Positions 1 through 48,275 of a stretch of DNA of 48,275 nt are shown here, in pieces. Positions within the stretch are counted from its first letter, which is position 1. The number at the start of each line of letters is the position of its first letter. The position numbers and the translations under genes were made by a program. Below the pieces are notes generated by a model. The model saw nothing but the letters and a program-made list of their open reading frames with translations, had not been told where the DNA came from and searched no databases. The DNA comes from a virus, in the IMG/VR virus record IMGVR_UViG_3300032289_001616, positions 1 through 48,275 of that record; one strand, 5' to 3'.

Positions 1-1
1 A

Positions 2-250
2 CTCTCCATCCTCACCCCCGCCCTTGAAGGCCGCGACCAAGAACTGCTCACCTATCAAATCAACATCGACAACTACCGCTTGGCCATCGCCAAAATCAAT
101 GCCGATCACGCCGATAACCACGACCTTCTCGCCTTCCGTGATGATCTGCAGGCTCGACTTGACGAAGAACTCCGCCAGCAGCTCCGCGCTCACATTATCC
201 GCGACGTGATCGCGGAGCAAGTTGCCCAACTCACCCCCGAGGCCGAATGA
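2..250 (+). CDS. C-terminal fragment of a hypothetical protein (5' end outside window)
   Basis: An open frame enters from the window edge and runs for 82 codons to a TGA. It is rich in Leu, Ala, Asp, Glu and Arg, reads as amphipathic helix, and ends QLTPEAE. The codons favour C or G in the third position, as in the next gene and unlike everything from base 830 on. The stop overlaps the next start (ATGA), so the two were probably translated together. I do not recognise the family. The GC-rich style resembles Synechococcus or cyanophage structural-module genes, which is inference. Confidence 0.6.
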   Translation, partial: LSILTPALEGRDQELLTYQINIDNYRLAIAKINADHADNHDLLAFRDDLQARLDEELRQQLRAHIIRDVIAEQVAQLTPEAE

Positions 251-807
251 ACCTAATCGACACCATCACCCTCGAATATCCTCGTAGCCTCTGGCAACTG
301 CGTCAGGAGCACCCCAACGTCTCATTCCCCCCCGACCCCACCGACGAGGACCTGGCGCCCTTCAACCACGCCAACGTCCACCCCACACCCCAACCCACCT
401 ACGCCGCCCGCACCGAGCGCATTGAGGACGCCACCCGCGAGCCTGATGCTGATGGCATCTACCGCCAGCGGTGGACCATCCGCCCCGCCACCACCGAAGA
501 GATCACCGCATACGACATCGCCAACGCACCCGAGCCTCAGTGGATGAGTTTCGGCATTGAGCTGGCAGCTAATCCTGCCATCTCCGAGCTGTACGACAGC
601 ATCCCCACCGCACTGGCCAATGGCCTGAGCATCGGCCTGTCGGAAGCCAGCAAGGGTGACACCAGGCTGTTCATTGGCTTGTGGCAGCGTGTGCTGGCTA
701 CTGGCGGTGTCTCTGCTGAGTTGTTGGGAGAGATCGGGGCGCTGGCCTATCAGTTCAATCTGCCGACCAGTTTCGTTGCTCAGATGATGCCCCCGGACAA
801 TGAATAA
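247..807 (+). CDS. GC-rich hypothetical protein, possibly tail or structural module
   Basis: The 186-residue protein starts at an ATG overlapping the previous stop by four bases. The N-terminal half is Pro/Thr rich with a short segment TEEITAYDIANAPEPQW, a style I associate with accessory or tail-fibre-adjacent proteins of cyanophages. The C-terminal half is helical and rich in Ala and Leu. GC content is far higher than in the following genes, and composition changes abruptly just after its stop. No catalytic motif is visible, and the tail-module assignment is a guess from context. Confidence 0.65.
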   Translation: MNLIDTITLEYPRSLWQLRQEHPNVSFPPDPTDEDLAPFNHANVHPTPQPTYAARTERIEDATREPDADGIYRQRWTIRPATTEEITAYDIANAPEPQWMSFGIELAANPAISELYDSIPTALANGLSIGLSEASKGDTRLFIGLWQRVLATGGVSAELLGEIGALAYQFNLPTSFVAQMMPPDNE

Positions 808-843
808 CCGCAGTTTTCTAAAAAAATAACGGTTCAACAAACA

Positions 844-851
844 TATAAATA
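844..851 (+). promoter_or_regulatory. T4-late-like promoter box TATAAATA
   Basis: TATAAATA matches the T4 late promoter consensus and sits about 22 bases before the ATG at 873, at the point where the GC-rich segment gives way to AT-rich sequence. A TATAAT lies just downstream at about 861. Late expression would suit a virion or glycan-related product. This is motif evidence only. Confidence 0.4.
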
Positions 852-872
852 AACAAAACTTATAATGTCCTC

Positions 873-1853
873 ATGAATTTCGTTAAATATGCATTGGAGA
901 ATGGTGGAACAATTAAACCTCTACTCATAAAACCAGAAGACCTTTCAGGACCATCAATCACAAATCCTTCTGTCTTCATTTATCAGAACAGAATATTAGT
1001 CAATCTTCGTAATGTAAACTATACATTATATCACGCAGAACTCAATCGGTTTGAGCATATGTGGGGTCCATTATCCTACATTCATCCAGAAAATGATATG
1101 CACCTGAGAACTACAAATTACATGGCAGAGCTAGATGATAATCTAGATACGGTTCACTATTCAAAAATAGATACTTCAGCCTTTGACACCTATCAACCAC
1201 AGTGGGATTTCGTGGGCCTTGAAGATGTCCGTTTGGTGGAATGGAACGATAAACTTTATGGTATTGGTGTTCGCAGAGACTTAGACAACAAGGGAACCGG
1301 AAGAATGGAAATCAGTGAATTTGATATTTCTGATTCTTCGGTCAAAGAAGTTTTTCGTTATCGTATTCCTGGACCCTCCCCAGATAAAGAATACTGTATG
1401 AAAAACTGTACTCCAATTCTAGATAAACCTTTTCATTTATTAAAGTGGTCTAATCCTACTGCACTAATGAAATTTGATATTACTGGAAAGGAAACAGAAG
1501 TCTTTCAAACTGACCCAAATCCTACTCTACAAACTGACCTAAGAGGTGGTTCTCAGGTAATTCCTTATAAAAATGGATACTTATCACTTCTTCACGAAAC
1601 GCATCTTTATAATTCGGAGCAAGGGAGAAAAAATGCAACTTATCGCCATCGGTTTGTAATTTGGAATAAGGAATTTAAACTTCAAAAAGTATCAAAATTA
1701 TTTTCGTTTATGAATATGAAAATTGAGTTTTGTTGTGGTCTTGTAGAATATAAAAATGATTACTTGATTACTTTTGGTGCTCAGGATAATGCTGCTTATA
1801 TTTTAAAAGTTTCTAAATCATTTGTTGAGGATTTTATTCATGAACAAACTTGA
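873..1853 (+). CDS. Beta-propeller glycosidase-like protein (GH130/GH43-like fold)
   Basis: The 326-residue protein has repeated blade-like segments: TNPSVFIYQNRILVNLR near residue 30, GLEDVRLVEWNDKLYGIGVR near 115, LRGGSQVIPYKNGYLSLLHE near 225, and a blade near 285 ending in ITFGAQD. The G-x-ED-x-R signature and the spacing of blades resemble five-bladed propeller glycosidases/phosphorylases such as GH130 or GH43. A similar protein is familiar to me beside glycosyltransferases in cyanophages. It overlaps the next gene by 14 bases, so both probably act on the same glycan or surface sugar. Substrate and activity cannot be read from the sequence. Confidence 0.6.
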   Translation: MNFVKYALENGGTIKPLLIKPEDLSGPSITNPSVFIYQNRILVNLRNVNYTLYHAELNRFEHMWGPLSYIHPENDMHLRTTNYMAELDDNLDTVHYSKIDTSAFDTYQPQWDFVGLEDVRLVEWNDKLYGIGVRRDLDNKGTGRMEISEFDISDSSVKEVFRYRIPGPSPDKEYCMKNCTPILDKPFHLLKWSNPTALMKFDITGKETEVFQTDPNPTLQTDLRGGSQVIPYKNGYLSLLHETHLYNSEQGRKNATYRHRFVIWNKEFKLQKVSKLFSFMNMKIEFCCGLVEYKNDYLITFGAQDNAAYILKVSKSFVEDFIHEQT

Positions 1854-4308
1854 TGGACTTCCAACTATTCATTACATTAGTTTAGAAGAAAGTTTAGACA
1901 GAAGAACTAATTTAGAAAATTGGTTTCAAAAATATAATATAACAAACTATGTTCCTCATCTATTCAAAAGATTTGAAAATTACAATCATAATTTAATCGG
2001 AACAAATGTGCATCTTTTGGCGGAACATTCAAAAGGTCCGATTACTTCTCATTTATGTTTACTCAAGGAATTATACGAGACTTATGATGATGAATATTTT
2101 TTGATTGTCGAAGATGATTTGTCTTTAGAAACTGTTGAACACTGGAACTTTACCTGGAAGCAATTTTATCAAAATCTTCCTAAAGATTGGAATGGTATTC
2201 AATTAACTATTGTAAGAGAATATAGTGTTGAAGATTATTCTTTTGAAGAAAGAAGAGATAAGGATTGGTGTGTTGCCGGATATTTAATAAAAAGAAACTA
2301 TGCAAAATGTCTTTTAGACTTATATTATTTTGATACTTATTTTAATCTAAACACTAGTTTTATTCCTGTAGTCGAAGACGTATTATTTTTTCATGCCAAT
2401 CCAAACATATATTGTTTTCCTCTATTTGTTGAGGATTTTTATAATGCAAAATCAACTTATAGAAATCCAGAACTGGTAGGTGTTTGTCATCATAAATCTT
2501 ATCATAATGTTTTAAATTGGTGGGAAAATAAAGGTAAAAATTTAACTATTAATCAAATAATGAATACACAACTCAATCACATTTATCAAGAACCCCAATT
2601 TGGAGAAAATTGGTTTTCATATCCAAATCTGTATAGGAAAATGGTTGAAAAATTCCCATCAGGTTCCAAGTTCGTTGAAATTGGTTCTTGGAAAGGAAAA
2701 TCTTCTGCATTTATGGCAGTTGAAATTGCAAATTCTAATAAAAACATTGAGTTCTATTGTGTAGATACTTGGGAAGGAAGTGTAGAGCATCAAGATAGAG
2801 ACGATTTAAAATCTTTATATGACACATTCAACCAAAATATGATGCCTTTAAAAGACTATCATATTCCTTTAAGAATGACTTCACTTGAAGCGGTAAAAAC
2901 TTTTGAAGACAAGTCTTTAGATTTTGTTTTTATTGATGCTTCTCACGAATATGAAGATGTAAAAAAAGACATTATTGCATGGTTGCCTAAGGTAAAACAA
3001 GGCGGAATTATTGCCGGGCACGATTACTATCTTAATGGGACCGACTTTTTCCCCGGAGTAAAACGAGCAGTTAATGAAACATTAAAAATTGATGAATTAG
3101 AATTTTCTGAAGATTGTTGGATGTATCAAGTAAAATCTATATCTAATGAATTAATAGATTATTCATTAGATACTGAGAATGCGGAAAAAAATTATAATCT
3201 CGCAAAGTGGTATGAAAGTCAAGGTCATACTGCACCAGCACATAGTTATTACTTAAGAGCAGCCGAAAGAAGTGGAGATAATCTTTTGGCATACACCGCA
3301 TTAATTCGTGGGTCATTCTGTTACGGGGCACAAAAATTAAGAGATTCTAGTGAAAAAGTATTACTAGAAAATGCTCTTGTACTTTTACCAAAAAGACCCG
3401 AAGCATATTATTTCCTTTCTTTGATATATGAAAGAAAACAAGAATGGCAACAGTCTTACATTTATGCAACACTAGGTCTAAATTGCTATGAAAATGACGA
3501 TGAATTCATAAACATCAATATCCCAGAATATTCCGGGAAACATTTGCTTATTTTTCAAAAGGCAATTTCTTCTTGGTGGTGGGGAAAAGGAGATGAAAGT
3601 AGAGAACTTTTAGAATTATTATACGATAATTATTGGAATGTTTTAGACGTGAAACATAAATCTTTAGTTGAAGAAAACGCAAAAAAAGTTGGAGTAAAAC
3701 TTGAAAAAAAGACCAAATTTCAACTTTCAGTAAATCAAAATAATACTTCCTGGATTGTAGATAACTTCTATGAGAATCCTGATGAAGTCAGAAAGTTTGC
3801 TCTAGAACAATCTTATCTTGAAGGTGGGATTGGTAGAGGGTTTATTGGTAGAAGAACCGAACAGCAATTCTTGTTTCCAGGTCTCAAAGAAAAATTTGAA
3901 GAGATTATGGGAAGAAGAATTACTGAATGGGAAAGTCATGGAATGAATGGAAGATTCCAGGTTGCCTGGGCCGGAGAACCACTAGTCTATCATTGTGATA
4001 GTCAGCAGTGGGGTGGAATGTTATATCTGACTCCTGACGCACCTTATCAGTGTGGTACTACTCTTTATGCTCATAAACAGACCAGAGCAAGGACTTATTA
4101 TGAAGAAGGATGGGATGTTGCTTGGAAAGATATTCCTGGAGACCCTCATTTAGATGGAACATCATTTGAACCTGTTGATGTTCTTGGGAATGTTTATAAT
4201 CGTCTTGTGATTTTTGATGCTAGTGCGATTCATAGTGCATCTCAATACTTTGGTACTGTGATGGAAAATAGCAGGCTCTGGCAAATGTTCTTTTTTGATA
4301 CTGAATGA
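1840..4308 (+). CDS. Fused glycosyltransferase / SAM methyltransferase / 2OG-Fe(II) oxygenase-like protein
   Basis: This 822-residue protein has at least three parts. Residues 1-230 look like a GT25/LPS-type glycosyltransferase (IHYISLEESLDRR near the start, IVEDDLS near 90). Residues about 265-420 form a class I methyltransferase with FVEIGSWKGKSS as the SAM-binding loop, YCVDTWEGS, FVFIDASHEYEDV and GGIIAGHDYY, like the methyltransferase-24 family. A helical TPR-like linker follows. The last 210 residues resemble DUF6445/2OG-Fe(II) dioxygenases, with YHCDSQQWGGMLYLTP and RLVIFDASAIHSA as probable iron-ligand regions. I chose the ATG at 1840, inside the end of the previous gene, over an upstream TTG. 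It probably builds or decorates a glycan; the exact reactions are not known. Confidence 0.75.
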   Translation: MNKLDGLPTIHYISLEESLDRRTNLENWFQKYNITNYVPHLFKRFENYNHNLIGTNVHLLAEHSKGPITSHLCLLKELYETYDDEYFLIVEDDLSLETVEHWNFTWKQFYQNLPKDWNGIQLTIVREYSVEDYSFEERRDKDWCVAGYLIKRNYAKCLLDLYYFDTYFNLNTSFIPVVEDVLFFHANPNIYCFPLFVEDFYNAKSTYRNPELVGVCHHKSYHNVLNWWENKGKNLTINQIMNTQLNHIYQEPQFGENWFSYPNLYRKMVEKFPSGSKFVEIGSWKGKSSAFMAVEIANSNKNIEFYCVDTWEGSVEHQDRDDLKSLYDTFNQNMMPLKDYHIPLRMTSLEAVKTFEDKSLDFVFIDASHEYEDVKKDIIAWLPKVKQGGIIAGHDYYLNGTDFFPGVKRAVNETLKIDELEFSEDCWMYQVKSISNELIDYSLDTENAEKNYNLAKWYESQGHTAPAHSYYLRAAERSGDNLLAYTALIRGSFCYGAQKLRDSSEKVLLENALVLLPKRPEAYYFLSLIYERKQEWQQSYIYATLGLNCYENDDEFININIPEYSGKHLLIFQKAISSWWWGKGDESRELLELLYDNYWNVLDVKHKSLVEENAKKVGVKLEKKTKFQLSVNQNNTSWIVDNFYENPDEVRKFALEQSYLEGGIGRGFIGRRTEQQFLFPGLKEKFEEIMGRRITEWESHGMNGRFQVAWAGEPLVYHCDSQQWGGMLYLTPDAPYQCGTTLYAHKQTRARTYYEEGWDVAWKDIPGDPHLDGTSFEPVDVLGNVYNRLVIFDASAIHSASQYFGTVMENSRLWQMFFFDTE

Positions 4309-4563
4309 TGAACTCTCTCACAATCCTCTAACCCTCTAAAAAATATACAACCTAAATCCAGATTTGTCAAGTGTCTTATGCCAATTTATCAATTGGTCTA
4401 TACCCACTTGACTTTTTTGGCATCTGCCCCTAGGGTCGGTTTGTCGGTTTGATGGACATGTTCTACTATCTATTAATTATTATGTAGACACTTATAAAAC
4501 TGTCTACTGCCTTAACAAACATCATAAATATCCACTACATTAATCAAGTATTAACATTAATAA
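4309..4563 (+). promoter_or_regulatory. Intergenic region with one palindromic element
   Basis: These 255 bases contain no convincing gene. The clearest signal is one copy of the dispersed palindrome at 4487-4507 (GACACTTATAAAACTGTC core). A late-like CATAAATA lies at 4522-4529, about 35 bases before the helicase ATG. The rest is AT-rich with short direct repeats such as CACTTGAC. Confidence 0.4.
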
Positions 4564-5796
4564 ATGACATCCATTAATCTTAGACCACATCAAGAAGATA
4601 CTTTGAATTCCATGGAAGATAATCTTATTGGAAAGGTGATACTTGGAACTGGTGCTGGTAAGTCCATTATTTTTATTCAACACACAATCAAACAGTTTGA
4701 ATCATCTACTCCACAAACTGTTTGTATTGTTGCTCCTAGGATTCTTTTGTCAGTCCAGTTGTCAATTGAATATGAGAAGTTTATTACTAATGCAAAATGC
4801 ATTCATATTCATTCTGGATCAAATCTAAAACATTACCGAACAACTGATCCACAAAATCTTAAAGATTGGTATAATATCCACCAAAAACATCATAAACTAA
4901 TCTTTACTTCTTATAATTCTCTAAAGAAAGTAATCGAATCTGGAATCAAGGTAGACACTTATCATTTCGACGAGTGCCATAATTCTGTAAAGAAAAACTT
5001 CTTTCCTCATATTGAAGACGCTGTAAAGTCTGCCAACAAGAAGTACTTTTTCACGGCTACTCCTAAAAACTCTCTTATTCCAGATAAAAAACCCGGAATG
5101 AATATCAAAGAAGTTTATGGTGACACTCTATGTAATGTTCCTATGACACAAATGGTAGACCAGGGCTTTGTTATTCCACCATTGGTTGTAAAAAAAGAAG
5201 TAGAAAATAATGAGAATAATGATGAACGTAATTGTGATTTGATCTTAAGGGCTCTTGATGAAGAAAATGCTTCCAAGGTTCTTATTGCCGCAAAGTCTAC
5301 TAAGTCAATTATTTCATTGATTAGTGAGACTGATTTTGCAGAACGCCTTAAAGAAAGAAATTATAGCCTGATGCACATCACCTCACAACATGGATGTTAT
5401 ATTGATGGGAAAGAAGTCAAAAGAACGGATTTCTTTAAGACTTTGAATGAATGGGGTGATGATGAAAATAAGAAATTTGTTGTCCTTAATTATTCTATTC
5501 TAGGAGAAGGCATCAATATTGTTGGACTTGATTCCGTAATTTTCCTAAGGAATATGTCTATTATTGATATGGTCCAGACTGTCGGGAGAATTATTCGTCT
5601 ACATAAAAAAGATTCAGATCGAATTGCATCTGGTGAAATGATGATCGGTGATTATAATAATTATGTAAAACCTTATGGTCTTGTTGTACTACCTGTTTAT
5701 GATTCTTATTCAAAGAAAGTTTCAGAAGCCGTAGAAGAAATGATTTATAAGAGCTTTACTTTGGGTGAGGTAATCTCTCAGGAAATCTCCAAATAA
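4564..5796 (+). CDS. SF2 DNA helicase, UvsW/type III restriction-like
   Basis: The 410-residue protein carries the superfamily 2 motifs in order: LRPHQ (Q motif, residue 6), GTGAGKS (Walker A, 28-34), IVAPRILL (Ia, 55-62), DECH (Walker B, 136-139), FFTATPK (III), and near the C-terminus GEGINIVGLDSVIFLRN plus QTVGRIIRLHKKD (V and VI with the arginine finger). Domain order and size fit phage UvsW-like helicases that remodel recombination and replication intermediates. A palindrome element and TATAAT lie directly downstream, so it probably ends a transcription unit. Confidence 0.85.
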   Translation: MTSINLRPHQEDTLNSMEDNLIGKVILGTGAGKSIIFIQHTIKQFESSTPQTVCIVAPRILLSVQLSIEYEKFITNAKCIHIHSGSNLKHYRTTDPQNLKDWYNIHQKHHKLIFTSYNSLKKVIESGIKVDTYHFDECHNSVKKNFFPHIEDAVKSANKKYFFTATPKNSLIPDKKPGMNIKEVYGDTLCNVPMTQMVDQGFVIPPLVVKKEVENNENNDERNCDLILRALDEENASKVLIAAKSTKSIISLISETDFAERLKERNYSLMHITSQHGCYIDGKEVKRTDFFKTLNEWGDDENKKFVVLNYSILGEGINIVGLDSVIFLRNMSIIDMVQTVGRIIRLHKKDSDRIASGEMMIGDYNNYVKPYGLVVLPVYDSYSKKVSEAVEEMIYKSFTLGEVISQEISK

Positions 5797-5798
5797 AG

Positions 5799-5816
5799 GA
5801 CAGTTGTAAAACTGTC
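5799..5816 (+). repeat. Dispersed palindrome copy, perfect (GACAGTT-N4-AACTGTC)
   Basis: Seven-base arms separated by GTAA form a perfect inverted repeat three bases after the helicase stop. A TATAAT follows at 5838-5843. This is one of two perfect copies; about twenty degenerate ones occur elsewhere in the window. Confidence 0.7.
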
Positions 5817-5837
5817 TACGCTTTATACTGTGCTGGT

Positions 5838-5843
5838 TATAAT
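5838..5843 (+). promoter_or_regulatory. Probable -10 box of the RNA-repair group
   Basis: TATAAT lies about 35 bases before the RNA ligase ATG and just after a perfect palindrome element. No convincing -35 box is visible, as with most promoters in this window, so the palindrome or a phage factor may replace it. Confidence 0.45.
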
Positions 5844-5877
5844 TGTGTTATTGTTCATTTGTCGTTAAATTTTTATT

Positions 5878-7200
5878 ATGTTCAAGATTTCAGAAAAGGC
5901 AAATCCTAATTATGTTGCTCAGATTGTGAGCCTAGATAATCTTCGGGCTCATCCAAATGCAGATCGACTTCAGATTGCAGTTATTCAGGGCAACTCTGTA
6001 ATTGTTTCTCTTGATGCCAAGGAAGGAGACACTTATGTTTATTTCCCGTTGGAGTGCGCTATTAATAAAGAATTTCTTTCCTGGTCTAATTCATTTTCAG
6101 ATAAGACACTAAATGTAAATAAAGAAGTTGCCGGGTTCTTCAGCAATAAAGGACGAGTCCGAGCAGTAAAACTTCGCGGGGCTAAATCTGAGGGTTATGC
6201 GCTTCCTGTTGGTAATCTTTTGAAATGGCTAGAAGAAAAAACTGGTAAAGGTGTTCTGGTTGACAATCAAAACATTGGTCAAGAATTTGATTCGTTTGAT
6301 GATATTCTTCTATGTGAGAAGTATATTAATCCTACAAAAATTAGAGCAGAAAATAAAAATAAAAAACAGGGTAAAAAAGCAGTAGAGACAAAGCTAATTG
6401 ACGGGCAGTTTCATTTTCATATTGATACCCCACAGCTCAAAAAGCTAGTCAAGGATATTTCTCCAGAAGATTATATTTCAATTACAAAGAAATATCATGG
6501 AACATCAGCAGTAGTAAGTAAGATTCTATGTAAGAAAAAGCTGAATTGGTTTGAGAAACTCTTGAAGAGGGTTGGCATTAATGTGGTTGACACTGATTAT
6601 GATTTGGTGTATTCTTCTCGTAGAGTAATTAAGAACTCCGATATTAGGGGCGATTCCGCTGTTCATTTCTATTCTAGTGATGTTTGGGGAGATGCGGCAA
6701 AAATGCTAGAAGGTTGTCTTGAGCCTGGAATTACCCTTTATCTGGAAATTGTTGGTTACGTTAAAGAAGGTGGAGATATTCAACCCGGATATGACTATGG
6801 TTGCAGTCCCGGTAAGTTTGATGTTTACGTTTATAGGGTGACGCATACAGATTGTGAAGGTAGAGTATTTGAATATTCTCCTGCTCAAGTAGAGGAATAT
6901 TGTATCCGAAAGGGTATTAAACCAGTCAGAACTCTTTATTATGGAAAGGCTAAAGATTTGTTTAATATCGATATTCAAACGCATTGGCACCAAACTTTCA
7001 TTGAAAAGATGTGTGAAACATATCTAGAAAAATATTGTGATGATTGTAAAAACAAAGTTCCCGATGAAGGTATTGTTTTGCGGGTAGATAAACCAAATCA
7101 AATTGATGTTTATAAGCTCAAGTCATTTATGTTTTTTGAATGGGAAACTAAACAGTTGGATAATGAAAACTTTGTAGATATGGAGTCTGCTGATGCCTGA
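5878..7200 (+). CDS. RNA ligase of the DraRnl/Rnl5 type with N-terminal OB domain
   Basis: The 440-residue protein begins with an OB-like domain (LDNLRAHPNADRLQIAVIQG, residues 19-38, as in tRNA-binding/EMAP folds and the Deinococcus RNA ligase). The nucleotidyltransferase domain carries motif I K-Y-H-G-T-S, with K205 as the expected AMP-accepting lysine, then YSSR, LYLEIVGY (IIIa), DEGIVLRVD (IV) and YKLKS (V). This is the architecture of Rnl5-type ligases, which seal nicks with a 3'-OH RNA end. The stop overlaps a kinase by 8 bases and a phosphatase follows, suggesting an RNA end-healing and sealing pathway. Confidence 0.8.
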   Translation: MFKISEKANPNYVAQIVSLDNLRAHPNADRLQIAVIQGNSVIVSLDAKEGDTYVYFPLECAINKEFLSWSNSFSDKTLNVNKEVAGFFSNKGRVRAVKLRGAKSEGYALPVGNLLKWLEEKTGKGVLVDNQNIGQEFDSFDDILLCEKYINPTKIRAENKNKKQGKKAVETKLIDGQFHFHIDTPQLKKLVKDISPEDYISITKKYHGTSAVVSKILCKKKLNWFEKLLKRVGINVVDTDYDLVYSSRRVIKNSDIRGDSAVHFYSSDVWGDAAKMLEGCLEPGITLYLEIVGYVKEGGDIQPGYDYGCSPGKFDVYVYRVTHTDCEGRVFEYSPAQVEEYCIRKGIKPVRTLYYGKAKDLFNIDIQTHWHQTFIEKMCETYLEKYCDDCKNKVPDEGIVLRVDKPNQIDVYKLKSFMFFEWETKQLDNENFVDMESADA

Positions 7201-7672
7201 TGCCCTAATTTTGTGTGGGGTTCCAACATCCGGGAAGTCCACATTCGTAAACAATAATCTAGGTTACACTGTAATTTCTTCTGATAATATCATAGAAAAC
7301 TATGCAAAATTAAAGAATAAAACATACAATGAAATCTTTCATGATTATATTGACACGGCTATTGAGCTGATGTTAGGTGAACTAAAACAGGCAACACTCA
7401 ATAATAAAAATATTATTTGTGATCAAACTCACCTTACATCAAAAGTCCGTAAAAGAAAACTTAGATTTATACCTAAGCATTATAAAAAATTAGCAATTTA
7501 TTTTGAAATTTCTAGAGAAGAAATGTTTTCCAGAAATCTTAATAAAGATCGGACTAAAATTGTCCCGGATCATGTGCTATCATCTATGCATGGCTCTTAC
7601 ACGCGGCCATGCATATCTGAAGGGTTTTCTGAAGTACATAATGGACAGTTTTTTAGCTGTCCACTCTATTGA
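7193..7672 (+). CDS. P-loop polynucleotide/nucleotide kinase
   Basis: The 159-residue protein has a Walker A GVPTSGKST at residues 9-17, followed by ISSDNI and a mid-region CDQTHL, and an Arg-rich lid (KDRTK). This is typical of T4 Pnk-type 5'-kinase domains and AAA_33 ATPases. It lacks a HAD 3'-phosphatase domain. Overlap with the RNA ligase by 8 bases and the metallophosphatase at 8176 suggest it phosphorylates 5' RNA ends for ligation. A nucleotide or protein kinase role cannot be excluded. A hairpin GGACAG...CTGTCC at 7643-7662 lies inside its last codons. Confidence 0.7.
   Translation: MPDALILCGVPTSGKSTFVNNNLGYTVISSDNIIENYAKLKNKTYNEIFHDYIDTAIELMLGELKQATLNNKNIICDQTHLTSKVRKRKLRFIPKHYKKLAIYFEISREEMFSRNLNKDRTKIVPDHVLSSMHGSYTRPCISEGFSEVHNGQFFSCPLY
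7643..7662 (+). repeat. Palindrome-family hairpin inside the end of the kinase gene
   Basis: GGACAG and CTGTCC form a perfect six-base stem with an 8-base loop. The sequence is related to the dispersed palindrome but lies in coding sequence just before the stop. Confidence 0.4.
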
Positions 7673-7732
7673 CTTTTAGTCTCCCTAGTGTGTTACGATT
7701 CTCTTGTCCAATCAAAAAAGGATTTTTAAATT

Positions 7733-8095
7733 ATGCAACAAATTTACAATCGTTCTAATTACAACTTCACTATCCGTACTCTTTCGGATCGTGTAGTCGC
7801 CCATAATTATCGTTCGGATACTTGGCTTCAGACTACCCTTGGTGATGTGAAAGTCTATGATGGGTATGACAGGTTCTTCTTTGTTGATGAACTTGGTGAA
7901 ACCGTTGATGAGCCCGAAGAAGAGGAAGTTGTTGAACCAACTGCCGCTGAAAAGGCTCGGGAAGGCGTCAATGAAATGATTAGCTGGATTGACCGGTGGA
8001 GCCTGAAAGCCCCTGCCGTGACTGAAAAGCTCAATGAATTCCGCGATCAAATTTTCGCTGCGATTGACGAAATGGAAGAAGAAGCAGACTGGTGA
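7733..8095 (+). CDS. Acidic hypothetical protein
   Basis: The 120-residue protein has an N-terminal beta-rich half (YNFTIRTLSDRVVAHNY), a very acidic middle stretch (EPEEEEVVEP) and a C-terminal helix-rich segment ending EEEADW. The start is preceded by AAGGAT ten bases upstream. It sits between the kinase and phosphatase of the RNA-repair group. A palindrome copy overlaps its stop. No known family is recognised. Confidence 0.7.
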   Translation: MQQIYNRSNYNFTIRTLSDRVVAHNYRSDTWLQTTLGDVKVYDGYDRFFFVDELGETVDEPEEEEVVEPTAAEKAREGVNEMISWIDRWSLKAPAVTEKLNEFRDQIFAAIDEMEEEADW

Positions 8096-8133
8096 CGGTC
8101 CGCTAACTGTCACACCCCAGTAAAATAAATCTT

Positions 8134-8172
8134 AAACCTCTGCTAAACTTAAAAAGTTAGCAGAGGTTTTTT
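8134..8172 (+). terminator. Strong hairpin terminator directly before the phosphatase start
   Basis: AAACCTCTGCTAA pairs with TTAGCAGAGGTTT (one bulged A near the loop) and runs into TTTTTTC. The T tract ends four bases before the ATG at 8176. The next gene therefore either uses a start immediately after the terminator or is read only by read-through, so the hairpin could act as an attenuator. Confidence 0.8.
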
Positions 8173-8175
8173 CTA

Positions 8176-8844
8176 ATGTCGTTATGTTTTATTTCAGATG
8201 TTCACTCACAATATAATCGACTTCAAAAGGCAGTTGATTATGCAGAGTCTCAGAATCTCCAGATTGTTTTTCTTGGAGATATCTTTGATAGTAAAGTTCA
8301 ATATAGTGACTCAGTTGGTGTTCTGAATCTAGTGGAGCGTGCTGTTCAAAATGGTCACATTTGCATAAATTCAAATCACCAAGATAAATTGATTCGCTAT
8401 CTCAAAGGAAATAATATAAACAAGAGTAATGGGCTTGATGTTACTATTAAGGAGTTTGAGGAAGCCAACGTCGATAAAGAAAAGTTGTTCAGGCTATTGA
8501 CTTCTTTTGCTTATGGGGCCATTATCAAGACCTCTGGGGGAAAAGAGTTCAGGATTGCTCACGCATATTTTCCGAATAGTCTTCAAACTAATTCAAATTT
8601 TGTTTATAGAAGTGATCTCAACCGGAGGTATAGGGATGTAATGATTTATGGAAAAACCGATAGGGAAAATACCCGAGTTAAATGGTGGGAAATCAGAAAC
8701 GAGAATCAGAATTACATTCGGGTTGCTGGCCATTACCATACTGTTCATGTTGATGACCAATCCGTAGTGCTTGATTCTGGTTGCGGTTCCGGCGGTTGTT
8801 TGTCTCTATATAACACAGATACCGGTGTAATTAAGGAGTTTTAA
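8176..8844 (+). CDS. Calcineurin-like metallophosphatase (Pnkp/PrpE-like)
   Basis: The 222-residue protein shows the metallophosphoesterase motifs ISDVHSQ (residues 6-12), FLGDIFD (about 32-38), SNHQDKL in place of GNHE/D, and AGHYHTVH near 195. The order fits the PPP-like phosphatases related to the Pnkp 2',3'-phosphatase domain and bacterial PrpE. Proximity to an RNA ligase and kinase suggests removal of 2'- or 3'-phosphates from broken RNA, which is inference. The stop overlaps the next start (TAATG). Its 5' end abuts a terminator hairpin. Confidence 0.75.
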   Translation: MSLCFISDVHSQYNRLQKAVDYAESQNLQIVFLGDIFDSKVQYSDSVGVLNLVERAVQNGHICINSNHQDKLIRYLKGNNINKSNGLDVTIKEFEEANVDKEKLFRLLTSFAYGAIIKTSGGKEFRIAHAYFPNSLQTNSNFVYRSDLNRRYRDVMIYGKTDRENTRVKWWEIRNENQNYIRVAGHYHTVHVDDQSVVLDSGCGSGGCLSLYNTDTGVIKEF

Positions 8845-9320
8845 TGAGTTATAAAGACCTAGAACCGTATCGGGATGTTTTACTGCTCAACTCAGACTAC
8901 AATCCTATTTCTATCATTAAATGGAGAAGGGCGGTTGTCCTTCTCCTAAAAGAAAGAGTCAAATTTATTTCTAAGAGAGTGGTTTGTTTAAAAACCTTTA
9001 TTAGAATTCCTTATGAAAAGCTATTAAGTGTGAAGCCCACAAAAAATCTTATTAAAAAATTTGGTAATTATACTTGTGCTTATTGTGGTTCATACAAGAA
9101 CCTTACTGTAGATCATGTTCTCCCCTTATCTAGAGGGGGGATACATGAATTCTCTAATATGGTGTGTGCATGTAGAAGTTGCAATGAAGAAAAGGGCAAC
9201 AGAACTCCCGAAGAATGGGGTAAATTACCCTACAGTAAACCATATAGACCATTCTCAAAACTTGAGTTGATTGTTAAACAATCAAATGTGTCTGAATGGA
9301 AACAATACATCTACACCTAG
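8844..9320 (+). CDS. HNH endonuclease
   Basis: The 158-residue protein has an N-terminal segment like LLNSDYNPISIIKWRRAVVL, typical of a widespread HNH family, followed by a zinc-supported HNH core: CAYCG, VDHVLPLSRGG, N and CRSCNEEKGNRTP. All the HNH residues look intact, so it should be a DNA nuclease. It overlaps the phosphatase by one base (TAATG). It could be a phage processing nuclease or a defence-type enzyme rather than a mobile homing enzyme. Confidence 0.8.
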   Translation: MSYKDLEPYRDVLLLNSDYNPISIIKWRRAVVLLLKERVKFISKRVVCLKTFIRIPYEKLLSVKPTKNLIKKFGNYTCAYCGSYKNLTVDHVLPLSRGGIHEFSNMVCACRSCNEEKGNRTPEEWGKLPYSKPYRPFSKLELIVKQSNVSEWKQYIYT

Positions 9321-9407
9321 ATCAGTTATCAAACTGGCACATCCATAAGGATTCCTGATCCAACACCCTATATACTACTAAAGCCACATTGGAGGACTTG
9401 AAAAAAC

Positions 9408-9560
9408 TTGGATTCACAACAAAAATTTCTTTTTGATATCACTTCACAGATTGAAGATTTGATCTGTGACGCAGATTTTGATCTGGGAGCAGATTCGGTC
9501 ATTTATGAAAAACTAAAAGACCTTCTTGAAACAGTTGAAAATTACCAAGAATCTTTATGA
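9408..9560 (+). CDS. Small acidic hypothetical protein, TTG start
   Basis: The 50-residue frame is helical and acidic (SQIEDLICDADFDLGADS) and ends in an ATGA overlap with the next gene. No ATG exists in frame; TTG at 9408 follows GGAGG by 12 bases, which is slightly long. The chain of overlaps supports it being real. Confidence 0.5.
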   Translation: MDSQQKFLFDITSQIEDLICDADFDLGADSVIYEKLKDLLETVENYQESL

Positions 9561-9700
9561 GATTTTCTGTTGTATATAAACTCCCTAAACACAAAAAAGA
9601 ACAAAAAGCAACCTTTCTTAGGATTGAAGATTCTTTTAAATGGGAAGAGCATGTAAAACAAAATCTAAACGCTTTTGATGTTAGAATTATTCCATCGTAG
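9557..9700 (+). CDS. Small basic hypothetical protein
   Basis: The 47-residue protein starts in an ATGA overlap and reads as a mixed beta-alpha fold with Lys-rich KLPKHKKEQKA. The stop is followed directly by a GGAGG ribosome site for the next gene. Not recognised. Confidence 0.6.
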   Translation: MRFSVVYKLPKHKKEQKATFLRIEDSFKWEEHVKQNLNAFDVRIIPS

Positions 9701-9708
9701 GAGGACTT

Positions 9709-9864
9709 ATGCCGACTATCATTGATCAACAAATTAGAATTACTGATGTTGAAATTGTTGTAGAGGAAGAAGGGTATTATGCCATAGTTACATACTCGGA
9801 TAAAAAATTTGATGAATTCGGCCCATATGATACCTACAGAGAAGCAGAAAAAGCCGTCTATTGA
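9709..9864 (+). CDS. Small hypothetical protein
   Basis: The 51-residue protein has a strong GGAGG four bases before the ATG. It contains an alternating beta pattern (EIVVEEEGYYAIVTYSDK) and an amphipathic C-terminal helix. It overlaps the following frame. Not recognised. Confidence 0.65.
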   Translation: MPTIIDQQIRITDVEIVVEEEGYYAIVTYSDKKFDEFGPYDTYREAEKAVY

Positions 9865-10027
9865 CGACTTAGAAAGTTACTTAAAAAGTCTCTGTGATCA
9901 TATGGGCTTTATTAAATCATCAGATCTAAATATAATCAATCCAGACTTCTTGCACTATGAAGATGCTCTGGAAATACTAAAGTGGAAATTTATCCAGCGA
10001 GGTTTTTATGCAGGCTCAGGTAATTGA
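9827..10027 (+). CDS. Small hypothetical protein
   Basis: The frame is open from 9809; I chose the ATG at 9827, giving 66 residues, though it lies within the end of the previous gene. The helix-rich product has SIDDLESYLKSLCDHMGF and LHYEDALEILKWKF. The next gene starts inside its end. Not recognised; the exact start is uncertain. Confidence 0.5.
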   Translation: MIPTEKQKKPSIDDLESYLKSLCDHMGFIKSSDLNIINPDFLHYEDALEILKWKFIQRGFYAGSGN

Positions 10028-10127
10028 AAAAACTGAAGAGAAAGAACTTTTTGAAAATCTAAACAAGGAATTTCAAGACCAAGAGAATGAAGGAGAGTAT
10101 CCTGAATTTGATGATTATGCTGGTTGA
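10008..10127 (+). CDS. Very small acidic protein
   Basis: The 39-residue, strongly acidic peptide (EKTEEKELFENLNKE, EGEYPEFDDY) starts inside the previous gene's end. GAGG lies just upstream of the ATG. Overlap with its neighbour supports translation. Not recognised. Confidence 0.5.
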   Translation: MQAQVIEKTEEKELFENLNKEFQDQENEGEYPEFDDYAG

Positions 10128-10162
10128 TTTTGGCACTGTGCCAGAAGGAGAACTGTCCATCT

Positions 10163-10318
10163 ATGGAAACTGACAAACAAAAACGTGTTAGACTAAAAAA
10201 GTCAAAAGAAAAGGTATCCCAATCTCTTATTGACGATCTTCTTGATACAGCAGTCTTTAGTTCGGCTGTAGAAGAAGAGCTATCCTTAGAAGTTGAAGAA
10301 CTTCTAAAATCCCTTTAA
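10163..10318 (+). CDS. Small charged hypothetical protein
   Basis: The 51-residue protein starts at the ATG following AAGGAG at 10145-10150. Its N-terminus is Lys/Arg rich (KQKRVRLKKSKEKV) and the remainder is an acidic Leu-rich helix. A longer frame from a TTG at 10124 is less likely because it lacks a ribosome site. Confidence 0.55.
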   Translation: METDKQKRVRLKKSKEKVSQSLIDDLLDTAVFSSAVEEELSLEVEELLKSL

Positions 10319-10339
10319 ACTATCGTAATGGAGTTAACT

Positions 10340-10483
10340 ATGTCCCGTGAAGAAGCCCTGGTTCTGATTCGTTCGGCCAAAACTGGAAGTCAGATTATTG
10401 ACATTCTAGATAAAATTTCTACTTTCTGTTCTACCACTCCAGAAGAAGAAGACGAAATTTCAGATCTGGAATTTGCAGCCTGA
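10340..10483 (+). CDS. Small hypothetical protein
   Basis: The 47-residue protein, MSREEALVLIRSAKTG onwards, ends in an acidic tail (PEEEDEISDLE). The stop lies in a palindrome copy (GACACTTTCTAAACTGTCC) and a terminator follows, so it ends a cluster of small genes. Not recognised. Confidence 0.6.
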   Translation: MSREEALVLIRSAKTGSQIIDILDKISTFCSTTPEEEDEISDLEFAA

Positions 10484-10507
10484 CACTTTCTAAACTGTCC
10501 ACCAAAG

Positions 10508-10536
10508 CCCACCTCATACTCTGGGGTGGGTTATTA
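10508..10536 (+). terminator. Hairpin terminator
   Basis: CCCACC and GGTGGG pair around an 11-base loop, followed by TTATTATT. It lies directly after a palindrome copy at 10482-10502. Confidence 0.65.
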
Positions 10537-10558
10537 TTATGTCTGTTGCACCCCACTG

Positions 10559-10708
10559 ATGAAACGTTATTCTGCACACTCAAACACCGAATTCCAAGAA
10601 ACAGATGACCTGAATGAGGCCATTGACATTGCAATATCAATGGCCGAACATTTTGGAAATGGGTACGTAATTGACAATCAAACAAACAAAGTTGTGGAGG
10701 AATTCTGA
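10559..10708 (+). CDS. Small hypothetical protein
   Basis: The 49-residue protein starts at the ATG of MKRYSAHSNTEFQETDDL and contains a helix (EAIDIAISMAEHFG) and a strand pair (YVIDNQTNKVVEEF), resembling the short domain that reads 'dlneAi..A...g.yViD...g.vv' in many phage proteins. Its stop overlaps the ATG of the large gene by one base. Confidence 0.6.
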   Translation: MKRYSAHSNTEFQETDDLNEAIDIAISMAEHFGNGYVIDNQTNKVVEEF

Positions 10709-12306
10709 TGCTTAACTTTACTATCTCTAAGCCCCTTTATAGTCAAGTTGAGGACTATGATGTAAGAAAACCTGCTATAGAGAAAAAATCCAAAACCCCA
10801 CAGAACACTTTCCCTAAGGCCGGGATTCCAGAAAATCTGGTGCCCGCAAATATTCTTCCTAAACAACAGTTACTAAATTTAATTCAAACTGCTAATAGAG
10901 ATACTGATAGTTATTATAACCATATTGTTAATGTCGGAGCTAAGTTTAAAGAAAACGCGGTTATTGTAGCAAAGTATGGTAATCGTTTTTGGTATGTTAT
11001 TTGGTTTGATAGCAGTCAAGATGTGATTTTTAATTATACTCTTTGTGTAAGAAATTTAAAGACGATTAAAAATTATAAATATAACCATTATTTTACACAT
11101 TTTAATGTAAAAGAAGAAGACTTTTCGATGCAGACTCATTCTCGGAAAGAATATCTTTACTTGACGAGAAGTGTTACCCTTGATGATCTAAAAAATCATA
11201 CGTATCAACTAAACAGCCCCTTTGCATATTCTCATAATATGACAGATTGTCTTAGGGAAATTAATGGAGAGTTTGTAAACAAATTAAAGGCTCATATTAA
11301 AATTGATCCTATTAGTCATGATATGTTCCGGTATTATAATAGATCATTGGCGGCTGTTTTAGGTAATTATCAGCAACAACATAATTTCCATTGGGTTCCA
11401 GATCTAGATTACTACTTAGAAGTGGTTAATTCAAGTGTCAAGGTTGATAATTTTAAAGAGATTCTTAATACGCCTTTCTTTAAAAAATCAATTAATCAAG
11501 ATATTTTATCGATAATTGAAGGGTACAATAAAGTTGATTTGGACTCAGCATCTGTTCGTGATGTAGAAAAAAATATTACATTAAAAAACCTTTCACTCAT
11601 GAATAAGATAAATGTTCTAAAAATTTTAATTTCAATTTATGGAGAACAAATGACCCTGGATTATCTCCAGCAAATATGGTTGATGGAAAATGATTTTCAT
11701 GTAAGCCCTATTTTTCATGGATATACTCGTCTGGCTGATGCTGGGATAAACTGGTTTAGTAAAAATGTTCCGGTCAAATCATTTGTAAATATGTTTATCA
11801 ATTCACCGATTGAGATAAAAGATACCATTGATATGGTTTCTAGGGTTATCAACCGCAAACCTGATATTCAGCTTGAATATTCTGGACGATGGCGAGTAAA
11901 TGAATTCCATGACTGGATTATGGCCGAGGAATGGAAGTTAGTAAACAAAAATGTCAAACTACCCCAGGATCTTTTTCCAACCCCGCTAAAGGTTGGAGAA
12001 ATCACTTATATTCAACCATTTGATACCCATCAACTTTCAAAATGGGGAAGATCAGCGAGAAATTGTGTGGGTAGTTCTACTTACTCGGATGGGGTACTTA
12101 AGAAGAATCACTTTATTATTCTCGGGCTAAAGAATAATGCACCACACCTGACAATCCAGGCAAGGGTTGAAGATGAAAACTTCAAAATTGTTCAGATCAA
12201 AAAACAGTGCAATTCTAGTTTGAACTCTGAAGAAGAAGCCGAGTTTTCTAATACATTTAAAACTGCACTTGAGATTAGAACTAATGAACTGGCCAATACA
12301 AATTAA
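10708..12306 (+). CDS. PcfJ-like protein
   Basis: The 532-residue protein starts in a TGATG overlap. The C-terminal 120 residues resemble the PcfJ family: a conserved segment WGRSARNCVGSSTYSDGVLK with an invariant-looking NCVG, then HFIILGL and HLTIQARVED. The first 400 residues are helical with no recognised motif. PcfJ-like proteins occur in conjugative plasmids and large phages and their biochemical role is unknown. The assignment is by eye and moderate. Confidence 0.5.
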   Translation: MLNFTISKPLYSQVEDYDVRKPAIEKKSKTPQNTFPKAGIPENLVPANILPKQQLLNLIQTANRDTDSYYNHIVNVGAKFKENAVIVAKYGNRFWYVIWFDSSQDVIFNYTLCVRNLKTIKNYKYNHYFTHFNVKEEDFSMQTHSRKEYLYLTRSVTLDDLKNHTYQLNSPFAYSHNMTDCLREINGEFVNKLKAHIKIDPISHDMFRYYNRSLAAVLGNYQQQHNFHWVPDLDYYLEVVNSSVKVDNFKEILNTPFFKKSINQDILSIIEGYNKVDLDSASVRDVEKNITLKNLSLMNKINVLKILISIYGEQMTLDYLQQIWLMENDFHVSPIFHGYTRLADAGINWFSKNVPVKSFVNMFINSPIEIKDTIDMVSRVINRKPDIQLEYSGRWRVNEFHDWIMAEEWKLVNKNVKLPQDLFPTPLKVGEITYIQPFDTHQLSKWGRSARNCVGSSTYSDGVLKKNHFIILGLKNNAPHLTIQARVEDENFKIVQIKKQCNSSLNSEEEAEFSNTFKTALEIRTNELANTN

Positions 12307-12325
12307 ATACACAAAACAATATGGC

Positions 12326-12354
12326 GGAAGGATGGTTATAATCACCATCCTTCC
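12326..12354 (+). other. Perfect 11-bp inverted repeat with TATAAT in the loop
   Basis: GGAAGGATGGT and ACCATCCTTCC form a perfect stem; the 7-base loop is TATAATC. There is no T tract. It could be an operator around a promoter or an RNA hairpin. Confidence 0.6.
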
Positions 12355-12417
12355 AATCAAATCTAAATTTGCTCTCGCTGAACTTAGCTTTTCACTGGAT
12401 AAAGATTGTGGTTGGCC

Positions 12418-12455
12418 TTGGTTAAGAATTGACTGTGGCCTTAACCAAATTTTTT
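12418..12455 (+). terminator. Hairpin terminator
   Basis: TTGGTTAAG and CTTAACCAA pair over a 13-base loop and are followed by ATTTTTTC. It ends the PcfJ-like unit. The rest of 12307-12518 holds no gene I can support. Confidence 0.7.
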
Positions 12456-12518
12456 CTTTAGTGTTTAGTGTTTGGTATTTTACTTTGGAATTTAACTTTT
12501 TAACTAAAATTTACAAAT

Positions 12519-12806
12519 ATGATTGGACAAATTATTTCTGAATTTGTTGAAACACCAAATGAAGAAAATAAACAAAAATACCTTGATTATGTTACTAAAG
12601 TTGAAATTGATTTGTTAGCCGAGGTTAAGGAATTGCCCTACAAAACAAGAGCATATTTTGATAAAAGAATTGAGGCATTTGCCTTTAGGAGAAATTGTGC
12701 AGTGCTGATGATCAATGCCTGGGTCGGCAAATATGGTACAAGCGAAGGTTGTGTGGTATCATATGCGGATACCTTAAATATTCCCTTTAGAGAGATCAAA
12801 CCATGA
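12519..12806 (+). CDS. Hypothetical protein
   Basis: The 95-residue, largely helical protein (KQKYLDYVTKVEIDLLAEV, RAYFDKRIEAFAFRRN) ends overlapping the phosphoesterase start by four bases. It is therefore probably co-translated with that enzyme. No family recognised. Confidence 0.65.
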   Translation: MIGQIISEFVETPNEENKQKYLDYVTKVEIDLLAEVKELPYKTRAYFDKRIEAFAFRRNCAVLMINAWVGKYGTSEGCVVSYADTLNIPFREIKP

Positions 12807-13615
12807 AAGTTAAACAAGTCAGCGATATTCATTTAGAATTTTGTGAGCACGGACATGGGGTTCCAAACCTAGGATCAGGGGAAATTCTTATTTTAGGTGG
12901 GGACATTCTTTGTGCTAGACATTTTAAAAAAGATGGAAAACTTAAGCATGTGTATCTAGATTTCTTAATCAAATGTGCTGATAATTTTGATCATGTTCTG
13001 TATGTGATAGGAAATCATGAACCATATTCTTACACCTGGGAAGGGACATGGAATGTCTTAAAGGAATGTCTCCCACCAAAAATAAAATTACTTGAAAACG
13101 ATTATGTAGAGATTGGAGACTGGGTTTTTCTTGGATGCACCCTTTGGACTGATTTTCAAAAGGAGAATCCATTGGTAATGATGGAGGGGGGTATGTGCAT
13201 GAATGAGTATAAAACTATTCGCATTACTTCTAAATATCGAAAACTTAATCCAAATGATACGCTTTCATTTCATAAAAAATCAAGAAAATTTCTTGAAGAG
13301 TCTGTAGAAAAATTTAAAGATAAAAATATCTGGATTCTTACTCACCACGGACCTTCTTATCGATCTGTCCATGAAAAATACAAAAAATTTGGTATAGCAA
13401 ATGGGTGTTTTGTGAGTGATCTTGATGATTGGATTTTGAGTAATCCACAGATTAAGTATTTTTCTCATGGTCATACTCACGAAAGTTTTGACTATCACAT
13501 TGGTCAATGTAGGGTTATCTGTAATCCGAGAGGTTATTGGACCGGAGTAAATTCTAATAATTTGAATCCGAATTTTAATCCAAACCTTGAAATTGAGATC
13601 TGTGCCAATCTTTAA
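12803..13615 (+). CDS. Calcineurin-like metallophosphoesterase
   Basis: The 270-residue protein has all five metal-binding motifs: VSDIHLEF (residues 6-13), LGGDIL (about 30-35), IGNHEPY (about 69-75), THHGPS (about 181-186) and SHGHTHES (about 218-225). It resembles the Icc/YmdB-like phosphoesterases seen in many cyanophages and bacteria. Substrate could be a cyclic nucleotide, RNA end or nucleic acid; nothing visible decides. It is separate from the phosphatase at 8176 in sequence and motif detail. Confidence 0.85.
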   Translation: MKVKQVSDIHLEFCEHGHGVPNLGSGEILILGGDILCARHFKKDGKLKHVYLDFLIKCADNFDHVLYVIGNHEPYSYTWEGTWNVLKECLPPKIKLLENDYVEIGDWVFLGCTLWTDFQKENPLVMMEGGMCMNEYKTIRITSKYRKLNPNDTLSFHKKSRKFLEESVEKFKDKNIWILTHHGPSYRSVHEKYKKFGIANGCFVSDLDDWILSNPQIKYFSHGHTHESFDYHIGQCRVICNPRGYWTGVNSNNLNPNFNPNLEIEICANL

Positions 13616-13680
13616 ACTGTCCTACTGATTATTTCTCATTCAACTTTTTCGCCTATCATACCTTTAGTCGCAAGTAAATT

Positions 13681-13845
13681 ATGCAACCCCATCTTACACT
13701 CCAGACCGCCGCAGCCTTTGAGAGAATCTATGATGCTCTTATGGGAAGAACTTCTGATGATCTAGACGCAATCACTCTTCATTTGAAAGAGCTTCTTAGA
13801 AAAGCAAATGAAATTGCAGAAATTAGCTCAGAACTGAACCAATGA
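13681..13845 (+). CDS. Small helical protein
   Basis: The 54-residue protein starts with MQPHLTLQTAAAFERIYDAL and is all helix. A degenerate palindrome overlaps the upstream gene's end at about 13605. The stop forms an ATGA overlap with the next gene. Not recognised. Confidence 0.6.
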   Translation: MQPHLTLQTAAAFERIYDALMGRTSDDLDAITLHLKELLRKANEIAEISSELNQ

Positions 13846-14267
13846 GCGAAATTATTTTTTCGGCAAAATTGCCACACAATACTGATTATTTAGGTATTTC
13901 TAATTGTACAATAGAATTTAAAATTACTAACGAGTATGTTTCAGCCCCAGAGTACGTTCAGGTTTTTAACTCTTTTCTTCGGGCAATTGGACTATCTGAA
14001 TATTCTATTATGAAGGCCGAACTTGATGCGGCTCTTGATATTGAGACTAATGGCTCGGAGCTTGTAGATAAACTTATGGCATGTTCAGAAATTATGGAAA
14101 TATCAGACCATATTTGTGAGTTGACTGATGTTGAAGAAAAACAAAAAATACAAATTGATCGTCTTCAAAGTCAAATTATTAGTCTAAAAGCGAAGTTGTC
14201 TAGGCTTGAAGAACCAGATAATCCGCAATATACAGACGAAGAAATGGATGCTATGTGTGATTACTGA
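13842..14267 (+). CDS. Hypothetical protein with C-terminal coiled coil
   Basis: The 141-residue protein has a beta-rich N-terminus and a coiled coil near 105-130 (KIQIDRLQSQIISLKAKLSRL), followed by an acidic tail. It overlaps its upstream neighbour by four bases. Not recognised. Confidence 0.65.
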   Translation: MSEIIFSAKLPHNTDYLGISNCTIEFKITNEYVSAPEYVQVFNSFLRAIGLSEYSIMKAELDAALDIETNGSELVDKLMACSEIMEISDHICELTDVEEKQKIQIDRLQSQIISLKAKLSRLEEPDNPQYTDEEMDAMCDY

Positions 14268-14270
14268 AAA

Positions 14271-14546
14271 ATGAAATTTGTTCTTTTTGATTATTATTCT
14301 GACTATGATTATGGTTGGGATCTAGACTTTGTTATTGGACATTTTAATAAATTTAATTTAATTCAAGGATTCTTTCGTAGTACTGAATATCTTGATTGGG
14401 AACCAGATATTAGTCTAACCATTTCATTTTTTAACAGTTCATTTTTTTCATTTTGTGTGAATGTTTGGATTTTTAATTTTAGCATGTCTTTTTTAAACTA
14501 TAGAAATTCTATCAGTTTAGCTCATACCAGGGGAAATTATGATTAA
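14271..14546 (+). CDS. Aromatic-rich hypothetical protein
   Basis: The 91-residue product is unusually rich in Phe, Tyr, Ser and Asn. It looks like beta strands with no clear membrane helix. It overlaps the next gene by 8 bases. Not recognised. Confidence 0.55.
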   Translation: MKFVLFDYYSDYDYGWDLDFVIGHFNKFNLIQGFFRSTEYLDWEPDISLTISFFNSSFFSFCVNVWIFNFSMSFLNYRNSISLAHTRGNYD

Positions 14547-14760
14547 TAATTTTTTTATTAGGATATGGTATAAATGGAAACATTGGCGTTATGAACGTAA
14601 ATGCTTAAAGTATTTTGGGGCCAAGCCAGAGAAGATCTATTTGTCTGCTTGTGATTATGATGCTCTTGTTAAAAGACTGGAAGAACCACCATCGGCTGAA
14701 CAATTAGAAAGTCTAAGAAAACTTTTTAAACGTCATGCACCTTGGGATGATAAAGATTAA
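14539..14760 (+). CDS. Small basic hypothetical protein
   Basis: The 73-residue protein begins with a basic aromatic helix (FIRIWYKWKHWRYERKCLKY) and ends with an acidic KDD-type tail. The segment PEKIYLSACDYDALVKRLEEP followed by PSAEQLESLRKL resembles short phage domains of unknown role that contain 'l...dydaL...L..p'. Confidence 0.6.
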   Translation: MINNFFIRIWYKWKHWRYERKCLKYFGAKPEKIYLSACDYDALVKRLEEPPSAEQLESLRKLFKRHAPWDDKD

Positions 14761-14775
14761 TCATGAGGGATTAAG

Positions 14776-14916
14776 ATGAATCGAGAAGAAATTCAAGAAA
14801 TGATTGATAAATCCATCAAAACACATGAAGTCCGTGTAGGATGGATTAGTGGGATTATAGGATCTCTTTTCACTTTTGGTATTGTACATGCAGTTTGGCT
14901 ATTAAAGCAATTTTAA
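14776..14916 (+). CDS. Small single-pass membrane protein
   Basis: The 46-residue protein has a charged N-terminal helix (MNREEIQEMIDKSIKTHEVR) and one membrane segment from about residue 25 (VGWISGIIGSLFTFGIVHAV). This arrangement is common in phage tail or membrane-tether small proteins. Confidence 0.65.
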   Translation: MNREEIQEMIDKSIKTHEVRVGWISGIIGSLFTFGIVHAVWLLKQF

Positions 14917-14933
14917 TCTACTGGGGGGAATTA

Positions 14934-15374
14934 ATGTCTAAAACTTACAATCTTATAATCACAGAAAAACAAGCACAAGCAATTCTTTGCGCGGTTGATT
15001 TACTTCAAAGAATTCAACTTGGTCAGTGGAAAGAAATTAAAGATCATCTTCCCCTAAAGAAACCAATTGATTATGAAAATCTGCATAAGGATATGCAAGT
15101 AATTAGTACCATTCTATCTTGGCATATGGTTAATAATGTTGACGGAGGATTTTCTTCTCTAGGATTGGGTCATCCAAGTCTATCAGAAAGTAATGGCATC
15201 CTTTATGATCTTTATCAGGTAATTCGTAGAAAACTTTCTATAGAACAGGCAGTAGAAGATGGTGTTATTCAAAATGAAAATGTCTCCCGAAATGAAATGC
15301 CTATCAATATAAATTTTGATGTTCCTATAAAATGGGGAAGTGAGGAACTAGCAACTATGGAAAGGACCAGTTAA
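14934..15374 (+). CDS. Hypothetical protein
   Basis: The 146-residue protein starts at the ATG after GGGGGGAA; an upstream in-frame TTG at 14895 lies in the preceding gene. The first helix (ITEKQAQAILCAVDLLQRIQLGQW) matches a pattern common in phage proteins that start 'lteeqa..i..Ald...Ri..Gq...i'. The family is widespread but uncharacterised. Confidence 0.7.
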   Translation: MSKTYNLIITEKQAQAILCAVDLLQRIQLGQWKEIKDHLPLKKPIDYENLHKDMQVISTILSWHMVNNVDGGFSSLGLGHPSLSESNGILYDLYQVIRRKLSIEQAVEDGVIQNENVSRNEMPININFDVPIKWGSEELATMERTS

Positions 15375-15389
15375 TAAACTCCTTTCTCT

Positions 15390-15593
15390 ATGGGGCTCTT
15401 TATCCCTATGATACTCACATACACAACAAAAATATCGATGAAATACTTTTTCCAAGAATATCTTGCTATTGCTCTTTATATTTTACTGTCAGTGCTTCTT
15501 GCCCCAACTGCAGTGTTTGGTGACCTTACAATTGCCATGCATATATTTGGTGCTCTCCCAAATAGTACTTTTTGCCAAAATGTAAAAAAATGA
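15390..15593 (+). CDS. Small hydrophobic protein
   Basis: The 67-residue frame has a membrane segment (YLAIALYILLSVLLAPTAVFG) and ends in an ATGA overlap with the next gene, which supports it. In-frame ATGs at 15390, 15408 and 15438 are all possible starts; none has a strong ribosome site. Confidence 0.45.
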   Translation: MGLFIPMILTYTTKISMKYFFQEYLAIALYILLSVLLAPTAVFGDLTIAMHIFGALPNSTFCQNVKK

Positions 15594-15829
15594 CTGACCA
15601 AGCTGAAAAAATAATAGAAGCAACAATGCATCTAACTCTACGCCCAAACCGAGGGGACCGGGCCAAGGTGGTTTTAGCTGTTCTTCAATGGGTTCTAGAT
15701 AATTTAACAACTTCATTACCCGCTTCTCCAGATATGGACGAATACTATCTTAGAATGTATGGTACTGAACGAGTAGTAGAAGAAGATGAACTTGTTAAAT
15801 TAATTGAGCAACTGAATAAATCATTATAA
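15590..15829 (+). CDS. Small hypothetical protein
   Basis: The 79-residue helical protein (AEKIIEATMHLTLRPNRGDRA) overlaps its neighbour by four bases and ends with an acidic helix. Not recognised. Confidence 0.6.
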   Translation: MTDQAEKIIEATMHLTLRPNRGDRAKVVLAVLQWVLDNLTTSLPASPDMDEYYLRMYGTERVVEEDELVKLIEQLNKSL

Positions 15830-15833
15830 ATTT

Positions 15834-16058
15834 ATGGATGAGGATAAAGCGCAAAAAATTGTAGACGCATTTGACCAGAGGTACGAAAATTTAGGCACAT
15901 TTGATTCTAACTGGCAAGAACTTTGTATTTCTGCAACTCTCCGTGAACTTATCACCCAATATTCTTATACGCATCTGTATGTCGATGGTGGGCATGGGTT
16001 GGGAGTTGTAAATGTAAAAGACATTATGAAATTAATTAAAGAACTTGAAAATGACTAA
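15834..16058 (+). CDS. Small hypothetical protein
   Basis: The 74-residue product starts four bases after the previous stop and overlaps the next gene by 8 bases. It is predicted alpha-helical with a Gly-rich VDGGHGLGVV segment. Not recognised. Confidence 0.6.
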   Translation: MDEDKAQKIVDAFDQRYENLGTFDSNWQELCISATLRELITQYSYTHLYVDGGHGLGVVNVKDIMKLIKELEND

Positions 16059-16239
16059 AAAAAAGGACACTTGGAAAAAATGGACTATCTACACTTCCAT
16101 TTATTTGTTTGAATATTGTTTTTACTCTTGGAGAAATCATATGTACCCTCATATTGATGGATTTGAAGATGAAGACAGAATGAGAGAATTGTTCTGGCAT
16201 TACCTCAATTATGGGAATTCTAATACCTATTACTATTAA
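16051..16239 (+). CDS. Small aromatic-rich protein
   Basis: The 62-residue protein is rich in Trp and Tyr. It begins MTKKKDTWKKW and ends NTYYY. Its stop is followed after one base by a palindrome-terminator-promoter unit, so it closes a small-gene cluster. Not recognised. Confidence 0.55.
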   Translation: MTKKKDTWKKWTIYTSIYLFEYCFYSWRNHMYPHIDGFEDEDRMRELFWHYLNYGNSNTYYY

Positions 16240-16240
16240 A

Positions 16241-16296
16241 GACACTTGACCAACTGGCACAGTCTCTCCTTTACGGGGAGGCTTTTGTCTTACAAT
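16241..16296 (+). promoter_or_regulatory. Palindrome-terminator-promoter unit
   Basis: The dispersed element (GACACTTGAC...ACTGGCACA) covers 16241-16261. An 8-bp stem with loop TTTAC follows at 16262-16282, running into TTTTGT. A TACAAT-like -10 lies at 16291-16296, before the ATG at 16324. Confidence 0.6.
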
Positions 16297-16323
16297 ATCA
16301 GGGTAAACAAATCGGAGACTTCA

Positions 16324-16635
16324 ATGAAATGCATTCGTGATGGAAAAGTTGCTGTTATTTATTCGCCTGGTTTTGGGGCCGGATGGTCAACATGGAATAC
16401 GTCAGAAGCCCCGAAAGAGTTCCTTCTTCATGATGAGAAACTTGTAGAGTTGATTGAGAATGAACAGTTCGGGGAGATTAAAGAATATGCAACTTCAATT
16501 TACCCGGAAGTTTATTGTTCAGTATATGCCCTTCGGGTTGCCTGGCTGGACCAAGGAACTCTGTTCCGTATTGAAGAATATGACGGGAGTGAAAGTATTG
16601 TAATAAATCATTCTGAATATTGGAATATTGCTTGA
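16324..16635 (+). CDS. Conserved phage protein of unknown function
   Basis: The 103-residue protein starts KCIRDGKVAVIYSPGFGAGW, a pattern I have seen in many phage genomes, often as 'vaVl.spG.GaGW'. I chose the ATG at 16324; the longer TTG frame from 16246 would cross the terminator. The protein is alpha/beta and acidic. No function is known. Confidence 0.7.
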   Translation: MKCIRDGKVAVIYSPGFGAGWSTWNTSEAPKEFLLHDEKLVELIENEQFGEIKEYATSIYPEVYCSVYALRVAWLDQGTLFRIEEYDGSESIVINHSEYWNIA

Positions 16636-16637
16636 TT

Positions 16638-16790
16638 ATGAATCTTACTTATCGACAATTGATTCTTCTTATAGTGGCACTTACTAATTTTTATGATGAG
16701 GTTGCTAAAACTTCCACCCCAGAACTGAAACAAGAACTAAGTGAGCTTTCACGATTAGTTCAAAATGCTGCTATGGAGGCGCAAAAATGA
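16638..16790 (+). CDS. Small helical protein
   Basis: The 50-residue protein has a hydrophobic first helix (YRQLILLIVALTNF) and an amphipathic second. It ends in an ATGA overlap with the next gene. Not recognised. Confidence 0.55.
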   Translation: MNLTYRQLILLIVALTNFYDEVAKTSTPELKQELSELSRLVQNAAMEAQK

Positions 16791-17005
16791 GTAACGCTAA
16801 AATCGCAGAAGAACTCCTAAAAGTTCTTATGAATAGTAAGTCATATAATCCTGCTTGGGTGCTCCAAGAAGTTCTAAACCGACTTTATACTAAACTTTGT
16901 TATGAAAAGGCCGAAATGGATTCAGCTGATAAACTTTATATAGAAGGTTGGTATGGATGCCTCAGAAAAATTGACGATATTTGCGAAGAACTGGATAAAC
17001 TCTAA
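16787..17005 (+). CDS. Small hypothetical protein
   Basis: The 72-residue all-helical protein overlaps neighbours on both sides. It includes KSYNPAWVLQEVLNRLYTKL and an acidic C-terminus. Not recognised. Confidence 0.6.
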   Translation: MSNAKIAEELLKVLMNSKSYNPAWVLQEVLNRLYTKLCYEKAEMDSADKLYIEGWYGCLRKIDDICEELDKL

Positions 17006-17067
17006 TGAAAAATTTTCTTGAAGATGGACTTATTCTACTCGAAATGTATTTGGGTAAAGTAAAATGA
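17005..17067 (+). CDS. Possible 20-residue peptide
   Basis: A short frame starts in a TAATG overlap and encodes MKNFLEDGLILLEMYLGKVK. It could be a coupled micro-peptide or a relic. The overlap is the only support. Confidence 0.25.
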   Translation: MKNFLEDGLILLEMYLGKVK

Positions 17068-17089
17068 ACGACTCAGAAGCATCAGCATA

Positions 17090-17251
17090 ATGACTAAGTT
17101 TAAATTTGAGATTGAGATTGCTACGGATATCGTTATGGAACAACTTAATATTGACTATAAAGTAGTCCAAGAGAACATTAAAGGTGATGTTGAAGAAGCA
17201 ATAAGAAACTACGGACTGGATATTTTGAGTATTGAATGTATTGAAAAATGA
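17090..17251 (+). CDS. Small hypothetical protein
   Basis: The 53-residue protein begins MTKFKFEIEIATDIVMEQL and overlaps the next gene by four bases (ATGA). It looks like a beta-alpha-beta unit. Not recognised. Confidence 0.55.
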   Translation: MTKFKFEIEIATDIVMEQLNIDYKVVQENIKGDVEEAIRNYGLDILSIECIEK

Positions 17252-17493
17252 AATACTCTGACAAAGAACAGCAACTCATTAATGCTTTACACTTTGGAGA
17301 TTTCCTGAGCCAAGAACCAGCAGTAACTTATCGTACTCTTGCCCTTTACTGCTTCTCAAAAGGTCTTCAAGGGTCTCTTGCGGATAGTGTGAGAAGGTGT
17401 TATAATGCTATGGTCAACTCTTATCCCTATCGTCTCACCAAAGATTTTGATGATTTGATTGAGTTTACTAATTTTCGGAGAATTAACTTATGA
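17248..17493 (+). CDS. Small hypothetical protein
   Basis: The 81-residue helical protein overlaps neighbours on both sides by four bases. It has a segment KGLQGSLADSVRRCYNAMV. Not recognised. Confidence 0.6.
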   Translation: MKYSDKEQQLINALHFGDFLSQEPAVTYRTLALYCFSKGLQGSLADSVRRCYNAMVNSYPYRLTKDFDDLIEFTNFRRINL

Positions 17494-17891
17494 AACCCTT
17501 TGATTATTACAACAAGCGTCAAACTGCTTATCCCCACAAAAAAGATTATATCACCTTTTATGTTTATGATAAAGGTGCCTGTATTCTTGAGGAAAAATAT
17601 ATTTCTGCTACTGGCTCAATTACTAAGAGCCATCTTAAACAAAAATATCCTAACGCAGTAATTCAAGAAGTTCTTAATGAAGAAGAATTTAAGGCACATT
17701 TAAAACAATATGGCGAAGAAACCCATAGACTACACGAAGAGTTTGTGAACGACCTCTTTAACCATTTTAATGTGAGTGATAATCCCAAAAAACATAAGGC
17801 GTTTGAAATCGCCTGGGAAAAAGGTCACGCTTATGGTCATGAAGAAGTGTATAATGTGTTTTATGACCTAGTAGAACTTATTACGGATTGA
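17490..17891 (+). CDS. Hypothetical protein
   Basis: The 133-residue protein has a beta-rich start (DYITFYVYDKGACILEEKY) and a helical, acidic C-terminal half with WEKGHAYGHEEVYNVFYDLV. It is the last gene before a palindrome unit and the GC-rich island. The helical end resembles many small phage proteins that carry 'AwekGHs.G..eV'. Confidence 0.65.
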   Translation: MKPFDYYNKRQTAYPHKKDYITFYVYDKGACILEEKYISATGSITKSHLKQKYPNAVIQEVLNEEEFKAHLKQYGEETHRLHEEFVNDLFNHFNVSDNPKKHKAFEIAWEKGHAYGHEEVYNVFYDLVELITD

Positions 17892-17892
17892 G

Positions 17893-17949
17893 GACACCTG
17901 ACCAACTGGCACAAGAGCACTTGAAGTGAAGCTCTTTTTAATGTATAGT
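17893..17949 (+). promoter_or_regulatory. Palindrome-terminator-promoter unit before GC-rich island
   Basis: The palindrome copy covers 17893-17913. AGAGC and GCTCT pair at 17914-17935 (a smaller ACTT/AAGT stem sits inside) and are followed by TTTTT. TATAGT lies at 17944-17949, upstream of the ATG at 17980. Confidence 0.6.
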
Positions 17950-17979
17950 ACTTTTGTAACCACAACATGGAGAACATGA

Positions 17980-18168
17980 ATGACTAATCGACATCCCATC
18001 CCCCCACCGCCGGAGCTGGTGCAGCAGTGGGTGGCCGAAATCTGGCACGAAGGAACCCCTGTTCGAGTTGCATTGAGCGACGAACACATCGCCACTCGCG
18101 CCGCCGCTTGGGGATACCAACAAGCAATCAAAGAACTAGAAAACTACCTTGAGAAGAACCATGCTTAA
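17980..18168 (+). CDS. Small cyanophage/Synechococcus-style protein
   Basis: The 62-residue protein has a Pro-rich N-terminus (HPIPPPPELVQQWVAEIW) and ends in WGYQQAIKELENYLEK. The pattern is like short accessory proteins I associate with Synechococcus genomes and their phages. Here the DNA turns GC-rich and stays so to about 20600. It overlaps the HNH gene by 8 bases. Confidence 0.65.
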   Translation: MTNRHPIPPPPELVQQWVAEIWHEGTPVRVALSDEHIATRAAAWGYQQAIKELENYLEKNHA

Positions 18169-18655
18169 GGAAAAAATCGCCCTGTTTGAAACTTATTTTA
18201 CACTTGACCCTGAAACTTTGAGCGGTGTGAGGTGGAAGATTGCACACGGTCCTTTTGGTTACGTCGGCCGTCCGGCGGGTTCAAAGAACAACAAAGGGTA
18301 TTACAGTGTCAAGCTCCACGGCAAGCAGCATAAATGTCACCAGATTGTCTTACTACTGTCGGGAATTTATCCTGGCAAGGAAGAAACTGAAGTTGACCAC
18401 ATAAACAGGGATCCTGCCGACAATTCGCTCTCAAATCTCCGATGGGTCACCCATTCAGAGAACTGTAAAAACAGAAAAGTCGTAGGGGGCGTTACGTATA
18501 AATACGTAACCAAAAGACTTAATGGGCGCTTTCAGGCTCGTTACAACCATCACAAAACTAGATGTAAAGTTCATGCCGGAACTTTTAAAGATCCGTATGA
18601 AGCCCATTGCCAAGCACTTGCGCACCGCCTTGAGAACCACTGGATCACACAATGA
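18161..18655 (+). CDS. HNH homing endonuclease (HNH_3/AP2-like)
   Basis: The 164-residue protein has an HNH core: CHQIVLLLSG, VDHINRDPADNSLSNLRWVT and SENCKNR. A C-terminal AP2-like DNA-binding segment follows (RFQARYNHHKTR, HAGTFKDPYEAHCQALAHRL). I chose ATG 18161 over a TTG at 18149. It resembles the endonuclease at 19122 in domain order. It is probably a free-standing mobile endonuclease embedded in the small-gene array. Confidence 0.8.
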   Translation: MLKEKIALFETYFTLDPETLSGVRWKIAHGPFGYVGRPAGSKNNKGYYSVKLHGKQHKCHQIVLLLSGIYPGKEETEVDHINRDPADNSLSNLRWVTHSENCKNRKVVGGVTYKYVTKRLNGRFQARYNHHKTRCKVHAGTFKDPYEAHCQALAHRLENHWITQ

Positions 18656-18897
18656 AAACTGCTACTGAACTTGCACAACAGATTGCCGACCAGGAGCTGG
18701 AGGCGTGCGCCGAGTGGGTTGACAGCATGTTTCACGGGTACAAAACTTGGTCTGATGAACTCCGCGCCGCCCGCCGCCCCAAACCGCCAAGATTGAAGGA
18801 GCAGGCGCTGGAGACACTCAAGTATCCCAAAGACCTATGGAGTGAAGCTGAAGTGGAAACCATTCGCCGCGCACTGGAGGCCCTGCCAAATGACTGA
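18652..18897 (+). CDS. Small GC-rich array protein
   Basis: The 81-residue protein (ELAQQIADQELEACAEWV, ending in TIRRALEALPND) matches the style of short proteins in Synechococcus-related phages. It shares the closing EALPND with the next gene, showing that the array shuffles short modules. It overlaps the neighbours by 4 and 8 bases. Confidence 0.65.
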   Translation: MKTATELAQQIADQELEACAEWVDSMFHGYKTWSDELRAARRPKPPRLKEQALETLKYPKDLWSEAEVETIRRALEALPND

Positions 18898-19129
18898 CGA
18901 CAAACCCAAATTCACCGGCAAGCTGACGGTGCCTGGTGGCATAACGCTTACTCAAATCGAGGCCGCACGAATTAACCATTCCCCTACCGCCTGGCGATTA
19001 GCCCGCCGCAATGGTGAGCTGATCCTGCAGGCCGGCAGCATGTGGACTCAAGGCAATGAATGCGGCGTTGAATGGAACGACGTGCCAACCGTAAACCTAG
19101 ACACCCTGGAGGCCCTACCCAATGACTGA
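18890..19129 (+). CDS. Small GC-rich array protein
   Basis: The 79-residue protein starts at ATG 18890 and has a beta-rich body with KLTVPGGITLTQIEA and LILQAGSMWTQG. Its C-terminus LEALPND repeats that of the preceding gene. It overlaps the next HNH gene by 8 bases. Function unknown. Confidence 0.6.
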   Translation: MTDDKPKFTGKLTVPGGITLTQIEAARINHSPTAWRLARRNGELILQAGSMWTQGNECGVEWNDVPTVNLDTLEALPND

Positions 19130-19631
19130 CCTCTCCCCCGCCGCGCAGAAAAATGAAAGCCGGGAGTTCTTGGCTGAGTGGTTCGAGTACGACACCAGCA
19201 GCCCGTCTTGTCTTAAATGGAAAAAACGCCCACCTCATGGACGCAAAGGAGACGGAGAGTTCTGTAGTTACTTGTCTAGGTATTACAGGGTTAAGCTCAT
19301 GGGTCACTGGTATCAATGCCACAGAATCATTCTGATCCTTCACGACATTAATCCGTGCGCGGGTCAAGTGGCAGACCACATAAATCGAAACAAGCTCGAC
19401 AATCGCCTAGAGAATCTGCGATGGTTAAACCCGAGCCAAAATCACCGCAATACGGCAGGCAAAGCAACGTCTGGCTGGAAGCACGCACGATTGACAAAAG
19501 AGAATACTTACAGGGCTAACTACCGTTACCCAGAAGAGAACAGGACGGTGTTTTGTGGAACATACAAAACTGCAGAACAGGCTCACTACGCAGCCATTGC
19601 TCACAAGCTAGAAAACTACTGGAGACCCTGA
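19122..19631 (+). CDS. HNH homing endonuclease (HNH_3/AP2-like), second copy
   Basis: The 169-residue protein has CHRIILILHDINP, ADHINRNKLDNRLENLRWL and SQNHRNT as HNH elements. An AP2-like tail follows (TYRANYRYPEENR, CGTYKTAEQAHYAAIAHKLE). It is a diverged paralogue of 18161-18655. Both sit in the same array about 0.5 kb apart, which suggests duplication or repeated invasion. Confidence 0.8.
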   Translation: MTDLSPAAQKNESREFLAEWFEYDTSSPSCLKWKKRPPHGRKGDGEFCSYLSRYYRVKLMGHWYQCHRIILILHDINPCAGQVADHINRNKLDNRLENLRWLNPSQNHRNTAGKATSGWKHARLTKENTYRANYRYPEENRTVFCGTYKTAEQAHYAAIAHKLENYWRP

Positions 19632-19632
19632 A

Positions 19633-19887
19633 ATGAAATCCTTGTCACCAAGCGCGCAGGCGGTGCTGGATGCTGCAACAGCTCCCACTGGAGACTTCTG
19701 CCTAGAGAATGTCAACGAGATTGCCGCCGCCGCCCTTCGTGCTGCTGCGGATCAGGTGGTGCCGGTTGAATCTCATCCCGGAGAATCTCAATTTTGGGAT
19801 GATGAAGCAGAGCAGGAGTGGCAAAACAATCGCCATGTTCGCCTCCAATTCCTCGCCATCGCCGCCGAGCTGGAGGGTGGAGAATGA
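19633..19887 (+). CDS. Small Synechococcus-style protein
   Basis: The 84-residue protein begins SLSPSAQAVLDAA and continues with AAALRAAADQVVPV, a modular pattern I associate with Synechococcus/Cyanobium genomes. It overlaps the next gene by four bases. Function unknown. Confidence 0.7.
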   Translation: MKSLSPSAQAVLDAATAPTGDFCLENVNEIAAAALRAAADQVVPVESHPGESQFWDDEAEQEWQNNRHVRLQFLAIAAELEGGE

Positions 19888-20099
19888 CGAGAACAGAAGA
19901 AGAATCAATGTTTGTCGGATTTATGACAGGGTTTATCGTCATTGCGGTTTCGGGAATCTTAATGTGTCTCGGTGCAGTTCTGTCAGAGGAAGGTAACATC
20001 AAACATGGCAGAAACGCCGGAATCATCTACTGCACCGAGCAACCCAAACAATGCGCCACTGAGTACAACTACCTGAAGATTAATGAGGTGAAGAAATGA
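19884..20099 (+). CDS. Small membrane protein
   Basis: The 71-residue protein has one long hydrophobic segment (FVGFMTGFIVIAVSGILMCL) from about residue 10, then a polar tail with two cysteines. It overlaps both neighbours by four bases. Function unknown. Confidence 0.65.
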   Translation: MTRTEEESMFVGFMTGFIVIAVSGILMCLGAVLSEEGNIKHGRNAGIIYCTEQPKQCATEYNYLKINEVKK

Positions 20100-20497
20100 C
20101 TGAACCCACCACCACCGACTGGCGTGCGCTGTGCGCCCGCATGGCTGACGAGCTGGATCACTACCGCCAGCTTCTGATGGATGATCGCCGCGCAACTCAT
20201 GCGTTAGCAACTGAAGCCCGCGCCGCCCTGGCCCAGCCCGAGCCGCAGGCGCCGACCCTAGAGCCGCGAGGCTGCCCAATTCCTGGCGCCTGTTCGTGCC
20301 CGACAATGCCAACCGTGCCGCCCGAGCTAATTCGAGCTTTGGAGCTGGCCGAAGCTGCGCTGGCGGACATTGGCGATGCCGAGCGTGAGCCTGGCGATGA
20401 TCTGGCATGGGCTGAGGCTCGCGCCGCGCAAGACCTGCCACGCATCCGCGCCATCCTCTCCCTCTGGGCCGCCCCGCCATCGAGCCGGTGCCGGTGA
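20096..20497 (+). CDS. Synechococcus-style protein, probably with a broken C-terminus
   Basis: The 133-residue protein starts with TEPTTTDWRALCARMADELD, a modular segment I associate with small proteins of Synechococcus and their phages. Pro-rich linkers follow, then PPELIRALELAEAALADIGD. Its last residues (PPSSRCR) are out of the frame that encodes a DUF551-like tail from 20479, so a one-base indel probably truncated it. Confidence 0.65.
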   Translation: MTEPTTTDWRALCARMADELDHYRQLLMDDRRATHALATEARAALAQPEPQAPTLEPRGCPIPGACSCPTMPTVPPELIRALELAEAALADIGDAEREPGDDLAWAEARAAQDLPRIRAILSLWAAPPSSRCR

Positions 20498-20616
20498 GCG
20501 AGTGACTGCCGGGGCCAGAGGATTGCGATGCGAAGGGGGGGTGTTGGGTTGGGCATGATTATGAGCCGGAAGAATATAATACCGGTCCACTATGGCATCT
20601 TATCACGGCTCGTATT
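20479..20616 (+). pseudogene. Decayed DUF551-like C-terminus of the preceding gene
   Basis: In the frame starting at 20479 the DNA reads IEPVPVSE, stop, LPGPEDCDAKGGCWVGHDYE. The intact DUF551-type motif reads PVPVSERLPGPEDC, so the stop (TGA at 20503) fits a single C-to-T change in a CGA arginine codon. The segment is also shifted against the gene that precedes it. The frame then runs open into the gene at 20653. It marks the right end of the GC-rich island. Confidence 0.6.
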
Positions 20617-20652
20617 TTGAAAACTCCCACGCTAATAACCCATTCTAAATCT

Positions 20653-20874
20653 ATGGAAAACTATCGAATTCTCAAAATAACTGATAAAGAAGACCGAATT
20701 AAATACTTTCCGCAAGAGAAGGTTTTGTTTTGGTGGTATAATCCATTTCGTTGTGAACCCTATAATGATGGGGGATTTGATACTTTAGAAGACGCGAAAG
20801 AAGCACTATGTCGCTATATAAAAGAACCTATAGTGGAATACATTGATTTTGACCCAAAAACAGATTGCAAATAA
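20653..20874 (+). CDS. Small hypothetical protein at the island edge
   Basis: The 73-residue protein starts with MENYRILKITDKEDRIKYF and ends in DFDPKTDCK. AT-rich codons show it belongs to the phage backbone. I chose ATG 20653; the frame is open upstream into the decayed DUF551 segment. A 'sledAkea..' helix after a beta sheet is a common phage pattern. Confidence 0.65.
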   Translation: MENYRILKITDKEDRIKYFPQEKVLFWWYNPFRCEPYNDGGFDTLEDAKEALCRYIKEPIVEYIDFDPKTDCK

Positions 20875-20880
20875 TTAAAA

Positions 20881-21234
20881 ATGAATGAATACAAACAACT
20901 TTCCAAAGAACTTTACGAAACACTTAAAGACGTGAAGAAATATCTTCCAAGTTATAAATTATTTTCAATTGTTGATGAAACTCTTCAAAAATACGAAGAA
21001 GCAACAACCCGAAGAACTGGAAGAACCACTGCTCTCTATATGAAAGCAATCGCAGAAGCACTTGAAAATCCCGGTAAGACTGTTGAGTTTATTGACCATT
21101 ACTTTCCTCATAAAATTGATATTACTAAATCACACGCAAGTAATTTAGGAACTATTGTTAATAAACTTGGATATCGTATTATGGTTTATAGCGATGCTAG
21201 ACGAGTATTTCTTGTTAATTTATTTAAACCTTAA
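20881..21234 (+). CDS. P-loop-like small protein (RRTGRTTAL motif)
   Basis: The 117-residue protein has a conserved-looking RRTGRTTALYMKAIAEALEN segment at about residues 41-60, then KTVEFIDHY. I have seen 'GRTtal...ia.al.npg..v.viDh' proteins in other phages; the GRTT could be a minimal phosphate-binding loop. No second NTPase motif is obvious. Function unknown. Confidence 0.6.
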   Translation: MNEYKQLSKELYETLKDVKKYLPSYKLFSIVDETLQKYEEATTRRTGRTTALYMKAIAEALENPGKTVEFIDHYFPHKIDITKSHASNLGTIVNKLGYRIMVYSDARRVFLVNLFKP

Positions 21235-21237
21235 ATT

Positions 21238-21468
21238 ATGAAAGTATTTTCTTTATATTACAAAGACACATTCGTAGTAGCATTTGCAAACAAGGCAGAT
21301 ACTATGAATTATGGTAAGAATTATTATGATGAGGATTCCTGGGAATGCAACATTATAGAAGAATATTTACATAAATCTCCACTCTCTTATACTCCCCCTT
21401 ATACTACTCTCACTCCTTCTCAAACAATTCCTTGTATTCCTGGTGTTACTCTTACCACAAATCAATAA
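21238..21468 (+). CDS. Small hypothetical protein with Pro/Thr-rich tail
   Basis: The 76-residue product has a short beta-alpha N-terminal half (FSLYYKDTFVVAFANKADTM) and a low-complexity tail with repeated TPPYTTLTPSQT-like segments. Not recognised. Confidence 0.55.
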   Translation: MKVFSLYYKDTFVVAFANKADTMNYGKNYYDEDSWECNIIEEYLHKSPLSYTPPYTTLTPSQTIPCIPGVTLTTNQ

Positions 21469-21504
21469 TAGTGTGAGGGCAGAATGAATACTTAAAAAGA
21501 CGAC

Positions 21505-21894
21505 TTGGTATTTGAACTTCAAGAATTACAAACTGAAATTGATGAACACGTAAGAAAAATCATTCAACTCAAAAGTATTGTTCAAGTAAAAGAAACTCAA
21601 ACGTATTATGGGGACTTTTATGGTTCTCTTGAGAGCATTATTGTCTCACTCCAAGCAGATTTGGATGATGGTTGGGAAGGTATAGAAGCAGAATCTTATG
21701 GTTATGATGGTGTTGTAGAGTATTATCTTTATAAGCATCGTGAAGAAACTGACAAAGAGTATGAGAAACGGATAAAACAACTGGAGAAAGAAAAGGTGGA
21801 GAAAGAAAAAGCGAAGCAACGAAAACTTAATCAACTCAAGAAAGACCTTGCTTCCTTGAATAATGAAGAAAAAGAATTTTTGGGGCTAAAATGA
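21505..21894 (+). CDS. Coiled-coil protein, TTG start or nonsense-interrupted
   Basis: The 129-residue frame is charged and helical, with a long coiled coil from about residue 85 (KEYEKRIKQLEKEKVEKEK). The only in-frame start is TTG at 21505. An ATG at 21484 is in the same frame but is followed three codons later by TAA (21493-21495), after which KDDL leads straight in. The ancestral start may have been that ATG. The stop overlaps the next gene. Confidence 0.55.
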   Translation: MVFELQELQTEIDEHVRKIIQLKSIVQVKETQTYYGDFYGSLESIIVSLQADLDDGWEGIEAESYGYDGVVEYYLYKHREETDKEYEKRIKQLEKEKVEKEKAKQRKLNQLKKDLASLNNEEKEFLGLK

Positions 21895-22100
21895 CTAAAA
21901 CAAGACCCGAATACATAAGATGTATTCAACACACTCACGTAGACAAACAAAAAACTTCCTGGTGTGGACAAAAACTTTCTAGTTTTGATTTGCCGTTTCA
22001 AGACATTGACCACGCAACATATACTGTAATGAATGGAGGTAGACAAGTTCCCTGCCCCGATTGTGTAAAATCTATTATTGGTATTTTAAAAAATGACTGA
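21891..22100 (+). CDS. Small Cys/His protein, possible zinc binder
   Basis: The 69-residue protein has C11, H13, H15, a WCGQ and a C-terminal CPDC pair, suggesting a metal site. It overlaps both neighbours. The pattern 'CG......PCPDC' recalls small phage proteins of unknown role. Confidence 0.6.
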   Translation: MTKTRPEYIRCIQHTHVDKQKTSWCGQKLSSFDLPFQDIDHATYTVMNGGRQVPCPDCVKSIIGILKND

Positions 22101-22668
22101 GCAATCAAAACATTATAAAATTAACGTAGACAAACTTAAGTGTGAACCCCTAGGTGCCCTACCATACTTACTTGGTTTTATTGAATTCTCCGAGGATTAT
22201 GAGTATTTTGAACAAATCAAACATATTCTTAATATCCCAGAAACCCCCAAATCTTTAGAAGAAATCAAACAAGAACTAGATGAAAAGTTTGATGTTCTCT
22301 TGGTACGAACCAAAGAGAAATTTATTCTATCTAAAGAAAGTGCTGAATTTCAATTTAAACTCAAATCTGACCGGGCAAATGAAAGATTCGAGTACGCCAA
22401 GAGAACCGGGACGTTTCCTGAATTATTATACACCACCACATCTGGTAATATATCAATAGGAAATGGTCTTGTTCCTAATTCTTATCTTTCGGTGAGCAAT
22501 TCTGCACTATCCTGGGGAACCGAGTTTAATCTAAATCCTAGTAAAAATAGTGTCGGGTACTATTTTGTTGAACCAGATGTAAAGTTTCATATGACAAAAA
22601 GGCCAAATAGAATTGTTCGATTTTTCATGAAAAATCTTCTAGATTTTAAGTGGGTAGACAAAAAATGA
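22093..22668 (+). CDS. Hypothetical protein
   Basis: The 191-residue protein has a helical, charged first half (KFDVLLVRTKEKFILSKESA) and a beta-rich, Ser/Asn-rich second half ending with a basic segment. It starts inside the previous gene's last codons. Not recognised. Confidence 0.65.
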   Translation: MTEQSKHYKINVDKLKCEPLGALPYLLGFIEFSEDYEYFEQIKHILNIPETPKSLEEIKQELDEKFDVLLVRTKEKFILSKESAEFQFKLKSDRANERFEYAKRTGTFPELLYTTTSGNISIGNGLVPNSYLSVSNSALSWGTEFNLNPSKNSVGYYFVEPDVKFHMTKRPNRIVRFFMKNLLDFKWVDKK

Positions 22669-22862
22669 AACATCAATTAACTTGCGCAGACCTATACGTA
22701 ATCCATGATACCCTCTACAATAGTCTGAGAGTAGTGAATTATGGTGGAAAGTTTCCAGAAGATGTAAGAACAAGAACTATGGAAAAGATTATGAATATTC
22801 TTGCTTATACTGACCTAGATATTACTTCTGAAATAGTAGCGAGTGTAGAACTAGAAAAATGA
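22665..22862 (+). CDS. Small helical protein
   Basis: The 65-residue protein starts at the ATG overlapping the previous stop. It has QLTCADLYVIHDTLYNSLRV and is all helical. A four-base ATGA overlap links it to the next gene. Not recognised. Confidence 0.6.
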   Translation: MKHQLTCADLYVIHDTLYNSLRVVNYGGKFPEDVRTRTMEKIMNILAYTDLDITSEIVASVELEK

Positions 22863-23086
22863 CTAGACAAAATTACATATACGTTTATGACCACTATCAC
22901 AAAAGATGTGAAGAATTAGTATCTGATAATTTAAATGATTTGTTGAATAGAGTATCATTTGAAATTGATGAGAATCTTTCTTGTCCTCTTGAAATAAGAA
23001 GTTCTAATGGAGAAATTATTATGGACGAAAAAACCTTGCGGGATAAGGCATACGATATTAGTGATAGTTGGTATGAAAATGATTAA
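22859..23086 (+). CDS. Small hypothetical protein
   Basis: The 75-residue protein is alpha/beta and acidic and overlaps the next gene. Not recognised. Confidence 0.55.
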   Translation: MTRQNYIYVYDHYHKRCEELVSDNLNDLLNRVSFEIDENLSCPLEIRSSNGEIIMDEKTLRDKAYDISDSWYEND

Positions 23087-23318
23087 ACTCTATTCACAAT
23101 CTTACTTTATTGATAATAAGAACCCAAAGAAAAAGAAAATGGCTTCACATTATATTCTTCCACGTTTTTATAAAGACAGAAGTTTAATTATTTTTAGTAT
23201 TTGTAAATATCGCAAAAATTATTTTATTTTTAATAGTAGAGAAAGTTTTATGTTACTTGGATTTAGAATTTGGAAAGATAAGATGATTGAATTAAATATC
23301 TTTGGTTGGGAGTATTGA
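23079..23318 (+). CDS. Small basic hypothetical protein
   Basis: The 79-residue protein begins MIKLYSQSYFIDNKNPKKKK and is strongly basic and aromatic. An ATG two codons upstream (23073) is equally possible. The stop lies next to the following ATG. Not recognised. Confidence 0.5.
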   Translation: MIKLYSQSYFIDNKNPKKKKMASHYILPRFYKDRSLIIFSICKYRKNYFIFNSRESFMLLGFRIWKDKMIELNIFGWEY

Positions 23319-23319
23319 A

Positions 23320-23547
23320 ATGACTAATCCAAATCCTGAATGTCCTAGAGAAGATTGTCAATTTTCTTATAGTGGTGGAAGCTCAACTCTTGCATATTAT
23401 ATACCAATATACGACAAGAATGGCAATAACATTAACCCAGACGCAAACACAACGACTTTTAAAGTAAGTTGTTTGACCTGTGGTAAAATGTGGGCAGGGA
23501 AATCTCGTTTGGATGAAACAAATTATGAGGAATGGGAAATTGGATGA
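23320..23547 (+). CDS. Zinc-ribbon-like small protein
   Basis: The 75-residue protein has CPREDC near residue 8 and CLTCGK near 53, spaced as in a two-knuckle zinc ribbon. The body between is beta-rich. It probably binds nucleic acid or protein; no specific family is recognised. Confidence 0.6.
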   Translation: MTNPNPECPREDCQFSYSGGSSTLAYYIPIYDKNGNNINPDANTTTFKVSCLTCGKMWAGKSRLDETNYEEWEIG

Positions 23548-23662
23548 TTTAAAGTTCTACGCTCCTATTGTTATATTTGGGGTCATTATTATCATAAGTT
23601 TTTTATTACTGTACAATCACAAAAAATTAGAATGCGAAAAAGTGGGGGGGTCTACTTTATAG
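23525..23662 (+). CDS. Small single-pass membrane protein
   Basis: The 45-residue protein has a strong membrane segment (FYAPIVIFGVIIIISFLLLY). It overlaps the zinc-ribbon gene by 23 bases in another frame. Length and composition suit a membrane peptide. Not recognised. Confidence 0.5.
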   Translation: MRNGKLDDLKFYAPIVIFGVIIIISFLLLYNHKKLECEKVGGSTL

Positions 23663-23701
23663 TGAAAGGGTTGGAAAAACCTATTATTATAGGTGCTATA
23701 A

Positions 23702-23923
23702 ATGACTAACTGTCCTTTTATTACTTCATCACCGATAAATGAACTTGGTGATGACCACAATCAACCAGCACCAGTTCGTAAGTTGAGAATAGTCAATTTT
23801 GATGGTGATAAATGGTGTGAAATTGAACTTGAAGATGGAACAAAATGTAATCTAAAATACTGGAATATCTTAAAACCTTTGAGTTATACTGATGTCTCAT
23901 GTTCTTTTGAGAATGAGAAATGA
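23702..23923 (+). CDS. Small beta-rich protein
   Basis: The 73-residue protein has KLRIVNFDGDKWCEIELEDG, an SH3-like or beta-barrel pattern. It overlaps the next gene by four bases. Not recognised. Confidence 0.6.
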   Translation: MTNCPFITSSPINELGDDHNQPAPVRKLRIVNFDGDKWCEIELEDGTKCNLKYWNILKPLSYTDVSCSFENEK

Positions 23924-24135
23924 TACATAAATGGACTACTGGAAATCCTAAAGAAAGTGGATATTATCTTTGTTTTTATTATAATATAAGACTCGATGGA
24001 TATTCATACAAACATATCTATTGGTGTGAAAAGAGAAAAAACTGGATTTCTTGGAGAAGCCCTTTTAGCTCTTGTTTACATCACTTTGAGGTTGAAAGAT
24101 TTGAAGAAGAAACCAGAAGTAATTTTTATCCGTGA
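23920..24135 (+). CDS. DUF551-like small protein
   Basis: The 71-residue protein has KWTTGNPKESGYYLCFYY then WCEKRKNWISW and a closing HFEVERF. The P-x-ES-G-x-Y-L and W-x-W arrangement resembles DUF551-type domains. A palindrome copy follows its stop. Role unknown. Confidence 0.5.
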   Translation: MIHKWTTGNPKESGYYLCFYYNIRLDGYSYKHIYWCEKRKNWISWRSPFSSCLHHFEVERFEEETRSNFYP

Positions 24136-24139
24136 ATAT

Positions 24140-24160
24140 GACACCTGAATAACTGGCACA
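24140..24160 (+). repeat. Dispersed palindrome copy
   Basis: GACACCTGAATAACTGGCACA follows the stop at 24135. The element lies about 65 bases before the next ATG. No clear hairpin terminator follows at this copy. Confidence 0.55.
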
Positions 24161-24227
24161 AGGCCCACAAACATCAAATCATTCTTCTGCTACAATAACA
24201 GAGCAATCAACAAAGAAGATTTTTACT

Positions 24228-24419
24228 ATGTATCAAATCGTTATCGCAACGCCTCTGGGAGAACTTGGAACCAAACTTTTTACTGAAGAAGAAAAGTCCG
24301 AAATTGAGTTTAAAATTCTTGGCAATATTTCACGTCTATCTTATCTTAAACTTGAACTTGAAGACGGACAAGACCTTTATATGACAAAGGATATGATTGG
24401 TCGTCGTTTTAGTCTTTGA
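24228..24419 (+). CDS. Small hypothetical protein
   Basis: The 63-residue protein (YQIVIATPLGELGTKLFTEE) is alpha/beta. It follows a palindrome copy. Not recognised. Confidence 0.6.
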   Translation: MYQIVIATPLGELGTKLFTEEEKSEIEFKILGNISRLSYLKLELEDGQDLYMTKDMIGRRFSL

Positions 24420-24429
24420 GGATTGAATT

Positions 24430-24687
24430 ATGAACAACGATGATTCTTTTACAGGCGGCGTGCTTCTTATTGTATTTTTGGGGGTTGTTTTTGGATTGGG
24501 GTTTTGTTTGGGGGGTGTTGTTGGTGAATCTGTTGGTCAAAAAGAAACCGCAATACTCACCGTAAACGGACTCAACCGAATTAAAGAACAATTGCCACCT
24601 GGAACCAAAATCGCCAATCCATTTGGAGACGAAGACCTGAAAAGTCTTAGTTATGATGCCCAAAAAATCTTGAGACTCTTTAACTGA
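24430..24687 (+). CDS. Small membrane-anchored protein
   Basis: The 85-residue protein has one glycine-rich membrane segment (VLLIVFLGVVFGLGFCLGGV) followed by a soluble tail. It ends in a palindrome-terminator-promoter unit. Not recognised. Confidence 0.6.
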   Translation: MNNDDSFTGGVLLIVFLGVVFGLGFCLGGVVGESVGQKETAILTVNGLNRIKEQLPPGTKIANPFGDEDLKSLSYDAQKILRLFN

Positions 24688-24743
24688 GACACTTAAACAA
24701 CCGTCCACTCTGCCTTGTGGTAGAGTGGCTTTTGCCTTATGAT
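24688..24743 (+). promoter_or_regulatory. Palindrome-terminator-promoter unit
   Basis: The palindrome copy spans 24688-24708. CCACTCT (24705-24711) pairs with AGAGTGG (24722-24728) and is followed by CTTTTG. TATGAT lies at 24738-24743, upstream of the ATG at 24773. Confidence 0.6.
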
Positions 24744-24772
24744 ACACTCATCACCTCAAAGGAGAACTATTC

Positions 24773-25327
24773 ATGATTGACCTGTCTAAATATATTGGCA
24801 AAAAAGTTAAATGTACTTTTAGTAACGGAAGTATTCCACTTGTTGGAACAGTTTCTTTCACTAGCCCCATTAGCCAATGGTGCGACGAATATCCGTACAA
24901 TATTGTAAATCGTGTTTTTGATAAAAACGGCAAAGGGATTAGTATGCTTCAGATTGCCACAGTTACCGAAGTATCCACTATTTGTGGAACCGCCCAACGC
25001 CATCCTAACATTAACCTTAATGATTTTAAGGACCAAATGTGTATTGTCAAGTGGAGTAATGGGAAAATTCAATATGATAAAGTTTGTTATGACGAAGAAG
25101 ATTCTTGGTGGGGTATATGTTTAACTGAAGGAATATCTTCGGATGGTAGTCTTCGTGGAACCGCTTCTCTTTACATCGCGGAAATCTATGGCGAGGGGGC
25201 CTACGAAATCAAAACCAAAGAAACCTTTGATGAGCCAACCGATGAGGCCGTGGAAAAGGCGAGAGACGCAATTAAAGACCTTTCCGAAGAACAAATCGCA
25301 AAACTTCTTCACTCTTTGAAAAAATGA
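24773..25327 (+). CDS. Paralogue A of a two-copy phage family
   Basis: The 184-residue protein starts MIDLSKYIGKKVKCTF. It shares with the protein at 41354-41881 the N-terminal LSKYxGK segment, the central PNINLxDF, the EIYGEGAYxIKTK block, and the C-terminal EEQIAKLL. The body is predicted beta-rich with a helical C-terminal tail. It overlaps the DNA ligase by four bases. Function unknown. Confidence 0.65.
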   Translation: MIDLSKYIGKKVKCTFSNGSIPLVGTVSFTSPISQWCDEYPYNIVNRVFDKNGKGISMLQIATVTEVSTICGTAQRHPNINLNDFKDQMCIVKWSNGKIQYDKVCYDEEDSWWGICLTEGISSDGSLRGTASLYIAEIYGEGAYEIKTKETFDEPTDEAVEKARDAIKDLSEEQIAKLLHSLKK

Positions 25328-26196
25328 CTAAAATCCAAAAACCACTCCTGGCTGGGAAATTCGACCAATCCAAGGCCAAGTTTCCTTATATTGCAACACC
25401 AAAGATTGACGGAATCCGATTTCTTATGGTAGATGGTGTTGTCGTTTCTAGGACGTTTAAGCCAATCCGAAACAATCACATCCAGAATCTCCTTCAAACA
25501 CATCTTCCTGACGGAATTGATGGAGAACTAACTTCTGGTGATACTTTTCAGTCATCAACATCTGCAGTGATGAGCATCGAAGGGACACCAGATTTTAAGG
25601 TATGGATTTTTGACCACCTGGACCCAGATTCTGAGGATATTCTTCCATTCTATCTAAGGATTCTGAATATGCCAAAACTTGATGCACCTTTTGATTATGA
25701 GGTCCTAAATGGAATCACCGTAAAATCCCTTGAAGAAATCGCCAATTACGAGAAAATCTGCCTTGAGGCTGGTTATGAGGGTGTGATGCTAAGGGACCCA
25801 ATGGGTACTTATAAATTCGGTAGGTCTACTGTAAACGACAATATTCTTCTAAAAGTAAAACAATTTTTAGACGATGAGGCCGAACTTATTGAGATTCAAG
25901 AGAAGATGAGTAATCAGAATCCCGAAGAAAAAGATGCCTTTGGACACATTAAACGGTCTGCCTCTTTAGAAGGAATGGTCGCAACAGGTGTTGCCGGGAC
26001 CCTTATTGTCAAAAACAAAGAGGGCCAGGTTTTTGGTGTGGGTAGTGGGCTCAATGACGAATTAAGAGAAGAAATCTGGAATAATAAAGAAAAGTACATC
26101 GGACAACTTGTTAAGTACAAGTACTTTCCCCAAGGAGTAAAAGAACTTCCGAGGCATCCGGTGTTTCTGGGTTTTAGGGATTTAGAAGACACTTGA
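25324..26196 (+). CDS. ATP-dependent DNA ligase, T7-like
   Basis: The 290-residue protein has motif I TPKIDGIRF with K27 as the adenylated lysine, then SRTFKPIRN (Ia), DGELTSG (III), WIFDHL (IIIa), EGVMLRDP (IV) and LLKVKQF (V). A C-terminal OB domain follows (TLIVKNKEGQVFGVGSGLND). It is shorter than T7 ligase but keeps all core motifs. The gene overlaps paralogue A and is followed by a terminator and promoter. It should seal nicked DNA during replication or repair. Confidence 0.85.
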   Translation: MTKIQKPLLAGKFDQSKAKFPYIATPKIDGIRFLMVDGVVVSRTFKPIRNNHIQNLLQTHLPDGIDGELTSGDTFQSSTSAVMSIEGTPDFKVWIFDHLDPDSEDILPFYLRILNMPKLDAPFDYEVLNGITVKSLEEIANYEKICLEAGYEGVMLRDPMGTYKFGRSTVNDNILLKVKQFLDDEAELIEIQEKMSNQNPEEKDAFGHIKRSASLEGMVATGVAGTLIVKNKEGQVFGVGSGLNDELREEIWNNKEKYIGQLVKYKYFPQGVKELPRHPVFLGFRDLEDT

Positions 26197-26243
26197 GGAA
26201 CCGTCACAAGAGCACTTCACAAGTGCCTTTTTTGTTGTATAAT
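26188..26243 (+). promoter_or_regulatory. Palindrome-terminator-promoter unit
   Basis: The palindrome copy (26188-26208) covers the ligase stop codon. GCACTT (26212-26217) pairs with AAGTGC (26221-26226), followed by CTTTTTTG. TATAAT lies at 26238-26243, 23 bases before the next ATG. Confidence 0.65.
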
Positions 26244-26266
26244 GACCTTATACACCCAAAGTACTG

Positions 26267-26503
26267 ATGAAACATACTCCAAAGAACTTTTATGATAATT
26301 ATTCTCTCAAACAAAGAGAAGAATTTTGGCTTAAAACTTGCGAAGAACGTCGAAAAATTATCAACGATTCTTATCTATCAATGATTGTTGATGAGGCCGG
26401 AAACCTGGATAAATACAAAATCATTGACGTTATTCTAGACCTACAAGACAAAATAGAAGATTTAGAGAATACTTGTCAACGAACCGATTCTTATTACGAC
26501 TAA
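26267..26503 (+). CDS. Small charged helical protein
   Basis: The 78-residue protein (YSLKQREEFWLKTCEERRKI) is helical. A coiled coil (ILDLQDKIEDLE) lies near the C-terminus. Not recognised. Confidence 0.6.
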   Translation: MKHTPKNFYDNYSLKQREEFWLKTCEERRKIINDSYLSMIVDEAGNLDKYKIIDVILDLQDKIEDLENTCQRTDSYYD

Positions 26504-26535
26504 TCCTAAATAGTTAGAACTCTTGATGGGGAATT

Positions 26536-27426
26536 ATGGCTATCACCACAAAAGGTAAAAATTTCTACAAAGATGGAAAGAAAATTTGCCTTGCCGGGGA
26601 CCATACATGGAATACTGTACACTCAATAGCAGGCGAGAAAATAGGTCTAGATAAAATTACCGGAAATTTTACTAGATTGTGGACTTTAGAAACAAAGGGT
26701 GCAGAATTTGCAACTTCTAGATGGGGGAGTGAAACTTCTGGAGTTGCAAAAATTAGCAATTTACCTTGGAAAAAAGACGGCTCTTTAAATAAAACCTATT
26801 ATAAAGTTCTAGAGAAAACTGTTAGAACTGCAGAAAAAAAAGATATGATAACGGGGGTGGTCTTATTTGAAGGAACATTTCCTTATTTTCCCAAAGGCTG
26901 GGATAATCATATTTTTAATGGCCTTGGACCAAGTTCACATGAATATGTTCATACAAAAGGACCGTGGAATAAATTTCAAAGAGCCCATGTGAAAGAAGTT
27001 ATTGAAACATTAGAACCTTATGATAATGTAATTTATGAGGTTGGAAATGAATTACATAGAAATTCAATTAGTTGGTTTCAGGGTAAGGTGGTTGAATGGA
27101 TAAAAAAATGGACAAATAAGCCAGTGGGAGTCAGCTATGCTACCGGAATGAAGCCGAGTCTTGGAAGGTCTCAGGACTGGCTATTAAATCAAAATGCAGA
27201 TTGGATTGCACCAGCCGGATTAGCCAAGGTTCCGGGGTTTAGTGGACCACAAGTTTTTGATACTGATCATTCATGGCCTCTTTATGGTAATGTTTCTGGA
27301 TTGGGAGCTGCCTGGAGTGCAGGAAGACCTCTTTGGGTTATGAATGGTTTTAATGGGACAATGCTAAAAAATCAAAATTCACTTTCTTCTGACTTAGCAT
27401 TTATTAGAAATATAATCAATACATAA
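26536..27426 (+). CDS. Glycoside hydrolase of clan GH-A type
   Basis: The 296-residue protein starts ITTKGKNFYKDGKKICLAGD, the strand-loop opening of cellulase-like TIM barrels. It has VIYEVGNELH near residue 167 with the NE dyad that carries the acid/base catalyst, and FDTDHSWPLYG near 241 in the position of a late active-site loop as in DUF6298-type proteins. No signal peptide or carbohydrate-binding domain is visible. It may degrade a host glycan or cell-surface polymer. It lies among small early-type genes, away from tail genes. Confidence 0.65.
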   Translation: MAITTKGKNFYKDGKKICLAGDHTWNTVHSIAGEKIGLDKITGNFTRLWTLETKGAEFATSRWGSETSGVAKISNLPWKKDGSLNKTYYKVLEKTVRTAEKKDMITGVVLFEGTFPYFPKGWDNHIFNGLGPSSHEYVHTKGPWNKFQRAHVKEVIETLEPYDNVIYEVGNELHRNSISWFQGKVVEWIKKWTNKPVGVSYATGMKPSLGRSQDWLLNQNADWIAPAGLAKVPGFSGPQVFDTDHSWPLYGNVSGLGAAWSAGRPLWVMNGFNGTMLKNQNSLSSDLAFIRNIINT

Positions 27427-27496
27427 AGAAATCAATGACTTAAGAAAGTCAAAAAAAGAAATTACACAGTATGCAAAAGAAAAACTCAAAAAACTT

Positions 27497-27835
27497 ATGA
27501 ACAAAGAAATGTCTATCGGTGAGTTGATTGAAACTGAAAAGTTTCAAGAAGAATATCAAAAAAATATTAATGATAAAAAACTACTAAACTACCATAATGA
27601 ATATTATAATAATGAGTGTGCATCATTACCACACGGTATGCCAATATCAATGGAACATTTGCAATCCATTGCATTGAAATCAGCAATTTATGCCTTTACT
27701 AAAACTTATGGTATTAAAGAAAATATTTCTACTTATGGGCTGAAAGAACTTGCAGACCTAGTTCAAGCACAGGGAGATAGGACAGTCCAGGAAGTGTCCG
27801 ATGTGCATCGTCAGGCGGGTCTAGATGCCTTATAA
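27497..27835 (+). CDS. Hypothetical protein
   Basis: The 112-residue protein begins MNKEMSIGELIETEKFQEEY. The frame is open upstream for about 20 more codons (DLRKSKKEITQYAKEKLKKL) without a standard start. That may be the remains of a longer N-terminus displaced by the hydrolase gene. No family recognised. Confidence 0.55.
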   Translation: MNKEMSIGELIETEKFQEEYQKNINDKKLLNYHNEYYNNECASLPHGMPISMEHLQSIALKSAIYAFTKTYGIKENISTYGLKELADLVQAQGDRTVQEVSDVHRQAGLDAL

Positions 27836-27864
27836 TACATTTGTCAACAACGGAGTTTTAATCA

Positions 27865-28065
27865 ATGTCTAACAATTCTTCTTCATCTTCTAGTGGAATC
27901 GGATTTCCTGGTCTTTTGACTGTGCTGTTTATTGGTCTTAAACTGACCGGGTACATTAATTGGTCTTGGTGGTGGGTATTGTCACCAATGATTATCTCAC
28001 TTTCTATAGGTCTGCTAATTATTCTCGCTTTTATTATTATTGCTCTACTTGATATGAAAAGGTGA
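27865..28065 (+). CDS. Small membrane protein, two segments
   Basis: The 66-residue protein starts with a Ser-rich stretch (SNNSSSSSSGI). It has two hydrophobic helices, FPGLLTVLFIGLKLTG and the region around IISLSIGLLIILAFIIIALL. The GGAG ribosome site sits before the ATG. Not recognised. Confidence 0.65.
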   Translation: MSNNSSSSSSGIGFPGLLTVLFIGLKLTGYINWSWWWVLSPMIISLSIGLLIILAFIIIALLDMKR

Positions 28066-28105
28066 TAAATAAAGATGCTTGTGTTTCGCAACTATAGCAG
28101 AGATT

Positions 28106-28127
28106 AAGTGTCTTCGGGCACTTTTTC
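28106..28127 (+). terminator. UUCG-tetraloop terminator
   Basis: AAGTGTC, loop TTCG and GGCACTT form a seven-pair stem followed by TTTC. It separates the membrane protein from the homing endonuclease. Confidence 0.75.
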
Positions 28128-28130
28128 TTG

Positions 28131-28138
28131 TATAAATA
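28131..28138 (+). promoter_or_regulatory. T4-late-like promoter of the homing endonuclease
   Basis: TATAAATA matches the T4 late consensus, 26 bases before the ATG at 28164. Homing endonucleases of T4-like phages are often expressed from late promoters. Confidence 0.5.
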
Positions 28139-28163
28139 GTAATGCGAAACACAAAGTAGAACT

Positions 28164-29003
28164 ATGAAAACTCCAAAAGAATATTACTATACCTATTATT
28201 CTTATGAAGAATGGGGTAGAGGTTATTTTGGTAGCAGAGGATGTGAATGCTTACCAGAAGAAGATATAAAGTATTTTGGTTCCTCAAAAGACAAAACATT
28301 CAAACCAACACAAAAAATAATTTTGAAGGATGATTATGCTACCAGAGAAGAAGCGTATGCTGATGAAATCATCTTACAGCAATACTATAAGGTAGTAGAA
28401 AATCCACACTTTGCGAATAAAGCATACCAAACTTCTACAAAGTTTTATGTTCCAACAGAAACATTGAGAGAACTTGGTAAGACATCGGGCAAAAAGGGTG
28501 GAAAGGTTAGTGGAAAAATAACAAAAGAACTTGGTATTGGGGTTCACGGAAGAAGCAAAGAAAAAATGAGTGAAGATGGTAGAAAGGGAGGAACAAAAAC
28601 TTATGAATTGGGAATTGGTATTCACGCACAATCCAAAGAACAATTGAGTGAAAATGGAAGAAAATCTGCAAAAATACAAAAAGAACAAAATTTAGGTATA
28701 TACAAATTAACAACAGAAGAAAGAACATCATATGGATTAAGTTATTTTCAAAGAAAAATAGGAATTCATTCATTAACAAAGGAACAAAGAATAGAAAATG
28801 GTAGAAAGACAAAAGAACTTGATATTGGGGTTCACGCAAGAACCAAAGAACAGATGAGCGAAGATGGTAGAAAGGGTTCAAAAGTAACTAATTCTCAAAG
28901 ATGGATGTGTACTGAAACTGGGTATATTTCAAATTCTGGTGGACTTTCTAGATACCAAAAAGCAAGAGGAATAGACACATCTAAACGAGTAAGAATATCA
29001 TAA
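28164..29003 (+). CDS. GIY-YIG-like homing endonuclease with NUMOD-type repeats
   Basis: The 279-residue protein has an N-terminal domain YYYTYYSYEEWGRGYFGSRG, then IKYFGSSKD and EEAYADEIILQQYY, matching a diverged GIY-YIG nuclease (Tyr, Tyr, Gly/Arg and a later Glu). From residue 112 on it has five repeats of about 30 residues resembling NUMOD DNA-binding motifs, each with a 'GxHxxSKEqmSEdGRKgg' core. It follows a terminator and its own late-like promoter. It appears intact. Confidence 0.75.
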   Translation: MKTPKEYYYTYYSYEEWGRGYFGSRGCECLPEEDIKYFGSSKDKTFKPTQKIILKDDYATREEAYADEIILQQYYKVVENPHFANKAYQTSTKFYVPTETLRELGKTSGKKGGKVSGKITKELGIGVHGRSKEKMSEDGRKGGTKTYELGIGIHAQSKEQLSENGRKSAKIQKEQNLGIYKLTTEERTSYGLSYFQRKIGIHSLTKEQRIENGRKTKELDIGVHARTKEQMSEDGRKGSKVTNSQRWMCTETGYISNSGGLSRYQKARGIDTSKRVRIS

Positions 29004-29004
29004 G

Positions 29005-29061
29005 GGCACTTCTCAAACTGGAACAAGGTGCCTTTACATGGCACCTTTTTTGCTGTATAAT
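29005..29061 (+). promoter_or_regulatory. Palindrome-terminator-promoter unit
   Basis: The palindrome copy covers 29005-29025. GGTGCC (29027-29032) pairs with GGCACC (29040-29045) and is followed by TTTTTTG. TATAAT lies at 29056-29061, before the ATG at 29084. Confidence 0.65.
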
Positions 29062-29083
29062 GACTTTAGAAAATTAGTCACTT

Positions 29084-29683
29084 ATGAACTCCCTACGAGA
29101 CCAAAACTATTTCAGTTTGGATTTGGAATTGAACAATAAAAATGATGGAACTACTCCGCGAATTATTCAGGTGGGCATCGCAATTGGTTCTCCCGTAAGA
29201 CCCGAAGATATTCAAACATATTCTTGGTATCTAAATCCACAGGAACCAATTACTGAGTTTATACAAAATCTAACTGGAATTACAGATGAAATCATTCAAG
29301 AAAAGTCGGTAAGTCACGAAACTCTAGCATTTGAATTCGGGAAAGTTCTTAAAGAAAATCAAGTATTTGTAAATCCCATAACTTGGGGACAAGGAGATTC
29401 ATCAGAACTTAAAAATGAGTTCACTCAAAGAAATATCCAGTTTCCATTTTTTGGAAGGCGCATATTTGACATAAAAACTCTATACGTCTTCAATCAAATG
29501 GTTCGCGGTAAAACCCCTTCTGGTGGTCTAAGAAAATCAATGATTTCTTATGGTCTAGATTTTATTGGGCAAAGTCATAATGCTGAATACGATGCTCTAA
29601 ATACCCTTAGATTTTTCTTTTATTTCCTTCAACGTCAGAAAATGTTTGAGGATTATAAAGAGTTGATGAGCGGTCTTAAGTAG
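29084..29683 (+). CDS. DEDDh 3'-5' exonuclease
   Basis: The 199-residue protein has FSLDLELNN (ExoI, D and E at residues about 13 and 15), LTGITDEII, a middle region (WGQGDSSELKNEF) in the ExoII position and HNAEYDALNT (ExoIII with the His and Asp). This is the DnaQ/RNase T fold, common in phages for DNA or RNA trimming. Substrate unknown. Confidence 0.8.
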   Translation: MNSLRDQNYFSLDLELNNKNDGTTPRIIQVGIAIGSPVRPEDIQTYSWYLNPQEPITEFIQNLTGITDEIIQEKSVSHETLAFEFGKVLKENQVFVNPITWGQGDSSELKNEFTQRNIQFPFFGRRIFDIKTLYVFNQMVRGKTPSGGLRKSMISYGLDFIGQSHNAEYDALNTLRFFFYFLQRQKMFEDYKELMSGLK

Positions 29684-29739
29684 GACACTTGACAAACTGG
29701 CACAAAAGCATCCAAAGTATCCCAATCTCATCTTATATT
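29684..29739 (+). promoter_or_regulatory. Palindrome copy and -10 box
   Basis: The copy at 29684-29704 (GACACTTGACAAACTGGCACA) lies directly after the exonuclease stop. TATATT at 29734-29739 precedes an AAAGGAGG ribosome site at 29753-29760. No hairpin terminator is clear here. Confidence 0.55.
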
Positions 29740-29766
29740 ACACTCATACACAAAGGAGGTTCTCCA

Positions 29767-29976
29767 ATGGCCGTCGAAACTAGCACTCAAATCAGCATTT
29801 ATACTGGCGAAGAATGGTATTATACCGTAGAAGACCAGAATATCGTGCTTGATACTGATGGTTGCACTATTTCTTATTGGGAAAAGGGGAACCGCAAAAT
29901 TCATACCACAATGGAACCAGAAGAAGCCCTGGCTATAGCAGATGCGATTTACAAACTGTTTAAGAAAAACGCCTGA
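29767..29976 (+). CDS. Small hypothetical protein with strong ribosome site
   Basis: The 69-residue protein starts 6 bases after AAAGGAGG, the best Shine-Dalgarno in the window. It has a beta-rich body (ISIYTGEEWYYTVEDQNIVL) and a C-terminal helix (EALAIADAIYKLFKK). It is probably highly expressed. Not recognised. Confidence 0.65.
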   Translation: MAVETSTQISIYTGEEWYYTVEDQNIVLDTDGCTISYWEKGNRKIHTTMEPEEALAIADAIYKLFKKNA

Positions 29977-29999
29977 CACACATCCACAAATAAATTCTA

Positions 30000-30359
30000 A
30001 TGGAACAACTCAAACGCCTGTTTTACTTTTTGCTCGGAAACACGCTGACTGTAACTTGCCTTTATTTTGGTGCATACAAAGGTATTCCTGGATTTATGAA
30101 CGTGCTCTCGTTTATTATCTGGTTTATGTTTGTTATTTTTATTCTTTCTTTTATTAACAAAGAGTCCCAAAAGACCGCATATTTATCAATCAAAAAAACT
30201 ATTCTTCCTAATTTTCTTAGTAGTCTAATTGGAGTTATTTACATTTCAGTTTTAGTGTTTTATGGGCATATTTTGCTTGGTGCATTATACTTAGTTTCTT
30301 GGATTCTTTCTGATTATATGAAAAACGAAGGGAAAAAACTTGTGACTGAGGAGGAATGA
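30000..30359 (+). CDS. Multi-pass membrane protein
   Basis: The 119-residue protein has about four hydrophobic helices, at about residues 6-27, 33-53, 68-86 and 87-105. The C-terminus is charged (YMKNEGKKLVTEEE). A GAGGAATG overlaps the spacing to the next gene. Function unknown. Confidence 0.65.
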   Translation: MEQLKRLFYFLLGNTLTVTCLYFGAYKGIPGFMNVLSFIIWFMFVIFILSFINKESQKTAYLSIKKTILPNFLSSLIGVIYISVLVFYGHILLGALYLVSWILSDYMKNEGKKLVTEEE

Positions 30360-30362
30360 CCC

Positions 30363-30761
30363 ATGGGACTTTTTGATTATGTCCGTTCATCCTATAATCT
30401 AGGAGAACGATTTACGGACACAGAACTACAAACAAAAGATATTGAAGATGATATTAGTGGAACTATGACCCATTTTTGGATAGACCCGGCTGGTAGATTG
30501 GGGTGTCCTGATTATACTGGCACTTCAACCTTTGAAGAAATCAAGGAAGATGACCCACGTTATTCTAAAGACAGATTGTTTCTGAACTTTGAGTGGATTC
30601 CGACAGGAAAACGTGGAAGATATCATATTCACCCCATCACAAAATATATTGTCGTTTATCCATCAACCTGGAAAGGAAAATGGGAAGACTGGCCGAGACT
30701 GAGACTACACTTTGTAAATGGAATTCTGCAGGATTATGAGAAAGTCAGTGACGGCCCATAA
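30363..30761 (+). CDS. Conserved phage protein of unknown function
   Basis: The 132-residue protein begins MGLFDYVRSSYNLG and has ELQTKDIEDDISGTMTHFWI; similar proteins starting MGLFDxV are common in phages. GAGGA precedes the ATG. The body is beta-rich and aromatic. No function known. Confidence 0.7.
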   Translation: MGLFDYVRSSYNLGERFTDTELQTKDIEDDISGTMTHFWIDPAGRLGCPDYTGTSTFEEIKEDDPRYSKDRLFLNFEWIPTGKRGRYHIHPITKYIVVYPSTWKGKWEDWPRLRLHFVNGILQDYEKVSDGP

Positions 30762-30834
30762 ACTGACCACTCAGTAGAGGATTGATGGGAATTATGGGTT
30801 ATTATATGAGAGTAAACACGATATAAACCTTGCT

Positions 30835-31176
30835 ATGACCTACATTCCATTATGGTTAAGAGTTAAAAACTGGCCTGAAGAAGCCTTTTCTGGTTCAAAT
30901 CGAAAAGTCTTTGACTTTATCCGAGAAGGAGTATCAGAAGAAAGTGCCAATTCTGTAAATATGAGTTGGAAAAATGCTATTGCCATTCAATCTGGCTGGA
31001 CAATGGCCCATATTGCCAAGGAAATTGGGTTGTTCCCATCAGTAAGTCAGGCCAAAAAGAATGGCTGGGACAAACCAATAGAAGAAGGTTACTCCGAAAA
31101 AGGTGGAATTGGGAAACAAAAGTTAATTTGCTTTTTCATCTGGAACCCACCAGAAGAATGTACACTTGCTCTCTAA
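30835..31176 (+). CDS. Hypothetical protein
   Basis: The 113-residue protein has an RKVFDFIREG helix and a Lys/Gly-rich segment FPSVSQAKKNGWDKPIEEGY, resembling the small phage domain in which 'fpSvsqArknGw..pi..G' occurs. It follows an AT-rich leader of 73 bases with a TATAAA. Function unknown. Confidence 0.6.
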   Translation: MTYIPLWLRVKNWPEEAFSGSNRKVFDFIREGVSEESANSVNMSWKNAIAIQSGWTMAHIAKEIGLFPSVSQAKKNGWDKPIEEGYSEKGGIGKQKLICFFIWNPPEECTLAL

Positions 31177-31179
31177 ATT

Positions 31180-31380
31180 ATGTACAAAAAAGTTCGCTGT
31201 CACTCAGCATCAGGTTTGAATTTTACTCCACTTCAACTTATTGGTCTCACTCCACTTTGGAATATTACTTGTGGTGAATGTAATCTGACATTTAACCAAA
31301 GAATTCCAATGGTTGATGAACCTAGCATTCTTTGCCCACATTGCCACACCATCAACATTATTCCCGTTTATACAAAATGA
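31180..31380 (+). CDS. Zinc-ribbon-like small protein
   Basis: The 66-residue protein has CGEC near residue 31 and CPHCH near 52, a treble-cleft or ribbon pattern. It overlaps the next gene by four bases. It may bind nucleic acid or a protein partner. Confidence 0.65.
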   Translation: MYKKVRCHSASGLNFTPLQLIGLTPLWNITCGECNLTFNQRIPMVDEPSILCPHCHTINIIPVYTK

Positions 31381-31784
31381 AACCCCTCCTCAAAAAAGTT
31401 AATTATTTTTTCCAGTCTCTTATCAGAAACGAAAGAACTTGCTCGGTCCTGTCTAAAGTTATTAACAAATATTTGGATGACCCAAATACAACTATTGTAA
31501 TTCATTCTGACTTTGTATGCACTCTTGAACATCCAACATTTAAAAAACTACCCCTGTGGATTGGCAGTTACCCTAATTCTTATGGGAATCTTTATCCAAG
31601 TACTCTTTCTTTGACCCCAGATGATTTAGTGTTTTATGGTGAGCTTGAAAGGGTTTTTGGATATAAACTCCCAGACCGAAGAACTGTTTATAGGCTACAT
31701 GAGGCAGTAGAAAATAAAAAGAAAGAATTCGGCTACTATCCCGATTTAGTTTATGATGCAGTAAAAGAAATTCTCAATGTTTAA
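31377..31784 (+). CDS. Hypothetical protein
   Basis: The 135-residue protein starts in an ATGA overlap. It is alpha/beta with a Pro/Tyr-rich centre (IGSYPNSYGNLYPSTLSLTP) and a helical C-terminus. The next gene starts within its end. Not recognised. Confidence 0.6.
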   Translation: MKPLLKKVNYFFQSLIRNERTCSVLSKVINKYLDDPNTTIVIHSDFVCTLEHPTFKKLPLWIGSYPNSYGNLYPSTLSLTPDDLVFYGELERVFGYKLPDRRTVYRLHEAVENKKKEFGYYPDLVYDAVKEILNV

Positions 31785-31941
31785 TTTATTTCTTTTAACT
31801 ATTCTCACCCGTAACCAAGTATTTGAGCTATACAAAAGGCTTTTGCTTAATCCAAGGTTGACTCCAACACAAAAGCAGGAAATTATTCAAGAAATTAAAA
31901 AAGCAGTTCCTTCTTGTCCAGTAATTATTAAAAATGAGTAA
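31777..31941 (+). CDS. Small helical protein
   Basis: The 54-residue protein has RNQVFELYKRLLLNPRLTPT and a basic helix QEIIQEIKKAV. It overlaps both neighbours by 8 bases. Not recognised. Confidence 0.55.
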   Translation: MFNLFLLTILTRNQVFELYKRLLLNPRLTPTQKQEIIQEIKKAVPSCPVIIKNE

Positions 31942-32134
31942 TATTTTTACACAAACATCAAATAAGCCATACACAAGACATAACTATCGAATTTATTATA
32001 CAAATAAAAAAACAAAAATGGTAGATAATTATCAAGATGTTCTTCAAATTTGGTTTCAAACACCAAACGAGATGCTAGATTATGTTGAAGTTTTAGATTA
32101 TAAAGAAAAAGCAATAGGGTTCATAAACAGTTAA
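31934..32134 (+). CDS. Small hypothetical protein
   Basis: The 66-residue protein is polar and mostly beta. It is the last gene before the IS607-type element. Not recognised. Confidence 0.55.
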   Translation: MSNIFTQTSNKPYTRHNYRIYYTNKKTKMVDNYQDVLQIWFQTPNEMLDYVEVLDYKEKAIGFINS

Positions 32135-32184
32135 TCATTCGCTACTAAATAGTAACGTTAAACAACAAACTTTACTAAATAAAT

Positions 32185-32778
32185 ATGTATGTAACTTTAA
32201 GAGAGGCAAGAAAACAACTAGGACTTCATCCAAATACTCTTAGAAAGTATGCCGATGAAGGTATTATTGAAACAATAAAAACTCCATCTGGGCAACGAAG
32301 ATTCAATATTGAATCTTTTATAAAACAAAAACAAAATAATCTACAAACAATTCTTTACTGCAGAGTTTCAAGTGCTAGACAAAAAGACGACCTCCAAAAT
32401 CAAAAAGATTATCTTCTCTCAAAGTACCCAGGAGCAGAGGTTATTGTTGATGTCGGCTCTGGACTCAATTTTAAACGAAGAGGTTTGCGTTCCATTTTGG
32501 AACGATTATTGCAGGGAGATTCAATCCAACTTGTGGTTGCCCAGCGTGACCGACTTTGCAGATTCGGATTTGACCTTATTGAATATCTCGTCGTTAAAAA
32601 CGGTGGAGAAATCGTGGTTCTCGATCAAATCGAATATAGCCCAGAAGGAGAACTTGTATCCGACATCCTTTCTATCATCCATGTTTTCTCTTGTAGAATA
32701 CATGGGATGCGAAAGTATAAAAATCAAATCAAAGAAGATAAGGATTTACCCAAACCAAACTCAAAGGCAAATTCTTAG
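32185..32778 (+). CDS. tnpA: IS607-family serine recombinase TnpA
   Basis: The 197-residue protein has an N-terminal MerR-type helix-turn-helix (YVTLREARKQLGLHPNTLRK, PSGQRRFNIES). The resolvase domain follows with ILYCRVSSARQKDDLQNQ, where S62 is the probable nucleophile, and VVAQRDRLCRFGFDLIEYL containing the conserved Arg pair. This is the standard IS607 TnpA order and length. It appears intact, so the element may still move. It overlaps tnpB by 98 bases. Confidence 0.85.
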   Translation: MYVTLREARKQLGLHPNTLRKYADEGIIETIKTPSGQRRFNIESFIKQKQNNLQTILYCRVSSARQKDDLQNQKDYLLSKYPGAEVIVDVGSGLNFKRRGLRSILERLLQGDSIQLVVAQRDRLCRFGFDLIEYLVVKNGGEIVVLDQIEYSPEGELVSDILSIIHVFSCRIHGMRKYKNQIKEDKDLPKPNSKANS

Positions 32779-33859
32779 ACAGTGGTTTGGTGCATCAAGA
32801 TACACTTATAATGAAACCGTTAAGTTTTTAAAAGAACCAAATACCAAGGCATCATGGAAATCAATAAAAACTGGTTTGATTCATGCTTTACCCGATTGGG
32901 CGGATGAAATTCCTTATCAAATTAAATCTGTTGCTGTAAGAGATTGTTGTAAGGCAGTTTCTATGTGTAAAAGAAAAAATAGAGGAATTCCACCAGAAGA
33001 TTGGCATGAAGTTAAATTTAGAAGCAGACGTGAGCCAAAACAAACGGTCTACATTCCTAAGGCTTCTATATCTAAAAATGGTGTATATCACACTATTTTA
33101 GGGAAATTAAAAATGAGTGAATTGCTTCCCGACCACATTATGGATTCAAGATTGACTTTTGATAATGGTAGGTACTTTTTAATAATTCCTTACGAAGAAA
33201 AAATAATTCCTTGCGAGAACCAAGCAAGAGTTGTTGCTTTAGATCCAGGAGTTAGAACATTCCAGACATTTTATAACCCAGAATTTTCTGGGGCTATTGG
33301 TGATGGTGACATGGGAAGAATAACTAGATTATGTTATCATCTTGATTCTCTAATCTCAAAACGAGATAAGTCTAAATCTAGAAAAAAACATAGACTCAAC
33401 AAGGCCATCAAACGAATGAGAAATAGAATTAGGGATTTGGTTGATGAAATTCATCATAAGACCGCAAGGTTTTTGGTTGATAATTTTGATATTATTCTTC
33501 TTCCTTCATTTGATGTAAGTCAAATGGTCAAAAAGGGTAAGAGAAAAATTAACTCTAAAACGGCCAGATCTATGTTAACATGGGCTCATTATAGATTTAA
33601 GTGTTTTCTTAAAAATAAATGCGAAGAATTTAATAAGGTTCTTCTTATTGTTAATGAAGCCTATACATCAAAAACCGTGTCCTGGAGTGGGAAAATTAAT
33701 TACTCTTTAGGTGGATCTAAAGTTGTTAAAGATAGCACCCATTGTGTCCCTAGAGATATCAATGGAGCCCGAAATATTTGGGTAAAAAGCGTCTCAAGAA
33801 TTCTTGAGGCTTTGGGAGATAGCCCCTCAAGTAGCAATACTTGTGCATTGTTAACGTAA
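32681..33859 (+). CDS. tnpB: TnpB/Fanzor-like RNA-guided nuclease with degenerate zinc finger
   Basis: The 392-residue protein has KIRIYPNQTQRQILRQWFGA at its start. RuvC-I is ALDPGVRTFQ (D188). RuvC-II is ILLPSFDVSQMV, where Asp278 stands at the position that is Glu in the related LPxFET motif of viral TnpB/Fanzor proteins. RuvC-III is PRDINGARN (D359). The zinc finger normally reads TSKTCSxCG...CxxC, but here is TSKTVSWSG and DSTHCVP, so only one of four cysteines remains. Start is ATG 32681 or 32702. Activity is doubtful. It may have become a regulator or be decaying. Confidence 0.8.
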   Translation: MFSLVEYMGCESIKIKSKKIRIYPNQTQRQILRQWFGASRYTYNETVKFLKEPNTKASWKSIKTGLIHALPDWADEIPYQIKSVAVRDCCKAVSMCKRKNRGIPPEDWHEVKFRSRREPKQTVYIPKASISKNGVYHTILGKLKMSELLPDHIMDSRLTFDNGRYFLIIPYEEKIIPCENQARVVALDPGVRTFQTFYNPEFSGAIGDGDMGRITRLCYHLDSLISKRDKSKSRKKHRLNKAIKRMRNRIRDLVDEIHHKTARFLVDNFDIILLPSFDVSQMVKKGKRKINSKTARSMLTWAHYRFKCFLKNKCEEFNKVLLIVNEAYTSKTVSWSGKINYSLGGSKVVKDSTHCVPRDINGARNIWVKSVSRILEALGDSPSSSNTCALLT

Positions 33860-33886
33860 GTTAGCAAAAATCTATCGGTTTAAATA

Positions 33887-33952
33887 ATGTTTTTAATTTT
33901 ATCTTTTTTTATTAGTTTTGGTATATTTTTATTTGTTATTTCTATAATATAA
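33887..33952 (+). CDS. Possible 21-residue hydrophobic peptide
   Basis: A frame encodes MFLILSFFISFGIFLFVISI, and its stop overlaps the next ATG (TAATG). The whole peptide is one membrane segment. The overlap gives modest support for it being a small membrane gene. Confidence 0.35.
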   Translation: MFLILSFFISFGIFLFVISII

Positions 33953-34338
33953 TGTTTAGTAAATTTATTTTTGGTACAAACCGAAAAACTACAAAAATGT
34001 CTTGGGTAGAATATATTTTTACTCATGTAATTCCAACCTGGGGTCAAGTCTTTAGCTCTAATTTTAGACTATGGGCTCACCTCATGACTGGTAATTATGA
34101 TAATTATGCCCTGTTGAAAGATGATGATCCATTTACTGAATGTAATGAATGGTTTTGGGCGTCTTTAAATGAAGATGAAGTTTACCCAAAAGAGTTTTTA
34201 GAATATCTACTCCAATTGTCGGAAGAAGTTAAACTCGGTAAGGTCGAAACTTATCCTTGGGATAAGTTCACCGAAGACCTAGAGCTTTTAGAAGTGGACG
34301 ATCTTCAAACTGGCCCAGTGGACCCCCAAGAGCCCTAA
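33952..34338 (+). CDS. Hypothetical protein
   Basis: The 128-residue protein is Trp-rich at the N-terminus (MSWVEYIFTHVIPTW) and very acidic at the C-terminus. An internal ATG at MSWVEY is an alternative start. Not recognised. Confidence 0.6.
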   Translation: MFSKFIFGTNRKTTKMSWVEYIFTHVIPTWGQVFSSNFRLWAHLMTGNYDNYALLKDDDPFTECNEWFWASLNEDEVYPKEFLEYLLQLSEEVKLGKVETYPWDKFTEDLELLEVDDLQTGPVDPQEP

Positions 34339-34374
34339 ACCATAGATATAGTTAGTTCAACCCAATTGAGGTTT

Positions 34375-34593
34375 ATGTCCCGCACCACCCGAAAAGTTTC
34401 ATTCAATAGTTGCGCTCTTAGGAATCCTAAGACATTCAACGAAAAACGTCAGATTGATTCAATTATCACTGACGAAGACACAATGGATTATCCTATTTCT
34501 AAAATGAATAGGATTCTTACCCGCCGATCTATTCCATCCCACTGGGATGATGAAGTTTGTTCCTCTTACTATGAAACCGATTATGACTCCTGA
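34375..34593 (+). CDS. Small hypothetical protein
   Basis: The 72-residue protein begins MSRTTRKVSFNSCALRNPKT after a GAGG site. It is basic at the start and acidic at the end. It overlaps the next gene. Not recognised. Confidence 0.55.
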   Translation: MSRTTRKVSFNSCALRNPKTFNEKRQIDSIITDEDTMDYPISKMNRILTRRSIPSHWDDEVCSSYYETDYDS

Positions 34594-34762
34594 AATTGAA
34601 GCCAGACCTAGAAATTATCTTTCTAGGGCAATGGTCGAAGACGCATCTGATTACCTCTGGAAAAACTTTGGAATTTCTGTAGGAACTCCAGATTACATGT
34701 GGTCTAAAGATCAAACAATCGAAGAGGCCACAAAAAAAGGATGGAAATTTAGTTTCTATTAA
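34571..34762 (+). CDS. Small hypothetical protein
   Basis: The 63-residue protein starts at ATG 34571 or 34583 inside the previous gene's end. It has ARPRNYLSRAMVEDASDYLW, GTPDYMW and a C-terminal EEATKKGWKFSFY. It ends just before a strong terminator. Not recognised. Confidence 0.5.
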   Translation: MKPIMTPEIEARPRNYLSRAMVEDASDYLWKNFGISVGTPDYMWSKDQTIEEATKKGWKFSFY

Positions 34763-34769
34763 GAACTCT

Positions 34770-34802
34770 GGCACATCAGATCTTCTGGTGTGCCACTTTT
34801 TA
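34770..34802 (+). terminator. Strong hairpin terminator
   Basis: GGCACA...TCAGA pairs with TCTGG...TGTGCC (34770-34794), followed by ACTTTTTAT. TATAAT at 34841-34846 follows and probably starts the next unit, before the ATG at 34870. Confidence 0.75.
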
Positions 34803-34869
34803 TACTGACCACTGCTCTCCGCCAGAGTTTGGTCGGGCCTTTATAATATCAACAGTTAAATCAATCACA

Positions 34870-35289
34870 ATGAACCCCGACCTCAAAACCATCCAAAACA
34901 CCGGATTTTACTTTTATCCTGACACGCATTCTTGTGTGCAAGATAAATCTGACTCTGCTTTTATCGCTTATTTTAATTCGACCCGGCGCAGGCTTTTTTC
35001 TCCCGGTATTGCCCCAGAAGCGTTTGTTGTTCGGTATTATGGATTCAAGGGAATGTATAATGACGTTGAATATCTTGCATCTCAATATGTTTACTATAAC
35101 ATTTATGATGCAATGAGGCAAGTTCTCTCGTACAAACAAGACGAAAGTGAAGGTCGAATTGAATTGCTGGCTTATACTGATTCCACTGGTCTTGAGCTTT
35201 TCAGGGCCTGGGATTTTGAGGTCGAAGGTTTTGTTAATATGGATGGAGATAATGAAATTGAATATGCTGGATGGGCGAAAGTGAAGTGA
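34870..35289 (+). CDS. Hypothetical protein
   Basis: The 139-residue protein is Tyr-rich and alpha/beta, with FVVRYYGFKGMYNDVEYLAS in the centre. It overlaps the next gene (TGATG). Not recognised. Confidence 0.6.
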   Translation: MNPDLKTIQNTGFYFYPDTHSCVQDKSDSAFIAYFNSTRRRLFSPGIAPEAFVVRYYGFKGMYNDVEYLASQYVYYNIYDAMRQVLSYKQDESEGRIELLAYTDSTGLELFRAWDFEVEGFVNMDGDNEIEYAGWAKVK

Positions 35290-35723
35290 TGGATATTAGC
35301 AAATTTATTGGTCTTAATGGCATGAACTACGAAACTCTCTATTCACAAGAAGTAATTGATCGAATGAAAGAATATGAGGAAGTTGATTACTGTTCGGATG
35401 ATTGTTTGACCTTTATTGATAAGTTCGGGGAGGAAGATTTTCTTACTTACTACGACGATTATCTTAATTTCAATGAAATTTATGGTCATATACTAGATCT
35501 AGATGAACTTGTTTCTTATTTTTCTGGCTTCTCATTTCTCCACACTATTTTTTATGGTGCTTTTGAGTCCCCACAAGATTTTGTAATAAAGCACTTTGGC
35601 CTTGAAGAACTTCCTCATTTTCTTTGGATTGACTGGGACATAACAATTGACAATGTAAAGGACGATTATGAAATTATTTTTCATGATCATAATCAAAAGT
35701 TTCTTGTTTTTGGTAAAGAATAA
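35289..35723 (+). CDS. Acidic hypothetical protein
   Basis: The 144-residue protein is very acidic and aromatic (YCSDDCLTFIDKFGEEDFLT). I chose the coupled ATG at 35289 over one at 35271. TAATG links it to the next gene. Not recognised. Confidence 0.6.
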   Translation: MDISKFIGLNGMNYETLYSQEVIDRMKEYEEVDYCSDDCLTFIDKFGEEDFLTYYDDYLNFNEIYGHILDLDELVSYFSGFSFLHTIFYGAFESPQDFVIKHFGLEELPHFLWIDWDITIDNVKDDYEIIFHDHNQKFLVFGKE

Positions 35724-36049
35724 TGGCAGTTTGGTCCGCTGAAATCAAACCAGTTCAGGGTGGGAGTTCTTTCTCGGTTCAAGTTGTTGCCGGGTCCAGT
35801 GAAATGGCGAAAAAAACTATTGAAGCTCAATGGGGAGAAGTCTATTGGATGAGAAACCTCAGAGTAGTCTCTGCCAGAGACGACTATCAAGAAACACCCA
35901 AACACTCTTTTGAAGATACCATTACCGTTGAACAAAAGCTATGGTTATGTGGTATTTTTATTGTCGGTTATCTTATTTTTACCTATTGGTACATATCCCT
36001 GCCCCTTTTTATTGTTATTTGTCTTCTTTGTTGGTGGGCTAATACCTAA
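35723..36049 (+). CDS. Protein with C-terminal membrane hairpin
   Basis: The 108-residue protein has a soluble N-terminal domain of about 70 residues (SSFSVQVVAGSSEMAKKTIE), resembling a short beta-alpha fold. Two membrane helices follow, LWLCGIFIVGYLIFTYWYI and PLFIVICLLCWW. It probably sits in the host membrane. Not recognised. Confidence 0.65.
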   Translation: MAVWSAEIKPVQGGSSFSVQVVAGSSEMAKKTIEAQWGEVYWMRNLRVVSARDDYQETPKHSFEDTITVEQKLWLCGIFIVGYLIFTYWYISLPLFIVICLLCWWANT

Positions 36050-36144
36050 ATACCAATACTCCTTTCGTTCAGCCGTAAGGCCGGAAGTAATCCCATTTGG
36101 GGTGAAGGAACGCGAACTTAGCCACTCGTTTCTTTGGAGGAACC

Positions 36145-36264
36145 ATGCCACAAACAAAAAATATCCATCTTAATCTGATCCGGGCAGCCATCAGAAAAGC
36201 TAATAGCCTGAAAACCGCCCAATCAGCCACGCTACGTCAGCAAAAGCAGGCAGTTGTGTGTTAG
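36145..36264 (+). CDS. Small basic peptide with strong ribosome site
   Basis: The 39-residue peptide starts MPQTKNIHLNLIRAAIRKAN and ends RQQKQAVVC. GGAGG lies five bases before the ATG. A GC-richer leader with possible folded RNA (36058-36118) precedes it, and a terminator follows at once, making a compact cistron of its own. Not recognised. Confidence 0.55.
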   Translation: MPQTKNIHLNLIRAAIRKANSLKTAQSATLRQQKQAVVC

Positions 36265-36267
36265 GAT

Positions 36268-36300
36268 ACGGGGGAGCCGAAAGGCCCCCCTTTCTTTTTT
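36268..36300 (+). terminator. GC-rich hairpin terminator
   Basis: GGGGG(A)GCC, loop GAAA and GGC-CCCCC form a strong stem followed by a T-rich tail. It ends the 39-residue peptide's cistron 12 bases before the next ATG. Confidence 0.8.
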
Positions 36301-36311
36301 TTATTTTTATT

Positions 36312-36683
36312 ATGGCAATTTCTTATTTTTCACAAGTTTTTGATGCACACATTAATGTTGATGACATTGAAAACCGTCCCCTAAATGAAGTTTATGTTAT
36401 TCTTGATGAACTTCAATCTTATAAAGAAATTTATAATAAATTGTGGAATAAAGTTCCTAGGGAAGAAGTAAACGATCACCAGGACCTTATTGAGGATATG
36501 AAAGTTTTCAATACTTTGTTTGTTGTTGCGAAGCGTCGAGCACATTTTCTTAATCATGCAAAGGTCCAGCAACTAACCAAAGCAATTACGATCTGGAAGA
36601 AGCGGGCCTTTCTTCTTGGAAAGAAGCTGAATATGACTAATGAAGAAGTTAAACAGGTGATGGTTTATCCGGTTGGTGGTTAG
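36312..36683 (+). CDS. Helical hypothetical protein
   Basis: The 123-residue protein is mostly helical and basic in its second half (VAKRRAHFLNHAKVQQLTKA). It starts soon after the terminator. Not recognised. Confidence 0.6.
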   Translation: MAISYFSQVFDAHINVDDIENRPLNEVYVILDELQSYKEIYNKLWNKVPREEVNDHQDLIEDMKVFNTLFVVAKRRAHFLNHAKVQQLTKAITIWKKRAFLLGKKLNMTNEEVKQVMVYPVGG

Positions 36684-36797
36684 TCCGATACTCTTATAAG
36701 GTATGCAGTTAATGAAACCACCATAAGGATACAAAAACCAATGAGAACTTGTTGTGTCATCTTCTTATTTAAATAAATATTTAGAAAATACATAACC

Positions 36798-37052
36798 ATG
36801 CAACACGATCTAGTAGCCAAAGAAGTTCTTAACATCCTAATGGAATCTGGACTGTTTAGGAATGAAGAATTGGCCTTAGAAGCACTCCAAACCGGCCCAG
36901 ATCAGTGGGTCAAGGATCTTGAAGAAGAGGCCAGCTACGCCGCTATAACATCGCTCCAACACGCACTGACAGATGCGCTTGCCAGGAGAGATTTTAAAAC
37001 GGCTAAACAAATTAGAGAGAAAATTAACCAAATTGCAAGACAAAGTTCTTGA
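36798..37052 (+). CDS. Small protein with UVR-like motif
   Basis: The 84-residue protein ends with LTDALARRDFKTAKQIREKI, matching the UVR motif of UvrB/UvrC and Clp-associated proteins (hydrophobic spacing and 'edFe.Aa.iRd.I'). The first part is helical. A late-like TTAAATAAATA lies upstream at about 36769. It may mediate protein contacts. Confidence 0.6.
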   Translation: MQHDLVAKEVLNILMESGLFRNEELALEALQTGPDQWVKDLEEEASYAAITSLQHALTDALARRDFKTAKQIREKINQIARQSS

Positions 37053-37371
37053 TTAGGACACTTCCTCAACTGTCCACTAAAATAGGAATCGAGCGAATTA
37101 CCTGTTATCTTTAAGGGGCGTTGAGGGGATTCCGTAACACTCGATGCAATTCTCACTTGTTTGTGGAAGGACAAGTGGGCACCACAATTGAATAACTCAC
37201 TTAAAATCAAATAACATCCTACACAAATCCACAGCAAAGTTGCTTTTTTTGATTGTTTTACTATGGAATCTCGTCTTACGATTTATTCAAAACAATAGAG
37301 TTGTTGACTACTAAAAGAACCACAAGTTCTTTCTTTTAAACGTATAATAAAGCCAAGATAGTCAGGCCACG
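37053..37371 (+). promoter_or_regulatory. Non-coding region with palindrome, hairpins and promoter
   Basis: No gene is convincing in this stretch. It holds a palindrome copy at 37057-37077, an inverted repeat CACTTGT/ACAAGTG at 37154-37177, a hairpin AAAGAAC/GTTCTTT at 37314-37332 followed by CTTTT, and TATAAT at 37343-37348. The arrangement repeats the terminator-then-promoter pattern seen elsewhere. Confidence 0.5.
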
Positions 37372-37624
37372 ATGATTCTTGGAAATAAACCCGATTTAAA
37401 AAACATGTTAATGTCCTGGGTTCTTTGAGTTGAAGCAGAGAACTCAGGATTTTTAAAACTGCACATTAAATTAATGGATGAAATTTCTATTCTAAAAACT
37501 CGGATCACCGCTCTAAAAAAAACAAATAGACGATAATCCTCAATACTCACAAAATATTGTGGATTCTATTCTTGATGATATCAATTATTATGAAAATCAA
37601 CTTGATTATTTACTTGACACATGA
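37372..37624 (+). pseudogene. Small gene broken by a stop and a frameshift
   Basis: From ATG 37372 the frame reads MILGNKPDLKN, meets TGA at 37426, then continues as VEAENSGFLKLHIKLMDEIS to an A8 run at 37515-37522. One base fewer there would join it to KQIDDNPQYSQNIVDS and a stop at 37622-37624, which overlaps the next ATG (ATGA). The coupling implies a real ancestral gene. A start at ATG 37474 with frameshifting is an alternative. Confidence 0.45.
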
Positions 37625-37977
37625 ATAAAATTCTTCTTCTACTCTTTCTTACCCCGTTTCCGACTTTTGCTGGTCCTGCTTTTAAATACCAGACTACCTG
37701 TTATCTTGAATCTAAAGAAGAATACAAACAAGATGTTTGTACAGTTGTAGAGACAAGAGAAAAAGGTGGTGCCCTGAGGACAAGGAACATTTTTTCCAAT
37801 CGCTTTAGTCTGACAATTAAAGGTAAGTTTGACCCTCAGAGGGGATATGTAACCTGGGATAATTACAACAAGTTTGAGTACAAGTGGGATTATAAAGTAG
37901 GAAATGTTCCTGGCTCAACTACTCCACACAGTTATGTTATGCCTGGATTTTTGGTAGAAAGCATTTCTTGGGACTAA
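37621..37977 (+). CDS. Secreted or periplasmic small protein
   Basis: The 118-residue protein has a signal peptide (MNKILLLLFLTPFPTFAG, cleavage likely after TFA) and two cysteines (C27 and C40) that could form a disulfide bond. The body is beta-rich and ends ESISWD. It may act in the host envelope. Not recognised. Confidence 0.65.
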   Translation: MNKILLLLFLTPFPTFAGPAFKYQTTCYLESKEEYKQDVCTVVETREKGGALRTRNIFSNRFSLTIKGKFDPQRGYVTWDNYNKFEYKWDYKVGNVPGSTTPHSYVMPGFLVESISWD

Positions 37978-37978
37978 C

Positions 37979-38185
37979 ATGAAATCGAATTATCATCCAT
38001 TAGTTTATAAAATCTTGTATTCTAAATTCAAGACTCCTTGGACCTTCATTAAAGATGAATGTAAACTAGACGAAAATGGTGATGTTGACATTTTTTGGAC
38101 GAATAGTTTAGATGAAGAACAATGGCTTAGATGTGAAATTGCAGCATTAGTCCAAAAGTATTTTGAGGAAACTAAAAATGACTGA
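37979..38185 (+). CDS. Small hypothetical protein
   Basis: The 68-residue protein starts one base after the secreted protein's stop and overlaps the next gene by 8 bases. It is acidic with Trp (FWTNSLDEEQWLRC). Not recognised. Confidence 0.55.
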   Translation: MKSNYHPLVYKILYSKFKTPWTFIKDECKLDENGDVDIFWTNSLDEEQWLRCEIAALVQKYFEETKND

Positions 38186-38315
38186 AGAAAATTTCTATGA
38201 ACTTTGGGGGCGATTTACGGCTTCTACGTTGATTGAGTCTCTCCCGGAAAATGTTGAAAAGTTCTGTGAAGAAAAAGAAATTACCATTGATTATTTCTTG
38301 ATGGAGTTTATGTGA
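38178..38315 (+). CDS. Small acidic protein
   Basis: The 45-residue protein (MTEENFYELWGRFTASTLIE) is helical and acidic. Its stop lies inside the next palindrome copy. Not recognised. Confidence 0.55.
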   Translation: MTEENFYELWGRFTASTLIESLPENVEKFCEEKEITIDYFLMEFM

Positions 38316-38331
38316 CAGTTGAGAAACTGTC
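38314..38331 (+). repeat. Dispersed palindrome copy, perfect (GACAGTT-N4-AACTGTC)
   Basis: Perfect seven-base arms around GAGA, overlapping the stop of the preceding gene. TATAAT at 38363-38368 follows. This copy and that at 5799 define the symmetrical form of the element. Confidence 0.7.
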
Positions 38332-38403
38332 ACTCTGACTTAGGGTCCCTGCTTCTTATCTCCTATAATACTAAAGTAATTTATGAATTGATGAAACAAT
38401 GTA

Positions 38404-38571
38404 ATGATTACACGAATTTTTGCGGTTGGTTTTGGAATCTTCTTGATTCTGTTGATTCTTTTTTTCAGAGGTCTTCCTGTTTTAGTTCTACTAAAAATGT
38501 TCCCTCTGATTGCTATTCTTCTTCTTGCAATTGCCTTTATAATTGCAGGAATTATGTCTGATTCTAATTAA
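38404..38571 (+). CDS. Small two-helix membrane protein
   Basis: The 55-residue protein has two hydrophobic segments (IFAVGFGIFLILLILFF and MFPLIAILLLAIAFIIAGI) linked by RGLPVLVLLK. It lies directly before the SPFH gene and may work with it at the membrane. Not recognised. Confidence 0.6.
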   Translation: MITRIFAVGFGIFLILLILFFRGLPVLVLLKMFPLIAILLLAIAFIIAGIMSDSN

Positions 38572-38598
38572 TTTTTGTCCCTCGCTTTTTAAATTATT

Positions 38599-39417
38599 AT
38601 GTCTACTGGAAAAATTGTTATTGGTGCAGTTGGAGTTCTTGGTGTACTCATTCTTACTGCTGGTCAATTTACCACTATCAATACTGGTGAAAATGGCCTA
38701 TACACAAGTTTTGATGGTCAGGTAAAGAATGAAATTCTCATGCCGGGGCTCAAATATGACGGGTTTGGTAGTATCAAAGTTTTTAATACCCGAAAAATTA
38801 CTGTAACGGCTAATGACCTTCGGCCTAAAACCAAAGATAACACCATTATGAAAGATATGGATGTTGTTGTTACCTATTCTCTTGAACCTACTTCGTTGTA
38901 TGAATTTTATACGAATTATGACATGAGTAATCACGGTATTGCTGATGGTGGTCAAATTCAACTGATGGCAAGTTATATTAGTCGCCTTATCACATCTGCT
39001 GTTAATCAATCGGTAGATGAATTTGCTGCTCTTGAGGTTAATAGCAGTCTTGATAAAATTCAGGACACTATTAAGTCTAATCTTAATCTTGCTCTTGAGA
39101 AGAATAATCTTGCGGGTAAGATTCGCATTGATTCTGTAGTTGCCGTAAAGGCAGACTTGCCTGATGATTTGGTTGCATCGGTGAATCGAGTTGTTGCAGC
39201 TCAGTCTGCAAATAAAGAGCAGAAGGTGAAAACTGAAACTGCGCAATTGAAAGCAGAAGAAAATAAGGCTCTTGCTTCTACTGTAACTCAACAATCTCTT
39301 GAGTACCAGAGGAATGAAATTATGAAGGCTGCATTTCAAAATGGCAGTATTGAAAAAATCATTATTATTAATGGGGCGAGTATGGATTTCCTGCCGGGAG
39401 GTCTAAACGGTAAGTAA
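38599..39417 (+). CDS. SPFH/band-7 (prohibitin-like) membrane protein
   Basis: The 272-residue protein has an N-terminal membrane segment (IVIGAVGVLGVLILTAGQF). The SPFH domain follows, with VFNTRKITVTANDLRPKTKD and MDVVVTYSL. A coiled-coil C-terminal region carries the Ala/Glu/Lys-rich QSANKEQKVKTETAQLKAEE of band-7 proteins, ending in a hydrophobic tail. Order and length fit prohibitin-like proteins, which form ring scaffolds at membranes. Phage copies are known but unexplained. Confidence 0.8.
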   Translation: MSTGKIVIGAVGVLGVLILTAGQFTTINTGENGLYTSFDGQVKNEILMPGLKYDGFGSIKVFNTRKITVTANDLRPKTKDNTIMKDMDVVVTYSLEPTSLYEFYTNYDMSNHGIADGGQIQLMASYISRLITSAVNQSVDEFAALEVNSSLDKIQDTIKSNLNLALEKNNLAGKIRIDSVVAVKADLPDDLVASVNRVVAAQSANKEQKVKTETAQLKAEENKALASTVTQQSLEYQRNEIMKAAFQNGSIEKIIIINGASMDFLPGGLNGK

Positions 39418-39421
39418 TTCA

Positions 39422-39478
39422 GACAATTATTAAACTGGCACAAGGGCACCTTCGCGGGTGCCTTTTTCGGTTTATAAT
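39422..39478 (+). promoter_or_regulatory. Palindrome-terminator-promoter unit
   Basis: The palindrome copy covers 39422-39442. GGCACC (39445-39450) pairs with GGTGCC (39457-39462) and is followed by TTTTTC. TATAAT lies at 39473-39478, upstream of the ATG at 39500. Confidence 0.65.
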
Positions 39479-39499
39479 ACGCACATACGCAAAGACACA

Positions 39500-39547
39500 A
39501 TGTTCCAATTCGCTGAAGTTGGTGGTGCAGTCCGAGACATTTATTAG
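39500..39547 (+). pseudogene. Truncated nucleotidyltransferase start (EVGGAVRD)
   Basis: An ATG 22 bases after a TATAAT begins MFQFAEVGGAVRDIY and then stops. The core VGGxVRD is the opening motif of poly(A) polymerase/CCA-adding-type nucleotidyltransferases, usually followed by a long domain. Here it ends where a homing endonuclease segment begins. It looks like the 5' stub of a gene interrupted by insertion. Confidence 0.5.
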
Positions 39548-39554
39548 TTAATTT

Positions 39555-39600
39555 TAATACACGAGATTTTCTAAATAATTAGGTAAAATCTCGTGTATTA
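39555..39600 (+). repeat. Perfect 16-bp inverted repeat before homing endonuclease
   Basis: TAATACACGAGATTTT (39555-39570) pairs exactly with AAAATCTCGTGTATTA (39585-39600) over a 14-base loop, ending six bases before the endonuclease ATG. It should form a stable RNA hairpin over the ribosome site. Confidence 0.75.
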
Positions 39601-39605
39601 TCTTC

Positions 39606-40628
39606 ATGGCGACAGATCATTCCAAACAACCAAAATGTTGTTGCTTAGAGTGTGGTAAAGAATTCTATGTTATTTACTTTGAAAGACACATAAAAACATG
39701 TAAACACGTAAACAATAAAAACAAAATAGAAAAAGTATCCTGTCCTATTTGTGGAAAAAAATTAAAAGAAGTAAATACGGCTCACTTAAGAAAACATAAT
39801 TTAGAATATGAAGAAGCAAAAAAAATGTTCCCTGATCATATATTCATATCAGAAACTTCATTATCAAAAAAAGCAACTCTAACAAATTTAACTCCAGAAC
39901 AGTCAAAAAATTTAAAGTATGGACACACCTTGGAAGCTAAAATAAAAAAGTATGGTGAAGAAGAGGGATTAAAACGACATTTGGAATCTAAAGAAAACTA
40001 TTCATATTCTAAAAGTTTACAAGGTTACATTGATAGATTGGGCGAGGAAGAAGGAAGAAAACAATGGGAAAATAGGAATGAAAAAATTTCAGATACATTA
40101 ATAAAATTCTGGAGTGATCCACCGGAAGAATTAAAACTAAAAGGGACTCTTCAATGGTATCAAAAACAATACAGGGAAGAATTAGGAAAATTAAAGTGGT
40201 TAGAGATGTGTAATAATAAATCTAAATCTTTAAGAAAAATTCCAGTTGATTTGATACAGGAGTATGAATTATATAGATCCTTAGTGTACCGGGTAACCAG
40301 ATCTAATTTAAAATTATATAAAAACCAAATACCACTTTTAGAAACTAGGGGTAGATTAAATCATTTAGATCACATGTATTCAATATATCAAGGATTTATG
40401 TATAATGTTTCTCCATATATTATCGGATTTTTTAAAAATTTAAAAATTTTACCTGCTGGAGAAAATTGCTCAAAGCAAATTGACTGCTCCCAGTCTTTAG
40501 AACAAATTATATCAGAAATTAACAAAAATTTGGAATACCAAAATATTATAGAATCAGATTTGTTTGATATAGATAAATGCTTTAAACAATTATTGGATAG
40601 AAAAACAACATTATCTGATCTTCTTTAA
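39606..40628 (+). CDS. Homing endonuclease with N-terminal zinc fingers
   Basis: The 340-residue protein has two zinc-finger-like units (CLECGK...H...C and CPICGK...H...H). A helical linker with repeated KYGEEEGLKR / RLGEEEGRKQ segments follows, then a nuclease-like C-terminal part (YRVTRSNLKLYKNQ, LNHLDHMYSIYQGF, SPYIIGFFKNLKILPA and ENCSKQ). The HLDHxxSIxxGF pattern matches a group of phage homing nucleases with a His-Asp-His core. It sits next to a truncated nucleotidyltransferase start and behind a hairpin. Confidence 0.65.
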   Translation: MATDHSKQPKCCCLECGKEFYVIYFERHIKTCKHVNNKNKIEKVSCPICGKKLKEVNTAHLRKHNLEYEEAKKMFPDHIFISETSLSKKATLTNLTPEQSKNLKYGHTLEAKIKKYGEEEGLKRHLESKENYSYSKSLQGYIDRLGEEEGRKQWENRNEKISDTLIKFWSDPPEELKLKGTLQWYQKQYREELGKLKWLEMCNNKSKSLRKIPVDLIQEYELYRSLVYRVTRSNLKLYKNQIPLLETRGRLNHLDHMYSIYQGFMYNVSPYIIGFFKNLKILPAGENCSKQIDCSQSLEQIISEINKNLEYQNIIESDLFDIDKCFKQLLDRKTTLSDLL

Positions 40629-40640
40629 AAGTCATTTGTA

Positions 40641-40699
40641 GACGGTTAAACAACTGCCACAAGAAGGTTGAGAGGGTCGCCCTTCCCGTATATAATAAT
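40641..40699 (+). promoter_or_regulatory. Palindrome, hairpin and -10 box
   Basis: The copy at 40641-40661 is followed by GAAGG/CCTTC pairing (about 40664-40686) and by TATAATAATA at 40692. Next ATG is at 40744. Confidence 0.5.
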
Positions 40700-40743
40700 A
40701 TGGTTAAAACCCCCTTATTCCCACCCTGAAAAAGTAACTTATT

Positions 40744-40950
40744 ATGGATAAAATCTACAACATCCGAAAACCCGAAGAACTTGAGTCTCTGAAGGACGGA
40801 GATATTCAAGATTATTCTCTCTATGAACAAATGTCCACCGAATATCTCGAAATTACTTTTCCTTCGGGGAAAACTCTCCTGATTGTAAACTATGGGGCAG
40901 AATACAATTGTAATCTTCGCTTTTTTGACCCTTTGGGCTCTGAAAAATGA
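40744..40950 (+). CDS. Small hypothetical protein
   Basis: The 68-residue protein begins MDKIYNIRKPEELESLKDGD and is alpha/beta. A four-base overlap links it to the next gene. Not recognised. Confidence 0.6.
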   Translation: MDKIYNIRKPEELESLKDGDIQDYSLYEQMSTEYLEITFPSGKTLLIVNYGAEYNCNLRFFDPLGSEK

Positions 40951-41270
40951 ATCGTTCTCTTGCAATCATCTTATCAATACTTGGAATTATATTCCTAGTA
41001 TTTCCATTAACATCTGACTCATTCTCTCATTATACCCAAGACAAAACCTATCGGGCCACACAAGAACACATTCTTTCTTGTAGGTCAGAATTAGCCCTTA
41101 AAATCTTCTCAAGCAAATACAATCCAAACTTGGTGGGCTCTAAACTAGAGAAAAACCTAGACTTGTCTTGTGGAACCCTTCCACGTTATGATGATTTTGC
41201 TTATGACCAAAACAGCATCATTTCACTTTACAATTGGATTGGTCAGAAAATTACTTTTATTCCCCTGTGA
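40947..41270 (+). CDS. Secreted or membrane-anchored protein
   Basis: The 107-residue protein starts with one hydrophobic segment (SLAIILSILGIIFLVFPL), an anchor or signal. The rest is soluble, with two cysteines (C49, C75). It ends just before a palindrome copy. Not recognised. Confidence 0.6.
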   Translation: MNRSLAIILSILGIIFLVFPLTSDSFSHYTQDKTYRATQEHILSCRSELALKIFSSKYNPNLVGSKLEKNLDLSCGTLPRYDDFAYDQNSIISLYNWIGQKITFIPL

Positions 41271-41273
41271 TGT

Positions 41274-41330
41274 GCCACCTGACCAACTGACACAAAACCC
41301 CTATCAGCCCTCATCAATACCCCCTATAAT
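41274..41330 (+). promoter_or_regulatory. Palindrome copy and -10 box
   Basis: The copy at 41274-41294 (GCCACCTGACCAACTGACACA) is followed, without a clear hairpin, by TATAAT at 41325-41330. The ATG of paralogue B is at 41354. Confidence 0.55.
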
Positions 41331-41353
41331 ACACTCATCCTCAATTCAATCCT

Positions 41354-41881
41354 ATGACAATCGAACTTTCTAAATACGTCGGTAAATATATCACCGTTAC
41401 TCTTGGTAATGATAGAACTATAACCGGGGTACTTCAGGCAAATGATTCTAGTAAGTATCCATACATGATTAATGGTTATTGGTATTCTAATGACGGTATT
41501 GGGTGTAGTCAACCAAATATTGTAAGAATTATTTCAGAAGAGCAAACTTTTAATGGTATTGCTCAAAAGGCACCTAACATTAATCTTGATGATTTTGTGT
41601 GCCAGAAGGTTTATGTGAAGTTGGCTAATGGTTATGAGGACATTAGAAGTATTAGTAATTCCTATTACCTAGAAGGAGTTGGACATTATGATAATAAGGA
41701 TGGCACATGCAATTCAAATCCGACATGGAACATCGTAGAAATCTATGGTGAGGGTGCTTATCAAATCAAAACCAAACCCACCTTCGATGAACCGAATGAT
41801 GCTCAAATTGAGGAAGCAAAACAAATGCTTTCTCAAATGAGCGAAGAACAAATTGCCAAACTTCTGAAATCGCTTAAATGA
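41354..41881 (+). CDS. Paralogue B of a two-copy phage family
   Basis: The 175-residue protein begins MTIELSKYVGKYITVTLGN. It shares with 24773-25327 the PNINLDDF segment, EIYGEGAYQIKTKPTFDEP and the tail MSEEQIAKLLKSLK. The paralogues lie 16 kb apart, each behind a palindrome and promoter. It overlaps the next gene by four bases. Function unknown. Confidence 0.65.
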   Translation: MTIELSKYVGKYITVTLGNDRTITGVLQANDSSKYPYMINGYWYSNDGIGCSQPNIVRIISEEQTFNGIAQKAPNINLDDFVCQKVYVKLANGYEDIRSISNSYYLEGVGHYDNKDGTCNSNPTWNIVEIYGEGAYQIKTKPTFDEPNDAQIEEAKQMLSQMSEEQIAKLLKSLK

Positions 41882-42171
41882 AACTCTACCTTATTTGCGA
41901 AGATATTGATTTGGGATACCATGTTTATGGTATCTTTACTGACAAAACAGTAGCAGAGACTCAGATCGAACTTCTAATCGAAGCTACAGCAAAAGAAAGG
42001 TTTTTTGGTCAAGAAAGACCGGAAAACTATAGAGAGTATTTTAGAATTTATATTGAAGAGCATACTTTAGATGACTTGTCTAATATTAATAAATTAATTG
42101 AAGTTAAACAAAGGGCTCTTGATTGGTATGAAAATCTGCATCAAAACCCATTTAAAACAACGGCATCTTGA
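41878..42171 (+). CDS. Small hypothetical protein
   Basis: The 97-residue protein (YLICEDIDLGYHVYGIFTDK) is alpha/beta. It overlaps the Toprim gene by 44 bases. Not recognised. Confidence 0.55.
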   Translation: MKLYLICEDIDLGYHVYGIFTDKTVAETQIELLIEATAKERFFGQERPENYREYFRIYIEEHTLDDLSNINKLIEVKQRALDWYENLHQNPFKTTAS

Positions 42172-42670
42172 CCTAGAACTTCATAGGCCAATTCTTGATG
42201 AAGAATTAAATATTGCAACTTTTGTTCTCTATAATCTGTCTGGTCAATTAGTAGGATACCAACAATATCAACCAGAGGGGTGTAAAAAAGTTTTTAATTG
42301 TCCGAAAAAAGGGAAATATTATACTTATAGAAGCAAAACTTATCCCACAGTTGCAATCTGGGGCCTAGAAACTTATTATATTTCTAATGGTCCAATTTTC
42401 CTAACCGAAGGTGTCTTTGATGCTTGTAGATTGACAAAACTTGGTCAAACTGCATTTGCAACTCTTGCGGGTAATCCACCAAAAGACTATAGAAACTGGC
42501 TGCAAATGTTAAATCGCCCAATTATTGCTGTTTGTGATAATGATGATGCGGGGAGAGACCTTGCAAAGTTTGGAGATTATGTTGAAGTTGTTTCTGATGG
42601 AAAAGATTTAGGAGAAGCCTCTGATGATTATGTCCAGTTTCTTGTAAATAAGTATTGTGCCAATTATTAA
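42128..42670 (+). CDS. Toprim-domain protein (DnaG-primase-like)
   Basis: The 180-residue protein has an N-terminal segment like the primase linker (RPILDEELNIATFVLYNLSG) and a Toprim fold: FLTEGVFDACRL (catalytic Glu), TLAGNPP and AVCDNDDAGRDLAKF (the DxD). SDGKDLGEASDD follows. There is no zinc-binding or polymerase N-terminal domain, so it may be a minimal primase, a nuclease or a partner of another primase. Start chosen at ATG 42128. Confidence 0.7.
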   Translation: MKICIKTHLKQRHLDLELHRPILDEELNIATFVLYNLSGQLVGYQQYQPEGCKKVFNCPKKGKYYTYRSKTYPTVAIWGLETYYISNGPIFLTEGVFDACRLTKLGQTAFATLAGNPPKDYRNWLQMLNRPIIAVCDNDDAGRDLAKFGDYVEVVSDGKDLGEASDDYVQFLVNKYCANY

Positions 42671-42712
42671 ACTGACCACTATTGGTCAATAGTCTTTAAA
42701 ATTTATGATTAA

Positions 42713-42735
42713 GGCGGCACCAGCCGCCTTTTTTG
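42713..42735 (+). terminator. Hairpin terminator before the ubiquitin-like cassette
   Basis: GGCGGC, loop ACCA and GCCGCC are followed by TTTTTTG. It separates the Toprim unit from the Ubl cassette. A TATATT -10-like box is at 42792-42797, and GTGAGG/CCTCAC can form a leader hairpin at about 42807-42827. Confidence 0.8.
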
Positions 42736-42863
42736 TTGGTGGACACTTTTGGAACCGACCCCACCCGGTTGAAAGGCGGCAACCCATCCTGTATATTATG
42801 AAGGTCGGTGAGGGGAACACGCCTCACACCACACCAACTGTCGTTTACCACTTTCTTTTTATT

Positions 42864-43127
42864 ATGCAATTCCTTAACAACGTCCGCGCTCAAGATCAGA
42901 CTGCTCCTGTGACCCTTCTCGTTAACGAAGAGTCCTATGCTGTCACCCCTGCAAACTATCAGGGTAAGACCGTCGCCCAACTCTTCTCTCAGTATGCTTC
43001 TAATCTGGGTGTTGATGCTTCCCGCATCCAATCTTACATCCTGGACGCAACTCAGGTTCCCGGTGAAACTGTGGTTCGCCCCGGTGAGGTTTATCGTGGG
43101 GTTATCACTTCCGAGAGCAAGGGCTGA
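42864..43127 (+). CDS. Ubiquitin-like beta-grasp protein
   Basis: The 87-residue protein starts at the ATG after TTTATT and reads as a beta-grasp fold: strand VTLLVN, strand ESYAVTPAN, helix TVAQLFSQYASNLGV, then two strands ending in YRGVITSESKG. The C-terminal Gly is suited to adenylation by an E1-like enzyme, though a GG pair is absent. Adjacent JAMM and ThiF genes support the assignment. PRTRC-type operons contain a comparable small Ubl. The terminator after it allows it to be made at a higher level than the rest. Confidence 0.7.
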   Translation: MQFLNNVRAQDQTAPVTLLVNEESYAVTPANYQGKTVAQLFSQYASNLGVDASRIQSYILDATQVPGETVVRPGEVYRGVITSESKG

Positions 43128-43143
43128 TTAGCCACTCAATGAC

Positions 43144-43170
43144 AAGGCCCTAGATTTCTAGGGCCTTTTT
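43144..43170 (+). terminator. Hairpin terminator after the Ubl gene
   Basis: AAGGCCCTAG and CTAGGGCCTT form a ten-pair stem with a 4-base loop, followed by TTT. It lies 20 bases before the JAMM gene start, so JAMM expression may need read-through. Confidence 0.8.
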
Positions 43171-43190
43171 ACACTCTTTTCTTTTTTTTT

Positions 43191-43613
43191 ATGGAAAATC
43201 AAATTCTACGAACAGCAAATCATGGATGTTTTCAGTTTTATACTGGAGGCTGGGGTACTTATATCCGGCCGATTGATGATCCAGAAGCCAATGTGATCAT
43301 TGAGAAAAAAGATCTAGAAACATTCACTCTTAAAGAAGACATTCATCGAATTCCTTCTGAACTTTGGCAGCGTTGGGTTCAACTTTGTTTTCATTTTGTC
43401 GAAGAAGTTCCATCTGACATGGAAGTATCCATCAGGATTCTTCGGAGTGAAAAAGATCCTTCTGTTTATCGGATTGTTGTGCCTAAGCAGAAAGTTTCTG
43501 CCGCAACAGTGCGAGTTGATAGTTTCCATGAGGCTGTTGATATTGAAACTGGTGAAGAGATCACCCAATTTCCTCCTGTTGGATGGATTCCGGTTGGGAG
43601 TTCTCACTCGCAT
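43191..43613 (+). CDS. JAMM/JAB isopeptidase, exon 1 (residues 1-141)
   Basis: This exon encodes 141 residues that end VGSSHSH, followed directly by an in-frame TAA that belongs to the intron. An N-terminal domain of about 95 residues precedes the JAB part (IVVPKQKVSAATVRVDSFHE with E114 as candidate catalytic Glu, and PPVGWIPVGSSHSH). Without splicing the protein stops before the JAMM Ser and Asp, so it would be inactive. Spliced to 43906 in frame it gives 320 residues. The family removes Ubl modifiers or processes their C-termini. Confidence 0.85.
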
Positions 43614-43905
43614 TAATTGTGTGGTGCGAGTAAAACCTCGGTAAATTGCTGGAACATCCTAAAGCCCCAATACCACAACGTAGTTGGAAACGACAAGCGT
43701 GAAGGTTTGAAAAGTTTGGGGATAACAATGGACAATCAGCAGCGGATACCCTTTAATATGGGGAGCGTTCAGAGACTAGACCCGAGGACATAGATAAATA
43801 ATTATCTGTGTATGGTATAGTCCGGTCTATGGTGAAAATCATAGAGTCAGGCAGAAATGACCTGACCCCACAAATTTCCAGCCAGATTTGTGTGGTAACA
43901 AGACG
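43614..43905 (+). ncRNA. Group I self-splicing intron (about 292 nt)
   Basis: P1: exon end CTCGCAT pairs with the internal guide GTGCGAG (43624-43630), with the expected terminal U-G pair. P3: CCTCGG (43636-43641) with CCGAGG (43782-43787). P4: GCTG (43648-43651) with CAGC (43737-43740), in AATCAGCAGC. P7: GACTA (43774-43778) with TAGTC (43818-43822). P8 and P9 hairpins are visible (GATAA/TTATC, CTATG/CATAG). The intron ends in G before AACAC. It has no open reading frame. Subclass not assigned. Confidence 0.92.
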
Positions 43906-44445
43906 AACACGATGCAAGCATTCTTTAGTGCTATTGATGACAAGTATGAACTTGGAGATCCTGGGATCCATATTGTAGTCGGTTCTATTAACACAGAAAA
44001 AAGAACCTATGCAATCAAGGCATCTATCGTTGCTAATGGTCGAAGGTTTGATGTAGATCACAACAAAATTATTGATTGTGAGCCAGTAGAAGAAGTGACC
44101 TTCCATAATAACGTTCTTAAGTATGTTGATTATACCAAGCCGGTAATTAATTTGCCCTCCAAAACAAATAATTATAGATCGTTTCAAAATTCAAACAATA
44201 GGAGTAATTCTTACAATTACAAATCACCTTTTGGCTTTTCCGATCAAATTGATTTTTCAGAAGATTACTACAGAGAATTTTTTGGTGAGACGGAAGTAGC
44301 CAAAAAGAAGGATCTTCAATTGTGGCAGATTGAAGATGTTATTGAAGACTACATCAAACAAAATAAAGGAAATGTTGAAGAAATTCAAGAATTGATTTCT
44401 CTTCTTTCTGTTTATGTTGAAGAACACACCGAACTTTTCACCTAA
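43906..44445 (+). CDS. JAMM/JAB isopeptidase, exon 2 (residues 142-320)
   Basis: The exon begins NTMQAFFSAIDD. Joined to exon 1 it makes HSH-x7-S-x2-D, the exact JAMM zinc motif. DPGIHIVVGSIN and YAIKASIVANGRRF continue the JAB fold to about residue 200. The remaining 120 residues are polar and low-complexity in part, with a C-terminal helix (IQELISLLSVYVEEH). Read alone the frame could start at ATG 43888, but this is intron sequence. The next gene starts two bases after the stop. Confidence 0.85.
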   Translation, partial: NTMQAFFSAIDDKYELGDPGIHIVVGSINTEKRTYAIKASIVANGRRFDVDHNKIIDCEPVEEVTFHNNVLKYVDYTKPVINLPSKTNNYRSFQNSNNRSNSYNYKSPFGFSDQIDFSEDYYREFFGETEVAKKKDLQLWQIEDVIEDYIKQNKGNVEEIQELISLLSVYVEEHTELFT

Positions 44446-44447
44446 TT

Positions 44448-45488
44448 ATGAACCCCATTTTCCCGACTGAACCTGCGAAAGTTAATGTCCATCTTGTTCC
44501 CCCTCAGGCAGAATTTCTTTCTTATTTTGTAGAACCGGACACATTTACTCTCCGGGCATGGATGCCAGACAATTTTGCCAATCTTAATGAGTCTTCATCG
44601 GTGCAGCAAGACTATGATAGATTTTATAGTCAGAATTGCTTAGAGTGTGAAAGAAATTGTAGGAATTTTTATGAGACTAATCACCCAGAGCTTTTCCATG
44701 ATCCAGAAGAAGATGGGTATCGAAACTCAATTGCGTCAGCAGTTAGTGCCTTTATTGGTGAAGATAACGGAGAGTGTGCTGTTTATTGGGAAGGGTTTCG
44801 TGGGCAACAGTGCCCCATGGGAAATGTATTTGAAGCGAAGCCTCCCACATATGACAAAATTGCAAACATGGTGTTTGACATTAAATTGACACATGGTAAA
44901 ACTAAACCTCGATTTAAAAAATATACGGACAATGCCCATCTGAAGGCTGGTTATGTAGACCAATCCGGGCAGATTTATGAAACTACTGCGAAACCTGCTG
45001 CAAATGTTTACAGCTCATCTTTTGGTTATGATCCAGGTTATGTATATGGTAAGATTTGCTGGAACTATATTACAAATCACCTTACTTTGAGGGACATTGT
45101 AACTTCTTATACGACTTCTAAATTCAATGATGATTTGCTGAGAATTTTTGCTTTTAAATCATACATCAGCGAAACACGGGAAAGTATGAAGTATAAACAG
45201 TATGAAAAATCAAATCATAAGTTCTTGGCGTCTGGTTATGATGGTTTGATCCTTATTGATGCGGATAAAGATGTTCAGGCATTCTTTACCATGCTGATGG
45301 CCGGGTTTACACCTCTTCCTGAACTTCCGCATATTATGGTTGTTCCTGCCAAGACTGCGACTATTAAAAAAGGTGAAATGATTTATCTTGGTTATGCTAC
45401 TCAAGAGGATGCAGTCGGTCGATCCTGGTACATCTCAACAGAAGGATTTTTGATTGGTCAACTTGACGAATCCTTTGTGACAGTTTGA
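44448..45488 (+). CDS. Unknown cassette protein (346 residues) between JAMM and E1
   Basis: The protein starts two bases after the JAMM gene. It has a Cys cluster CLECERNC near residue 65, then ECAVYWEGFRGQQCP, a beta-rich body and HIMVVPAKTATIKKGEMIYL near the C-terminus. Its position suggests a partner, substrate or E2-like role, but I see no clear catalytic motif. A degenerate palindrome copy overlaps its stop. It is the least understood part of the cassette. Confidence 0.7.
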   Translation: MNPIFPTEPAKVNVHLVPPQAEFLSYFVEPDTFTLRAWMPDNFANLNESSSVQQDYDRFYSQNCLECERNCRNFYETNHPELFHDPEEDGYRNSIASAVSAFIGEDNGECAVYWEGFRGQQCPMGNVFEAKPPTYDKIANMVFDIKLTHGKTKPRFKKYTDNAHLKAGYVDQSGQIYETTAKPAANVYSSSFGYDPGYVYGKICWNYITNHLTLRDIVTSYTTSKFNDDLLRIFAFKSYISETRESMKYKQYEKSNHKFLASGYDGLILIDADKDVQAFFTMLMAGFTPLPELPHIMVVPAKTATIKKGEMIYLGYATQEDAVGRSWYISTEGFLIGQLDESFVTV

Positions 45489-45558
45489 TTTCTGACCACT
45501 GGCCGTTTCCTTTGACCCATTTTTCACTTACCATAACGAAGTAGTTCACAACTCTCCT

Positions 45559-46272
45559 ATGAATTTCAATCCTGATACAGTTTTCATTATCGGCGTTGGT
45601 GGCACTGGTGGCTACCTTGCTGCCCCCATTGCCCGGTTGGTTGCTTACCATGAAGCAACTCAAAATGCCAAGGTTGTTTTTATTGATGGTGATGAATTTG
45701 AAGAGCATAATGCTACTCGGCAGATTGTGGGGCCATCACAAATCGGTCTTAACAAGGCCAGGGCCATGGTTGATTTTTGTACTTTTCAAGGTCTTAGCAA
45801 TGTAGAATGTAAAGAAGATTTCATTTCAATGACTTCTTTTATTCCGATGCTGAACCAAACTAAATCTCCCCTGATTATCTGTTCGGTTGACAATGATGCG
45901 ACCCGCCATGATGTAATTCAGGCCATTGATCATGCTTGTAAAAACAAGGACTTCTTCTTTATTACTCCTGGCAACTCTGATGGGACTGAAACTGTAAAGG
46001 GCCAAACATTGTGGTTTGGTCGGTGTGATGGAGAAAATGTCGGAATGGATCCAACTCTGGTTTATCCTAATCTCCAGAATCCAGAAGACAGTGTTCCCCA
46101 TAAGGGATCTTGCGCTCTTAACGCACCTTCTCGCCCTCAACTGATTTCTGCTAACTTTATGGCAGCAGCGATTACCCTTACTGTGATTCAAAATTTCCTA
46201 GACGGTATGTTGGATCACAAAAAAAGCGGCATGTTCTTCAATGGCCGCACCCTTATCACCTCTATCTCCTGA
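45559..46272 (+). CDS. ThiF/E1-like Ubl-activating enzyme (PRTRC ThiF-like)
   Basis: The 237-residue protein has a GVGGTGG nucleotide loop (12-18), IDGDEFEEHNATRQ (42-55, with the ATP-contacting Asp, Asn and Arg), K66 and CSVDN (108-112). A Cys at 185 lies in HKGSCALNAPSRPQ, where PRTRC-type ThiF proteins carry a conserved SCxLxxA...Q segment. It ends in the hydrophobic region typical of that family. It should adenylate the Ubl C-terminus. This Cys is the candidate thioester site. Confidence 0.85.
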   Translation: MNFNPDTVFIIGVGGTGGYLAAPIARLVAYHEATQNAKVVFIDGDEFEEHNATRQIVGPSQIGLNKARAMVDFCTFQGLSNVECKEDFISMTSFIPMLNQTKSPLIICSVDNDATRHDVIQAIDHACKNKDFFFITPGNSDGTETVKGQTLWFGRCDGENVGMDPTLVYPNLQNPEDSVPHKGSCALNAPSRPQLISANFMAAAITLTVIQNFLDGMLDHKKSGMFFNGRTLITSIS

Positions 46273-46279
46273 ATTTATT

Positions 46280-46615
46280 ATGACTACCACTACTGAAACT
46301 TCCTTGGTTAATGTGAACGATCAACTTGTTGAGTTTGCTAATCTTCTGAATGCTCTCAAGTATCTCTATGAAGAGGTTCAGACCGCAAAGCCTGATGCTA
46401 ACGCCATTGAAACTAAGCTAGAAGAGTTTATGAAGAGCAAATATATGTCGAGCCGGTTGACCAATTACATTAAGCGTTATCAGATTCCGGCAATGACTCA
46501 AACAGTTTCCAATGAAATTAAAGAGAGTCTTGATTCACAGCTTGAAAATTACATCCTCAGTAAGCTCGATGATCGAATTGAACACGTTCTAAGGACAAGG
46601 CTGGGACAGTCCTGA
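46280..46615 (+). CDS. Helical protein downstream of the E1-like gene
   Basis: The 111-residue protein starts seven bases after the E1 stop and is all helix (NVNDQLVEFANLLNALKYLY, EIKESLDSQLENYILSKL). It has coiled-coil tendency and no cysteines. Position suggests it belongs to the same transcript. A palindrome copy overlaps its stop. Not recognised. Confidence 0.65.
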   Translation: MTTTTETSLVNVNDQLVEFANLLNALKYLYEEVQTAKPDANAIETKLEEFMKSKYMSSRLTNYIKRYQIPAMTQTVSNEIKESLDSQLENYILSKLDDRIEHVLRTRLGQS

Positions 46616-46625
46616 AACCGTCCAC
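46605..46625 (+). repeat. Dispersed palindrome copy
   Basis: GACAGTCCTGAAACCGTCCAC overlaps the preceding gene's stop. GGCTCCC (46641-46647) and GGGAGCC (46676-46682) then flank an AATAATAC promoter-like sequence. Confidence 0.5.
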
Positions 46626-46711
46626 TAGGCTGTCCATTCTGGCTCCCGACCTGGAATAATACTTACATCAGGGCAGGGAGCCCTGAATTTATCCCCCAAA
46701 CATTTCTTATT

Positions 46712-46990
46712 ATGGATCGCGCCACTACCATCCGCAATTTCATTCAAAATTCTGGTTCCACGATTATCTCGGTTGAGTTTGTCAAGAAGAATGGCGAACT
46801 TCGGAAAATTCAGTTCAATCCTATGGATCGACAAGAGCTGGTTGGGGGTTCTCCTTCTACCTCTAACCCTGACATCATTCGTGTTCGGGACTTTAAAATT
46901 GCCAAGGATCACGAAGCCGGTGCATGGCGCTCATTTGACGTTAATCGAGTTCTGAGCATCACCTCCAACGGACAAAAATTTGATTTTTGA
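46712..46990 (+). CDS. WYL_2-like (DUF2693-type) small protein
   Basis: The 92-residue protein has ISVEFVKKNGELRKIQFNPM, IIRVRDF and AWRSFDVNRVLSITSNGQKF, the strand pattern of the phage WYL_2/DUF2693 family (an Sm/SH3-like fold, possibly RNA binding). Family length is 80-100 residues, so it is complete. Function unproven. Confidence 0.7.
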   Translation: MDRATTIRNFIQNSGSTIISVEFVKKNGELRKIQFNPMDRQELVGGSPSTSNPDIIRVRDFKIAKDHEAGAWRSFDVNRVLSITSNGQKFDF

Positions 46991-46994
46991 GAAA

Positions 46995-47210
46995 ATGAAC
47001 TAACAAGTTAAGCAAAAGTGGGTAGATGCCCTCAAATCAGGTGATTATCAACAAACCAGGGCAGCTCTTAAGGATCAAAGTGGATTTTGTTGCCTAGGAG
47101 TTCTTTGTGATCTTTACTCTAAAGAAACTGGGGAAGGTTGGGTTCAAGATGGAGGGAATTACCGCTTCTTTGAAAATTATAAATACCTGCCAACAGCTTT
47201 TTTTAATTAA
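46995..47210 (+). pseudogene. Phage 'CCLGVLCD' family gene with early stop
   Basis: ATG 46995 reads M-N-stop (TAA at 47001) and then QVKQKWVDALKSGDYQQTRA, SGFCCLGVLCDLYSKETGEG and a stop at 47208. The family normally opens 'W..ALrSG.y.Q....L....g.CCLGVL'. No alternative start follows the TAA. The C-terminus YLPTAFFN is also shorter than usual members. It is therefore a pseudogene or depends on read-through. Confidence 0.6.
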
Positions 47211-47218
47211 TTAAAATC

Positions 47219-47392
47219 ATGGAATTTAATCTTAAATGGTCTAGTCCTTATGTTGAACTCACTGTAACTGGATCCAATTTTTCTATTGAATCTGGTTTTC
47301 TTAATAAACAAGAACAGATTGAACTAGCCAAACGATTGAGGGAAATTGCTAATGAATTGTATGTCGAAGAGGAATGTGTGACACCTGATTAA
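47219..47392 (+). CDS. Small hypothetical protein
   Basis: The 57-residue protein has LKWSSPYVELTVTGSNFSIE and a C-terminal helix QIELAKRLREIANELY. It starts nine bases after the pseudogene. Its stop lies in a palindrome copy. Not recognised. Confidence 0.55.
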   Translation: MEFNLKWSSPYVELTVTGSNFSIESGFLNKQEQIELAKRLREIANELYVEEECVTPD

Positions 47393-47436
47393 CTGGTACA
47401 AGGGACCTACCACGGGTCCCTTTTTCTTTTTATAAT
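47380..47436 (+). promoter_or_regulatory. Palindrome-terminator-promoter unit
   Basis: The palindrome copy covers 47380-47400, including the stop. GGGACC (47402-47407) pairs with GGTCCC (47415-47420) and is followed by TTTTTC. TATAAT at 47431-47436 precedes the ATG at 47460. Confidence 0.65.
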
Positions 47437-47459
47437 GACTTCAGTTCAACCAAACAACC

Positions 47460-47792
47460 ATGAACCACTCACTGATTGTTGTAAAACACCCAGAGAAAAG
47501 AGAGTATTATAGTATCAGGGTCCATTGGGATTACGGTAATTCCTTAGAGAATTGGCTGAATAATAATTATAATGACTATAGGCGATTGATGATGATCCTT
47601 ATTCCAGAAGGCCATAGATCGTCCATTAAAATTTCATATAAAAGTCTAAAAGATCAACCGGGTTATTCATGGATCACTAAAGAAGATTATAAATTCTGGA
47701 TTCATAAAACCAAAAAAGACGCAATAAGCAATTATGAATATAGTACGCTTGCATATTTTAATGGTAAGTGGAATTTCTCTCATGCCTCATAA
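47460..47792 (+). CDS. Hypothetical protein
   Basis: The 110-residue protein is Trp/Tyr-rich (YYSIRVHWDYGNSLENWLNN) and basic. It follows the palindrome-terminator-promoter unit. Not recognised. Confidence 0.6.
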   Translation: MNHSLIVVKHPEKREYYSIRVHWDYGNSLENWLNNNYNDYRRLMMILIPEGHRSSIKISYKSLKDQPGYSWITKEDYKFWIHKTKKDAISNYEYSTLAYFNGKWNFSHAS

Positions 47793-47866
47793 GTTTTGCT
47801 AATGGTTCAGGGCCTTGACTCCATGGCCCCTATGTCCTATTCTATAAAAGTCAAAGCAATCCACCA

Positions 47867-48019
47867 ATGGCCCGCTCTTTCTGTCTTGCATCCGATCTTC
47901 AGACAAAAGCAACAGTCTGGTCCTGTTTTAACAATTGTCAACAAATGATCCAAAACAATCAGCCGGTTGTTCTTTCGGCTGCCGCAATTGCCAACCATTT
48001 TGCTACTCGCTACGCCTGA
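47867..48019 (+). CDS. Small hypothetical protein
   Basis: The 50-residue protein (MARSFCLASDLQTKATVWSC) is helical with three cysteines. A GGGCC/GGCCC stem lies in the leader at 47808-47827. It ends seven bases before the repeat-protein gene. Not recognised. Confidence 0.5.
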   Translation: MARSFCLASDLQTKATVWSCFNNCQQMIQNNQPVVLSAAAIANHFATRYA

Positions 48020-48026
48020 GGTCATT

Positions 48027-48275
48027 ATGTTCTACTCTCTCCCTGACGACAAAACTTTACAGAAATACAGTTTTGCACAAAACCCAAACACCTCAATAAA
48101 GACCCTAGAACTTCTTGCGACTGATAAAGATCGTGTTGTTCGCCACTGCGTTGCACAAAACCCAAACACCCCAATAAAGACCCTAGAACTTCTTGCAACT
48201 GATAAAGATCCTGTTGTTCGCTGCCGGGTTGCACGAAACCCAAACACCCCAACTAAAACCCTAGAACTTCTTGCA
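48027..48275 (+). CDS. Tandem-repeat protein (LRV/HEAT-like), 5' part
   Basis: The gene runs off the window after 83 residues. From residue 17 it is built of 26-residue units AxNPNTxxKTLELLATDKDxVV with a VRxxV closure, matching leucine-rich-repeat-variant or HEAT-like helix pairs (the ANPxTP...LLA..D..VR pattern). Such proteins are usually protein-binding scaffolds. The total number of repeats is unknown. Confidence 0.75.
   Translation, partial: MFYSLPDDKTLQKYSFAQNPNTSIKTLELLATDKDRVVRHCVAQNPNTPIKTLELLATDKDPVVRCRVARNPNTPTKTLELLA
48075..48275 (+). repeat. 78-bp tandem coding repeat
   Basis: Units start at 48075, 48153 and 48231 (partial). They are nearly identical in DNA as well as protein, which implies recent duplication or concerted evolution. 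The array continues past the window. Confidence 0.85.

Follow-up and report, generated by a model that had tools for sequence, protein, structure and literature searches.

A group I intron without an endonuclease gene splits the catalytic motif of a predicted JAMM protease gene in a phage contig

The viral contig analysed here (IMG/VR record IMGVR_UViG_3300032289_001616; 48,275 nucleotides, hereafter the window) carries a cassette at positions 42864-46272 encoding, in order, a Ubl-like protein, a predicted JAMM protease, an E2-like candidate and a ThiF-type E1, an arrangement common to three closely examined related loci (L022, L026 and L027). The JAMM gene is divided into two exons by a 292-nt group I intron (Table 1). 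The locus also highlights a Ubl-JAMM-(E2-like)-E1 cassette carried by phages and conserved among several viral contigs.

Table 1. Coordinates of the cassette genes, the intron and its helices, and a second intron in a related locus
Feature	Position	Strand	Basis or remark
Small Ubl-like protein, first cassette gene	42864..43127	+	Ends ...SESKG; conserved in L022 and L008/L027; putative, from position and C-terminal glycine
JAMM exon 1 (Prok-JAB, PRTRC_A-like)	43191..43613	+	tblastn to intron-less homologues; ends ...GSSHSH, U43613 paired to G43624
Group I intron	43614..43905	+	Rfam RF00028 match; same site in L022 and L027
P1	43606..43631	+	43606-43613 (exon) / 43624-43631 (guide); 8 bp, identical in all three copies
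P10 guide half	43617..43622	+	Pairs with 43907-43912 of exon 2
P3 5' strand	43636..43641	+	Partner 43782-43787
P4-P5 region	43647..43741	+	P4 43647-43652/43736-43741; P5 43657-43659/43730-43732; P5 extension 43665-43721
P6	43749..43762	+
P7 5' strand	43774..43778	+	Partner 43818-43822; expected guanosine-binding helix
P8	43788..43811	+	Compensatory pair 43791-43808
P9 hairpins	43826..43895	+	P9 43826-43845; P9.1 43846-43866 (compensatory 43848-43864); P9.2 43867-43895
P10 exon 2 half	43907..43912	+
JAMM exon 2	43906..44445	+	Begins NTMQAFFSAIDD; homologue alignment
E2-like candidate (Prok-E2_D/PRTRC_B-type)	44448..45488	+	Invariant Cys residues in A4
E1-like ThiF adenylyltransferase	45559..46272	+	PF00899 33.7 bits, over cut-off
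L030 group I intron	L030 5427-6541		Carries ORF with LAGLIDADG_3 domain; 12 nt downstream of the window intron's site

Bacterial type 6d Ubl-JAB-E1-E2 operons have been listed by Iyer and colleagues (PMC1779556). With these operons and with the PRTRC system (TIGR03735, TIGR03736) the window cassette shares its gene set, including a small protein with a C-terminal Gly and a separate ThiF-type E1, as well as conserved Arg and Trp residues in the N-terminal region that precedes the JAMM domain. It differs in being phage-borne, in falling under the NCBI PRTRC cut-offs and in the weakness of its E2 assignment. The E1-like protein scored 49.4 bits against TIGR03736 PRTRC_ThiF (cut-off 144.75) and the JAMM protein 24.3 bits against PRTRC_A (cut-off 101.8), which argues that the cassette is a relative of the PRTRC system and not a member of it. 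No profile matched the Ubl-like protein. For the E2-like candidate, PF14460 was matched by the L030 orthologue only, below cut-off, and a structure model with a mean pLDDT of 52 was too poor and was set aside. PADLOC returned a partial match only for the E1-like protein, to E1-E2 defence models, and nothing for the remaining cassette proteins. In the Ubl-like gene of L027/L008 (L008 4415-4684, minus strand), two alanines follow the conserved terminal KG; this protein may have to be trimmed, a task that could fall to the JAMM protease.

Read without splicing, the JAMM frame reaches ...GSSHSH and then stops at TAA (43614-43616), directly after HSH. Joining 43613 to 43906 yields the in-frame GSSHSHNTMQAFFSAIDD and restores H-x-H-x7-S-x2-D, so that the intron interrupts the motif E-x(n)-H-x-H-x7-S-x2-D; both readings had been given by a first-pass annotation made from the letters alone, and both hold. 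Using the joined protein and then an alignment, we gathered relatives at 21 loci in viral contigs. Fourteen distinct intron-less homologues (L010, L011 with its near-copies, L015, L017, L018, L019, L020, L021, L023, L024, L025, L026, L028 and L029) are continuous through SHSHNTM (HSH/NTM), with zero residues at the joint, and a fifteenth, L030, is uninterrupted here and split 12 nt further on. This read-through confirms the exact 43613/43906 boundaries that the first-pass annotation had proposed; no homologue places residues inside 43614-43905 at the joint. A splice site shifted by one nucleotide, where U43614 could also form a wobble, was discarded, as it would put the two exons out of frame.

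Across the 14 aligned homologues, motif residues E78, H139, H141, S149 and D152 are invariant, and the family's longest invariant run is GSSHSHNTM, within which the joint falls. PF14464 (Prok-JAB) was matched by all 14 members, with E values up to 0.01 and the first member just under the curated cut-off. A model of the intron-less L010 orthologue (overall pLDDT 70, about 90 across most of the core) matched Pyrococcus JAMM1, AF2198, Rpn11 and AMSH in a Foldseek search. Its predicted fold agrees with those of AF2198, Pyrococcus JAMM1, Rpn11 and Cap3, although identity in the structural alignments is 10-19% and the phage protein has extra N- and C-terminal regions. Judged by profile and predicted fold, the JAMM label is sound for the putative protease. 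When bacterial and archaeal genomes were searched at the protein level with the JAMM alignment, no relative was found, and a profile search against PDB sequences gave no match. To judge by the literature searched, JAMM is a new host gene among the phage genes hit by group I introns.

When all Rfam models were searched, RF00028 (group I intron) matched 43604-43844 over the full model with 59.2 bits (cut-off 50, E 1.3e-12), and the copies in L022 and L027 scored 63.3 and 54.8 bits. The window match was obtained with cmscan; a genome-search form of the Rfam search returned nothing for the window record, which we attribute to a filter in that tool. The covariance model recovered the conserved group I core of P3, P4, P6 and P7. 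We drew the structure by hand (P1, P3-P9.2 and P10) on an alignment of the three intron copies from the window, L022 and L027, and found helices P1, P3, P4, P6, P7, P8 and P9 together with a 6-bp P10. The intron begins with TAA and ends with G43905, P1 terminates in the wobble U43613-G43624 at the 5' splice site, and both this wobble and the terminal G are present in all three copies. The covariance match and the three-copy structure thus bear out the original call of a group I intron with a P1 U-G, P3, P4 and P7. P7.1 and P7.2, which are peripheral elements of sub-group IA, seem absent, with three nucleotides alone separating the P7 5' strand from the P3 3' strand.

Pairing in the drawn structure is found in 99.3% of cells, as against 31-41% after every 3' partner was slid by 1-3 nt. 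Five pairs have changed on both sides while keeping their pairing, one in P10 and four elsewhere (43657-43732, 43669-43717, 43791-43808 and 43848-43864). The P10 pair, 43621-43908, is G-C in the window, A-U in L022 and G-U in L027; this covariation across the splice site is evidence for the RNA fold as well as for the 3' splice site. Statistics are limited with three sequences only, and the shuffling control reached the observed values of the main measures in 4 to 9 of 500 shuffles. On this structural evidence, the intron most likely cuts itself out of the predicted JAMM transcript. An open reading frame check found no ORF longer than 58 aa inside it, in line with the earlier remark that an endonuclease gene, as carried by a self-mobile intron, is missing.

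L022 (also L005 and L009) and L027 (also L008) carry this intron at exactly the corresponding nucleotide, and exact-match pattern scans of viral contigs for the intron found no carriers beyond these two. Identity to the window is 98% for the L022 intron and 95% for that of L027, compared with 87/79% and 71/69%, respectively, for exons 1/2; at third codon positions upstream of the joint it is 69% (L022) and 45% (L027). Intron positions that are unpaired show no less conservation than those that pair (98% versus 97% in L022, 94% versus 93% in L027), so RNA structure alone cannot explain the low divergence. An intron more alike than its flanking exons points to horizontal spread, with arrival after the host genes had diverged, and these comparisons indicate that the intron is horizontally acquired by related phages. 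Mobility, inferred at first from the insertion site alone, is therefore borne out by the intron/exon divergence and by patchy presence. The idea that insertion at the most conserved codons is typical of homing also fits, as the joint lies within the family's longest invariant stretch.

L022 and its intron-less sister L010 are 95% identical in exon 1, yet differ at positions -1, -4, -5 and -6; at all four, L022 agrees with the other carriers (binomial p for the clustering about 8e-5). Compared in this way, the exon changes look like co-conversion of a very short flank, although P1 pairing needs the same bases, so that selection could mimic co-conversion. The intron-less allele of L015 already has the same TCGCAT codons.

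Beyond this family, the intron core is 70-76% identical to introns in phages of Flavobacterium, Vibrio, Serratia, Enterococcus, Staphylococcus, Listeria and Pseudomonas. Introns with related cores are present in many phages of other hosts, and genes near them bear capsid, RNA polymerase beta subunit and lysin annotations. With endonuclease-less phage group I introns (RF00028) the window intron shares the core helices, the P1 U-G wobble, the terminal G and insertion at conserved codons of a protein gene; it differs in its new host gene, JAMM, and in that no P7.1/P7.2 was recognised.

In L030, a different group I intron of 1.1 kb (83.1 bits) divides the JAMM gene behind NTMG. With two distinct introns 12 nt apart, the catalytic codons have been invaded twice, in agreement with the preference of group I introns for conserved sites (PMC2814812) and the tendency of phage introns towards conserved protein genes (PMC3984707). 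The same intron in three phages, many empty sites and a second intron 12 nt away together offer a natural case for studying the movement of an endonuclease-less intron. At L053 1320-2200, on the contig of L030, a DNA polymerase A-like gene carries an insert that follows its VHD motif. One segment of this insert shares 81% identity with P3-P5 of the window intron, and the opposite strand holds an ORF; the insert's Rfam score is under the cut-off.

Free-standing endonucleases can mobilise neighbouring introns, as described for F-CphI and the cyanophage psbA intron (PMC6083498) and elsewhere (PMC10448857). Movement without an endonuclease of its own, patchy occurrence in related phages and a conserved target are common to the window intron and the S-PM2 psbA intron in its collaborative homing with F-CphI (PMC6083498); that system differs in having a named cutting enzyme. 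The endonuclease-like ORFs near the intron differ from carrier to carrier, and a search with HNH, HNH_3 and the 39606-40628 protein found no free-standing endonuclease common to all three carriers, whose records are fragments. HNH endonuclease genes, possible free-standing homing endonucleases, lie at 8844-9320, 18149-18655 and 19122-19631 of the window. Candidates for the cutting enzyme are the products of 39606-40628 and 8844-9320 in the window and of 2532-3077 and 3460-4515 in L022, together with the ORF of the L030 intron. The window intron, itself endonuclease-less, is probably mobilised in trans and near-neutral once spliced.

Taken as a whole, 43614-43905 is, with high confidence, a self-splicing-type group I intron that invaded a phage JAMM gene at its most conserved codons and would be removed by guanosine-initiated splicing; endonuclease-less and probably cut in trans, it would have spread horizontally between related phages as a selfish, near-neutral element and not a regulator. 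Its guide would pair with the eight nucleotides that close exon 1 (P1, with the U-G wobble) and with the first nucleotides of exon 2 (P10), and guanosine-initiated transesterification would then excise the intron to leave a continuous JAMM mRNA, as the structure and the intron-less relatives suggest. Spread would proceed by DNA recombination after cutting of empty sites, probably by an endonuclease encoded elsewhere.

The first-pass annotation had gone further in proposing that splicing, as a condition for isopeptidase activity, may regulate deconjugation. Its premise stands, in that full-length JAMM protein needs splicing: the unspliced protein would end right after H-x-H, without the S and D of the motif, and the intact structure is retained in three phages. 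These points would suit a domesticated switch, with splicing efficiency regulated by infection stage or metabolite and active JAMM isopeptidase made only upon splicing. However, the need for splicing to complete the protein holds for any intron and is thus no evidence of regulation. Core helices, the P5 extension and the P9 hairpins account for the whole length of this compact intron, leaving no insertion that resembles a ligand domain, and Rfam finds no riboswitch inside it. Moreover, most homologues, a close sister included, are without the intron, and the divergence pattern is that of a recently arrived mobile element. We therefore consider such a switch very unlikely, and hold an equally low opinion of a splicing gate that delays or conditions the phage deconjugating protease so that Ubl conjugation and deconjugation are separated in time during infection.

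Slightly less credible again is a degenerate insertion, in which splicing has been lost and JAMM is a pseudogene in the window phage. The Rfam score is modest (59 bits versus 83 for the L030 intron), but both exons remain open and conserved, no helix is disrupted (P1, P10 and P7 included), changes across the three copies preserve pairing, and the adjoining E1 gene is likewise intact, with 91-92% conservation in L010 and L022. In principle the two halves could be joined by a programmed bypass at the ribosome, of the kind known from T4 gene 60, in place of RNA splicing, given a stop codon directly after the first half and a gap that preserves the frame; as the 292 nt have the full group I core, P1 at one end and P10 at the other, and a G as last base, a second mechanism is not needed, and we give bypass almost no weight. 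We conclude that a genuine group I intron with well-defined ends interrupts the JAMM gene; it is a selfish element of a known kind and shows no sign of a switch role.

Outside the cassette, positions 36064-36116 hold the aptamer of a glutamine riboswitch (RF01739, 46.9 bits), here a phage-borne element of cyanobacterial type, and the related contig L018 contains a cyanobacterial tmRNA; from these sequence elements, we infer that the hosts may be cyanobacterial. The genes at 24773-25327 and 41354-41881 of the window encode paralogous proteins that share their matches in L022 and L026, and the 41354-41881 protein has a weak LSM match.
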